Source: Bacteroidales bacterium
GTDB lineage: Bacteria; Bacteroidota; Bacteroidia; Bacteroidales; UBA932
Reading direction: 5' to 3'
Length of the DNA: 49,341 nt
Assembly: GCA_017473705.1 (NCBI GenBank)
Contig: JAFUJQ010000032.1
Span: 1 to 49,341, forward strand
Translations under genes and position numbers: made by a program
In this document: piece after piece, positions 1-49,341 of the stretch
Layout: every line of letters begins with the position of its first letter
Position numbering within the stretch: the first letter of the stretch is position 1
The notes under the pieces: model-generated
The model's input: the letters and a program-made list of their open reading frames with translations, nothing else
What the model was told of the DNA's origin: nothing
Databases searched by the model: none

Positions 1-2
1 AG

Positions 3-3224
<3,222 letters not shown>

Positions 3225-3241
3225 AAGATCCATAACTACAC

Positions 3242-3281
3242 AAAACAGGCGGACATCATTTGATATCCGCCTGTTTTTTTT
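3242..3281. terminator. Bidirectional terminator between rpoC and purA
   Basis: A perfect 12-bp stem (3242-3253 with 3266-3277) with a 12-nt loop is followed on the plus strand by a run of eight or more T. On the minus strand the stem also ends in TTTT, so it can serve the convergent purA. Confidence 0.9.
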
Positions 3282-3290
3282 GATATTTAA

Positions 3291-4553
3291 TTATCTCATG
3301 ATTGTTGCTTCGCGGTCAGGACCGACAGAAATTATCTTGATCGGCACTCCGAGATACTGTTCCATGAAAGCTATATAATCACGGAATTCCTGTGGTAATT
3401 CCTCTTCTGTGCGGCAGTGTGTGAGATCTGTATGCCATCCCTTGAACTCTGTGTATACAGGCTGGATGTCTGCGAATGTGTCGAACGGCCACTGGTCTGA
3501 CGGCTTGCCGTCCACGATGTATGATGTGCAGACCTTTATGGTCTCGAATGTGTCGAGGCAGTCAGACTTCATCATGATGAGGTCGGTGACACCGCTGATC
3601 ATCACTGCATATTTGAGAGCTACAAGGTCGAGCCATCCGCAGCGGCGAGGGCGTCCTGTAACGGCGCCGAACTCGTGTCCGATGCGACGGATCTCCTCTC
3701 CGGTCTCGTCAAAGAGCTCGGTAGGGAACGGACCGCTGCCGACTCTTGTGCAGTATGCCTTGAAGATGCCGTATACGTGTCCTATCTGGTGAGGGTTCAC
3801 ACCGAGTCCTACGCATGCTCCGGCGCATGATGTTGTCGATGATGTCACAAACGGATATGAACCATAGTCGATGTCAAGCATTGAACCCTGTGCGCCCTCT
3901 GCGAGAATCCCCTTGGTCTTGAGGATCTCATTCACATAGTATTCGCAGTCTACAAGCTCGAACTTCTTGAGGAAGTCTACAGCTTCCATGAACTCTGCGT
4001 CTTCTGCATGAGGATCGCACTCGAAACCCATCTGCTTGAGGAGGGTGATGTGGCGGTTCTGCAGCTTTGCATATCTTTCTGCAAAGTCAGGTGCCAGGAT
4101 GTCGCCTACGCGAAGGCCATGACGGCTGATCTTGTCTGTGTATGTAGGCCCGATGCCTTTGAGTGTCGAACCGATCTTGCCTTTGCCCATTGCAGCCTCA
4201 TTTGCTGCGTCGAGAAGCCTGTGAGTAGGGAGGATGAGATGTGCTTTCTTTGCGATGACAATGCGCTTTGTAACCGGAATTCCGGTCTTTGCAGAGATGT
4301 TGTCGCATTCGCCCTTGAATGTGATAGGGTCAAGCACTACACCGTTTCCTACGATGTTCTTTGCATCTTCTCTGAAGATTCCTGACGGAATGGATCTGAG
4401 CACGAAGCTCTTGCCGTCAAAATGAAGTGAGTGTCCTGCGTTAGGACCGCCCTGGAAGCGTGCTACTACAGGGTAGTTGTTTGCAAGTACATCTACGATC
4501 TTGCCTTTTCCTTCGTCGCCCCACTGGAGGCCAAGTACAACGTCAAGTTTCAT
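3291..4553 (-). CDS. purA: Adenylosuccinate synthetase
   Basis: This enzyme makes adenylosuccinate from IMP, aspartate and GTP, the first committed step to AMP in the cytoplasm. The 420 residues match the family length. The N-terminal GTP-binding signature GLQWGDEGKGKIVD, the GPNAGHS motif, KGIGPTYTDK, EGAQGSMLDIDYGSYPFVTSS and the GRPRRCGWLD segment are all present. The catalytic Asp and His of the first two motifs are intact. It lies 28 bp downstream of ssb on the same strand and is probably the last gene of that run. In many Bacteroidales purA follows a fur gene; here it follows ssb. Confidence 0.97.
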   Translation of the reverse strand: MKLDVVLGLQWGDEGKGKIVDVLANNYPVVARFQGGPNAGHSLHFDGKSFVLRSIPSGIFREDAKNIVGNGVVLDPITFKGECDNISAKTGIPVTKRIVIAKKAHLILPTHRLLDAANEAAMGKGKIGSTLKGIGPTYTDKISRHGLRVGDILAPDFAERYAKLQNRHITLLKQMGFECDPHAEDAEFMEAVDFLKKFELVDCEYYVNEILKTKGILAEGAQGSMLDIDYGSYPFVTSSTTSCAGACVGLGVNPHQIGHVYGIFKAYCTRVGSGPFPTELFDETGEEIRRIGHEFGAVTGRPRRCGWLDLVALKYAVMISGVTDLIMMKSDCLDTFETIKVCTSYIVDGKPSDQWPFDTFADIQPVYTEFKGWHTDLTHCRTEEELPQEFRDYIAFMEQYLGVPIKIISVGPDREATIMR

Positions 4554-4581
4554 TTTATTGTATCTGTGTTTCTGTTATCTT

Positions 4582-5079
4582 TTAGAATGGAAGGTCGTCG
4601 CCCGGATCCTCTTCGAGAGGTTTTACCTGAGGCTGTGCAACAGGCTGGGCCTGCTGTACCGGCTGCTGCTGTGGTGCAGTCTGCTGGTATCCGCCCTGCT
4701 GCTGGCCAGGAGTCTGGTATCCGCCCTGAGGACTCTGTCCGTCAGGCCTTCTTCCAAGAAGCTGGAGAGTGTCAGCGACAATCTCGGTCACATATCTCTT
4801 GTTGCCGGTCTGATCATCCCATGACCTTGTGCGGATACGGCCTTCAATATATACCTGCGTACCCTTCTTGACATACTTCTCGACAACATCCGCAGTATTT
4901 CTCCAAACTACGATGTTGTGCCATTCGGTGTGCTCCTGAAGGTTTCCGTTCCTGTCACGATATCTCTCTGTGGTTGCAAGCCTGAATGTCGCAACCTTCG
5001 CTCCGTTGTTTACATCGCCGGTGTAGCGGATCTCCGGATCCTGTCCTACGTTGCCGATGAGTATTGCCTTGTTGATCAT
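4582..5079 (-). CDS. ssb: Single-stranded DNA-binding protein
   Basis: The protein coats single-stranded DNA during replication, repair and recombination. An OB-fold spans about residues 1-108, beginning MINKAILIGNVGQDPEIRYT. It is followed by a flexible Q/G/P-rich linker and ends in the acidic tip DPGDDLPF, which recruits partner proteins. The 165-residue length is normal. It lies between aroE and purA on the minus strand. I see no consensus -7 box close to its start, so it may be read through from upstream genes. Confidence 0.97.
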   Translation of the reverse strand: MINKAILIGNVGQDPEIRYTGDVNNGAKVATFRLATTERYRDRNGNLQEHTEWHNIVVWRNTADVVEKYVKKGTQVYIEGRIRTRSWDDQTGNKRYVTEIVADTLQLLGRRPDGQSPQGGYQTPGQQQGGYQQTAPQQQPVQQAQPVAQPQVKPLEEDPGDDLPF

Positions 5080-5151
5080 ATATTTTGTGTTTGTTTTATT
5101 TCAGTCCCAAAAACTTTGCAATTTAGTCATAAAATCTAAAATAATCAGCAC

Positions 5152-6000
5152 TTATTTCGATTTTATAACCTCCTTCATGGAACTTTCATCAGGAGATTCT
5201 CCGGTAAAGATTTCATATCCTGTCACTGCCTGAAGCAGAAGCCATACCTGACCCTCAGTATATGTCGATGCTAGATTTGTCTGTTGCATCTTCTGTATCA
5301 GGGCCTTGTCGAATGAAGGATTGCGGTAATTGGCTTCCAGAATATGTTTTGGCCTGCCGGGGGTGAAGTCCTCTTCCGTGAGTGTGTCCAGTTCCGGAAT
5401 CCTTACGGGAAGATTGTAGATCACGATGTCAGCCTTTCTGAACTCCTCCCTGAATGCGCTCAGAGGCTTGATCTCATTACTGTATATGGTCCTGTTGAGA
5501 ACGGTGACCTCCATCCCCAATGCTCGTGCAGCCGCTGTCGCCGCTTTCCCCGCCCCTCCAATGCCGACTATTAGGACATGTCTCTTCTGGTGTTGTTGCA
5601 GGTTTAGAAAGCATGCTGCCCCCTTGGCCGCAGGTGGTGGGAGCATCCCGCAGGGAGCCACCGGGGTTCTTTCTAAACCTGTAACAACACCATATAGCCA
5701 TTCACGGACTCCGAGGTAGTCGGAGTTGTGGGCCTTGACGCCTTCCGGTGTCTTGATGAGCAGGTTGGTCGCACCGACAATGTTGCATTCCTCCGAGATG
5801 ATGTCAGCCTTCTTGAGAGCAAGCTCCTTGAACGGAGCCGTCACATTGATCCCGTCATATTCATTCAGGAATATTTGATACGCCTCTTCGAAATCCGGCG
5901 TTTCAATCAGATCGTACGGATATCTGCCGGCATACCCTGCCTTGAAGAGGGCAGGGGAAAGCGAATGTGCTATGGGATGTCCGATCAGACCGAATTTCAT
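5152..6000 (-). CDS. aroE: Shikimate dehydrogenase carrying an in-frame palindromic insertion
   Basis: The enzyme reduces 3-dehydroshikimate to shikimate with NADPH in chorismate synthesis. The substrate site is visible: SLSP near residue 13, the catalytic Lys in NVTAPFKE, the Asn in GATNLL and the Asp in HNSDYLG. The Rossmann motif GIGGAGKA follows at about residue 146, and the C-terminal EGQVWLLLQAVTGY is typical. The protein is 282 residues, about 34 more than usual for this phylum. The extra residues (104-138) come entirely from a 103-bp palindromic element lying between the catalytic domain and the first Rossmann strand, probably a surface loop. The active-site residues are untouched, so function is plausible. 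The start ATG overlaps the stop of the upstream methyltransferase gene by 4 bp. Confidence 0.93.
   Translation of the reverse strand: MKFGLIGHPIAHSLSPALFKAGYAGRYPYDLIETPDFEEAYQIFLNEYDGINVTAPFKELALKKADIISEECNIVGATNLLIKTPEGVKAHNSDYLGVREWLYGVVTGLERTPVAPCGMLPPPAAKGAACFLNLQQHQKRHVLIVGIGGAGKAATAAARALGMEVTVLNRTIYSNEIKPLSAFREEFRKADIVIYNLPVRIPELDTLTEEDFTPGRPKHILEANYRNPSFDKALIQKMQQTNLASTYTEGQVWLLLQAVTGYEIFTGESPDESSMKEVIKSK
5589..5691. repeat. Palindromic element, copy 1, inserted in frame in aroE
   Basis: Arms at 5589-5611 and 5669-5691 are 23 bp and complementary except at one position. The core between them shares a block with the element in aroK: on the minus strand, CTGCGGCCAA, a run of G, then GCA just before the right arm. 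It is translated as part of AroE, residues 104-138. I know no named family for it in this phylum. Confidence 0.88.
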
Positions 6001-6815
6001 GAGTTTCTTTGTCTTACAGCTTCAAACATAAGGATGGCAGCAGATACTGAGACATTAAGTGAGTCCAGCCTGCCAAGCATAGGAATCTTTATATGGGCGT
6101 CAGCGGCCTTTCTCCATACATTTGTGAGTCCTGTCGCCTCTGTGCCCATGACGATGGCCGTTCCGCCTTTCATGTCAGTATCGTAATACCACTCCGAGTC
6201 CTGCAGCTGGGCAGTATATATCTTTATGCGATGGCTTTTCAGCCATTCAATGGCCTCCTCTGACGTTGCAGTCGCTACGGGGACAGAGAATATGGCTCCT
6301 ATGCTTGAGCGGATGAGATTCGGATTGTACATGTCCGTCAGCGGGTCGCAAACGATCACTGCATCGACACCCGACGCATCAGCGCTTCTGAGAACAGCTC
6401 CAAGATTGCCGGGCTTCTCTACGGATTCCAGGACGACAACGAGCGGCTTCTCCTTCAGTTTCAGACTGTCCAGAGTCATTTCCTTGCAATGCATCTCTGC
6501 TATCACGCCTTCAGTGCCGCCGCGATATGCCACCTTGTCATATAGGTGTTGCGGTATCTCTATGATCTGGCACATTATCCCGCAGAAATTCTCTTCTACT
6601 GCTCCCAGGATGCTGTCAAACTCCTTTTCCGTGATGATGTCACGGCAGATGAAGAAGGTATGCGGCTCATAGCCTGCCTCCACGCAATGAATGATCTCGC
6701 GTCTGCCCTCCACGACGAACAGCCCTTTCTTCCTTCTCTCCTTGGACTTTTCCTGAAGAGCCAGCAGCTCCTTTATCTTGGCGTTCTGTGATGATGTAAT
6801 GTTTTCGATTCTCAT
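5997..6815 (-). CDS. TrmH/SpoU-family RNA 2'-O-ribose methyltransferase
   Basis: This is a SPOUT-class, SAM-dependent methyltransferase that modifies rRNA or tRNA. The N-terminal part (about residues 1-95), beginning with the typical SSQNAKIKELLAL, looks like the substrate-binding L30e-like domain. The C-terminal knot shows all three SpoU motifs: ESVEKPGNLGAVLRSADA, IVMGTEATGL and LDSLNVSVSAAILMFE. The 272-residue length fits RlmB/TsnR-like members. The target nucleotide cannot be read from sequence. Its ATG lies only 4 nt after a TATATTTG box, so the transcript may be leaderless. It overlaps aroE by 4 bp, which suggests coupled translation. Confidence 0.93.
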   Translation of the reverse strand: MRIENITSSQNAKIKELLALQEKSKERRKKGLFVVEGRREIIHCVEAGYEPHTFFICRDIITEKEFDSILGAVEENFCGIMCQIIEIPQHLYDKVAYRGGTEGVIAEMHCKEMTLDSLKLKEKPLVVVLESVEKPGNLGAVLRSADASGVDAVIVCDPLTDMYNPNLIRSSIGAIFSVPVATATSEEAIEWLKSHRIKIYTAQLQDSEWYYDTDMKGGTAIVMGTEATGLTNVWRKAADAHIKIPMLGRLDSLNVSVSAAILMFEAVRQRNS

Positions 6816-6819
6816 AGTA

Positions 6820-6827
6820 CAAATATA
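6820..6827 (-). promoter_or_regulatory. -7 box TATATTTG abutting the methyltransferase start
   Basis: This is an exact match to the Bacteroidota -7 consensus TAnnTTTG on the minus strand. Only 4 nt separate it from the ATG at 6815, so initiation would fall at or next to the start codon. I see no clear -33 TTTG. Confidence 0.55.
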
Positions 6828-6833
6828 ACTAAT

Positions 6834-7340
6834 TTATTCATACCAGGTCTTGTAGAGGAGGTAGTGCTCGGCGTTTGCGTGGGCTTTTGCCCGGATGGCC
6901 TCCGAGCCGTCCTTGATCTTGCGGGCAGGGATGCCGGCCCATATGCCAGGATCAAGTTTCTGGTTTGCCGGGACTACGGCTCCGGCCGCGATTATGGTAC
7001 CGTCAGGAACAACAGTGTGGTCCATGACAATGGCTCCCATGCCTATGATGACGTCATTTCCTATGATGCAACCATGGACGTTGGCTCCATGCCCGATCGA
7101 GACATCATTGCCTATGATGCATTCCGACTGCTGATAGGTCGCATGAAGCACGGCATTGTCCTGAATATTGACCCTGTCCCCTATGCGTATCGCTCCGACG
7201 TCTCCGCGAAGCACAGCTCCATACCACACGCTGCAGTCATCCCCGATTTCCACCGTACCTATAATCGTCGCCGTCTCCGCCAGAAACGCCCGTTCTCCTA
7301 TGACGGGCCTGTCGCCCTTGAGTTCCTTTATTATTGCCAT
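6834..7340 (-). CDS. Gamma-carbonic-anhydrase-like hexapeptide-repeat protein
   Basis: This is a left-handed beta-helix protein of the YrdA/PaaY/CaiE type. Hexapeptide repeats run from about residue 12 to 145, for example IIGTVEIGDDCSVWYGAVLRGD and VSIGHGANVHGCIIGNDVIIG. Histidines in VLHA and GHGANVHG are placed like the zinc ligands of gamma-class carbonic anhydrases. The 168-residue length is typical. Activity in this family is often unproven, so carbonic anhydrase is only a possibility. It follows lysS, separated by a palindrome that overlaps a possible promoter, and precedes the RNA methyltransferase by 18 bp. Confidence 0.9.
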   Translation of the reverse strand: MAIIKELKGDRPVIGERAFLAETATIIGTVEIGDDCSVWYGAVLRGDVGAIRIGDRVNIQDNAVLHATYQQSECIIGNDVSIGHGANVHGCIIGNDVIIGMGAIVMDHTVVPDGTIIAAGAVVPANQKLDPGIWAGIPARKIKDGSEAIRAKAHANAEHYLLYKTWYE

Positions 7341-7344
7341 GAAA

Positions 7345-7382
7345 TAAGGTCTGACAAATTTATGTCAGACCTTACAAATATA
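7345..7382 (-). promoter_or_regulatory. Perfect palindrome overlapping -7 boxes upstream of the yrdA-like gene
   Basis: A perfect 12-bp inverted repeat (7345-7356 with 7363-7374, 6-nt loop) lies just 5' of the gene. The minus strand reads TAAATTTG across the loop (7355-7362), and a second TATATTTG lies at 7375-7382. Both match TAnnTTTG. The stem is followed on the minus strand by only three T, so an intrinsic terminator for lysS is less convincing than an operator, though it could act as both. Confidence 0.5.
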
Positions 7383-7398
7383 GTTATTTTATTTGCTT

Positions 7399-8913
7399 CT
7401 AGTTATTCTTCGGACGCATCTGAGGGAAGAAGAGCACATCCTGGATGGTTGGGGAGTTGGTCATGAACATTGTAAGACGGTCGATTCCCATTCCGAGTCC
7501 TGATGTAGGAGGCATACCGTACTCAAGTGCGCGTACGAAGTCCATGTCGATGAACATGGCCTCGTCATCTCCCTTGTCCTTCAGCTTGAGCTGGTCCTGG
7601 AAACGCTCGTACTGGTCAATAGGGTCGTTCAGCTCGCTGTATGCGTTCGCAAGCTCCTTGCCGCATACGAAGAGCTCGAAGCGCTCTGTAAGGTCCGGAT
7701 TTGTGCGGTGGCGCTTGGTGAGCGGCGACATCTCCACAGGATAGTCTGTGATGAATGTAGGCTGCACGAGGTGCTTCTCGCAGTACTCTCCGAAGATCGC
7801 ATCGATGAGCTTGCCCTTTCCGAATGAAGGGTCTGTCTCTACGTGAAGCTTCTTGCAGGTCTCGCGGAGTTCTTCCTCAGACATGCCGGCAACGTCAACA
7901 CCTGCATATTCCTTGATAGCCTCGAGGATCGGGAGACGGCGGAACGGTGGCTTGAAGTCAACCTGATTCTCTCCGATTGTAACTTCTGTCTTGCCGTGAA
8001 GCTTGAGTGCGATCTTCTCGAGGAGCTTCTCTACGAACTCCATCATCCAGATATAGTCCTTGTATGCAACATAAATCTCCATGCAGGTGAACTCAGGGTT
8101 GTGGGTCTTGTCCATACCCTCGTTGCGGAAGTCCTTAGCGAACTCGTATACACCGTGATATCCGCCGACGATGAGTCTCTTGAGATAGAGCTCGTTTGCG
8201 ATACGGAGGTAGAGAGGAATGTCAAGAGCGTTGTGGTGAGTGATGAACGGACGTGCTGTTGCACCGCCTGGGATGCTCTGGAGGATAGGTGTCTCCACCT
8301 CAAGGCAGCCGGCTTCGTTGAAGTACTCACGCATTGTAGCCACGATCTGGCTTCTCTTGATGAATGTATCGCGAACCTGCGGATTTACAATCAGGTCTAC
8401 ATATCTCTGTCTGTATTTGAGCTCAGGATCCGAGAACGCGTCGAACACCTCGCCGTCCTTCTCCTTCACGATAGGGAGGACGCGGAGTGACTTGCTGAGG
8501 AGAGTCAGTTCCTTTGCGTGGATTGAAAGCTGGCCGGTCTTGGTGATGAACGCGAATCCCTTGATGCCGATGATGTCACCGATGTCGAGGAGCTTCTTCC
8601 ATACTGTGTTATACATGGTCTTGTCTTCGCCCGGGCAGATCTCATCGCGGTTTACATAGATCTGGATACGGCCTGTCTCATCCTGCAGCTCGCCGAATGA
8701 TGCGGCGCCCATGATGCGCCTTGACATGATGCGGCCTGCGATGACTACATCCTGGAAGTTGCCTTTCTCCTCGTCATACTCAGCCTTCACCTGCGCTGCA
8801 GATGTGTTGATAGGGTAGAGTGGTGCCGGATAAGGCTCGATCCCGAGTTCTCTGAGCTTTGCAAGCGATTCTCTTCTGAACAGCTCCTGCTCGTTGAGGT
8901 CCATAATGCTCAT
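7399..8913 (-). CDS. lysS: Lysyl-tRNA synthetase, class II
   Basis: The enzyme charges tRNA-Lys. An N-terminal OB-fold anticodon-binding domain spans about residues 55-165. The class II catalytic core follows: motif 2 reads [15 protein letters not shown] and motif 3 reads [19 protein letters not shown] near the C-terminus. The 504-residue length is typical of the bacterial family. A second possible start lies at the fourth codon. The promoter region is shared divergently with recJ. Confidence 0.97.
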
Positions 8914-8950
8914 AATTATATCTTTTAAACTGTTTATTCCAAAAATCCCA

Positions 8951-8958
8951 CAAATTTA
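8951..8958 (-). promoter_or_regulatory. -7 box TAAATTTG for lysS
   Basis: This is an exact TAnnTTTG match on the minus strand, 37 bp before the lysS start, in the AT-rich region shared with the recJ promoter. No clear -33 element is seen. Confidence 0.5.
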
Positions 8959-8980
8959 ATATAAATAATAAAAAAATCCA

Positions 8981-8988
8981 TACCTTTG
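8981..8988 (+). promoter_or_regulatory. -7 box TACCTTTG directly before recJ
   Basis: This is an exact TAnnTTTG match. Six bases separate it from the ATG at 8995, so the message would begin at or almost at the start codon. Confidence 0.55.
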
Positions 8989-8994
8989 TATACT

Positions 8995-10731
8995 ATGGCG
9001 GTAGAAAAGATATGGAAATTCAGGGAAACGGCTGATCCTGAGAACATCAGGCAGCTTGCGTCTGAACTGGGAGTGGATCCGGTACTTGCGGAGCTTCTGG
9101 TCCAGAGGGGCGTCCATACCTTCGAGCAGGCCCGCTCATTCTTCCGTCCGAGCCTGGAAAACCTCCACGATCCGTTCCTGATGAAGGACATGGACAAGGC
9201 TGTGGAGAGAGTTCATCAGGCTGTTTCAACAGGGGAGAAGATTCTTGTATACGGAGACTATGACGTGGACGGAACCACGGCGGTCTCGCTCGTATATTCA
9301 TTCCTCCGTCGTCTGACAAAGGCCGTAGATTTCTATATTCCTGAGAGATATGACGAAGGCTACGGAGTGTCATACAAGGGCATAGACTGGGCATCCGAGA
9401 ACCGTTTTGGCCTCATTATCACCCTTGACTGCGGCATCAAGGCCAACGAAAAGGTTGAATATGCAAGTGAGAAGGGCATTGACATGATCATCTGTGACCA
9501 CCATCTTCCTGAGAACGAACTTCCGAAGGCCGTTGCTGTCCTTGATCCGAAAAGAGAAGACTGCCATTATCCTTTCGATGATCTTTCGGGCTGCGGTGTG
9601 GGCTTCAAGCTGGTGCAGGCATATTCACAGCAGTTCGGCATCGCCTTCGACTCATTGATTCCGCTTCTGGACCTTCTTGTGGTCAGCATAGCTTCTGACC
9701 TTGTGTCAGTGACAGACGAAAACAGAGTCCTCGCCCACTTCGGTCTAAAGCAGCTCAATGTGAGTCCTCGTCAGGGACTCATGGCCATGATTCAGCTTTC
9801 GGGTCTTGAGCCGGGCCATCTTACCATCGACGACATCGTCTTCAAGATCGGTCCGCGCATCAATGCGGCCGGCCGTATGGAGACGGGCCGCATCGCTGTG
9901 GAGCTTCTGACTGCAACTGACGCCAGGACTGCAATCAGGATCGGAACAGAGATCAACGAGCATAACAACGAGAGAAAGAACATAGACCGCCGCATCACCC
10001 AGGAGGCCCTGGAGATGGTGGAGTCGCAGCAGTGTCTCTCATACGGAAAGGCTACGATCGTATATAACCCGCAGTGGCACAAGGGAGTAGTCGGAATCGT
10101 GGCGTCAAGACTTGTTGAGGCATATTATAAGCCTACGATCGTTTTCACAAAGTCCCAGGAAGGACTCGTTACAGGATCAGCACGAAGCGTGCATTGCTTC
10201 GACCTTTATGGAGCCATAGAAAGCTGCGCGGACCTCCTTGAGAATTTCGGAGGCCATCTTTATGCAGCAGGCCTCACTTTGAAGGAAGAAAACCTTCCGG
10301 AGTTCTGCGAAAGGATAGAGAAGTTCATATCAGAGGCGATCATACCAGAGATGCAGACTCCTGTAGTGGATATCGATGCAATGCTGAACTTCTCGCAGAT
10401 CACGCCGAAGTTCCTGCGCATCCTCAAGCAGTTCCAGCCATTCGGCCCGGGCAACAGCATGCCGATCTTCAGGACAGACAATGTCTATGACAACGGGAGC
10501 ATCCGCAAGGTGGGAGCCGAAGGCGGACACCTCAAGCTTGAACTCATCCAGGAGTCGCAGCCTTACCACCACATATCGGCCATAGCCTTCAACATGGCGG
10601 ACTACTTCGAGAACATCAAGGCCGGCAACCCGGTGGACGTCTGCTATTCAATCGTAGAGAATTATTACAGAGGAACAGCAAACACTCAGCTCCGCATCAA
10701 GGACATCCGCGAGCGTGACGAGATGATCTGA
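8995..10731 (+). CDS. recJ: Single-stranded-DNA-specific exonuclease RecJ
   Basis: This is a 5'-3' exonuclease acting in recombination and mismatch repair. The DHH phosphoesterase motifs are in order: GDYDVDGT (about residue 88), LDCGI, CDHHLPE with the DHH triad, and SDLVSVTDENR. The DHHA1 domain with GGHLYAAGL and a C-terminal OB-like domain follow. At 578 residues it matches E. coli RecJ closely. I chose the ATG at 8995 over an upstream in-frame TTG at 8986, because that TTG overlaps the -7 box. It converges with aroK. Confidence 0.96.
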   Translation: MAVEKIWKFRETADPENIRQLASELGVDPVLAELLVQRGVHTFEQARSFFRPSLENLHDPFLMKDMDKAVERVHQAVSTGEKILVYGDYDVDGTTAVSLVYSFLRRLTKAVDFYIPERYDEGYGVSYKGIDWASENRFGLIITLDCGIKANEKVEYASEKGIDMIICDHHLPENELPKAVAVLDPKREDCHYPFDDLSGCGVGFKLVQAYSQQFGIAFDSLIPLLDLLVVSIASDLVSVTDENRVLAHFGLKQLNVSPRQGLMAMIQLSGLEPGHLTIDDIVFKIGPRINAAGRMETGRIAVELLTATDARTAIRIGTEINEHNNERKNIDRRITQEALEMVESQQCLSYGKATIVYNPQWHKGVVGIVASRLVEAYYKPTIVFTKSQEGLVTGSARSVHCFDLYGAIESCADLLENFGGHLYAAGLTLKEENLPEFCERIEKFISEAIIPEMQTPVVDIDAMLNFSQITPKFLRILKQFQPFGPGNSMPIFRTDNVYDNGSIRKVGAEGGHLKLELIQESQPYHHISAIAFNMADYFENIKAGNPVDVCYSIVENYYRGTANTQLRIKDIRERDEMI

Positions 10732-10747
10732 CCGACATGATTAAAGT

Positions 10748-10779
10748 AAAAGCACAAAAACCCACGTTTTTGTGCTTTT
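10748..10779. terminator. Bidirectional terminator between recJ and aroK
   Basis: A perfect 14-bp stem (10748-10761 with 10766-10779) with a 4-nt loop CCAC lies between the convergent genes. The stem ends are A on the left and T on the right, so it gives a U tract in either direction. Confidence 0.9.
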
Positions 10780-10805
10780 AAATCGTGAAGCCTACGGCGC
10801 AGCTC

Positions 10806-11450
10806 TCAGGAGCGCTTCGCTGTGATAGAGATGATATCTGAAGCGATGGCTTCGATCGTTTTGCCGTCTGTGTCGATTGTGGCATGGGCGGTCTTTTCAT
10901 ATGTGGCAGAGCGCTGCTGCATCAGCGTCTCTATGCGAGTCCGGAGGTCCGCGTCAGCGAGCATCGGCCTTCCGGCAGCTTCTCCGGCAAGATGCTCCAT
11001 AAGAGTATCTACGGAAGCCCTGAGATACACACACAAAGTCTTCTCCTTGACCATCTTAGCACACGCCTCAGTCATCACAGCTCCACCACCCAATGCTAAA
11101 ACGATGTCATTGTTGGTGTGTCTTTCTGATTCAGGGTGGCATGGAGAGGGTTTGGAAACCGTGCTACCCCTTTGGCCGCAGAGGGAGGGGCCCATCGCAG
11201 AATGCGATGGGAGGGATTGTTTCCAAACCCTCTCCATGCCACCATCTTTCAAAACTGCCTTCAACGCTTCCAGTTCCATCTGTCGGAACGCCGCTTCTCC
11301 TTCTGTGGCGAAGATTTCCGGGATGCTTCTTCCCTCGCGCTCTTCAATCACATCATCCAGGTCAATAAAAGAGCAGCAGAGCAGCTCCGAAAGTCGCCTT
11401 CCGACACTGCTCTTGCCACATCCCATAAATCCAGTCAATGAAATAATCAT
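10806..11450 (-). CDS. aroK: Shikimate kinase carrying an in-frame palindromic insertion
   Basis: The enzyme phosphorylates shikimate at the 3-hydroxyl with ATP, the step after AroE. The P-loop GFMGCGKSSVG is at residues 8-18. The shikimate-binding DLDD, GEAAFR and ALGGGAV motifs are present, followed by a lid region with RP. The protein is 214 residues, against about 175 in relatives. Residues 70-106 come from a 109-bp palindromic element just upstream of the ALGGGAV strand. The frame also stays open upstream to 11516, but that extension runs through a dispersed repeat. I therefore chose ATG 11448-11450, where homology begins (MIISLTGFMG). All catalytic motifs flank the insertion intact. Confidence 0.92.
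   Translation of the reverse strand: MIISLTGFMGCGKSSVGRRLSELLCCSFIDLDDVIEEREGRSIPEIFATEGEAAFRQMELEALKAVLKDGGMERVWKQSLPSHSAMGPSLCGQRGSTVSKPSPCHPESERHTNNDIVLALGGGAVMTEACAKMVKEKTLCVYLRASVDTLMEHLAGEAAGRPMLADADLRTRIETLMQQRSATYEKTAHATIDTDGKTIEAIASDIISITAKRS
11135..11243. repeat. Palindromic element, copy 2, inserted in frame in aroK
   Basis: This has a perfect 25-bp inverted repeat (11135-11159 with 11219-11243) around a 59-bp core. On the minus strand the core holds a small hairpin (CCCATCGCA / TGCGATGGG), then CCCCTCCCTCTGCGGCCAA and GGGGTAGCAC. The second part is shared with the aroE copy and the first part with the intergenic copy. It is translated as AroK residues 70-106. Confidence 0.9.
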
Positions 11451-11456
11451 ATTATC

Positions 11457-11494
11457 AGATTGCCACGTCGTCCTTCGGACTCCTCGCAATGACG
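11457..11494. repeat. Dispersed GATTGCCACG-type palindromic repeat at the aroK 5' end
   Basis: The unit begins GATTGCCACGTCG, has an inner CGTCCTTCGGAC hairpin and ends CTCGCAATGACG. Units of this sort recur in intergenic regions of many bacteria. It lies just upstream of the chosen aroK start and adds a spurious N-terminal extension if an earlier start is used. Confidence 0.7.
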
Positions 11495-11527
11495 TATCGA
11501 AGTCCCCTGGTCTCAAATGATTTTATT

Positions 11528-11625
11528 GGACAGACATATGTATGGAAGAGGCATTTTCGCACCCCCCCCGCGTAGGGGGAGGGGCCCACGAAGTGGGAGG
11601 GGCCTCTGGAATACATTGTCTGTTC
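11528..11625. repeat. Palindromic element, copy 3, intergenic between aroK and parC
   Basis: Arms at 11528-11552 and 11602-11625 are complementary over most of their length but degenerate. The core is a shorter version of the aroK core: on the minus strand CCCTCCCA, a short hairpin, TGGGCCCCTCCCC, then a G-rich run. It fills nearly all of the 112-bp gap between parC and the aroK upstream frame. Confidence 0.7.
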
Positions 11626-11632
11626 TATCATA

Positions 11633-14347
11633 TTAGAATAGAGTCAGCTGTGGGTCATCTGGAAGATCGATGTCGATAGGATCCTCGACGCCGGTGTTGT
11701 CTATCTCCCCGGCCTGATTCTCAGCCTCACTCTCCTCCTGCACCACATCATCCTCCGGCTTATGCAGCGGCTCGACAAACTTCACCGCCTTCACATCCAT
11801 CGCGCTCACCTTCTTTCCCTTCGCCTGGATACCCTTCTTTGCAATGTACTCCTCCGCATCCACAAGCTCCGGCTCCCTGTGCTCGTGCTTTCCTCCGAAA
11901 GTGATCTCGAACTGAGGGTGCTTGTCGTCGCTGAGCGCCACAAGGTATGAACCCTTTGCCTCTGAGATGAAGCTTACCGCAGTGTTGTCACTCACCTCGA
12001 ACGAGAACCTCTTCACATAGAACGAAGCAACCGCCTTGTCATAGTAAAGCGCAGTGTATGTCTTGTTTACATCAAGCTTCTCGATCTTGAGGAGGTCACC
12101 CTGGTATCTGTTGCTCAGGTCGAACGAAGTGGTGTAATATGTGCCGTCGCGGAAGATTGCAAGGATATGGTCACCTGTGTTGAACTGACCCAGGTGCAGA
12201 CCTCTTCCGTCCTCGTTGAGTCTCTGGATGTCCTCGTCGAACCAGATATCCTTGCCGCCGATGGTCGATATGCCCTTCGACTTGAGCTGGATCTTCTGGA
12301 TCGCATTCTTCGATACGAGGTTGCCTCGCGAAGCGCGTCCCTTGATCAGGAGCTGTGAGAAGTCATACTCGTCGATGAGCTTCTTGAGCTTCGCCCTCTG
12401 TCTGTAATATATCTTCACGGTCTCTGCTTCACCATTATGGTTTACAGTGAACCAGAGGATCTGAGAACCCGGTGTGCCCTGAGTGATGTCATACTCCTTG
12501 TCGCGTGTCACGCTTGTGATGGCGAACCTCTTCGCATAGCTGACAGATGACTTTCCGTCGCGGTAGATGACATTATAGATGGTTCTCTGGTCGTTTCTGT
12601 CGAAGATGCCCACATAGAGGATGTCCTTTCCGAAGAACGCCTTCTCGCTTACCTTTGTCACCACGTACTTGCCGTCCTTGTGGATGACGATGATCTCAGA
12701 AAGGTCTGAACACTCGCATATGAACTCTGCATTGTCCTCCTTTTTGAGCGCGATGCCCACGAAACCTTCCGCCTTGTTTGCATACAGCTTGGCATTGTTG
12801 CTTACCACCTTGGTGACAGCGATAGACTCGAATCCGGTGAGCTCTGTAAGTCTTGGATATGCCTTTCCATACTTCTTCTTGAGTCCCTTGAAGTAGTTGA
12901 TGGTATATTCTGTGAGGTTGTCCAGGTGGTTCTGCACTTCGTCCATTTCATCCTCGATGCCACGGAGTTTCTCGTCCACGGCCTTCGTGTCGAACTTCGA
13001 GATCTTCCTCACAGGCTTCTCCACGAGCTTGTCGATGTCCTCGGAAGTGATAGGTCTCTTGAGAAGGCTCTGGTATTTCATCATCTCGTCGAACACCTCC
13101 TGCAGCTGTGCCTCCCAAGTCTTCGCGTCACCCTCGAGGATCTTATAGACCTTGTTCTCAAAGAATATCTTCTCGAGAGAACTGTAGTGCCAGTCATTCT
13201 CAAGCTCGTCCAGACGGATCTGAAGCTCCTGTCCGAGCAGACTCTTGGTGTGGTCTGTGCTATACTTGAGGATGTCCTCTACAGAAAGGAACTGAGGCTT
13301 GTGGTCCACAATCACGCAGGCATTCGGAGAAATCGACACCTCGCAGTCCGTGAAAGCGTAAAGAGCATCGATTGTCTTGTCAGGTGACACGTCATTCGGA
13401 AGATGTATCACGATCTTGGCCGTCGAAGTGGTGAGATCGTCGATTTTCTTGATCTTGATCTTGCCCTTCTCCTTGGCCTTGAGAATTGACTCGATGATGA
13501 TGTGAGTTGTCTTTCCGAAAGGTATCTCGTTGATTGACAATGTGTTCTTGTCGACTTTCTCGATCTTTGCGCGCACCTTCACCACTCCGCCTCGCTGACC
13601 CTTCATATATTTAGAGCAGTCAGCGTAGCCTCCGGTAGGGAAGTCAGGGTAGAGCTCGAAAGGCTTGCCCTGCAGGTGTGCAACGGCAGCATCGATGATC
13701 TCATTGAAATTATGCGGAAGAATCTTTGACGCGAGACCTACGGCAATACCCTCAGCACCCTGTGCAAGCAGCAGAGGGAACTTGATAGGCAGCTCGATAG
13801 GCTCCTGGTTTCTTCCGTCATATGAAGTCATCCAGTTGGTGGTCTTGGGGTTGAACACAACCTCCTTGGCGAACTTTGTAAGGCGCGCCTCGATGTATCG
13901 TGGCGCCGCATTGGAGTCGCCGGTAAGGATGTTACCCCAGTTACCCTGGCAGTCGATGAGATAATTCTTCTGTCCCAGCTGCACGAGAGCTCCGAGGATG
14001 GACTGGTCTCCGTGTGGGTGGTACTGCATCGCCTGTCCGACGATGTTCGCCACCTTTGTGTAGCGACCGTCATCAATCCTCCACATTGCGTGCAGCACGC
14101 GTCTCTGCACCGGTTTCATTCCGTCAACGATGTGCGGAACGGCTCGATACAGGATAACGTATGACGAGTAGTCCAGGAACCAGTCCTTGAACATGCCCGA
14201 CAGCTTGAATTTACGGCTGTTCTCTCCAAGCAGCTTGTCAAACTTGCCCGGAGTCATCTCCACCACCGCCTCGTCCTCTGTCTCATTCTGACCCTCTTCA
14301 GGAAGCTCTGCATCCTCGATCGGAAGGTCCTTGTCCTCAATGCTCAT
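11633..14347 (-). CDS. parC: DNA topoisomerase IV subunit A (GyrA/ParC family)
   Basis: This is the DNA-cleaving subunit of a type IIA topoisomerase that decatenates or relaxes DNA with its ATPase partner. The breakage-reunion domain starts at about residue 45. The catalytic tyrosine is Y151 in AAPRYIEARL, and the quinolone-region motif HPHGDQS lies at about residue 110. A long coiled coil follows, then a C-terminal domain lacking the clear GyrA-box repeats of gyrase. The 904-residue length and acidic N- and C-terminal tails match the Bacteroidota subunits usually called ParC. A gyrase role is less likely but cannot be excluded. The partner parE is not in the window. It follows era by 15 bp. 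Confidence 0.88.
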   Translation of the reverse strand: MSIEDKDLPIEDAELPEEGQNETEDEAVVEMTPGKFDKLLGENSRKFKLSGMFKDWFLDYSSYVILYRAVPHIVDGMKPVQRRVLHAMWRIDDGRYTKVANIVGQAMQYHPHGDQSILGALVQLGQKNYLIDCQGNWGNILTGDSNAAPRYIEARLTKFAKEVVFNPKTTNWMTSYDGRNQEPIELPIKFPLLLAQGAEGIAVGLASKILPHNFNEIIDAAVAHLQGKPFELYPDFPTGGYADCSKYMKGQRGGVVKVRAKIEKVDKNTLSINEIPFGKTTHIIIESILKAKEKGKIKIKKIDDLTTSTAKIVIHLPNDVSPDKTIDALYAFTDCEVSISPNACVIVDHKPQFLSVEDILKYSTDHTKSLLGQELQIRLDELENDWHYSSLEKIFFENKVYKILEGDAKTWEAQLQEVFDEMMKYQSLLKRPITSEDIDKLVEKPVRKISKFDTKAVDEKLRGIEDEMDEVQNHLDNLTEYTINYFKGLKKKYGKAYPRLTELTGFESIAVTKVVSNNAKLYANKAEGFVGIALKKEDNAEFICECSDLSEIIVIHKDGKYVVTKVSEKAFFGKDILYVGIFDRNDQRTIYNVIYRDGKSSVSYAKRFAITSVTRDKEYDITQGTPGSQILWFTVNHNGEAETVKIYYRQRAKLKKLIDEYDFSQLLIKGRASRGNLVSKNAIQKIQLKSKGISTIGGKDIWFDEDIQRLNEDGRGLHLGQFNTGDHILAIFRDGTYYTTSFDLSNRYQGDLLKIEKLDVNKTYTALYYDKAVASFYVKRFSFEVSDNTAVSFISEAKGSYLVALSDDKHPQFEITFGGKHEHREPELVDAEEYIAKKGIQAKGKKVSAMDVKAVKFVEPLHKPEDDVVQEESEAENQAGEIDNTGVEDPIDIDLPDDPQLTLF

Positions 14348-14362
14348 ATCTGTTTACAGCTT

Positions 14363-15265
14363 TTAATATTCGTAACCGAACTTTCTAAGTTCCTTCTTGC
14401 TTTCTCTCCAGTCAGGATCCACCTTGACATAGAGGCTGAGGAAGACTTTCTTCTGGAAGAAGTCTTCCATGTCGATACGCGCCTGGGTACCGACCTTCTT
14501 GAGTGACTGTCCGCCCTTGCCTATGATGATGCCCTTCTGAGTCTCGCGCATCACATAGATCACAGCGCTGATGTCATACCTCTCGGCGCCTTCCTTGAAC
14601 TCTTCCACCACCACCTCGCAGCTGTAAGGAATCTCCTCCTTGTAGTTGAGGAAGATCTTCTCGCGTACGATCTCGGAAGCGAAGAAGCGGAGGTTCTTGT
14701 CTGTGAACACATCCTTGTCATACCATGCCGGTGCGACAGGCAGGTTCTCCACGATTGCGTCGAAGATGTTCTCAAGGTTGAACTTCTCCTGCGCAGATGC
14801 AGGGAAGATGATCGCCTTAGGAAGCTGCTCCTTCCACCATGCCATGAGCTCGAGCACCTGATCCTGCGAGCTGATGTCGATCTTGTTGATCACAAGAATT
14901 ACTGGGCAGTCGATCTTCTGGAGCTTTGCGATGTATTCCTCGTTCTTGTCGCCCTTCTCCACTGTGTCAGTCACATAGAGAATGATGTCAGCGTCACCGA
15001 TCGCTGTGTCCACGAAGTTCATCATGCTCTGCTGCAGCCTGTAGTTAGGCTTGAGGATGCCCGGAGTGTCGGAGTATACGATCTGATAGTCGTCTCCGTT
15101 CACAATGCCCATGATCCTGTGCCTTGTGGTCTGAGCCTTTGCCGTAACGATGGAAAGCTTCTCTCCTACGAGGGCATTCATAAGCGTGGATTTGCCAACA
15201 TTCGGGTTACCGATGATGTTGACAAATCCGGCGCGATGTCTTTTGGTCTGTTCTCCCATTATCAC
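14363..15265 (-). CDS. era: GTPase Era
   Basis: This essential GTPase binds the 3' end of 16S rRNA and assists 30S assembly. The G1 motif is GNPNVGKST (about residues 18-26), G3 is DTPG and G4 is NKID. A C-terminal KH domain carries GIIIGKGGQSLKKVG. The 300-residue length is typical. An alternative start lies at the third codon. It sits 3 bp after the pseudouridine synthase gene and 15 bp before parC, which suggests one transcript. Confidence 0.97.
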   Translation of the reverse strand: MIMGEQTKRHRAGFVNIIGNPNVGKSTLMNALVGEKLSIVTAKAQTTRHRIMGIVNGDDYQIVYSDTPGILKPNYRLQQSMMNFVDTAIGDADIILYVTDTVEKGDKNEEYIAKLQKIDCPVILVINKIDISSQDQVLELMAWWKEQLPKAIIFPASAQEKFNLENIFDAIVENLPVAPAWYDKDVFTDKNLRFFASEIVREKIFLNYKEEIPYSCEVVVEEFKEGAERYDISAVIYVMRETQKGIIIGKGGQSLKKVGTQARIDMEDFFQKKVFLSLYVKVDPDWRESKKELRKFGYEY

Positions 15266-15268
15266 TTA

Positions 15269-16546
15269 TTATAAGTATGCACCCATCCTGAGGAGGTTGA
15301 TCTCGCCCTCAGAGAGGAATCTCCATTCGCCTCTCTTGAGACCCTTCTTGGTGAGACCTGCGAAGTATACTCTGTCGAGCGCCTTCACCTCGTATCCGAG
15401 GGATTCGAAGATCCTTCTTACGATGCGGTTCTTTCCAGAGTGGATCTCAATGCCGAGCTTGCGGTGGTCGTCCTCCTCAATGTACTCGAGCTCGTCAGCA
15501 GCGATGACGCCGTCTGAAAGCTCTACTCCTGCGAGGATCTTCTCGAAGTCCTCCTGCTTGAGCTTGCTGTCGAGCGATACCTGATATATCTTCTTCTTGT
15601 CGTATGACGGATGTGTGAGCTTCTCTGCGATTTCACCGTCGTTTGTGAACATGAGCACACCTGTTGTGTTCTTGTCAAGGCGACCGACTGGGAATACTCT
15701 TGTAGGGCATCCCTTGAGAAGGTCCATGACGGTCTTGTCTGCGTGAGGGTCGCTTGCTGTGGTGACATAGCCCTTAGGCTTGTTCATCACGATGTATACC
15801 TTTGCCTCACCCTTGAGCCTCTCGCCGTTGAACCTTACGTCGTCAGTTGCGATGTTGATCTTGGTTCCGAGCTCTGTGACCACCTCTCCGTTGACCGTGA
15901 CCACTCCGGCGAGGATGAAGTTGTCTGCCTCTCTTCTTGAGCATACGCCTGAGTTGGCGATGAACTTGTTGAGACGTACCACCTCCTTGATAGGAGCCAT
16001 TACCATATCGTTGTCTGAATGTACGTCAGAGTCTACCTGAGGTCTTCTGCTGATCATCTTTCCGATGCCGCTCTCATCTTCGTTGCGGAAGTAGTTGAAG
16101 TCCTTCCTTGCACCAGGCCTTCTTGCTCCGTTGCCTCTTCTTTCCGGCCTGTCACCATATGGGCGCCTCTCTGAACGCTCTCCATAAGAACGTCTCTCCG
16201 AACGCTCGCCGTATGGCCTTCTCTCTGTGCGGTCACCGTATGTGCGTCTTTCGCCGCGCTCTGTGCGCTCACCATAAGGCCTTCTCTCTGAACGCTCGCC
16301 GTATGGACGTCTCTCCGGACGCTCTCCTCCGTATGTCCTTCTTTCAGGACGGTCTCCGTAGGTGCGTCTCTCAGGACGGTCACCACCATAAGTCCTTCTC
16401 TCAGTGCGGTCTCCTGATGCGCTTCTTTCTCCGATGCGCGGTCTTCTCGGACGATCGCCTGACGGTCTTCTGTCTGAATCTCTTCTTGTGCCATAATCTC
16501 TACGGCCATCTCTGCGGCCATTGCCGCCTCTTCTGTTGTCTTCCAT
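15269..16546 (-). CDS. RluB/RsuA-type pseudouridine synthase with long Arg-rich repeat N-terminus
   Basis: The enzyme isomerises a uridine in rRNA to pseudouridine. An S4 RNA-binding domain (VRLNKFIANSGVCSRREADN) is followed by the synthase domain with the catalytic Asp in GRLDKNTTG. KPKGYVTT and KNRIVRRIFESLGYEV are also typical. The first 150 or so residues are a low-complexity array of about 9-residue units like ERRTYGDRP and ERRPYGERS, strongly basic and probably disordered. I chose the ATG at 16546 (MEDNRRGG), preceded by an A-rich stretch. ATG 16567 and a GTG at 16597 are in frame and possible. The rRNA target cannot be set from sequence. Confidence 0.92.
   Translation of the reverse strand: MEDNRRGGNGRRDGRRDYGTRRDSDRRPSGDRPRRPRIGERSASGDRTERRTYGGDRPERRTYGDRPERRTYGGERPERRPYGERSERRPYGERTERGERRTYGDRTERRPYGERSERRSYGERSERRPYGDRPERRGNGARRPGARKDFNYFRNEDESGIGKMISRRPQVDSDVHSDNDMVMAPIKEVVRLNKFIANSGVCSRREADNFILAGVVTVNGEVVTELGTKINIATDDVRFNGERLKGEAKVYIVMNKPKGYVTTASDPHADKTVMDLLKGCPTRVFPVGRLDKNTTGVLMFTNDGEIAEKLTHPSYDKKKIYQVSLDSKLKQEDFEKILAGVELSDGVIAADELEYIEEDDHRKLGIEIHSGKNRIVRRIFESLGYEVKALDRVYFAGLTKKGLKRGEWRFLSEGEINLLRMGAYL
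16125..16440 (-). repeat. In-frame tandem repeats of about 27-30 bp
   Basis: Imperfect repeats encode alternating ERRPYGERS, ERRTYGDRP and similar units in the N-terminus of the pseudouridine synthase. Unit length varies by whole codons, so the frame is kept. They are expected to vary in number between strains by slippage or recombination. Confidence 0.8.
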
Positions 16547-16627
16547 TTTTATTTCGCCTCTCGGCATTTTTAAAGTGTTAATATATTCCTGGCTCACGCC
16601 AGCTTATCTGTATCCGGTCAAACCGGC

Positions 16628-17413
16628 TTATCTTAATCTGAATATGTATGTAATCGTGCCTTCCTGCAGGGCCGGCGCATTGGCGTCCATGTTGAAATTG
16701 GCGCCCATCGCCGCCTTGTATGCGGCCTGCCAGAGCGACTTGTCAGTGGCTGTAGTTCCTTCGACTCCGGCCTGTGCCTTGGTCACGGTTCCGTACTGGT
16801 CCACCCAGATCTTTACAACAACCTTACCTGAAGCCTGCACTCCGTAAGATGGCCTCGGAAGGGTTCCGTTGACGCTTCGGCCCACGAGTTTTGCGTTAGG
16901 CTCTCCGGCAGTCTCTCCGGTCTTGGTGTTGCCCGAAGCATGTCCCGCCTTGAGTGCGTCGCTTGGATCTCGAGAGGTCTGCGGAGCGAGGGTATCCTTC
17001 TGCGTGTTGTTGTCTGCTGCAGAGAACAGGGCTCTCCTGTCTATCGGCTTCTCGCGTACCGGCTCCGGTGTCTCCACGTCTCCGAAATCGTCCACAGTCG
17101 ACTCCGGTGCCTCATTCGCCTTGCTGCCCTCAAGCGGCGCTTCCGACTGCTGCACGAGGTTTACAGGCTTGGACGGATCCGGCTGCTCGACCTGCGGTCT
17201 TGTCCCGTTCCATGTCTGCTTAGGCTTCTCGAGCTCAGGCTCGCTGAAGTCTATGACTATAGGAGTCCTTTCCGGAGGAGGAGGGTCCAGGTATGTGAAA
17301 CCTGTGACAAAGAAACAGGCTGCCAGGACAATATGCACGGCAACCGTCAGGATGCCGCCTGACACCCTTGACAGTTTCTCCTGCTTTTCGCGTTCCTGCC
17401 TGTACTTTTCCAT
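16628..17413 (-). CDS. tonB: TonB-type energy transducer
   Basis: This periplasm-spanning protein passes the inner-membrane proton force to outer-membrane transporters such as SusC. A short cytoplasmic N-terminus (MEKYRQEREKQ) precedes a single membrane segment at about residues 19-42. A proline- and acid-rich linker follows, beginning DPPPPERTPIVIDF. The C-terminal domain (about 180-261) resembles the TonB C-terminus, with GKVVVKIWVDQYGTVTKA. It is 5 bp downstream of exbD, giving a complete exbB-exbD-tonB set. Confidence 0.9.
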   Translation of the reverse strand: MEKYRQEREKQEKLSRVSGGILTVAVHIVLAACFFVTGFTYLDPPPPERTPIVIDFSEPELEKPKQTWNGTRPQVEQPDPSKPVNLVQQSEAPLEGSKANEAPESTVDDFGDVETPEPVREKPIDRRALFSAADNNTQKDTLAPQTSRDPSDALKAGHASGNTKTGETAGEPNAKLVGRSVNGTLPRPSYGVQASGKVVVKIWVDQYGTVTKAQAGVEGTTATDKSLWQAAYKAAMGANFNMDANAPALQEGTITYIFRLR

Positions 17414-17417
17414 AATC

Positions 17418-17831
17418 CTATTCCGGCGAAGTCGCCATTATCACCTTGTAGTGGTTTCTCTTTGCTATGTTCATCACCTGCACCACTTCCTTGATCGGAA
17501 CCGTCTCGTCTGCATAGATCGAGAAAGTAGGGTCTTCCTCCTGCTGGAGAAGGCCTACGAGCGCATCCTCGACTTCGCTGAAGTCTATCGGCTGCTTCTC
17601 TCCGTTGATATGGTAGGTGAAGGTCTCTGTATCATGCCAATGCTTGATCGATACGCTCACTGTCGCCTTTGCCGATACCTGTCCTGTGCTCTTAGGGAGC
17701 AGGAGCTTGAGGGCGTTCGGGTTCACGAGCGTCGATGTCACAAGGAAGAAGATGAGAAGCAGGAACACGATGTCGGTCATTGACGACATCGAGAATCCTG
17801 AATCCACCTTTGTTGTTCTCTTGATTGCCAT
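17418..17831 (-). CDS. exbD: Biopolymer transport protein ExbD/TolR family
   Basis: This is a proton-channel partner of ExbB that energises TonB. One N-terminal membrane helix carries the conserved Asp in MTDIVFLLLIFFLVTST, and a periplasmic domain follows. At 137 residues it has the normal family length. The gene sits between exbB and tonB. A TolR role is the alternative, but the adjoining TonB-like gene favours ExbD. Confidence 0.92.
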   Translation of the reverse strand: MAIKRTTKVDSGFSMSSMTDIVFLLLIFFLVTSTLVNPNALKLLLPKSTGQVSAKATVSVSIKHWHDTETFTYHINGEKQPIDFSEVEDALVGLLQQEEDPTFSIYADETVPIKEVVQVMNIAKRNHYKVIMATSPE

Positions 17832-17855
17832 TTCTTACTCTGTTTTCCCGGTTCC

Positions 17856-18557
17856 TTATTCTCCTGCAGGCTCGTGGAGCATGTCGATGAACTCGATTGT
17901 CGTGCTCTCCATCTTGAACACAAGGTTCGAGATCTGCGAAGTGAGGTAGTTGTATCCGAAGTATGCGATGATACCTACAAAAAGTCCGCCTACGGTGGTC
18001 ACCATCGCTTCGTATATACCTCCTGAGAGGAGGGAGATGTCGATGTTGTTGCCTGCAGTGGACATTCTGAAGAACGCCTGGATCATACCTGTGACGGTTC
18101 CGAGGAATCCGATCATCGGAGCTCCTCCGGCGATGGTCGCAAGCATAGGAAGACCTTTCTCGAGTCTCGCCACCTCTACGTTGCCCATGTTCTCGACTGC
18201 GGTCTGGATGTCCTGGAGAGGTCTTCCGATCCTCTCGATGCCCTTCTCGACGAGTCTGGCGATAGGGGAGTCGTATTTCTGGCAGAGGTCTGTCGCTGTC
18301 TTTATCTTTCCGTCATGGATGAGGTCGCGGATGTCTTTCATGAAGTGCTTGTCGATCTGTCCTGCCTTGTGGATCATCCACCACTTGTTTCCGAAGATGT
18401 AGATCGCCATCACTGAGAGGATGAGGAGCACGATCATGAGCCATCCGCCCGCTGTCGCGAGATCGATGAGGCTGAGTGTCTCTTCCTGGACTACAGGCTC
18501 TGCAGCCTGTGAAAGTGCCGTCGTGTCAACGGCTGCCTGCATAATGTTGAAAAGCAT
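17856..18557 (-). CDS. exbB: MotA/TolQ/ExbB proton channel family protein
   Basis: This is the stator-like proton channel subunit of the TonB-ExbB-ExbD motor in the inner membrane. Three membrane segments are visible: about residues 30-55, 140-165 (GGAPMIGFLGTVTGMIQAFF) and 185-210 (VTTVGGLFVGIIAYFGYNY). The second and third are the conserved channel helices. The 233-residue length is typical. It begins the exbB-exbD-tonB unit behind its own -7 box. Confidence 0.92.
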   Translation of the reverse strand: MLFNIMQAAVDTTALSQAAEPVVQEETLSLIDLATAGGWLMIVLLILSVMAIYIFGNKWWMIHKAGQIDKHFMKDIRDLIHDGKIKTATDLCQKYDSPIARLVEKGIERIGRPLQDIQTAVENMGNVEVARLEKGLPMLATIAGGAPMIGFLGTVTGMIQAFFRMSTAGNNIDISLLSGGIYEAMVTTVGGLFVGIIAYFGYNYLTSQISNLVFKMESTTIEFIDMLHEPAGE

Positions 18558-18582
18558 AATTGTAGTTGTCTGTTAAATCGTG

Positions 18583-18590
18583 CAAAAATA
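18583..18590 (-). promoter_or_regulatory. -7 box TATTTTTG (extended GCAC) for exbB
   Basis: The minus strand reads TATTTTTGCAC. The same 11-mer lies before truA and glyA. The box ends 26 bp before the exbB ATG. Confidence 0.6.
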
Positions 18591-18615
18591 GTCAAAAAAT
18601 CACGAAAAGGGAAAT

Positions 18616-19392
18616 TTATTTGTATGAGGCGCCGCAGAAAAACAGCGCTTTTCCCGGAACAGATGTTCCTGCGTCGGAACGTGTGCCTCCGGCGATGAGT
18701 TCCGCTATCCATTCCGGTTCCCTCTTTCCTCTTCCGACCTCTATGAGAGAACCTACGATGGCGCGCACCATATTGCGTAGAAAGCGGTTTGCCTTCACTC
18801 GGAAAACGATGTAGTCCCCGTCCTGGAATTCCGCTCCCATGAGTCCGCAATGGGTCGGTCTGTAGGTGCTCCACCCAGCCTCAGTGACCGTGCATATCGA
18901 GGTCGTGTTGTTGCCCCCTGTCTTCTCGAAACAACTGAAGTCGTGCTCGCCGAGAAGATGCTCTGCCGCTTTGTTCATCTTGTTGATATCCAATGGGTAA
19001 CGCATTCTGTATGAGAACTTTTCACAGAAAGGGTCTTTTCTGAAATGAATGAAATAGCAGTACTCTCTTGAGCGTGCGTCGAATCTGGCATGAAAGTCGT
19101 CTCCGACTGTCGAAACTTCGTGAACCGCAATCTCGCGCGGAAGGATGGCATTTAATTTGTAGCAAAGTTGCTCCGCATTCAAGCTGACTTCGTCAGGAGT
19201 CTCGAAGTGGGCGATGTAATTTATCGCATTCACCTCAGTATCAGTGCGTCCGGCTCCGGTTACGGAAACCTGGGTGCCGAGCAGAGTGGACAGGGCGCTT
19301 TCGATTTCGCCCTGAACGGTCTTTGCGTTGTTCTGTATCTGCCATCCGCAGAACGCGCTGCCGTCATAAGACAGCCTGATTTTGTGTCGCAT
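18616..19392 (-). CDS. truA: tRNA pseudouridine(38-40) synthase
   Basis: The enzyme converts U38-U40 in the anticodon stem of many tRNAs. The N-terminus MRHKIRLSYDGSAFCGWQIQ and the catalytic Asp in TGAGRTDTEVNA (about residue 52) are standard. FHARFDARSREY and RFLRNMVRAIVGSLIEVGRG follow as expected. The 258-residue length is normal. It is transcribed away from moxR. Confidence 0.96.
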   Translation of the reverse strand: MRHKIRLSYDGSAFCGWQIQNNAKTVQGEIESALSTLLGTQVSVTGAGRTDTEVNAINYIAHFETPDEVSLNAEQLCYKLNAILPREIAVHEVSTVGDDFHARFDARSREYCYFIHFRKDPFCEKFSYRMRYPLDINKMNKAAEHLLGEHDFSCFEKTGGNNTTSICTVTEAGWSTYRPTHCGLMGAEFQDGDYIVFRVKANRFLRNMVRAIVGSLIEVGRGKREPEWIAELIAGGTRSDAGTSVPGKALFFCGASYK

Positions 19393-19415
19393 ATTGCAAA
19401 AAATGAGTAAATTTG
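19381..19415 (+). promoter_or_regulatory. Candidate promoter of the Bat operon
   Basis: TAAATTTG at 19408-19415 matches the -7 consensus, with a possible TTTG at 19381-19384. The 23-bp spacing is longer than ideal. It would start the moxR-bat transcript about 30 nt before the moxR ATG. Confidence 0.45.
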
Positions 19416-19427
19416 TAGTTTAAAGTG

Positions 19428-19435
19428 CAAAAATA
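19428..19435 (-). promoter_or_regulatory. -7 box TATTTTTG (extended GCAC) for truA
   Basis: TATTTTTGCAC on the minus strand lies 35 bp upstream of the truA ATG, in the region divergent with moxR. Confidence 0.6.
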
Positions 19436-19450
19436 TCAAAAATCATATTT

Positions 19451-20443
19451 ATGGAGAGCATAAACATCAAAGAATTGAATGACCGCATCCAGAGGGAGAG
19501 TTCTTTCGTGGACATCCTGACAATGGAGATGAACAAGGTCATTGTCGGACAGAAGCATCTGGTGGAGAATCTCCTCATAGGTCTTCTCGCCAACGGACAC
19601 ATCCTCCTCGAGGGAGTTCCGGGCCTGGCGAAGACCCTGGCGATCAACACCCTCTCGCAGGCTGTCGACTCTAAGTTCAGCCGCATACAGTTTACACCGG
19701 ACCTTCTTCCAGCGGACGTTCTCGGTACTCTGATCTACTCGCAGAAGACTGAGCAGTTCCAGATCAAGAAAGGTCCGATTTTCGCTAATTTCGTCCTTGC
19801 CGACGAGATCAACCGTTCGCCTGCAAAAGTGCAGTCGGCTCTTCTTGAGGCGATGCAGGAGCGTCAGGTGACAATCGGCGAGGAGACATTCAGGCTTCCG
19901 GAGCCGTTCCTGGTGATGGCGACCCAGAACCCGATCGAGCAGGAAGGAACATATCCGCTCCCTGAGGCTCAGCTGGACCGTTTCATGCTCAAGGTTGTAG
20001 TGACATATCCGAAGAAGGAGGAAGAACGCCAGATCATCCGCATGAACAACAGCGGCCAGTTCCCTAAGGCTCAGCCGGTTGTGAATCCAGAGGACATCGT
20101 AAGGGCCCGCGAGGTGGTCAAGGATGTGTATATGGACGAGAAGATCGAGAGGTATATCGTGGACATCGTATATGCGACAAGGACACCTCAGGAGTATGGT
20201 CTCGGAAACATCGCGAACTTCATTTCATATGGAGCCTCGCCACGTGCAAGCATCTCGCTTGCAATGGCTTCCAAGGCATATGCGTTCATCAAGAGAAGGG
20301 GCTATGTGATCCCTGAGGATGTACGTGCTGTATGCTATGAAGTGCTTCGCCACAGGATCGGCCTTACATACGAGGCAGAGGCGGAGAACATGACCACGGA
20401 CCAGATCATTTCAGAAATCATAAACGCGGTTGAGGTTCCATAA
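19451..20443 (+). CDS. MoxR-family AAA+ ATPase
   Basis: This is a chaperone-like AAA+ ATPase that usually works with von Willebrand factor A proteins encoded next to it. Walker A is GVPGLAKT and Walker B with sensor region is ADEINRSPAKVQSALLEAMQE. The C-terminal lid carries SPRASISL. The 330-residue length is typical. It begins a plus-strand run that continues with DUF58 and the Bat genes, the usual arrangement in Bacteroidota. Confidence 0.95.
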   Translation: MESINIKELNDRIQRESSFVDILTMEMNKVIVGQKHLVENLLIGLLANGHILLEGVPGLAKTLAINTLSQAVDSKFSRIQFTPDLLPADVLGTLIYSQKTEQFQIKKGPIFANFVLADEINRSPAKVQSALLEAMQERQVTIGEETFRLPEPFLVMATQNPIEQEGTYPLPEAQLDRFMLKVVVTYPKKEEERQIIRMNNSGQFPKAQPVVNPEDIVRAREVVKDVYMDEKIERYIVDIVYATRTPQEYGLGNIANFISYGASPRASISLAMASKAYAFIKRRGYVIPEDVRAVCYEVLRHRIGLTYEAEAENMTTDQIISEIINAVEVP

Positions 20444-20453
20444 ACCATCCATT

Positions 20454-21344
20454 ATGAGCGAAATGAGTGCAAACGACCTTTTGAAGAAGGTCAGGAAGAT
20501 AGAGATAAAGACCAGAGCGCTTTCGCACCAGATCTTTGCGGGCGAATACCACTCGGCCTTCAAGGGCCGCGGTATGGCCTTCAGCGAGGTGCGTGAGTAC
20601 CAGTACGGAGATGACGTGCGTAACATGGACTGGAATGTCACCGCACGTCTTCGTTCGCCGTATGTCAAGGTCTTTGAGGAGGAGAGGGAACTGACGGTCG
20701 TTCTGCTGGTGGATGTCAGCCGCTCAAGACTCTTCGGAACAACAGGCAGCACCAGGAAGGACATGCTGGCGGAGATCGCAGCTGTCCTTTCGTTCTCGGC
20801 GATAATCAACAACGACAAGGTCGGCGCCCTGTTCTTCAGTGACAAGGTGGAGAAGTTCATCCCGCCGAAGAAAGGACGCACGCATCTTCTTCACATCATC
20901 AGGGAGATCATAGAGTTCGAGCCGACCTCCGACGGTACAGACATATCCGAGGCATTGCGCTATCTGACAAATGCCATCAAGAAGAAATGCGCCGCATTTC
21001 TTCTTTCTGACATGCTGGATGTCGACCAGGACGGAAACCCTCGGTATGAAGACGCTCTCAAGGTTGCCGTGAACCGTCACGACCTCTCTGTAATAGAGGT
21101 CTATGACCCACGCGAAAGGTCGCTTCCGGATGTGGGACTTGTGAATATAAAGGATTCAGAGACAGGAGAGTATGCTTGGGTCGATACGTCAAGCAGAAAG
21201 ATGAGGACTGCCTATGAGGAGTGGTTCAGGAATGTGGAGCAGACATCTTCACGTCTGTTCATGAAATACAATGTAGACAAGGTGGCGATATCGCTTGGCG
21301 AGGATTATGTCAAGGGACTGATGACCTTGTTCAAAAACAGGTAA
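20454..21344 (+). CDS. DUF58 domain protein with vWA-like fold
   Basis: It starts MSEMSANDLLKKVRKIEIK and carries the DUF58 signature (HSAFKGRGMAFSEVREYQYGDDVRNMDWNVTAR). A vWA-like segment with LVDVSRSRLFG follows. Length is 296 residues from ATG 20454, just 10 bp after the moxR stop; an earlier in-frame ATG at 20430 overlaps moxR and is less likely. These proteins pair with MoxR ATPases. The molecular role is not established. The Bat context suggests envelope stress tolerance. Confidence 0.92.
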   Translation: MSEMSANDLLKKVRKIEIKTRALSHQIFAGEYHSAFKGRGMAFSEVREYQYGDDVRNMDWNVTARLRSPYVKVFEEERELTVVLLVDVSRSRLFGTTGSTRKDMLAEIAAVLSFSAIINNDKVGALFFSDKVEKFIPPKKGRTHLLHIIREIIEFEPTSDGTDISEALRYLTNAIKKKCAAFLLSDMLDVDQDGNPRYEDALKVAVNRHDLSVIEVYDPRERSLPDVGLVNIKDSETGEYAWVDTSSRKMRTAYEEWFRNVEQTSSRLFMKYNVDKVAISLGEDYVKGLMTLFKNR

Positions 21345-21349
21345 AGCAT

Positions 21350-22390
21350 ATGCGTAAGGCATTTCTATATATCGGCCTGCTGCTCTGCAGCCTTGTCCTT
21401 GACGCTCAGGAAGCGGTCAAGGATACGGCTGCCGTGGAGCCAGCCGACACGACAGTCCGTCCGCAAGGCGGCATAATCGCTATGAAGGGGGCCTTTCTCG
21501 CTCCAAGGGAGCAGAGAGATTCCGTTCTCATCGGCGACCAGCTGCTGTATGGTGTGGAACTCAGGCTTGTCGAGGAAGGCACTCAGTTCGCTTTCCCGGA
21601 GTGGAAGAATGACCCGAGGGGAGGCATTGTAGCTGTATCGCCTTGGCTTGTCGACACCGTAAAGGTGACAAAGCAGAAGAAGGGCATGCCGAAACTGATG
21701 GACATCAGGGCAGGACTCGTGATAACATCGTTCGATGAGGGACAATACGAGCTTCCTCAGATAATCTTGCAGAGACAGTCGAAAGAAGGTGTCGTGGATA
21801 CTCTTTATTTCGAGCCTGTGCGTCTGGAAGTCAAGACGATGCCTGTCGATACTGCGACATTTGTACCTCACGATATCAAGGGACAGATCAAGTATCCGGT
21901 GACTGCACGTGAAGTCATTCCATGGGTTGCCGCCGGCCAGTGGGCTGTCGTACTGATAATCCTTGCCGTATGTCTTTATATGATCCGTCGCAGGAAGGAG
22001 TCCGGCGAGGTGAAGCGCAAGGAGCCTGCGCACATCGTGGCTCTGCGCGAGCTGGACAAATATCGCGGCAAGGGCATGTGGGTGCCTGAGAAGCAGAAGG
22101 CATTCTATTCGGGCATAACAGATGCGTTGAGGGAATATATTTCAGAAAGATATGGGATCGGAGCTATGGAGATGACGACTTCCGAGATATTTGAGGATAT
22201 GAAGAAGACAGATGCTCCGGAGGAACTGCTCAGAGAGGTGCGCGAACTTTTCGAGCGCGCCGACTTCGTGAAATTCGCCAAGTATGTCGCCTCTGACGAG
22301 GACAACGCCGCGTCTCTCCCTGTGGCTGTGCGCTTTGTTACGCAGACCTATCAGACTGAGATTGAAACAGAAGAAAAGACGGAGGAATAA
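21350..22390 (+). CDS. Bat-operon membrane protein of unknown function (DUF4381-like)
   Basis: A signal peptide (MRKAFLYIGLLLCSLVLDAQ) precedes a periplasmic beta-rich domain. A single membrane helix lies at about residues 203-222 (QWAVVLIILAVCLYMI). The cytoplasmic tail then begins RRRKESGEVKRKEPAHIVALRELD and includes YSGITDALREYISERYGIGAMEMT. This layout and position between DUF58 and batA match a conserved but unnamed member of the operon. I chose ATG 21350 because the signal peptide starts there; the longer frame back to 21221 overlaps the DUF58 gene. The stop overlaps the batA ATG by 1 bp. Confidence 0.8.
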   Translation: MRKAFLYIGLLLCSLVLDAQEAVKDTAAVEPADTTVRPQGGIIAMKGAFLAPREQRDSVLIGDQLLYGVELRLVEEGTQFAFPEWKNDPRGGIVAVSPWLVDTVKVTKQKKGMPKLMDIRAGLVITSFDEGQYELPQIILQRQSKEGVVDTLYFEPVRLEVKTMPVDTATFVPHDIKGQIKYPVTAREVIPWVAAGQWAVVLIILAVCLYMIRRRKESGEVKRKEPAHIVALRELDKYRGKGMWVPEKQKAFYSGITDALREYISERYGIGAMEMTTSEIFEDMKKTDAPEELLREVRELFERADFVKFAKYVASDEDNAASLPVAVRFVTQTYQTEIETEEKTEE

Positions 22391-23376
22391 TGTTTTTTGA
22401 ATATCCGAAATTGTTATGGCTTCTTGCAGTGCCTGCTCTGCTGGTGCTGCACTACATATATCTGGAAAGGGTCGGACGACATCCTCACCTGAGGGTGTCT
22501 GTAGCAACCCCTTGGAAGAAGGGAGGCATGTCATATATGAACATGCTCCGTCATATTCCGTTCATCCTTAGGACCTTCGCCCTTGTGATGATAGTCGTGG
22601 CGCTGGCTCGCCCAAGGTCTTCGGAAGAGCTCTCGAAGGTCGATACTGAAGGAATCGACATAGTCCTTGCAATGGATGTGTCCACCAGTATGCTGGCGCG
22701 AGACCTGACTCCGGACCGCATCAGCGCATCAAAGGATATCGCGATAGAGTTCATATCGCAGCGCCCTTCGGACAGGATGGGTATCGTGGTCTTTGCAGGT
22801 GAGAGTTTCACACAGTGTCCGCTGACCACTGACAGGGCCACATTGATCAATCTGATGAAGGAAGTCCAGACAGATATAATAGAGGACGGAACGGCCATTG
22901 GAAACGGTCTGGCGACAGCGATTGCCCGCATGAAGGATTCAGATGCAAAGAGTCGTGTTGTCATACTCCTTACAGACGGTGTGAACAACAGCGGAGAAGT
23001 CGCACCGAAGATGGCGGCAGAGATTGCAAAGACCTATGGCATAAGGGTATACACTATCGGTGTGGGTAAGGAAGGCATGGCCCCATATCCTGTGATGACT
23101 CCGTGGGGAGTGCAGGTCCAGAACATGAAGGTGGAGATTGATGAGGCTCTTCTGAAGGAGATAGCTGAGTCTACTGGCGGCCGTTATTTCAGGGCCACCG
23201 ACAATACGAAGCTCGCTGAGATATACAGCGAGATCAACAAGATGGAGAAGGCGAAGACATCTGTCGAGAGCTTCCCGGTATATAAGGAACTCTTCGGCAC
23301 CTATGTCCTTTGGGCATTGCTTGCGCTTATGCTCGAGCTTCTTCTTAACTGGTTTGTAATAAGGAGGTTAGTATGA
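22390..23376 (+). CDS. batA: BatA, vWA-domain membrane protein
   Basis: The N-terminus FFEYPKLLWLLAVPALLVLHYIYLE has the membrane helix typical of BatA/BatB, and a second follows at about residue 55. The vWA domain begins near residue 85 with the metal-binding DVSTS motif (IVLAMDVSTSMLARDLTPDR), followed by later ligand positions (TDGVNNSG). A C-terminal membrane helix ends the protein. At 328 residues it is normal. It overlaps batB by 4 bp (ATGA), indicating translational coupling. Bat proteins are linked to aerotolerance in Bacteroides. Confidence 0.93.
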   Translation: MFFEYPKLLWLLAVPALLVLHYIYLERVGRHPHLRVSVATPWKKGGMSYMNMLRHIPFILRTFALVMIVVALARPRSSEELSKVDTEGIDIVLAMDVSTSMLARDLTPDRISASKDIAIEFISQRPSDRMGIVVFAGESFTQCPLTTDRATLINLMKEVQTDIIEDGTAIGNGLATAIARMKDSDAKSRVVILLTDGVNNSGEVAPKMAAEIAKTYGIRVYTIGVGKEGMAPYPVMTPWGVQVQNMKVEIDEALLKEIAESTGGRYFRATDNTKLAEIYSEINKMEKAKTSVESFPVYKELFGTYVLWALLALMLELLLNWFVIRRLV

Positions 23377-24377
23377 TATTCGCTGAACCGAAATATTTGA
23401 TGCTTCTGCTGCTGATCCCTGTGTTCTTCGTGATTCAGGCATTGGTGCTTAAGTTTCGTGCGAAGAGACTCAGACGCTTCGGAGACCAGGCTCTGGTCGA
23501 AAAGCTCATGCCTTCTTATTCGAAGGCAAAAGTATGGCTTCGCCTTTCTTTGTTCGCAATAGCGTTCCTGTTCTTTATCCTCGGCATTTCCCGTCCTCAG
23601 ATGGGTGCCATCCTGAAGGAGCACAAGACACGCGGAGCGGAAGTTATGGTGGTGCTCGACGTGTCCAACTCCATGCTTGCCCAGGACTATTCTCCGAACA
23701 GGCTGGAGCGCGCTAAGCTCGCAATCTCAAGGATGGTCGACAAGCTCCGTGACGACAGGATAGGACTCATCGTCTTTGCAGGAAATTCATTTGTGCAGCT
23801 TCCTATCACTACAGATTATGTGTCTGCCAAGATGTTCCTCAGCAGCATCTCGACAGAGTCTGTCCCGATCCAGGGAACGGCGATGGGAGAGGCCATTTCG
23901 ACGGCGCTAAGGAGCTTCAGCGCGCAGAGCGACAAGAGTCGTGCGATAATCGTGATTACTGACGGTGAGAATCATGAGGATGATCCTGTGGCAGCGGCAA
24001 GGCAGGCCGCAGAGCTTGGAGTAAGAGTGTTTACGATAGGTGTCGGATCTCCACAGGGCACAATGATTCCGATGGGAGACGGTGAATATCTTGAAGACCG
24101 GGACGGCAATCCGGTCGTGACCAGACTGGATGACAAGGTGCTTCAGGAGGTTGCAGAAGCAGGAAAGGGACTGTATGTCCATGCTGGAAACAGGGAATTC
24201 GGACTTGATCCGATCATTGAGGAGATATCAAGGATGGATGACGAGGAATACAATTCGATAGTGTTTGAGGAATATGACGAATTGTACATGTATTTCCTTG
24301 CTGTGGCATTCTTCTTCCTCGTGCTTGAAATGCTGATCGGAGACCGCAGGTCGAAGCGTCATTTGTTTGTAAGATAA
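23373..24377 (+). CDS. batB: BatB, vWA-domain membrane protein
   Basis: This is a paralogue of BatA with the same build: N-terminal membrane helices (MLLLLIPVFFVIQALVLKF), a vWA domain with DVSNSMLAQDYSPNRL, and a C-terminal membrane helix (YFLAVAFFFLVLEML). The metal-binding DxSxS is intact. Length is 334 residues. Its stop codon overlaps the batC start (TAATG). Confidence 0.93.
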   Translation: MIFAEPKYLMLLLLIPVFFVIQALVLKFRAKRLRRFGDQALVEKLMPSYSKAKVWLRLSLFAIAFLFFILGISRPQMGAILKEHKTRGAEVMVVLDVSNSMLAQDYSPNRLERAKLAISRMVDKLRDDRIGLIVFAGNSFVQLPITTDYVSAKMFLSSISTESVPIQGTAMGEAISTALRSFSAQSDKSRAIIVITDGENHEDDPVAAARQAAELGVRVFTIGVGSPQGTMIPMGDGEYLEDRDGNPVVTRLDDKVLQEVAEAGKGLYVHAGNREFGLDPIIEEISRMDDEEYNSIVFEEYDELYMYFLAVAFFFLVLEMLIGDRRSKRHLFVR

Positions 24378-25141
24378 TGTATATGAGAAAGATACTGTAT
24401 GTCATTTTGTCTATGTGCCTTATGGCTGTTTCTGTAGCGGACCTGTCTGCGCAGGAGGACAGGCGTGAGGTGCGCAAGGGTAACCGCAGGTTCAAGGACG
24501 GAGCCTTCGGCGAGGCCGGCATAGAATATATGAGGGCCCTGCAGAAGGATTCAATGTCAGTTGCAGCAAATTATAACCTTGCCAATGCATTGTATAGACA
24601 GGAGGATTATGAGAAGGCCAAGGAGGCTCTCGGACGCATCAAGGATGTGGCTCCTATGACTCCCGATGCTGCTGACTACTTCTACAATCTTGGTTCTGTC
24701 GCGATTGCTCAGCAGGACTGGCAGACTGCCGTGCAGGCCTTTGCACAGTCTCTCCTTGTGAATCCAGGCGACCTGGATGCAAAGGAAAACTATATCTATG
24801 CAAAGAAGAAGCTGCAGGACCAGCAGCAGAACCAGAATAACCAGCAGAACGATCAGAATCAGGACAAACAGGACCAGAATCTGGATCAGAACAATCAGGA
24901 TCAGAACAACGACGATCAGCAGGACAACAAGGACAATCAGGATCAGGACAATCAGGAGAAAGAGAACCCGGAGGACAACAAGGACAATCAGCAGTCTCAG
25001 GGGCGGCAGCCGCAGATAACGCCGCAGGCTGCTCAGCAGATGCTTCAGGCGATACAGGCCAAGGAAAAGGAGACTCAGGACAAGGTGAAAAAGGCCAAGG
25101 CTGCAGCCATGAAGTCAAGACAGAAGGAAAAGAACTGGTAA
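24377..25141 (+). CDS. batC: BatC, TPR protein with Q/N/D-rich tail
   Basis: A signal peptide (about residues 1-24) precedes two to three TPR units (NYNLANALYRQEDYEKAKEAL, YNLGSVAIAQQDWQTAVQAF). A low-complexity tract of about 80 residues made of Q, N, D and K follows, then a basic C-terminus. TPR proteins of this operon are thought to scaffold the Bat complex on the periplasmic side. A second start two codons in (24383) is possible. The Q/N/D tract is expected to vary between strains. Confidence 0.88.
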   Translation: MYMRKILYVILSMCLMAVSVADLSAQEDRREVRKGNRRFKDGAFGEAGIEYMRALQKDSMSVAANYNLANALYRQEDYEKAKEALGRIKDVAPMTPDAADYFYNLGSVAIAQQDWQTAVQAFAQSLLVNPGDLDAKENYIYAKKKLQDQQQNQNNQQNDQNQDKQDQNLDQNNQDQNNDDQQDNKDNQDQDNQEKENPEDNKDNQQSQGRQPQITPQAAQQMLQAIQAKEKETQDKVKKAKAAAMKSRQKEKNW

Positions 25142-25155
25142 CAGGAGAGAAGGAT

Positions 25156-30938
<5,783 letters not shown>

Positions 30939-30964
30939 TCCACCAAGAAACACCTGTGGTAAAT

Positions 30965-30992
30965 AAAAGAGGCGACTGGATTCAGTCGCCTC
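30965..30992 (-). terminator. glyA terminator
   Basis: A 10-bp perfect stem (30969-30978 with 30983-30992) with a 4-nt loop is followed on the minus strand by TTTTATTT. It serves glyA, and possibly the convergent beta-galactosidase gene. Confidence 0.8.
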
Positions 30993-31015
30993 GGGTTGGT
31001 ATGTCTCTGTGATTT

Positions 31016-32344
31016 TTAGTATCTGTTGAGCGGCATGCCGTTTGTCTTCATGCGGACCTGCTTTCTTACAGTGCTGAGGACTTCCTCGTATGCCTCGCGG
31101 CCTTCCTCTGTCTTGCCTGCGATCAGGTCAAGGTTTGCAGCTGCATTGCTGAGAACCTTGTCGATGAGGTTTACGATGAACTCCATATCCTTCTCCACGA
31201 AACCGCGTGAAGTTATTGCCGGTGTTCCTACGCGTACTCCAGATGTGAGGAAAGGAGAACGTGAGTCAAATGGTACCATGTTCTTGTTGAGAGTGATGTC
31301 CGCCTTGCCGAGCTCCTTCTCTGCAACCTTTCCTGAAAGCTCAGGGAATTTGGTGCGCAGGTCGATGAGTAGAAGGTGGTTGTCTGTGCCTCCTGACACG
31401 ATCTTGTATCCTCTTGACTTGAATGCTTCAGCCATTGCTGCCGCATTGTTTACCACCTGCTTCTGGTATTCCTTGAACTCCGGCTGGAGAGCCTCGTAGA
31501 ATGAAACCGCCTTTGCAGCGATGCAGTGCTCGAGAGGACCGCCCTGAACACCAGGAAACACGCTTGAATTGAGAATCTGGGACATCTTCTTCACTACGCC
31601 CTTTGGAGTTGTGAGTCCCCAAGGATTGTCGAAGTCCTTGCCCATGAGGATGATACCTCCACGAGGACCACGGAGTGTCTTATGGGTGGTAGATGTCACG
31701 ATGTGTGCATATTTTACAGGGTTGCTGAGGAGACCTGCAGCGATGAGGCCGGCAGTGTGTGCCATGTCTACCCAGAATATTGCTCCTACCTTGTCTGCAA
31801 TTTCACGCATCCTTGCATAGTCCCACTCTCTTGAGTAGGCTGATGCTCCTCCTATGATGAGCTTTGGCTTGTATTCCAGAGCCCTGCGCTCCATCTCTTC
31901 ATAGTCGATCATGCCTGTAGTCTCGCTCAGGCCATATGCTACTGCATTATAAAGGATACCTGACATGTTTACTGGAGAGCCATGAGTAAGGTGGCCTCCG
32001 TGTGCGAGGTCAAGTCCCATGAATGTCTCGCCCGGCTTGAGGCATGCCATCATGACAGCCATGTTGGCCTGCGCGCCTGAGTGCGGCTGCACGTTTGCAT
32101 ACTCAGCCTCGAAAAGTTCCTTGAGACGGTCGATTGCAAGCTGCTCGATCTGGTCAACAATCTCGCATCCTCCGTAATATCTCGCTCCCGGATATCCTTC
32201 TGCGTATTTGTTTGTGCAGATTGAGCCGAGGGCTTCAAGCACCTGGTCACTTACATAGTTTTCGGAAGCGATCAGCTCGATGCCTGATGTCTGCCTGTCT
32301 TCCTCTTTCTTGATGAGATTGAAAATTTGTAGATCTTGTTTCAT
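31016..32344 (-). CDS. glyA: Serine hydroxymethyltransferase
   Basis: This PLP enzyme interconverts serine and glycine and loads one-carbon units on tetrahydrofolate. The N-terminal [10 protein letters not shown], the HSGAQAN and [12 protein letters not shown] segments, and the PLP lysine in [15 protein letters not shown] are present. Length is 442 residues from ATG 32344. An in-frame TTG eight codons upstream overlaps the -7 box and is rejected. It stands alone on the minus strand between plus-strand genes. Confidence 0.97.
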
Positions 32345-32365
32345 AGGGTTGTGTTTAACATTGTG

Positions 32366-32373
32366 CAAAAATA
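32366..32373 (-). promoter_or_regulatory. -7 box TATTTTTG (extended GCAC) for glyA
   Basis: TATTTTTGCAC on the minus strand lies 21 bp upstream of the glyA ATG and is identical to the boxes before exbB and truA. Confidence 0.6.
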
Positions 32374-32402
32374 GGCATTTTTTAGAAATGAAAGAAGTTT
32401 TT

Positions 32403-32410
32403 TAACTTTG
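32403..32410 (+). promoter_or_regulatory. -7 box TAACTTTG for the small SpoU methyltransferase
   Basis: This exact TAnnTTTG match lies 20 bp upstream of the ATG at 32431 and probably also serves the downstream aldose 1-epimerase gene. Confidence 0.55.
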
Positions 32411-32430
32411 TATTCTGAAACATCCGGAGA

Positions 32431-32964
32431 ATGATGCAGAACAGAAAATTACTCAATATAGAGCTCGGCAGAGTGTCTGCTGAGGAGTACAAGGAACTGC
32501 CGGAGTCAGGCATCGTCGTGGTCCTCGATAATGTCCGCAGCGCGCACAATGTGGGATCTGCCTTCAGGACGGCAGATTCCTTCAAGGCAGACAAAGTCTG
32601 GCTTTGCGGAATCTGTGCCGTCCCGCCTTCGGCCGAGATACACAAGTCCGCTCTCGGAGCAGAGAACAGTGTCGAATGGGAGCATGTCGATGACACCATG
32701 GAAGCAATCAGCAGGCTCAAGGAGCAGGGATATAAGATAGTCAGCATCGAGCAGACAGTGAAGTCGGTGATGCTTGATGGTTTCAAACCTGAGAAAGGGG
32801 AGAAATATGCATTGGTATTCGGCAATGAGGTGTCCGGTGTCAGACAGGATGTCGTGGACGCTTCAGATTTCTCTCTTGAGGTGCCTCAGTTCGGCACCAA
32901 GCATTCGCTTAATGTCTCCGTGACGGTCGGAGTTATATTATGGCATTTTCGTTTATTCGCATAA
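32431..32964 (+). CDS. Small SpoU/TrmH-family RNA methyltransferase
   Basis: This is a SPOUT 2'-O-methyltransferase acting on tRNA or rRNA. Nearly all of its 177 residues are the knot domain. Motif 1 is LDNVRSAHNVGSAFRTAD, motif 2 is ALVFGNEVSGV and motif 3 is KHSLNVSVTVGVILWHF. It has no separate N-terminal RNA-binding domain, unlike the 272-residue homologue at 6 kb. The substrate cannot be inferred. The next gene starts 10 bp after its stop. Confidence 0.92.
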   Translation: MMQNRKLLNIELGRVSAEEYKELPESGIVVVLDNVRSAHNVGSAFRTADSFKADKVWLCGICAVPPSAEIHKSALGAENSVEWEHVDDTMEAISRLKEQGYKIVSIEQTVKSVMLDGFKPEKGEKYALVFGNEVSGVRQDVVDASDFSLEVPQFGTKHSLNVSVTVGVILWHFRLFA

Positions 32965-32974
32965 TCATGACACT

Positions 32975-34096
32975 ATGAAGAAGATATTATTTATGGCATT
33001 GTGCCTTGCGGCTGCAGCCTGCTCATCAGTAAAGGAAGTGGAACTCATCCCGACATCGTCTTTTGAGACAGAAGCAGATGGCAAGCAGGTTTCTCTCTAC
33101 ACCATTGCTGCCGGAGACCTTACGATGCAGGTGACAAATTTCGGTGGCAGAGTAGTTACTCTATGGACTCCTGACAAGGATGGAAACTATGAGGATATAG
33201 TCATGGGTTACAATAACATAGAGACTTATGTCAACAATCCTGGCGAGCGTTTCCTCGGTGCGGTAGTGGGACCATACGCAAACCGCATCGCAAACGGGAC
33301 CTATACAATAGGTGAAGAGACATATACATTCCCTCAGAACAACAACGGACAGACTCTGCACGGCGGCCTCAAGGGCCTTGACCTTGTCGTATGGGATGTA
33401 GAAGAGGTGACTGACAGCACTCTCGTCCTGTCATATCTCCATGTAGACGGCGCAGAAGGCATGCCGGGCAATCTAAAGGTTGTCATGACATATGCCCTTA
33501 CATCGGATAATGAGTTCAAGGTGGACTATGTTGCCGAGACTGACAAGGCGACTCATGTGAACATTTCACATCACTCATTCTTCAACCTCAAGGGAGAAGG
33601 CAACGGCACGATCAACGACCATATATTATATATAAATGCGTCTGATATCACTCCGGTCAACCCTGTCCTCATCCCGTCGGGAGAGATCGCGGACGTTACC
33701 GGCACTCCGTTCGATTTCCGTCAGGCAAAGGCCATAGGTCAAGACCTGGGAGTTGAGAATGAGCAGCTTGCGAACGGTGGAGGATATGATCATAACTGGA
33801 TCCTTGACCGTCAGACTCCTGACCAGATGGAGCTTGCTGCATCTGTATATGAACCTGTGTCAGGCAGATTCATGGAAGTATACACCGACCAGCCTGCACT
33901 CCAGTTCTATGGCGGAAACTTCTTTGACGGCACGACGGAAGGCAAATACGGAAAGGCGCTCAGATACCGTGAGTCTTTCGCTCTCGAGACTCAGAAATAT
34001 CCGGATACTCCGAACCACAGCAATTTCCCGTCAACCCTCCTTAATCCTGGAGAGACATACACACACAGCTGCGTATACAGGTTCTCAGTAAAATAA
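32975..34096 (+). CDS. galM: Lipoprotein aldose 1-epimerase
   Basis: The enzyme interconverts alpha and beta anomers of galactose and other aldoses. The N-terminus MKKILFMALCLAAAAC ends in a lipobox with Cys16, so the protein is probably membrane-anchored outside the cytoplasm. The catalytic residues are in TLHGG, NISHHSFFNLKG (His) and ESFALETQ (Glu). The 373-residue length fits the secreted Bacteroidales form. Together with the secreted beta-galactosidase it suggests extracytoplasmic handling of galactosides. Confidence 0.93.
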   Translation: MKKILFMALCLAAAACSSVKEVELIPTSSFETEADGKQVSLYTIAAGDLTMQVTNFGGRVVTLWTPDKDGNYEDIVMGYNNIETYVNNPGERFLGAVVGPYANRIANGTYTIGEETYTFPQNNNGQTLHGGLKGLDLVVWDVEEVTDSTLVLSYLHVDGAEGMPGNLKVVMTYALTSDNEFKVDYVAETDKATHVNISHHSFFNLKGEGNGTINDHILYINASDITPVNPVLIPSGEIADVTGTPFDFRQAKAIGQDLGVENEQLANGGGYDHNWILDRQTPDQMELAASVYEPVSGRFMEVYTDQPALQFYGGNFFDGTTEGKYGKALRYRESFALETQKYPDTPNHSNFPSTLLNPGETYTHSCVYRFSVK

Positions 34097-34102
34097 TATG
34101 AC

Positions 34103-34137
34103 AAAATGTCAGTCCGACCAGACTGGCATTTTCTTTG
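34103..34137 (+). terminator. Terminator after galM
   Basis: A 12-bp stem with one G-T pair (34103-34114 with 34121-34132) and a 6-nt loop is followed by TTTCTTT. It separates galM from groS. Confidence 0.75.
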
Positions 34138-34171
34138 CCTTTTTCATGCCGTCTCGACAGAGTCCTCTCCT

Positions 34172-34207
34172 TGTCATCTTGAGCGAGCGGAGCGAGTCGA
34201 GAGATCT
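34172..34207. repeat. Dispersed GTCAT...GAGCGA repeat upstream of groS
   Basis: The unit begins TGTCATCTTGAGCGAGCGG and ends TCGAGAGATCT. It belongs to the same family as the two units between groS and groL. It lies 27 bp before the groS ATG, in the leader or promoter region. Confidence 0.75.
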
Positions 34208-34234
34208 GAAAAACGAAATTTTAATACCATTAGT

Positions 34235-34500
34235 ATGATAAGACCATTAGCAGACAGAGTCGTCATCGAGCCAAAGGCCGCTGAGACTCAGACAGCGTCA
34301 GGACTCTTCATTCCTGACACAGCAAAGGAAAAACCGCAGCAGGGAACAGTCGTAGCGGCAGGCCCGGGCAAGAAGGACGAGCCTATGGAGGTAAAGGTAG
34401 GCGACGTAGTGATCTACGGCAAATATGCAGGCACTGAAGTCTCAGTAGACGGAAAGGACTACCTCATAATGAAACAGTCAGACATCCTGGCAATACTATA

Positions 34501-34501
<1 letters not shown>
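34235..34501 (+). CDS. groS: Co-chaperonin GroES
   Basis: This is the heptameric lid of the GroEL folding chamber. The 88 residues start [17 protein letters not shown] and show the mobile loop ([21 protein letters not shown]) and ILAIL end typical of GroES. The frame extends to 34106, but that part runs through a terminator and a repeat. ATG 34235 is therefore the start. No CIRCE operator (TTAGCACTC inverted repeat) is visible upstream. Confidence 0.97.
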
Positions 34502-36230
<1,729 letters not shown>

Positions 36231-36244
36231 TCCTTCCATCATAT

Positions 36245-36287
36245 AAAAAATGACAGCCGGGCGGTCCTTCACAGGTGCCGCCCGGCT
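36245..36287 (-). terminator. Terminator of the left SusCD operon
   Basis: A 10-bp GC stem (36255-36264 with 36278-36287) is followed on the minus strand by GTCATTTTTT. It lies within the outer inverted repeat and may also stop groL transcription. The mirror copy on the right has the same stem but lacks the T run. Confidence 0.7.
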
Positions 36288-36320
36288 TCGTCAATATTTA
36301 TGTAGTTAACCAGAAGGTTC
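36250..36320. repeat. Outer inverted repeat, left copy (71 bp)
   Basis: These 71 bp match the reverse complement of 48811-48881 at 70 positions. The repeat includes a GC-rich hairpin and the core TCAATATTTATGT (36291-36303) followed by AGTTAAC. The same core occurs in the inner repeats at 42084-42096 and 43020-43032. It ends 3 bp from the stop codon of the left lipoprotein gene. Confidence 0.92.
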
Positions 36321-36322
36321 CA

Positions 36323-37132
36323 TTAGAGAACTTCAAGTACGATGAAGAGGTTAGGGTACTCTCCGAATGAACCGGCAGATACAGTCCAGCCGAAATCGAA
36401 CTGGAATACGTTGCAGTCAACATCCATGAGTGAGCCTGCTGGATATGTAACATATGCTGCGTTTACAACATTGGCAGTAATGCCGCCATAACTTGGGTGA
36501 TAGAGACCGGTTGCGTATGATGCGCTTCCAGGAACCACCTTCTCAGTGCCATCCCATGTGAAAGTGATGTCAGTTGCACCTGTGAGCCATGGGTCGGAAA
36601 TGCGATACTCATCTCTAAGCGCAGAGTATTCAAGTACCTTCTCATAGTAATCCTCAGCCCAGAATATGTCGTAGTACAGACCGTTTGCATATGGAACATA
36701 GTCTTCCTTTACAACATTAGCGATGTATGTAGGGCCGACTTCTGTCACAGCATACGCGTGTGTGTACTCTTCTGGAACAGTGAGAGTGATCTGATAGTCA
36801 GTGAACATCTCTACGTCGCCTACCTGAACCTTTACAACTACACTGTCTTCTCCTGCAGCAAACTCTACAGTCTCCGGTGCAGTGAAGATGCCATCGATAA
36901 CGCATACGCTCTTAAGTGGAACGCTCAAAGCTGCAGTCGCATCGTCTCTGAGGACAGCAACCTCGAATTCGGTAGCGTCAGAAGCAAGTGTCACGTCTGA
37001 ATTGTTATATGCACTGAAGTAGACGTTAGGGCCATTCTCATCCATAGGGGCACCTGGCTCATATGGGACAGACTTGTCGCAGGCTGCAAGAGCAGCAACA
37101 GCTAAAGCCATAAGTATAATATTCTTTTTCAT
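36323..37132 (-). CDS. SusCD-associated lipoprotein (left operon)
   Basis: This is a likely surface lipoprotein with a lipobox at Cys18 (LMALAVAALAAC). The mature part is beta-rich, with a Calx-beta-like stretch (VYFSAYNNSDVTLASDATEFEVAVLRDD). It has no catalytic motif I recognise. Such third genes often encode glycan- or peptide-binding accessory proteins. It is 269 residues and third in the left operon after susC and susD. It shows no clear similarity to the third gene of the right operon. Confidence 0.75.
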   Translation of the reverse strand: MKKNIILMALAVAALAACDKSVPYEPGAPMDENGPNVYFSAYNNSDVTLASDATEFEVAVLRDDATAALSVPLKSVCVIDGIFTAPETVEFAAGEDSVVVKVQVGDVEMFTDYQITLTVPEEYTHAYAVTEVGPTYIANVVKEDYVPYANGLYYDIFWAEDYYEKVLEYSALRDEYRISDPWLTGATDITFTWDGTEKVVPGSASYATGLYHPSYGGITANVVNAAYVTYPAGSLMDVDCNVFQFDFGWTVSAGSFGEYPNLFIVLEVL

Positions 37133-37151
37133 ACTTGTACAATTTTAAGAA

Positions 37152-38816
37152 TTACTCAGTTGGTACGATGAGGAGACCTGATGGATCCGGATTGTTGGTA
37201 GATTCGTCGATACCTACGTTAGCCTGGAACTCACCACGGTTGATTACGAAGTTCCACTGAGGTGAACGTCCTGTAGTGTTGAATGCCCACATTTCAGGAT
37301 GGTTAGAACCCTCGTAGTATCTTGTAATACCCTTGTCAAGTCTCTTGTAGTCGTAGTAGAGGACACCCTCTGCCCAGAACTCGATTCTCTTCTGAGTCAG
37401 CATCTCAGTGATGAACCAGTCAACACCTGTTGCAACCTCTGAGCAGTCATAGCTGCCGTCAGTCACACGATATGCCATGAACTCGTTGAGGAGAGTCTTC
37501 GCCTTGCTGAGATCGTACTGTGCGACTGCCTCCATCTCGATGAAGTAAAGCTCTTCAACGCGGAGCAGACAGTGGTCTGCAGGGTTACCTGTTGTATACT
37601 CGCTGCAGTTTCCTTCTACAGGACGGAACTTGAGTGATGTATAAGGCTTTGCATAGTAGTTAAGGAAATCAGACTGCTCTGCAGGTGTACCGGCAAATTT
37701 GTAAGTGCCGGAAGTCCATTCTGCAGGGTTAGGACTAAGGTATGATTTCTTTCTGAAGTCCTTGTCGTTGATCTTCTCATAGAGGTTCCTGTCGATACCA
37801 GGGTTTGAGAGAGTTGTGTAACCCCACTGACCCTCGCAGCAGATGTGTGCTGTGTAGCAGATGATGTTACCGATAAGGTCAACTGATACCGGGAGACCCC
37901 AGATCCATGAGTTGTTTGCTGAACCGCTGTTGAAGCCTGTTGTAGGGTTTGTCCACTCAGCCTCAGTGAGAGGAGTCTTGCCGCTGGTTGTGATGGCCAG
38001 ACGTGCATATTCAGCAGCCTTCTTGAATGCGTCCATGTCTCCACCTTCCTTCCAGTATCCCATTTCGAGATAAGCCTTTGCATACATTGCGTATACAGCA
38101 GCAAGGGTAGGCTGAGTGTATGAATTACCTGCGTTGGCAAGCATCTCTTCAGCCATCTTGAGGTCGCTGAGGATGAACTCATACATCTGTTCTCTTGGAA
38201 CGCGTGGGTTGTTTCCGAGTTCCTCTGCAGTTGTCTTCTCTGTCACGATTGGAACTGTAAGGCCGAGAACCTTTGATACGTCAGTATAGTCATTTTCCTT
38301 TGGCTCGTACATACGTGCGAGGTCGAGGTAGCACATTGCGCGGTATGCATAACCCTGTCCGAGGTAGTTCTTGTTGAGCTCAGGCATGTCATCGCTCACC
38401 TCGATCACTGAGATCACGTCGTTAGCGATCTTGATATATGCATAATAGTTCTCCCAGAAGTAACCTACAGGCCATGACTGGTCGTTCATGCCGACGTTGC
38501 GTGACCAGTAGTTGAAAGACCAGTATCCTGGGTTTGCACCCATGATTGCGATATCCTCGAGCATTGCGTCTGTCATAAGGTGGATAGCCGGAATACCGAA
38601 GTCAACGTGAGTTCCATACTTCGAGTAGAAGTCTCTTGTGTCAATCTTCATCATTGCTACAGGGAAGGAGTTAACAAGTCCTCCAAGAGCGAATTCCGAT
38701 GCTCCAACCTGATCTGCAACCTGAGTCGATCCCTCAGGGAAGGCCTCTTCTATACATCCTACCGCCAACATAGGAGCGATAAGAGCTGCGATTATCTTAT
38801 TTGTAAGTCTTTTCAT
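37152..38816 (-). CDS. SusD/RagB-family nutrient-binding lipoprotein (left operon)
   Basis: This is the surface lid of a SusC transporter and binds the substrate. A lipoprotein signal ends at Cys21 (LIAPMLAVGC). TPR-like helices carry the family pattern AYRAMCYLDLARMYEP, then PIVTEKTTAEELGNNPRVPREQ, YAMYAKAYLEMG, and a C-terminal EFWAEGVLYYDYKRLDKG. At 554 residues it is normal. It follows susC by 27 bp. The substrate cannot be deduced; no glycoside hydrolase gene is in this operon. Confidence 0.93.
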   Translation of the reverse strand: MKRLTNKIIAALIAPMLAVGCIEEAFPEGSTQVADQVGASEFALGGLVNSFPVAMMKIDTRDFYSKYGTHVDFGIPAIHLMTDAMLEDIAIMGANPGYWSFNYWSRNVGMNDQSWPVGYFWENYYAYIKIANDVISVIEVSDDMPELNKNYLGQGYAYRAMCYLDLARMYEPKENDYTDVSKVLGLTVPIVTEKTTAEELGNNPRVPREQMYEFILSDLKMAEEMLANAGNSYTQPTLAAVYAMYAKAYLEMGYWKEGGDMDAFKKAAEYARLAITTSGKTPLTEAEWTNPTTGFNSGSANNSWIWGLPVSVDLIGNIICYTAHICCEGQWGYTTLSNPGIDRNLYEKINDKDFRKKSYLSPNPAEWTSGTYKFAGTPAEQSDFLNYYAKPYTSLKFRPVEGNCSEYTTGNPADHCLLRVEELYFIEMEAVAQYDLSKAKTLLNEFMAYRVTDGSYDCSEVATGVDWFITEMLTQKRIEFWAEGVLYYDYKRLDKGITRYYEGSNHPEMWAFNTTGRSPQWNFVINRGEFQANVGIDESTNNPDPSGLLIVPTE

Positions 38817-38843
38817 AATTACATTCTTTTACTTTGTTGGACA

Positions 38844-41800
38844 TTAGAATGTGATGTTGATACCGCCTGAAACGGTACGGATAGGTGAGTTGACTGAGTA
38901 GTTAGTCGATCCGCTGAATGAGTAGCGTGGATCAAGACCCTTTCTGTATGACCAGTAAACGATGTTGTCGCAAGCTACATAGATGCGGAGTCTGTTCACC
39001 TTGAACTTCTTGGTTACTCTCTCTGGAAGAGTGTATCCTACCTGTGCGTTCTGGAAGTTGAGATAGCTTGCAGGAACGAGGAATCTGTCAGAAGTTGAAG
39101 CTGGATAGAGGTCGCCATACTGCCATCTTGGAATGTTGGAGTCTCTGTTCTCCGGTGTCCATGCGAGGAAGATATCCTTATGGTAGTTGTCTCCACCACC
39201 TGTTGAAGGGTTTGCCATGTATGAAGCATAACCTGAGTCATAAGTAAGACCGCCTACAGAGTATGTGAAGTTTGCAGAAACGTCGAATCCGTAGAAGCTG
39301 AGTGATGTACCGAAACCACCATAGAAGAGTGGAGTAGGGTCGTCACAGAGATAGTCTGTAGCCTCATCATAAACGTTTGTAGTAGTCTGACCTGTCACAT
39401 TGCCCTTGTCGTCGGTAATGTCCTTGTACCAGAGAGCCTCACCGGTGTTCTTGTCTACACCTGCATACTTAGGCATGAAGAATGTGTTGAGCGGAAGACC
39501 TTCAGCAATGAACTTGTTACCTGTCTCGTATCCCTCATAACCCTCATGTACCTGTCTCTTGTTCTTCTCAGGGAGACGGATGACCTTATTGGTGTAGTGT
39601 GTAGCGTTTGCGTATACATCCCACTGGAAGTTCTTCCTGTTGAAGATGTTTACATTGAGGTCGATCTCGACACCGGCATTTCTCATGTCACCGATGTTGT
39701 CGTAGTATCCGCTGTATCCTGAAGATGTTGCAACGTTGAAGAAGAAGAGCATGTCAGATGTCTTACGATAGAAGTACTCTACCGAACCTGAGATCTTGTT
39801 TGCGAGAAGACCGAACTCGACACCTGCATTGAAGTTGGCGTTGGTCTCCCAAGTGATGTTCTCGTTACCCTTTGTGCTGAAAGTGGTAGCGATCTGGCCC
39901 TCGAGATTCTCGACAACATATGTGTCAGTATAACGGTAGTTACCGATGTTGTCGTTACCCTGTGAACCGTAAGAAGCCTTAAGCTTGAGCATGTTCACCC
40001 ATGAAGCGTTGAACCAGTTCTCCTCGTTGAGAAGCCATGCTGCTCCGACTGACCAGAAGTTACCCCAACGGTGATCAGGATGGAAGCGTGACGATGCGTC
40101 GCGACGATATGATGCGTTGAAGAATACTCTGTTGGCGAAGTCATACTGGAAGCGTCCCAGGTAACCCTCGTTGTTGTACATAGACTTTGAAGAGTATGAG
40201 CTCTCTCCGTCTACAACTGCTCCACTGAGCTCGTTGTTGTCGATTGAGAACATCTTTGACCTGCTTGCTCCGAGGTTATATCCATATGACTTGTAAGACT
40301 CATGTCCGAGGAGTACGCTGATTGTGTGAGCGCCAGCGAAAGTCTTGTCATAAGTAAGGAGCTGCTGGAGGTTGATGTACTGTGACCTTGAGTGCTCCTT
40401 TGAAACGATACCGCCGTTAGGAACGAACTGTCCGTAGAATGGGTTCTTTGTGCTTGTGCTTCTTGTCTCATCGATACCTGTACCGACGTTGAAAGTGAAC
40501 TTGAATCCATCGAAGAACTCAACCTCAGCGAAACCTGTCATGTTGAATGCGTTTCCTTCGCTGTTGTTCTTGTTGAGGGTGATCTCCTGAAGAGGGTTGG
40601 CTCCCTGGAGGTATGGACGTGTAAGACCAGCGTTTGCACCTTCACCATAGTCATGGATCTTGTATCCGCGGCCGTCGAGCATGATGTTCTTGTTTGCATC
40701 GCGGAGGTATACAGGGTAGATAGGAGCTACTGAAGAAGCGAATGCGAATACGTTTGCAGTCGATCCGCTGCTACCTTCGTTAGCGTTGCTGTTGTTCCAG
40801 TTGAAGTTGGTGTATGCCATGTTTGCACCCACCTTGAGCCACTTCTTTGCCTGGTAGTCAGCCTTGAGACGTGCAGTATATCTGTACATGTCGTTACCTG
40901 TAACGATACCCTTGTTGTTGAGGTATCCGAATGATGCCAGATAAGAACCGTTGCCTGATCTTCCTGCCACGCTTACGTTGTACTCCTGACGGAGGCTCTT
41001 GCGGTAAGTCTCGTCGATCCAGTTGTCAGGTGCTACCCAGTATTCTACTCCGTCCGGACCTGTTACAAGGCGACCGAGAGTTGCTGCAGGGTTTACCTTT
41101 CCGTTTGTACCGATGAATGCCTGGTTCTCAGGAACTGTGAATACCTGATATCCGAGACCGCCTTCCTTAGGAGAGCCTGCTACTACTGAACTTGCCTTGA
41201 GGTGTGCGTCCATTGCGCTGAGACCTGCGGCATTTGAATAGTAGTTGCGGAGAGCTGTGTAGTGAGCCTCATAGTACTGAGCAGGGTCTGTGATAACGTC
41301 ATACTCCTGGAGAGCCTTTGAGTTCATACCCCACTTTGCGTCAACAGTAACGACTGCTTCACCAGCCTTTGCCTTCTTTGTAGTGATCATGATGACACCG
41401 TTCGCACCACGTGCACCGTAGAGGGCGTTTGATGCTGCGTCCTTGAGGACTGTCATAGACTCGATGTCGGCAGGGTTGATATTGTCGATGTCTCCTGAAT
41501 AAGGCACACCATCAACGATGTAGAGAGGGTCATTTCCCGCGTTGATTGATGTGAATCCACGGATGCGGATTGTCGGAGAGCTTCCGAGTGAACCTGAAGA
41601 TGTGGTCATCTGCACGCCGGCAACTCGTCCTTCGAGTGCGCGTGTCACGTCTGATGACTGCACCTTGGCAATCGCGTCGGAACTAACGACTGTTGCCGAA
41701 CCTGTGAAGGCCTCCTTTGTAGAGGTACCGAATGCTACGACGATTGTTTCATCGAGGTAGTTGATGTCCTCTTTCATAATAACCTTTACTGGTTGTGACT

Positions 41801-42062
41801 GAACAGGAACAGAAGCGGTACTGTAACCCAGGAAAGTCACGATGAGCTCTTTGGCGTCAGCAGGGACATTCCTGATACCGAATTCTCCTTTGTCATTTGT
41901 AATGGTACCGAGTGTTGTTCCGTTTACGAGCACGTAAGCTCCAACAACCGGCTGACCATCACTTTCTGATACGACTGTACCCGAAACTGTCAGGGTCTGA
42001 GCCGTAGCGATGCCTATGCTGGCTATCAGCAAGGCGATCATCAACATTAGGGATCTTTTCAT
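38844..42062 (-). CDS. SusC/RagA-family TonB-dependent transporter (left operon)
   Basis: This is an outer-membrane beta-barrel importer powered by TonB. A signal peptide (1-21) is followed by a CarboxypepD_reg-like domain (about 23-100), a TonB-box region (ETIVVAFGTSTKEAFTGSATVV), a plug domain (IRIRGFTSINAGNDPLYIVDGVPY ... ALYGARGANGVIMITTKK) and a barrel to residue 1072. The first 125 residues are close to those of the right SusC, while the barrel differs widely. The leader carries the left inner inverted repeat. I find no TAnnTTTG box facing this gene between its start and the recombinase, so it looks silent in this orientation. Confidence 0.95.
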   Translation of the reverse strand: MKRSLMLMIALLIASIGIATAQTLTVSGTVVSESDGQPVVGAYVLVNGTTLGTITNDKGEFGIRNVPADAKELIVTFLGYSTASVPVQSQPVKVIMKEDINYLDETIVVAFGTSTKEAFTGSATVVSSDAIAKVQSSDVTRALEGRVAGVQMTTSSGSLGSSPTIRIRGFTSINAGNDPLYIVDGVPYSGDIDNINPADIESMTVLKDAASNALYGARGANGVIMITTKKAKAGEAVVTVDAKWGMNSKALQEYDVITDPAQYYEAHYTALRNYYSNAAGLSAMDAHLKASSVVAGSPKEGGLGYQVFTVPENQAFIGTNGKVNPAATLGRLVTGPDGVEYWVAPDNWIDETYRKSLRQEYNVSVAGRSGNGSYLASFGYLNNKGIVTGNDMYRYTARLKADYQAKKWLKVGANMAYTNFNWNNSNANEGSSGSTANVFAFASSVAPIYPVYLRDANKNIMLDGRGYKIHDYGEGANAGLTRPYLQGANPLQEITLNKNNSEGNAFNMTGFAEVEFFDGFKFTFNVGTGIDETRSTSTKNPFYGQFVPNGGIVSKEHSRSQYINLQQLLTYDKTFAGAHTISVLLGHESYKSYGYNLGASRSKMFSIDNNELSGAVVDGESSYSSKSMYNNEGYLGRFQYDFANRVFFNASYRRDASSRFHPDHRWGNFWSVGAAWLLNEENWFNASWVNMLKLKASYGSQGNDNIGNYRYTDTYVVENLEGQIATTFSTKGNENITWETNANFNAGVEFGLLANKISGSVEYFYRKTSDMLFFFNVATSSGYSGYYDNIGDMRNAGVEIDLNVNIFNRKNFQWDVYANATHYTNKVIRLPEKNKRQVHEGYEGYETGNKFIAEGLPLNTFFMPKYAGVDKNTGEALWYKDITDDKGNVTGQTTTNVYDEATDYLCDDPTPLFYGGFGTSLSFYGFDVSANFTYSVGGLTYDSGYASYMANPSTGGGDNYHKDIFLAWTPENRDSNIPRWQYGDLYPASTSDRFLVPASYLNFQNAQVGYTLPERVTKKFKVNRLRIYVACDNIVYWSYRKGLDPRYSFSGSTNYSVNSPIRTVSGGINITF

Positions 42063-42078
42063 AGTGTTGATTTTAGTT

Positions 42079-42139
42079 GTTAAACATAAATATTGATAGT
42101 TCTTACACTACACTTCGTTATATTGCACTTAAAAACGAG
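42079..42139. repeat. Inner inverted repeat, left copy (recombinase site candidate)
   Basis: Three blocks match the reverse complement of the right copy exactly: 42079-42101 (23 bp), 42104-42115 (12 bp) and 42123-42139 (17 bp), separated by short mismatched spacers. The 23-bp block holds the central palindrome AATATT (42089-42094) with partial dyad symmetry. It lies in the leader of the left susC. Confidence 0.9.
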
Positions 42140-42158
42140 CGATTAAAACATCAGAACT

Positions 42159-42755
42159 ATGTCAACTTATGCTTATGTAAGAGTCAGTACAATGCTGCAG
42201 TCCAATGCAAGTCAGGAGTATGAAATCAGAAAATATTGCAGACAGAACCACATCAGGGTGGACAAGTGGGTAACAGAATCGATTTCCGGAACAGTTGCAG
42301 TTGAAAAAAGGGATCTCGGAGCGCTGATAGATGCAATGTCCGAGGGAGACACTCTCATCTGCACCGAACTTTCACGGCTGGGACGCAACATGCTTATGAT
42401 CATGGGGATATTGAATCTGTGTTCGTCCAAAGGGATATCCATTCATACGATAAAAGACAACTTCGACCTGTCCGACAGCATCAATTCGAAAATAATAGCA
42501 TTTGCCTTTGCGCTTGCGGCAGAGATAGAGAGGAACCTTATATCGCAACGCACGCGTGAAGCTTTGGCAGTCAAGAGAATGGAGGGCGTAAAGCTCGGAC
42601 GGCCTCCCGGGAGTTCGAGAAAAAGAAGACTTGTAAAGTCAGAGATCGGAAAGATAGACAAACTCATATGTGCGGGACACAGCATTACGGAAGTGGCTCA
42701 TATGTACGGAGTCCATAGAAATACACTGAGAAAATACCTGAAGGAGCTCAGGTAA
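42159..42755 (+). CDS. Serine recombinase, DNA-invertase type
   Basis: This small resolvase/invertase forms a covalent DNA link through Ser10 in YVRVST. The catalytic domain (1-135) has the Arg motif ELSRLGRNM and the long dimer helix with AAEIERNLISQRTREAL. A C-terminal helix-turn-helix of the Hin type follows (about 160-198: GHSITEVAHMYGVHRNTLRKYL), after a linker with KLGRPPGS. At 198 residues it matches invertases such as B. fragilis Mpi in size and layout. It lies inside the inner inverted repeats. A weak promoter-like TATATTGCAC inside the left repeat faces it. Confidence 0.93.
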   Translation: MSTYAYVRVSTMLQSNASQEYEIRKYCRQNHIRVDKWVTESISGTVAVEKRDLGALIDAMSEGDTLICTELSRLGRNMLMIMGILNLCSSKGISIHTIKDNFDLSDSINSKIIAFAFALAAEIERNLISQRTREALAVKRMEGVKLGRPPGSSRKRRLVKSEIGKIDKLICAGHSITEVAHMYGVHRNTLRKYLKELR

Positions 42756-42919
42756 GTGCAATTTTTAAAAAATATTGTCGTTTGGTCGAAATTTACGAAA
42801 TATAATAAAGGTGATTATATGATTACAGATTGTAATCCATAATCCACCACAATAGGCCTTTCTATAACCAAAATGCTGCGAATTATGCCTTATAGTTAAT
42901 ATAATGAACGTTTTAGAAA

Positions 42920-42951
42920 TTTGGAATTTTAATTTCAGTTTTTTAAATTTG
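42920..42951 (+). promoter_or_regulatory. Promoter facing the right susC, inside the invertible segment
   Basis: TTTG at 42920-42923 and TAAATTTG at 42944-42951 are separated by 20 bp. This fits the Bacteroidota -33/-7 promoter form. The transcript would start near 42957 and carry the right repeat in a leader of about 100 nt. Confidence 0.7.
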
Positions 42952-42973
42952 TGGTTCAATGGTGCGAAAAGCC

Positions 42974-43037
42974 CTCGTTTTTAAGTGCAAAATATCCTGA
43001 AAGTGTAGTGTAGCAACTATCAATATTTATGTTTAAC
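42974..43037. repeat. Inner inverted repeat, right copy (recombinase site candidate)
   Basis: This is the mirror of 42079-42139: blocks at 42974-42990, 43001-43012 and 43015-43037 match it exactly. The central palindrome AATATT is at 43022-43027. It lies 19 bp before the right susC start. Confidence 0.9.
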
Positions 43038-43056
43038 TAATTTAAAGATCAACACT

Positions 43057-46000
43057 ATGAAAAAAAGTTTATTGCTGTTGATGGCCTTGCTCTTTGCGAG
43101 TTTAGGTCTTGCGACTGCCCAGACCCTTACGGTGACGGGAACTGTTGTTGCTGAAAAGGATGGTCAGCCGGTCGCTGGAGCCTATGTGCTTGTTAATGGT
43201 ACAACACTTGGTACCATTACCAACGAGCTTGGAGAATTCGGTATCAGAAACGTACCGGCCGACGCGAAGGAAATCATTGTGACCTTCCTCGGTTATAGTA
43301 CGGTCTCAGCTCCCGTTCAGTCGGCTCCTGTCAGGGTGGTGATGAAGGAAGACACTAACTACCTTGATGATGCCATTGTCGTGGCTTTCGGCGCTACAAC
43401 CAAGGAGGCTTTTACAGGATCGGCTACAGTCGTGAAGGCCGATGAACTATCAAAGCGTCAGACAACTGATGTCACTAATGCCCTTGTGGGCAAGGTGGCC
43501 GGACTCCAGCTTAGGGGAAGCAGTGGCCAGCCCGGATCTTCCAGCGGATCGATCAATATCCGCGGTATTAGCTCGATGTATGCAGGAACTGAACCTCTTG
43601 TTATTGTCGACGGTTCGCCATATACAGCAAGTCTGACAAACATTCCTCAGTCAGACATAGAGTCAGTAACCGTGCTTAAGGATGCGGCTTCAGCTGCCCT
43701 CTATGGTGCAAGAGGAGCTGCCGGTGTCATCATCATAACCACAAAGAAAGGTAAGTCCAAGGACGCGGTCGTGAATTTCGATATGAAGATGGGTGTGAAC
43801 TCACGTGCACTGCAGGATTATGATCTGGTTACTGATCCGGGGGAATACTATGAGGCATACTATACACAGCTCTACAACAAGTATTACTATGGAGACGGCA
43901 TGCTTCACGAAGACGCTGATGCTTTGGCTAATGCGCAGATGCTCTCTGATCTTCAGTATAATGTATTCACCTATCCTGAGAACGAGAATCTCATCGTAAA
44001 CGGAAAACTTAATCCTAATGCGACTCTCGGACGCAAGGTTACTCATAACGGCACGGACTATTGGATGACTCCTGACGACTGGACAGACGCTGCTTACAGG
44101 AATAGTCTCCGTCAAGAGTACAATCTCAGTCTCAACGGCGGAACAGATCGTTCCAGCTACTATATGAGTCTCGGATATCTGAATGAGGACGGTATCGTAG
44201 AACATTCTAACTATGAGCGTATATCAGCAAGAGTAAAGGCGGACTATCAGGCGAAGAAGTGGCTGAAGGTCGGTACCAATGTGGGATATGTGCATTCGAA
44301 GCAGGACCAGAATTCAAACTGGGGAACATCTGCAAACAGCGCCAATCTGTTTGCCTACACTTCTCAGGTAGGTGCGATCTACCCGATCTATGTAAGGACC
44401 GTGGATGCTGACGGTAATGTGTCGATAAAGACTGACGAATATGGCAATCCTGCATATGACTATGGTGTGGCGGCGACAGGCTATGGAGTGACTAGACCTT
44501 ACTTGAGCACCGGTAACCCTCTTGGAGCCAACAATTACAATAGCTATAATGTCGGAGGAAACCAGCTCAATGCCAATGCGTACGCAGACATCCTCTTTAC
44601 GGATTTCCTTAAGTTGAGTGTTAACAGCACCATCATCTGGGGCAACAGTACAGCCTCTTCATTCGGAAATATGTTCTACGGATCATCAGCCGCGTCCGGC
44701 GGAGAGATTTCTAAGACAACAAGCGAAGGTTTCAGGACGAATAATGTCCAGACTCTGACATATTTCGATACATTCGGCAATCACAATGTGACAGCAATGC
44801 TCGGCCATGAGTATTATAACGCAAAGACCAAATATCTCTATGCCCATGCAAAGGGAATGTTCTCGCCTGAAATCCAGGAGATCGGAGCAGCCGCCACCAA
44901 GGATGACTCGGACTCATATTCTACAGAATACAATGTCGAAGGTTACTTCCTCAGCGCACAGTATGACTATGCCAACAGATATTATGCGTCTGTCAGCTTC
45001 CGTCGCGATGCAACATCATACTTCGCACCTGAGAACCGTTGGGGTAATTTCTGGTCTGTAGGAGCTGCCTGGATCATCTCAAAGGAGAGTTTCATGCAGA
45101 ATGCAGGATGGGTCGACCAGCTGAAGCTGAAGGCATCCATCGGACAACAGGGTAATGACAACATCGGCTCTTACAATTATGTTGACCTCTATAGTCTTTC
45201 AAAGGCTACTGATACAAGTATGAGTGCTGCCTTCTACCGCAAGGGTAATCCTAACATAACATGGGAGACAACAACAAACTTCAACGCAGGCCTCGAGTTC
45301 AGCTTGTGGAGAGGCCGTCTTAGCGGTTCATTAGATGTATATAACAAGAAGACATCGGACCTTCTTTTCTGGACATCAATCCCCGAATCTTCCGGTTCAA
45401 GAGGAATGTATGACAACATCGGAGATATCAGAAATTATGGCGTAGAGCTTTCTCTCAACGCGACCCTGGTCAGGACAAGACTAGTGGACTGGTCGGTATT
45501 CGGCAATATTTCGCACAACAAGACCAAGATTCTGACTCTCCCGCCATCAAAGATACTTACAGGGGGATTCTCGGAGAGCGCTAACGGATATGTCACCTAT
45601 TATTATAGGGAAGGCGGCGAACTCAACAATTACTATGCACCATGCTACGCAGGTGTAGATGATCTTGGACAGGCTATGTTCTATGTAGACGTCGTTACAA
45701 CAGATGAGAATGGTAATGAGGTTGTAATCGAGAAAGGCGACAAGACATATGACTTCAACGCCGCAACGAAATATGAACATGGCAGCATTCTTCCTAAGGC
45801 GTTCGGAGGTTTCGGTACCGAACTTCGCGTCGGTGGCTTTGATCTGTCTCTCATGTTCGATTATCAGCTTGGAGGAAAGGTATTTGACATGTATTATCAG
45901 GGAGTGATAGGAAGTTCGGAGAATGCTCAGGGCGCCGGAATGGCCATCCATAAGGACTGGAAGAAAGCCTGGAGTCCGACCAACACTTCAAGCAATCTTC

Positions 46001-46281
46001 CTCGCTGGCAGTATGGAGATATGTATGGTTCTGCGTCAAGTGACCTTTTCCTCACCAGTGCAAGCTATCTCAACTTCCAGTCGTTCGCTGTAGGATATAC
46101 GCTTCCTGAAAAACTTTTCAAGAACAAGTGCAAGATGCGTATTTATGCGGCAGGAGAGAATCTCTGGTTCTGGTCAGCTCGCAAGGGACTTGACCCTCGA
46201 TATGCATATGAAGGAAATGTAAGCGTGCTCAGCTATTCTCCGGCCAGAACAATTTCAGGCGGTATTCAGTTCACATTCTAA
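43057..46281 (+). CDS. SusC/RagA-family TonB-dependent transporter (right operon)
   Basis: This is the outer-membrane importer of the right operon. The signal peptide (1-21), CarboxypepD_reg-like domain, TonB-box region (VVAFGATTKEAFTGSATVV), plug (INIRGISSMYAGTEPLVIVDGSPY ... ALYGARGAAGVIIITTKK) and barrel occur in the usual order over 1074 residues. The N-terminal 125 residues nearly repeat the left SusC, but synonymous sites differ, so the pair is not a fresh duplication. The promoter inside the invertible segment faces it, so this copy looks active in the given orientation. Confidence 0.95.
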   Translation: MKKSLLLLMALLFASLGLATAQTLTVTGTVVAEKDGQPVAGAYVLVNGTTLGTITNELGEFGIRNVPADAKEIIVTFLGYSTVSAPVQSAPVRVVMKEDTNYLDDAIVVAFGATTKEAFTGSATVVKADELSKRQTTDVTNALVGKVAGLQLRGSSGQPGSSSGSINIRGISSMYAGTEPLVIVDGSPYTASLTNIPQSDIESVTVLKDAASAALYGARGAAGVIIITTKKGKSKDAVVNFDMKMGVNSRALQDYDLVTDPGEYYEAYYTQLYNKYYYGDGMLHEDADALANAQMLSDLQYNVFTYPENENLIVNGKLNPNATLGRKVTHNGTDYWMTPDDWTDAAYRNSLRQEYNLSLNGGTDRSSYYMSLGYLNEDGIVEHSNYERISARVKADYQAKKWLKVGTNVGYVHSKQDQNSNWGTSANSANLFAYTSQVGAIYPIYVRTVDADGNVSIKTDEYGNPAYDYGVAATGYGVTRPYLSTGNPLGANNYNSYNVGGNQLNANAYADILFTDFLKLSVNSTIIWGNSTASSFGNMFYGSSAASGGEISKTTSEGFRTNNVQTLTYFDTFGNHNVTAMLGHEYYNAKTKYLYAHAKGMFSPEIQEIGAAATKDDSDSYSTEYNVEGYFLSAQYDYANRYYASVSFRRDATSYFAPENRWGNFWSVGAAWIISKESFMQNAGWVDQLKLKASIGQQGNDNIGSYNYVDLYSLSKATDTSMSAAFYRKGNPNITWETTTNFNAGLEFSLWRGRLSGSLDVYNKKTSDLLFWTSIPESSGSRGMYDNIGDIRNYGVELSLNATLVRTRLVDWSVFGNISHNKTKILTLPPSKILTGGFSESANGYVTYYYREGGELNNYYAPCYAGVDDLGQAMFYVDVVTTDENGNEVVIEKGDKTYDFNAATKYEHGSILPKAFGGFGTELRVGGFDLSLMFDYQLGGKVFDMYYQGVIGSSENAQGAGMAIHKDWKKAWSPTNTSSNLPRWQYGDMYGSASSDLFLTSASYLNFQSFAVGYTLPEKLFKNKCKMRIYAAGENLWFWSARKGLDPRYAYEGNVSVLSYSPARTISGGIQFTF

Positions 46282-46293
46282 AGACAGGTAACA

Positions 46294-47913
46294 ATGAAGA
46301 CTTTATTTAAAATAATGATAGTAGCCGGGGGCTTGATACTTACCGGCTGCATAAAGGAGACAATGCCGCAGCAGAATGTCGCTACATCCGACCAGGTGGC
46401 CAATTCTCCGGGAGTGTTCCAGACATTCGTGAACACTTGCACATCATCACTTGTGGGTCAGTTCACTTACAGCGGCTCAAATATGTATCCTTGGGATTAC
46501 GGCTATCCGTCTTTTTTTCTGCAGCGTGATGTAATGGGTCAGGATATCGTCCTTGATGAGCAGGATTGGTACACCACCTGGTATGGCGTAGGAACAGGAC
46601 TCGGTCCGAGATATGCAGTATGCCAGCTTCCTTGGACATACTACTACAAATGGATCAACAACTGTAATACAGTTCTCAATATGGCCGGAGACAACCCTTC
46701 GGAGGATATGGTGCAGGGCGCAGGAATCGCTCTTGCGATGAGAGCCATGTTCTATATGGACCTTGCAAGAATGTTCCAGTACACTTACAAGGGAAATGAG
46801 GATAAGATCACTGTCCCTATCGTAACCGAGAAGACGCTTGACTTCACCAATAACCCTCGCGCCACAAACACTGAGATCTGGGCATTCATTCTCGAAGACC
46901 TGGACCGTGCTGAGAAATATCTTGCCGAGTATGTCCGCGCGGACATATACACTCCTGATGTAAAGGTTGTGTATGGACTCAAGGCACGTGCATATCTTAC
47001 TATGGAAGATTTTCCTAATGCTGAAAAGTATGCAAAGATGGCACAGGAGGGATTCTCACCTCTGTCAGAAGTCGAATATCTCGATCGTTTGACAGCATTC
47101 AACACTCCTAACCATGCATGGATCTATGGTTTGACATTCAAGTCTGACGATCCGAACATCCTTCTGAATGACTCAGACTCTAACTGGGGCTCCCAGATGT
47201 TCCTTGAAGTCCAGGATGTTCTATATGCAAGCAATTATGGCCAGCCGAAGAGAATCGACGCTCATCTGTATTCGACAATTCCTGACACTGACTATAGAAA
47301 GAAATGTTATATAGACTTTGCAATCGACAATATGGACTATGAGTCAGCTGTCGAGGCTATCAGCAAATATTCAGATTACCCGGAAAGAATCATCGCTTCA
47401 GCTGGCGCCACAACCAGTGGTGCTGTCGGAGGACTTCAGCTTAAGTTCAGAGCCGGTGGCGGAGCCGACGGACGTAATGGAAACGCTTTTGCAGCCACAT
47501 GTGTAGCAGTCCCTTTGATGCGTGTTGAGGAAATGATGCTTATCGAAGCAGAGGCGGCAGGAATGCAGGATGAAGGCCGCGGAAAGCAGCTTCTCGAAGC
47601 ATTTGCAAAGCTTCGCAACCCTCAGTATGCTTATGATGCAACTGTCTCATTCCGTGACAATGTATGGTGGCAGCGCCGAGTAGAGCTATGGGGTGAAGGA
47701 TTTGCCACATTCGACATCAAGCGTCTCAACAAGGGCGTGATTCGCAGCTATGCCGGCACTAATCATTACCCTGGAGCGAGATTCAACACTGAGACCGCTC
47801 CGTCCTGGACCAATCTGTGTATCGTGGAGACTGAAACTGAATATAACAAGGGAATCCAGGAGAATAATCCTACCCCTGTTACTCCGGAAGACTCTCCGGA
47901 ACATGTATGGTAA
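46294..47913 (+). CDS. SusD/RagB-family nutrient-binding lipoprotein (right operon)
   Basis: A lipoprotein signal ends at Cys19 (MIVAGGLILTGC). SusD family patterns include ALAMRAMFYMDLARMFQY, PIVTEKTLDFTNNPRATNTE, VVYGLKARAYLTM and the C-terminal RVELWGEGFATFDIKRLNKG. Length is 539 residues, 12 bp after susC. It shares the family framework with the left SusD but differs in most positions, so the two lids probably bind different ligands. Confidence 0.93.
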   Translation: MKTLFKIMIVAGGLILTGCIKETMPQQNVATSDQVANSPGVFQTFVNTCTSSLVGQFTYSGSNMYPWDYGYPSFFLQRDVMGQDIVLDEQDWYTTWYGVGTGLGPRYAVCQLPWTYYYKWINNCNTVLNMAGDNPSEDMVQGAGIALAMRAMFYMDLARMFQYTYKGNEDKITVPIVTEKTLDFTNNPRATNTEIWAFILEDLDRAEKYLAEYVRADIYTPDVKVVYGLKARAYLTMEDFPNAEKYAKMAQEGFSPLSEVEYLDRLTAFNTPNHAWIYGLTFKSDDPNILLNDSDSNWGSQMFLEVQDVLYASNYGQPKRIDAHLYSTIPDTDYRKKCYIDFAIDNMDYESAVEAISKYSDYPERIIASAGATTSGAVGGLQLKFRAGGGADGRNGNAFAATCVAVPLMRVEEMMLIEAEAAGMQDEGRGKQLLEAFAKLRNPQYAYDATVSFRDNVWWQRRVELWGEGFATFDIKRLNKGVIRSYAGTNHYPGARFNTETAPSWTNLCIVETETEYNKGIQENNPTPVTPEDSPEHVW

Positions 47914-47941
47914 TCATTCATAATACTTAATCGACGAAGAT

Positions 47942-48799
47942 ATGAGAAAGTTTATACATATCATTCTTGCAGCTGCTGTACTGATGTTTTCGGCTGCGTG
48001 TACTGAACAACTTGGTACAGATCCTGGAACGGATCCGGGTCCCAAAGTCACCATATATCAGTACTCTCCGGGAGACGGGTATAATAGTGACGAGGATGTT
48101 GCTTTGCGCTTTGTCACAAACGGCAAAGCAGAGAAACTTTACTATCTGGTAGAGCTTCTCGCCGACAAGGAAGCTTTTGTGGCAAATAATGGATCGGTGG
48201 CATATGCGGACAAGGTGATTTCAGAGGGTGTGGAGGTCTCTTCAGATGCCTTGACATCATACAGCGATACTCTCACCGGACTTGCAGGTACATATGCCGT
48301 GACCGCTGCTGCCATTGCAGGATCCCAAAAAGAGCTTTCAGAGAGCGTGTTCTATGGACTCTCCTGGAAAACCCTGTCTACAGGTACATATACATTTTCT
48401 GTTCTTTCCTCAATGGGCCTTGAGCCTGCAAAGACAGAGTTTCAGGTGTGTGAGACCGATCCTAACCTGTTCAGATTCAAGGATGTGTTCAAACCTGGCT
48501 ATAGTCTCAAGGTCGTAGCACTGCCTGACTATACAAATACGGATGACTACGGCACATACACCTACTGCAGAGTGCCAGTGCAGGATACAGGTTTTACATA
48601 TGGAGACTATGGTGCCATCGGCGTGCGTGACATCGGTTATTGGCAGGGAGATGCTTCATATGTGACCGATGGCGGATATGAGTCCTGCTACTATACTGAC
48701 GGACCGGAAAAGGGATATCTGTATATCTTCGTACAATACTATGTATCGGCCGGTAACCTCGGATATAACTATGACAGTTATGTTCCGGATGTAGAATAA
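47942..48799 (+). CDS. SusCD-associated lipoprotein (right operon)
   Basis: This is a likely surface lipoprotein with a lipobox at Cys20 (AVLMFSAAC). The mature protein is beta-rich and aromatic, ending YNYDSYVPDVE. I recognise no catalytic motif. It takes the same third position as the left lipoprotein gene but has no evident similarity to it. It ends 11 bp before the right outer inverted repeat. Confidence 0.72.
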   Translation: MRKFIHIILAAAVLMFSAACTEQLGTDPGTDPGPKVTIYQYSPGDGYNSDEDVALRFVTNGKAEKLYYLVELLADKEAFVANNGSVAYADKVISEGVEVSSDALTSYSDTLTGLAGTYAVTAAAIAGSQKELSESVFYGLSWKTLSTGTYTFSVLSSMGLEPAKTEFQVCETDPNLFRFKDVFKPGYSLKVVALPDYTNTDDYGTYTYCRVPVQDTGFTYGDYGAIGVRDIGYWQGDASYVTDGGYESCYYTDGPEKGYLYIFVQYYVSAGNLGYNYDSYVPDVE

Positions 48800-48810
48800 A
48801 GTCAGTTACT

Positions 48811-48881
48811 GAACCTTCTGGTTAACTACATAAATATTGACGAAGCCGGGCGGGACCTGTGAAGGACCGCCCGGCTGTCAT
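48811..48881. repeat. Outer inverted repeat, right copy (71 bp)
   Basis: This matches the reverse complement of 36250-36320 at 70 of 71 positions. It contains the core at 48828-48840 in the orientation opposite to the left copy, and a GC hairpin (48844-48853 with 48867-48876) that can end the right operon. No T run follows the hairpin here. Confidence 0.92.
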
Positions 48882-48911
48882 ATATATATCGGCCCTGACG
48901 GACCGGTCTTC

Positions 48912-48929
48912 GAAAACTTTTCAGTTTTC
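48912..48929 (-). terminator. Weak hairpin downstream of tRNA-Pro
   Basis: A 7-bp stem (48912-48918 with 48923-48929) with a 4-nt loop lies just after the tRNA on the minus strand. It has no T run, so termination is uncertain. Confidence 0.3.
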
Positions 48930-48937
48930 CTGACATC

Positions 48938-49013
48938 TGGTCGAGATGACGTGACTCGAACACGCGACCCCTACGTCCCGAACGTAGTGCGCTACCAACT
49001 GCGCTACATCTCG
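48938..49013 (-). tRNA. tRNA-Pro (anticodon CGG)
   Basis: The 76-nt cloverleaf folds fully. The acceptor stem is CGAGATG with CATCTCG. The D arm is GCGC-AGTTGGTA-GCGC, and the anticodon arm CTACG-TTCGGGA-CGTAG gives anticodon CGG. The T arm has TTCGAGT. The 3' CCA is encoded. C1-G72 with A73 fits proline identity. Confidence 0.95.
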
Positions 49014-49023
49014 ATTTAAGGAA

Positions 49024-49052
49024 AAAGCAGCAGTCGGGAAGACTGCTGCTTT
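49024..49052 (-). terminator. rpsT terminator
   Basis: A perfect 12-bp stem (49024-49035 with 49041-49052) with a 5-nt loop ends on the minus strand in a run of five T. It lies 31 bp after the rpsT stop. Confidence 0.85.
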
Positions 49053-49083
49053 CCAGCTATAAGAAAACCTCTATATATTCTTA

Positions 49084-49338
49084 TTAAGAGAGTTTGTTGA
49101 TGTAAACTGCGATACCGCTCTTAAGGTTTGCTGCCTTGTTCTTGTGGATAACGCCGATCTTTGCGAGCTTGTCGATCATTGCATAGACCTTTGGTGCGTT
49201 AGCCTCTGCTGCGGCCTTGTCTGTAGTTGTACGAATCGCACGAATTGCGTTTCTTGTTGTCTTTGCATAATACTTATTATGCAATCTGCGCCTCTCGCTC
49301 TGGCGATAGCGCTTGTCTGCTGAAGCGTGGTTTGCCAT
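49084..49338 (-). CDS. rpsT: 30S ribosomal protein S20
   Basis: This is a small three-helix protein that binds 16S rRNA during early 30S assembly. The 84 residues begin [21 protein letters not shown] and show the usual basic helices and the [16 protein letters not shown] end. The start is 3 bp inside the window edge, so its promoter is not visible. Confidence 0.96.
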
Positions 49339-49341
49339 TGT

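Follow-up and report, generated by a model that had tools for sequence, protein, structure and literature searches.

Two SusCD operons that face away from a single recombinase gene raise the question of whether the recombinase decides which of them is expressed. SusCD pairs rank among the major proteins of the outer membrane in gut Bacteroidales and are regarded mainly as nutrient-induced. The locus lies in a stretch of 49,341 nucleotides from a Bacteroidales bacterium (GCA_017473705.1, contig JAFUJQ010000032.1, positions 1 to 49,341), which is referred to here as the window. As judged from the DNA, it is very probable that the invertase flips an 838-bp segment that contains both the invertase gene and a single outward promoter, so that transcription reaches only one of the operons at any time.

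Two outward operons and an Mpi-like recombinase

The left operon, on the minus strand, consists of SusC (1072 aa, 38844-42062), SusD (554 aa, 37152-38816) and a lipoprotein-like third gene (269 aa, 36323-37132). The right operon, on the plus strand, has the same order, with SusC (1074 aa, 43057-46281), SusD (539 aa, 46294-47913) and a third gene of the same kind (285 aa, 47942-48799). The serine invertase (198 aa, 42159-42755, plus strand) lies between them. Against the SusC/RagA model (cut-off 368 bits), the two SusC proteins score 749 and 752 bits, the SusD proteins both match SusD-like_3 in profile searches, and the nearest solved chains to the window's SusCD are RagA and SusC homologues. 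Each operon has the make-up of a SusCD uptake system, a SusC TonB-dependent barrel with an adjoining SusD. Left and right SusC share 51% identity and left and right SusD 31%; the third genes show no clear relation (E 0.004, over the signal region). The latter gave no family match in profile searches in either operon, and their lipoprotein label comes from N-termini read by eye. In each operon, the sole genes from the dyad to the outer element are those for SusC, SusD and one lipoprotein-like protein; glycan-degrading enzymes are absent, and classification as a polysaccharide utilisation locus was rejected for this reason. An earlier sequence-only reading had described two complete three-gene operons facing outward from a 198-residue serine recombinase, which is borne out by the gene coordinates and profile matches. 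It had also placed inverted repeats on the inside and the outside, and these are present at 42079-42115/43001-43037 (37 nt, 95%), 42119-42144/42969-42994 (26 nt, 88%) and, on the outside, 36250-36320/48811-48881 (71 nt, 99%).

With 112.6 bits against Resolvase (Pfam PF00239; cut-off 23.3) and the R8, S10, R73 and R76 motifs, the recombinase belongs to the small serine recombinases; R8, S10, R51, R73 and R76 fall on the family's expected catalytic positions. HTH_7 scores 22.5 bits, slightly under its cut-off of 23.8. The best NCBIfam match is the Mpi family NF009949 (248.3 bits, E 5.4e-74, profile positions 3-195 of 203), and the protein is named Mpi-like rather than Mpi because its score stays under the curated cut-off of 272 bits. 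It is the one PF00239 recombinase in the assembly, which is 71% complete. A consensus scan of the flanks revealed no promoter of the invertase gene's own. Carriage of the gene by phages was considered and rejected: three stretches fit a pattern in viral contigs, none of which encodes a relative.

The window was compared with 53 of 55 related loci, giving 54 in all; the two dropped are L081 (Chryseobacterium, no adjoining SusC) and L086 (26% identity). SusC stands beside the invertase on both sides in 33 of the 54, on one side in 17 and on neither in four. One of the two-sided loci, L072, is a decayed remnant. A tree of 67 rows was built from 47 of the 54 recombinases (seven were left out as incomplete or over-long) and 20 controls. 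Its bootstrap is rough, and 48 rows form one clade with support of 100/97, namely the 47 recombinases and control L118, which equals L085 and is not counted among the controls. SusC adjoins the recombinase in 45 of these 48 rows. The other 19 controls are Mpi-like genes of the genus with 43-51% identity, and SusC is found on both sides in one of them. The clade is represented by one copy per genome, and members with at least 55% identity occur, among the matches listed, in 66 of 400 genus genomes, about one in six.

Candidate crossover dyads and a one-sided promoter

In the proposed mechanism, the serine invertase would bind two inverted dyads, one ahead of each susC leader, and recombination at the 2-bp dyad centre would turn the 838-bp segment around. 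A dyad scan places the candidate sites at 42133-42144 (minus strand; AATCG-CT-CGTTT, one mismatch to AAACG-NN-CGTTT) and 42969-42980 (plus strand; AAGCC-CT-CGTTT, two mismatches, in the invertase-side half). They bound the predicted invertible segment (42138-42975). The bare dyad pattern is no rarer in the window than chance (19 found, 12.7 expected). An extended site occurs at 42124-42141 and 42972-42989, with zero and one mismatches, and these are its sole places in the 71% complete assembly at up to three mismatches; the reversed control of this search also gave two matches at that threshold. A global, Mpi-like role of the invertase was rejected for the lack of further copies in the 71% complete assembly. 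Since the clade occurs once per genome and the extended site only here in the assembly, the system appears to be a switch dedicated to this locus, in contrast to Mpi with its global role.

Among the 54 loci, the dyad (up to one mismatch) was found in 31 of the 5' flanks and 38 of the 3' flanks, compared with about one in shuffles; these counts are not independent, because the consensus was derived from the very loci counted and the loci are related (L074, L075 and L077 have one invertase). The central dinucleotide is identical at both sites in all 28 unambiguous loci (10,000 permutations gave a mean of 13.0 and a maximum of 24); the rest of the 54 are without one site or tied. The window is among the ties; the sites within its repeats both have CT. 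In relatives, the dyad is where homology to an operon begins.

The right site is imperfect, and the window copy could therefore be slow or locked. It is quite unlikely that the locus is a former switch, fixed in this strain in the state with the right operon ON after drift in that half of the right site which faces the invertase. Such a loss would fit the two mismatches in the right dyad, as against one in the left, and two related genomes that have SusCD operons of this kind at the same chromosomal position without an invertase. However, the invertase gene has an uninterrupted reading frame and encodes the expected catalytic residues, the CT centre and the following 14 bases are unchanged at both sites, and other two-site loci (L076, L082) deviate from the consensus as well. 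The window copy is presumed to invert.

The predicted segment contains an outward promoter on one side only. It is of the Bacteroidales -33/-7 type, TTTG-N20-TAAATTTG (42920-42951, plus strand), matches 10 of 10 consensus positions and points toward the right SusC; no such promoter was found on the left side of the invertase. Among the sides with a dyad, a promoter with at least 9 of 10 consensus positions stands beside the dyad on 28 of 46 3' sides (2.1 expected) and on 0 of 32 5' sides (0.35 expected, the stretches being shorter), the window's right dyad having been set by hand because of the tie. The distance from the promoter to the dyad centre is 22-26 nt. On the 5' side, the strict pattern is absent from all 54 loci over up to 450 bp scanned. 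In the orientation of the assembly, the promoter would read the right SusC-SusD-lipoprotein operon, which is predicted to be ON; after inversion, it would read the left operon, predicted to be OFF in the assembly, from nearly equal distance (from coordinates, about 105 and 99 nt between the -7 box and the start codon for the two orientations). The operon left without the promoter would presumably be silent. Within a clonal population, cells with one uptake complex would then coexist with cells that display the other, different one.

The segment might also invert and only modulate expression, the operons having regulated promoters of their own and the transporters not being mutually exclusive. 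The scan covered one consensus type, the silent side may have a promoter of another type, and 18 of the 46 3' sides are also without a clear promoter. In addition, the 37-nt inner repeat outside each dyad (42079-42115, minus strand; 43001-43037, plus strand) was identified by repeat and motif search as a susC leader with GTGTAGTGTA and TCAATATTTATGTTTAAC. The conserved GTGTAGTGTA, found in 24 of 83 leaders at up to one mismatch compared with 0.4 in shuffles, could be a regulator-binding site. Against this stands the asymmetry, in that 3' sides have the consensus promoter and 5' sides lack it in both scans, which makes mere modulation unlikely. The claim of the sequence-only reading that each cell shows just one of the two uptake systems agrees with the promoter position, but exclusivity in this strain goes further than the evidence.

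Exchange between species and the outer repeats

In eight species, the locus occupies a shared chromosomal position between groEL and rpsT-DUF4837. In five of them (the window, L032, L035, L037 and L042) the invertase points away from groEL, toward rpsT, and in three (L033, L034 and L044) it points the opposite way. In the L035 genome, no groEL was found within 22 kb past the locus, and the rpsT side alone is held in common. This comparison is between species, with one genome per species, and in that set no near-identical genomes in both orientations were found. SusC orthologues of at least 80% identity lie on opposite sides of the invertase in 20 of 39 pairs.

The junctions point to the dyad as the place where partners change. 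L037 and L044 have the groEL-side operon in common, and its operon-side 110 bp agree across sides (0.86), whereas the invertase-side stretch gives 0.10 across sides and 0.87 when 3' is compared with 3'. L037 and L033 follow the same pattern (0.89, 0.37 and 0.78). Two further comparisons do not discriminate: between L037 and L034 the operon side gives 0.75 either way, and between the window and L032 the leaders are all similar (left leader to the L032 5' leader 0.92, right 0.83). Of 53 loci, 10 have a contig end no more than 400 bp from the invertase (1.58 expected), an excess that could come from mixed orientations in the source.

These data also bear on the view that nothing switches, the inverted repeats being just leaders that the duplicated susC genes have in common, with the action of the recombinase elsewhere. 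The inner repeats do extend into a 465-nt repeat of 71% identity that represents the homologous starts of the two susC genes, so that coding homology plus common leader motifs account for much of the inner similarity, and the leaders look homogenised between operons. This view is nevertheless highly improbable, given the matched central dinucleotides, the one-sided promoter, the change of partner at the dyad when L037 is compared with L044 and with L033, both orientations at one chromosomal position between species, and the absence of the extended site from the rest of the 71% complete assembly. The earlier proposal that the recombinase chooses which of two transporters is made gains support from the promoter, the dinucleotides and the two orientations.

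Between species, operons have changed slots and been replaced. L074 and L077 have an identical invertase and 3' operons with 89% identity, and their 5' operons are different. The window's right operon corresponds to the groEL-side operon of L032, in the opposite slot (86.9% between the dyad and the far end of the outer element; SusC 95.8%), and the other operon of L032 differs from the window's left one. A tentative extension, which at present must be considered doubtful, is a two-slot expression site with exchangeable SusCD cassettes, each reaching from the dyad to the 3' element, in which one fast-evolving invertase per genome would pick the slot.

The outer 71-bp repeats (left, minus strand; right, plus strand) are copies of one 3' element that has a strong hairpin (z -5.1 and -5.5) and carries the leader motif in inverted form. 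The 13-mer TCAATATTTATGT occurs five times in the assembly, four of them exactly at the four boundaries in alternating orientation (reversed control 0). Recombination between the outer repeats, flipping the whole 12.5-kb locus or single operons, would be favoured by their 99% identity, by the bracketing of each operon with TCAATATTTATGT in inverted orientation, and by the groEL-side location of the window's right operon in L032. Yet the outer copies are without the dyad and terminator-like, the element was matched in only nine of 151 genus genomes (two matches weak), and a turn of the whole locus would leave the promoter's operon unchanged. Moreover, since the other operon of L032 is not the window's left one, replacement must also have happened. 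Such outer recombination is improbable, and the repeats were rejected as crossover sites of the invertase because the dyad is missing and a strong hairpin lies at the operon ends. They look like a conserved terminator-like 3' element, although a simple terminator scan called nothing at the left copy. The outer repeats noted by the sequence-only reading are real, but a role for them in switching goes beyond the evidence. A known RNA family was not recognised there: over 34000-49341 only a tRNA scored above threshold, and a snoRNA match was far below its own. An inverted leader copy of at least 12 bases was found on 10 of 72 sides (about two expected from shuffles). A general pairing of 5' leader and 3' element was rejected, and pairing is confined to the outer-element clade, because nine of the ten copies are the known element.

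Relation to known inversion systems

In the available parts of the open-licence full-text literature, no described system was found in which a dedicated invertase lies between two SusCD operons; the sequence-only reading, too, could name none. If the proposed switch is real, it would hard-wire the choice between two SusCD pairs, and uptake capacity or surface identity would vary randomly between cells of a clone. The benefit would presumably be bet-hedging, against phage or immunity or with respect to nutrients. The set of loci provides simple test loci for phage, immunity or nutrient competition as the driver of SusCD variation, and the related invertases with differing sites form a set for studying site choice.

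Tsr0667 is a tyrosine recombinase. In B. fragilis, as far as the excerpted sources describe it, DNA inversion by its shufflon varies SusC/SusD surface proteins (PMC4747536, PMC12632263), with shufflon-type multiple inversions at three clusters and an action of Tsr0667 on a further nine regions (PMC4747536). The present locus resembles this system in that inversion bears on SusC/SusD surface proteins. A shufflon of the Tsr0667 type was rejected for the window, which has a serine recombinase and, in the 71% complete assembly, one site pair; unlike Tsr0667, the local serine invertase is predicted to flip a promoter between two whole operons.

The Hin segment has an outward promoter, and in the Hin switch one operon carries the repressor of the other gene. 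The hin gene of Salmonella sits within its invertible segment, according to the text available (PMC5903667). The invertase gene within the predicted segment, the outward promoter and the two proposed alternative surface states are Hin-like; unlike Hin with its repressor, the single promoter would face one operon or the other directly. In human gut metagenomes, inversions in or near SusC/SusD systems have been reported whose orientation varies with disease (PMC10939037). The window shares the location within or near SusC/SusD systems with those regions and differs from them, as described in the excerpt, by an invertase between two divergent SusCD operons.

Mpi of Bacteroides fragilis acts on 13 regions (PMC4747536, as excerpted), and the site given in the available text of PMC8375218 is ARACGTTCGTN. 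Its ACG/CGT half-sites are the same as in the present dyad (PMC8375218), and the TT centre of these Mpi sites differs from the CT, CC or TC of the loci compared here. Mpi is also the nearest recombinase family, though at a score under its cut-off, and both systems employ an invertible promoter of the Bacteroidales type, a predicted one in the window. In contrast to Mpi, the invertase lies inside its own segment, with the extended site only there in the 71% complete assembly, and its predicted targets are two divergent SusCD operons, whereas those of Mpi are capsule loci.

Layout and distribution of the locus

The whole locus sits between groEL and a tRNA-rpsT pair, and its layout bears out the sequence-only reading: a 198-residue serine recombinase (42159-42755, plus strand) lies between two outward-facing SusC-SusD-lipoprotein operons, the left one on the minus strand (36323-42062) and the right one on the plus strand (43057-48799). 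Family searches matched SusC/RagA, SusD and the Mpi-type invertase. The recombinase scores 248.3 bits against the Mpi model, under the curated cut-off of 272, and is therefore termed Mpi-like. The two operons encode different products: the SusC proteins are 51% identical (highest toward the N-termini), the SusD proteins 31%, and the lipoprotein-like proteins have no clear similarity when compared. Among solved structures, both SusC proteins are closest to RagA and SusC homologues, which does not settle their cargo. The source assembly (2.35 Mb, 71% complete) belongs to the genus containing Candidatus Cryptobacteroides; the Ca. C. avistercoris locus is L068, L-numbers denoting related or control loci in other genomes.

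Scanning one genome per species yielded 55 loci, of which 53 were analysed together with the window. SusC is present on both sides of the invertase in 33 of these 54 (one of them, L072, decayed), on one side in 17 and on neither in 4. Many one-sided loci may be explained by contig ends, which lie within 400 bp of the invertase at 10 of 53 loci (1.58 expected). Among 400 genomes sampled from the genus there are at least 66 places with at least 55% identity, a few of them partial; the listed places are all in different genomes, so the invertase is seen once per genome. In the tree, whose bootstrap values are rough, one supported clade comprises 48 of 67 rows, and 45 of the 48 adjoin SusC. A second genus of the family has the arrangement too (L168-L170, in the genomes of L076, L077 and L074).

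Among the controls, lower-identity Mpi-like genes (43-51%), 1 of 19 has SusC on both sides. This gene, at L127, is 47% identical, falls outside the clade and also lies between two divergent SusCD operons, apparently as an independent case. Other Mpi-like genes of the genus (L117, L119, L125, L130 and L132) lie near frames of about 1240-1410 codons; the sole such frame examined (L125, 878-4615) encodes an Eco57I-type restriction-modification methylase, and these invertases may vary restriction systems. L167 lies on a contig that forms a perfect 10.5-kb palindrome, with the invertase gene present twice in mirror image; this is almost surely an assembly artefact.

Predicted crossover sites, promoter and outer elements

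The inner repeats have three layers: a dyad, AAACG-NN-CGTTT, as the predicted crossover site; a leader that contains GTGTAGTGTA and TCAATATTTATGTTTAAC; and, last, the homologous susC starts. The left dyad is AATCG-CT-CGTTT (42133-42144, minus strand). The right one, AAGCC-CT-CGTTT (42969-42980), deviates from the consensus at two positions, so the window copy of the switch could be locked or work slowly.

In the window alone, the bare dyad pattern occurs no less often than expected by chance, and the case for a switch rests on comparison across loci. With at most one mismatch, the dyad is found in 31 of 54 flanks before the invertase gene (5' side) and 38 of 54 after it (3' side), compared with about 1 in shuffles. 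Strand exchange at a 2-bp overlap needs matching centres, and the central dinucleotides of both sites agree in 28 of 28 loci with one best site per side (mean 13.0, maximum 24 in 10,000 permutations). The extended site, which adds neighbouring bases, occurs at only two places in the source assembly, both here (0 and 1 mismatches), which argues for a local role; its reversed control also has two matches when as many as 3 mismatches are allowed.

A Bacteroidales promoter (TTTG, spacer, TAnnTTTG; 9 or 10 of 10 positions) stands on the invertase-facing side of the dyad in 28 of 46 3' flanks (2.1 expected) and in 0 of 32 5' flanks, whose stretches are shorter (0.35 expected). In the 3' flanks, it lies 22-26 nt from the dyad centre. 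A stricter pattern gave 20 of 54 3' versus 0 of 54 5' flanks, with 1.3 and 1.15 in shuffles. The window promoter (42920-42951) agrees at 10 of 10 consensus positions. In Bacteroides, changing the -7 box TAnnTTTG abolishes promoter activity, as cited in PMC4747536.

Repeat comparison places the outer 3' elements, a 71-bp repeat, at 36250-36320 and 48811-48881. Each has a strong hairpin (z about -5) beside an inverted leader-motif copy. Among 11 elements, taken from the window plus seven further loci, 37 columns are invariant. Of 151 genomes in the genus, 9 matched a covariance model of the element, two of them weakly. The source assembly contains five copies of TCAATATTTATGT, four of which are at the four boundaries of the locus. 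In the window, L032, L033, L034, L035, L037, L042 and L044, the 3' element holds the reverse complement of the 5' leader motif ACATAAATATTGA, so that the leader of a transcript could base-pair with its own tail.

Orientation at a shared chromosomal position

The locus occupies the same chromosomal place in eight species. groEL and rpsT share one contig in the window, L032, L033, L034 and L042. For L037 and L044, the locus contig carries groEL, and a second contig carries rpsT. L035 has the rpsT-DUF4837 side common to the other species, with no groEL within 22 kb past the other end of its locus. DUF4837 and then an M50 peptidase gene follow rpsT. Such operons also stand beside these three genes without an invertase in L106, where the leader end points toward rpsT, and in L107, which retains two divergent SusC genes. 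Between the window and L032, L033, L037, L042 and L044, the invertase is 64-72% identical, GroEL 93-94% and orthologous SusC up to 96%; the invertase is judged to evolve fast.

Five of the eight loci (window, L032, L035, L037, L042) have the invertase reading away from groEL, toward rpsT; in the remaining three (L033, L034, L044), it reads the opposite way. Since L033, L034, L037 and L044 have a common groEL-side operon (SusC 91 to 97% identical), the reversed invertase implies that the stretch bounded by the dyads has inverted in L037 relative to the other three, with the operon unmoved. Between the 5' side of L037 and the 3' side of L044, the operon-side 110 bp match at 0.86 and the invertase-side stretch at 0.10 (only 38 bp in L037), while the invertase-side stretches of the two 3' sides match at 0.87. 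The same three comparisons of L037 with L033 give 0.89, 0.37 and 0.78. The operon side is not decisive for L037 with L034 (0.75 both ways) or the window with L032 (0.83 and 0.84), because the leaders are alike (window left against L032 5', 0.92); in both pairs, the invertase side follows the 3' side (0.68 vs 0.43 and 0.73 vs 0.30). At ≥80% identity, 20 of 39 pairs of SusC orthologues have their members on opposite sides; at ≥90%, 7 of 15 do.

Sites, promoter and orientation together point to a self-contained switch between two operons. The invertase would flip 42138-42975, a segment that holds the invertase gene itself together with one promoter. In the source assembly, the right operon is predicted to be ON, and inversion would turn the same promoter toward the left operon at nearly equal distance. 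The earlier proposal that the recombinase chooses between the operons thus gains support from the matched dyad centres, the one-sided promoter and the occurrence of both orientations between species.

Operon exchange and known systems

Comparison of loci indicates that operons change slot or are replaced. The window right operon is 86.9% identical to the groEL-side operon of L032 from the dyad through the outer-element end, yet the two occupy opposite slots; the invertases of these loci share 72% identity. Between L074 and L077, the invertases are identical and the 3' sides 89% identical, but the 5' operons differ, and beyond these, homology of about 90% resumes. Extra genes can ride in the predicted invertible segment, as in L059 (5368-10959), where 5.6 kb separate two identical 21-bp sites, and between dyad and invertase lie two ATPase genes (AAA_14/DUF4143; AAA-ATPase_like/PDDEXK_9) and one for a sulfatase. 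In L061, a leader-bearing SusC is likewise about 5 kb from the invertase.

The sequence-only reading could match the locus to no described system, and a search of the open-licence literature likewise yielded no description of a serine invertase between two divergent SusCD operons. The Mpi site, quoted as ARACGTTCGTN in PMC8375218, has the same half-sites as the dyad, and PMC10939037 reports inversions close to susC/susD in human cohorts. The parts are known, and their arrangement appears to be new.
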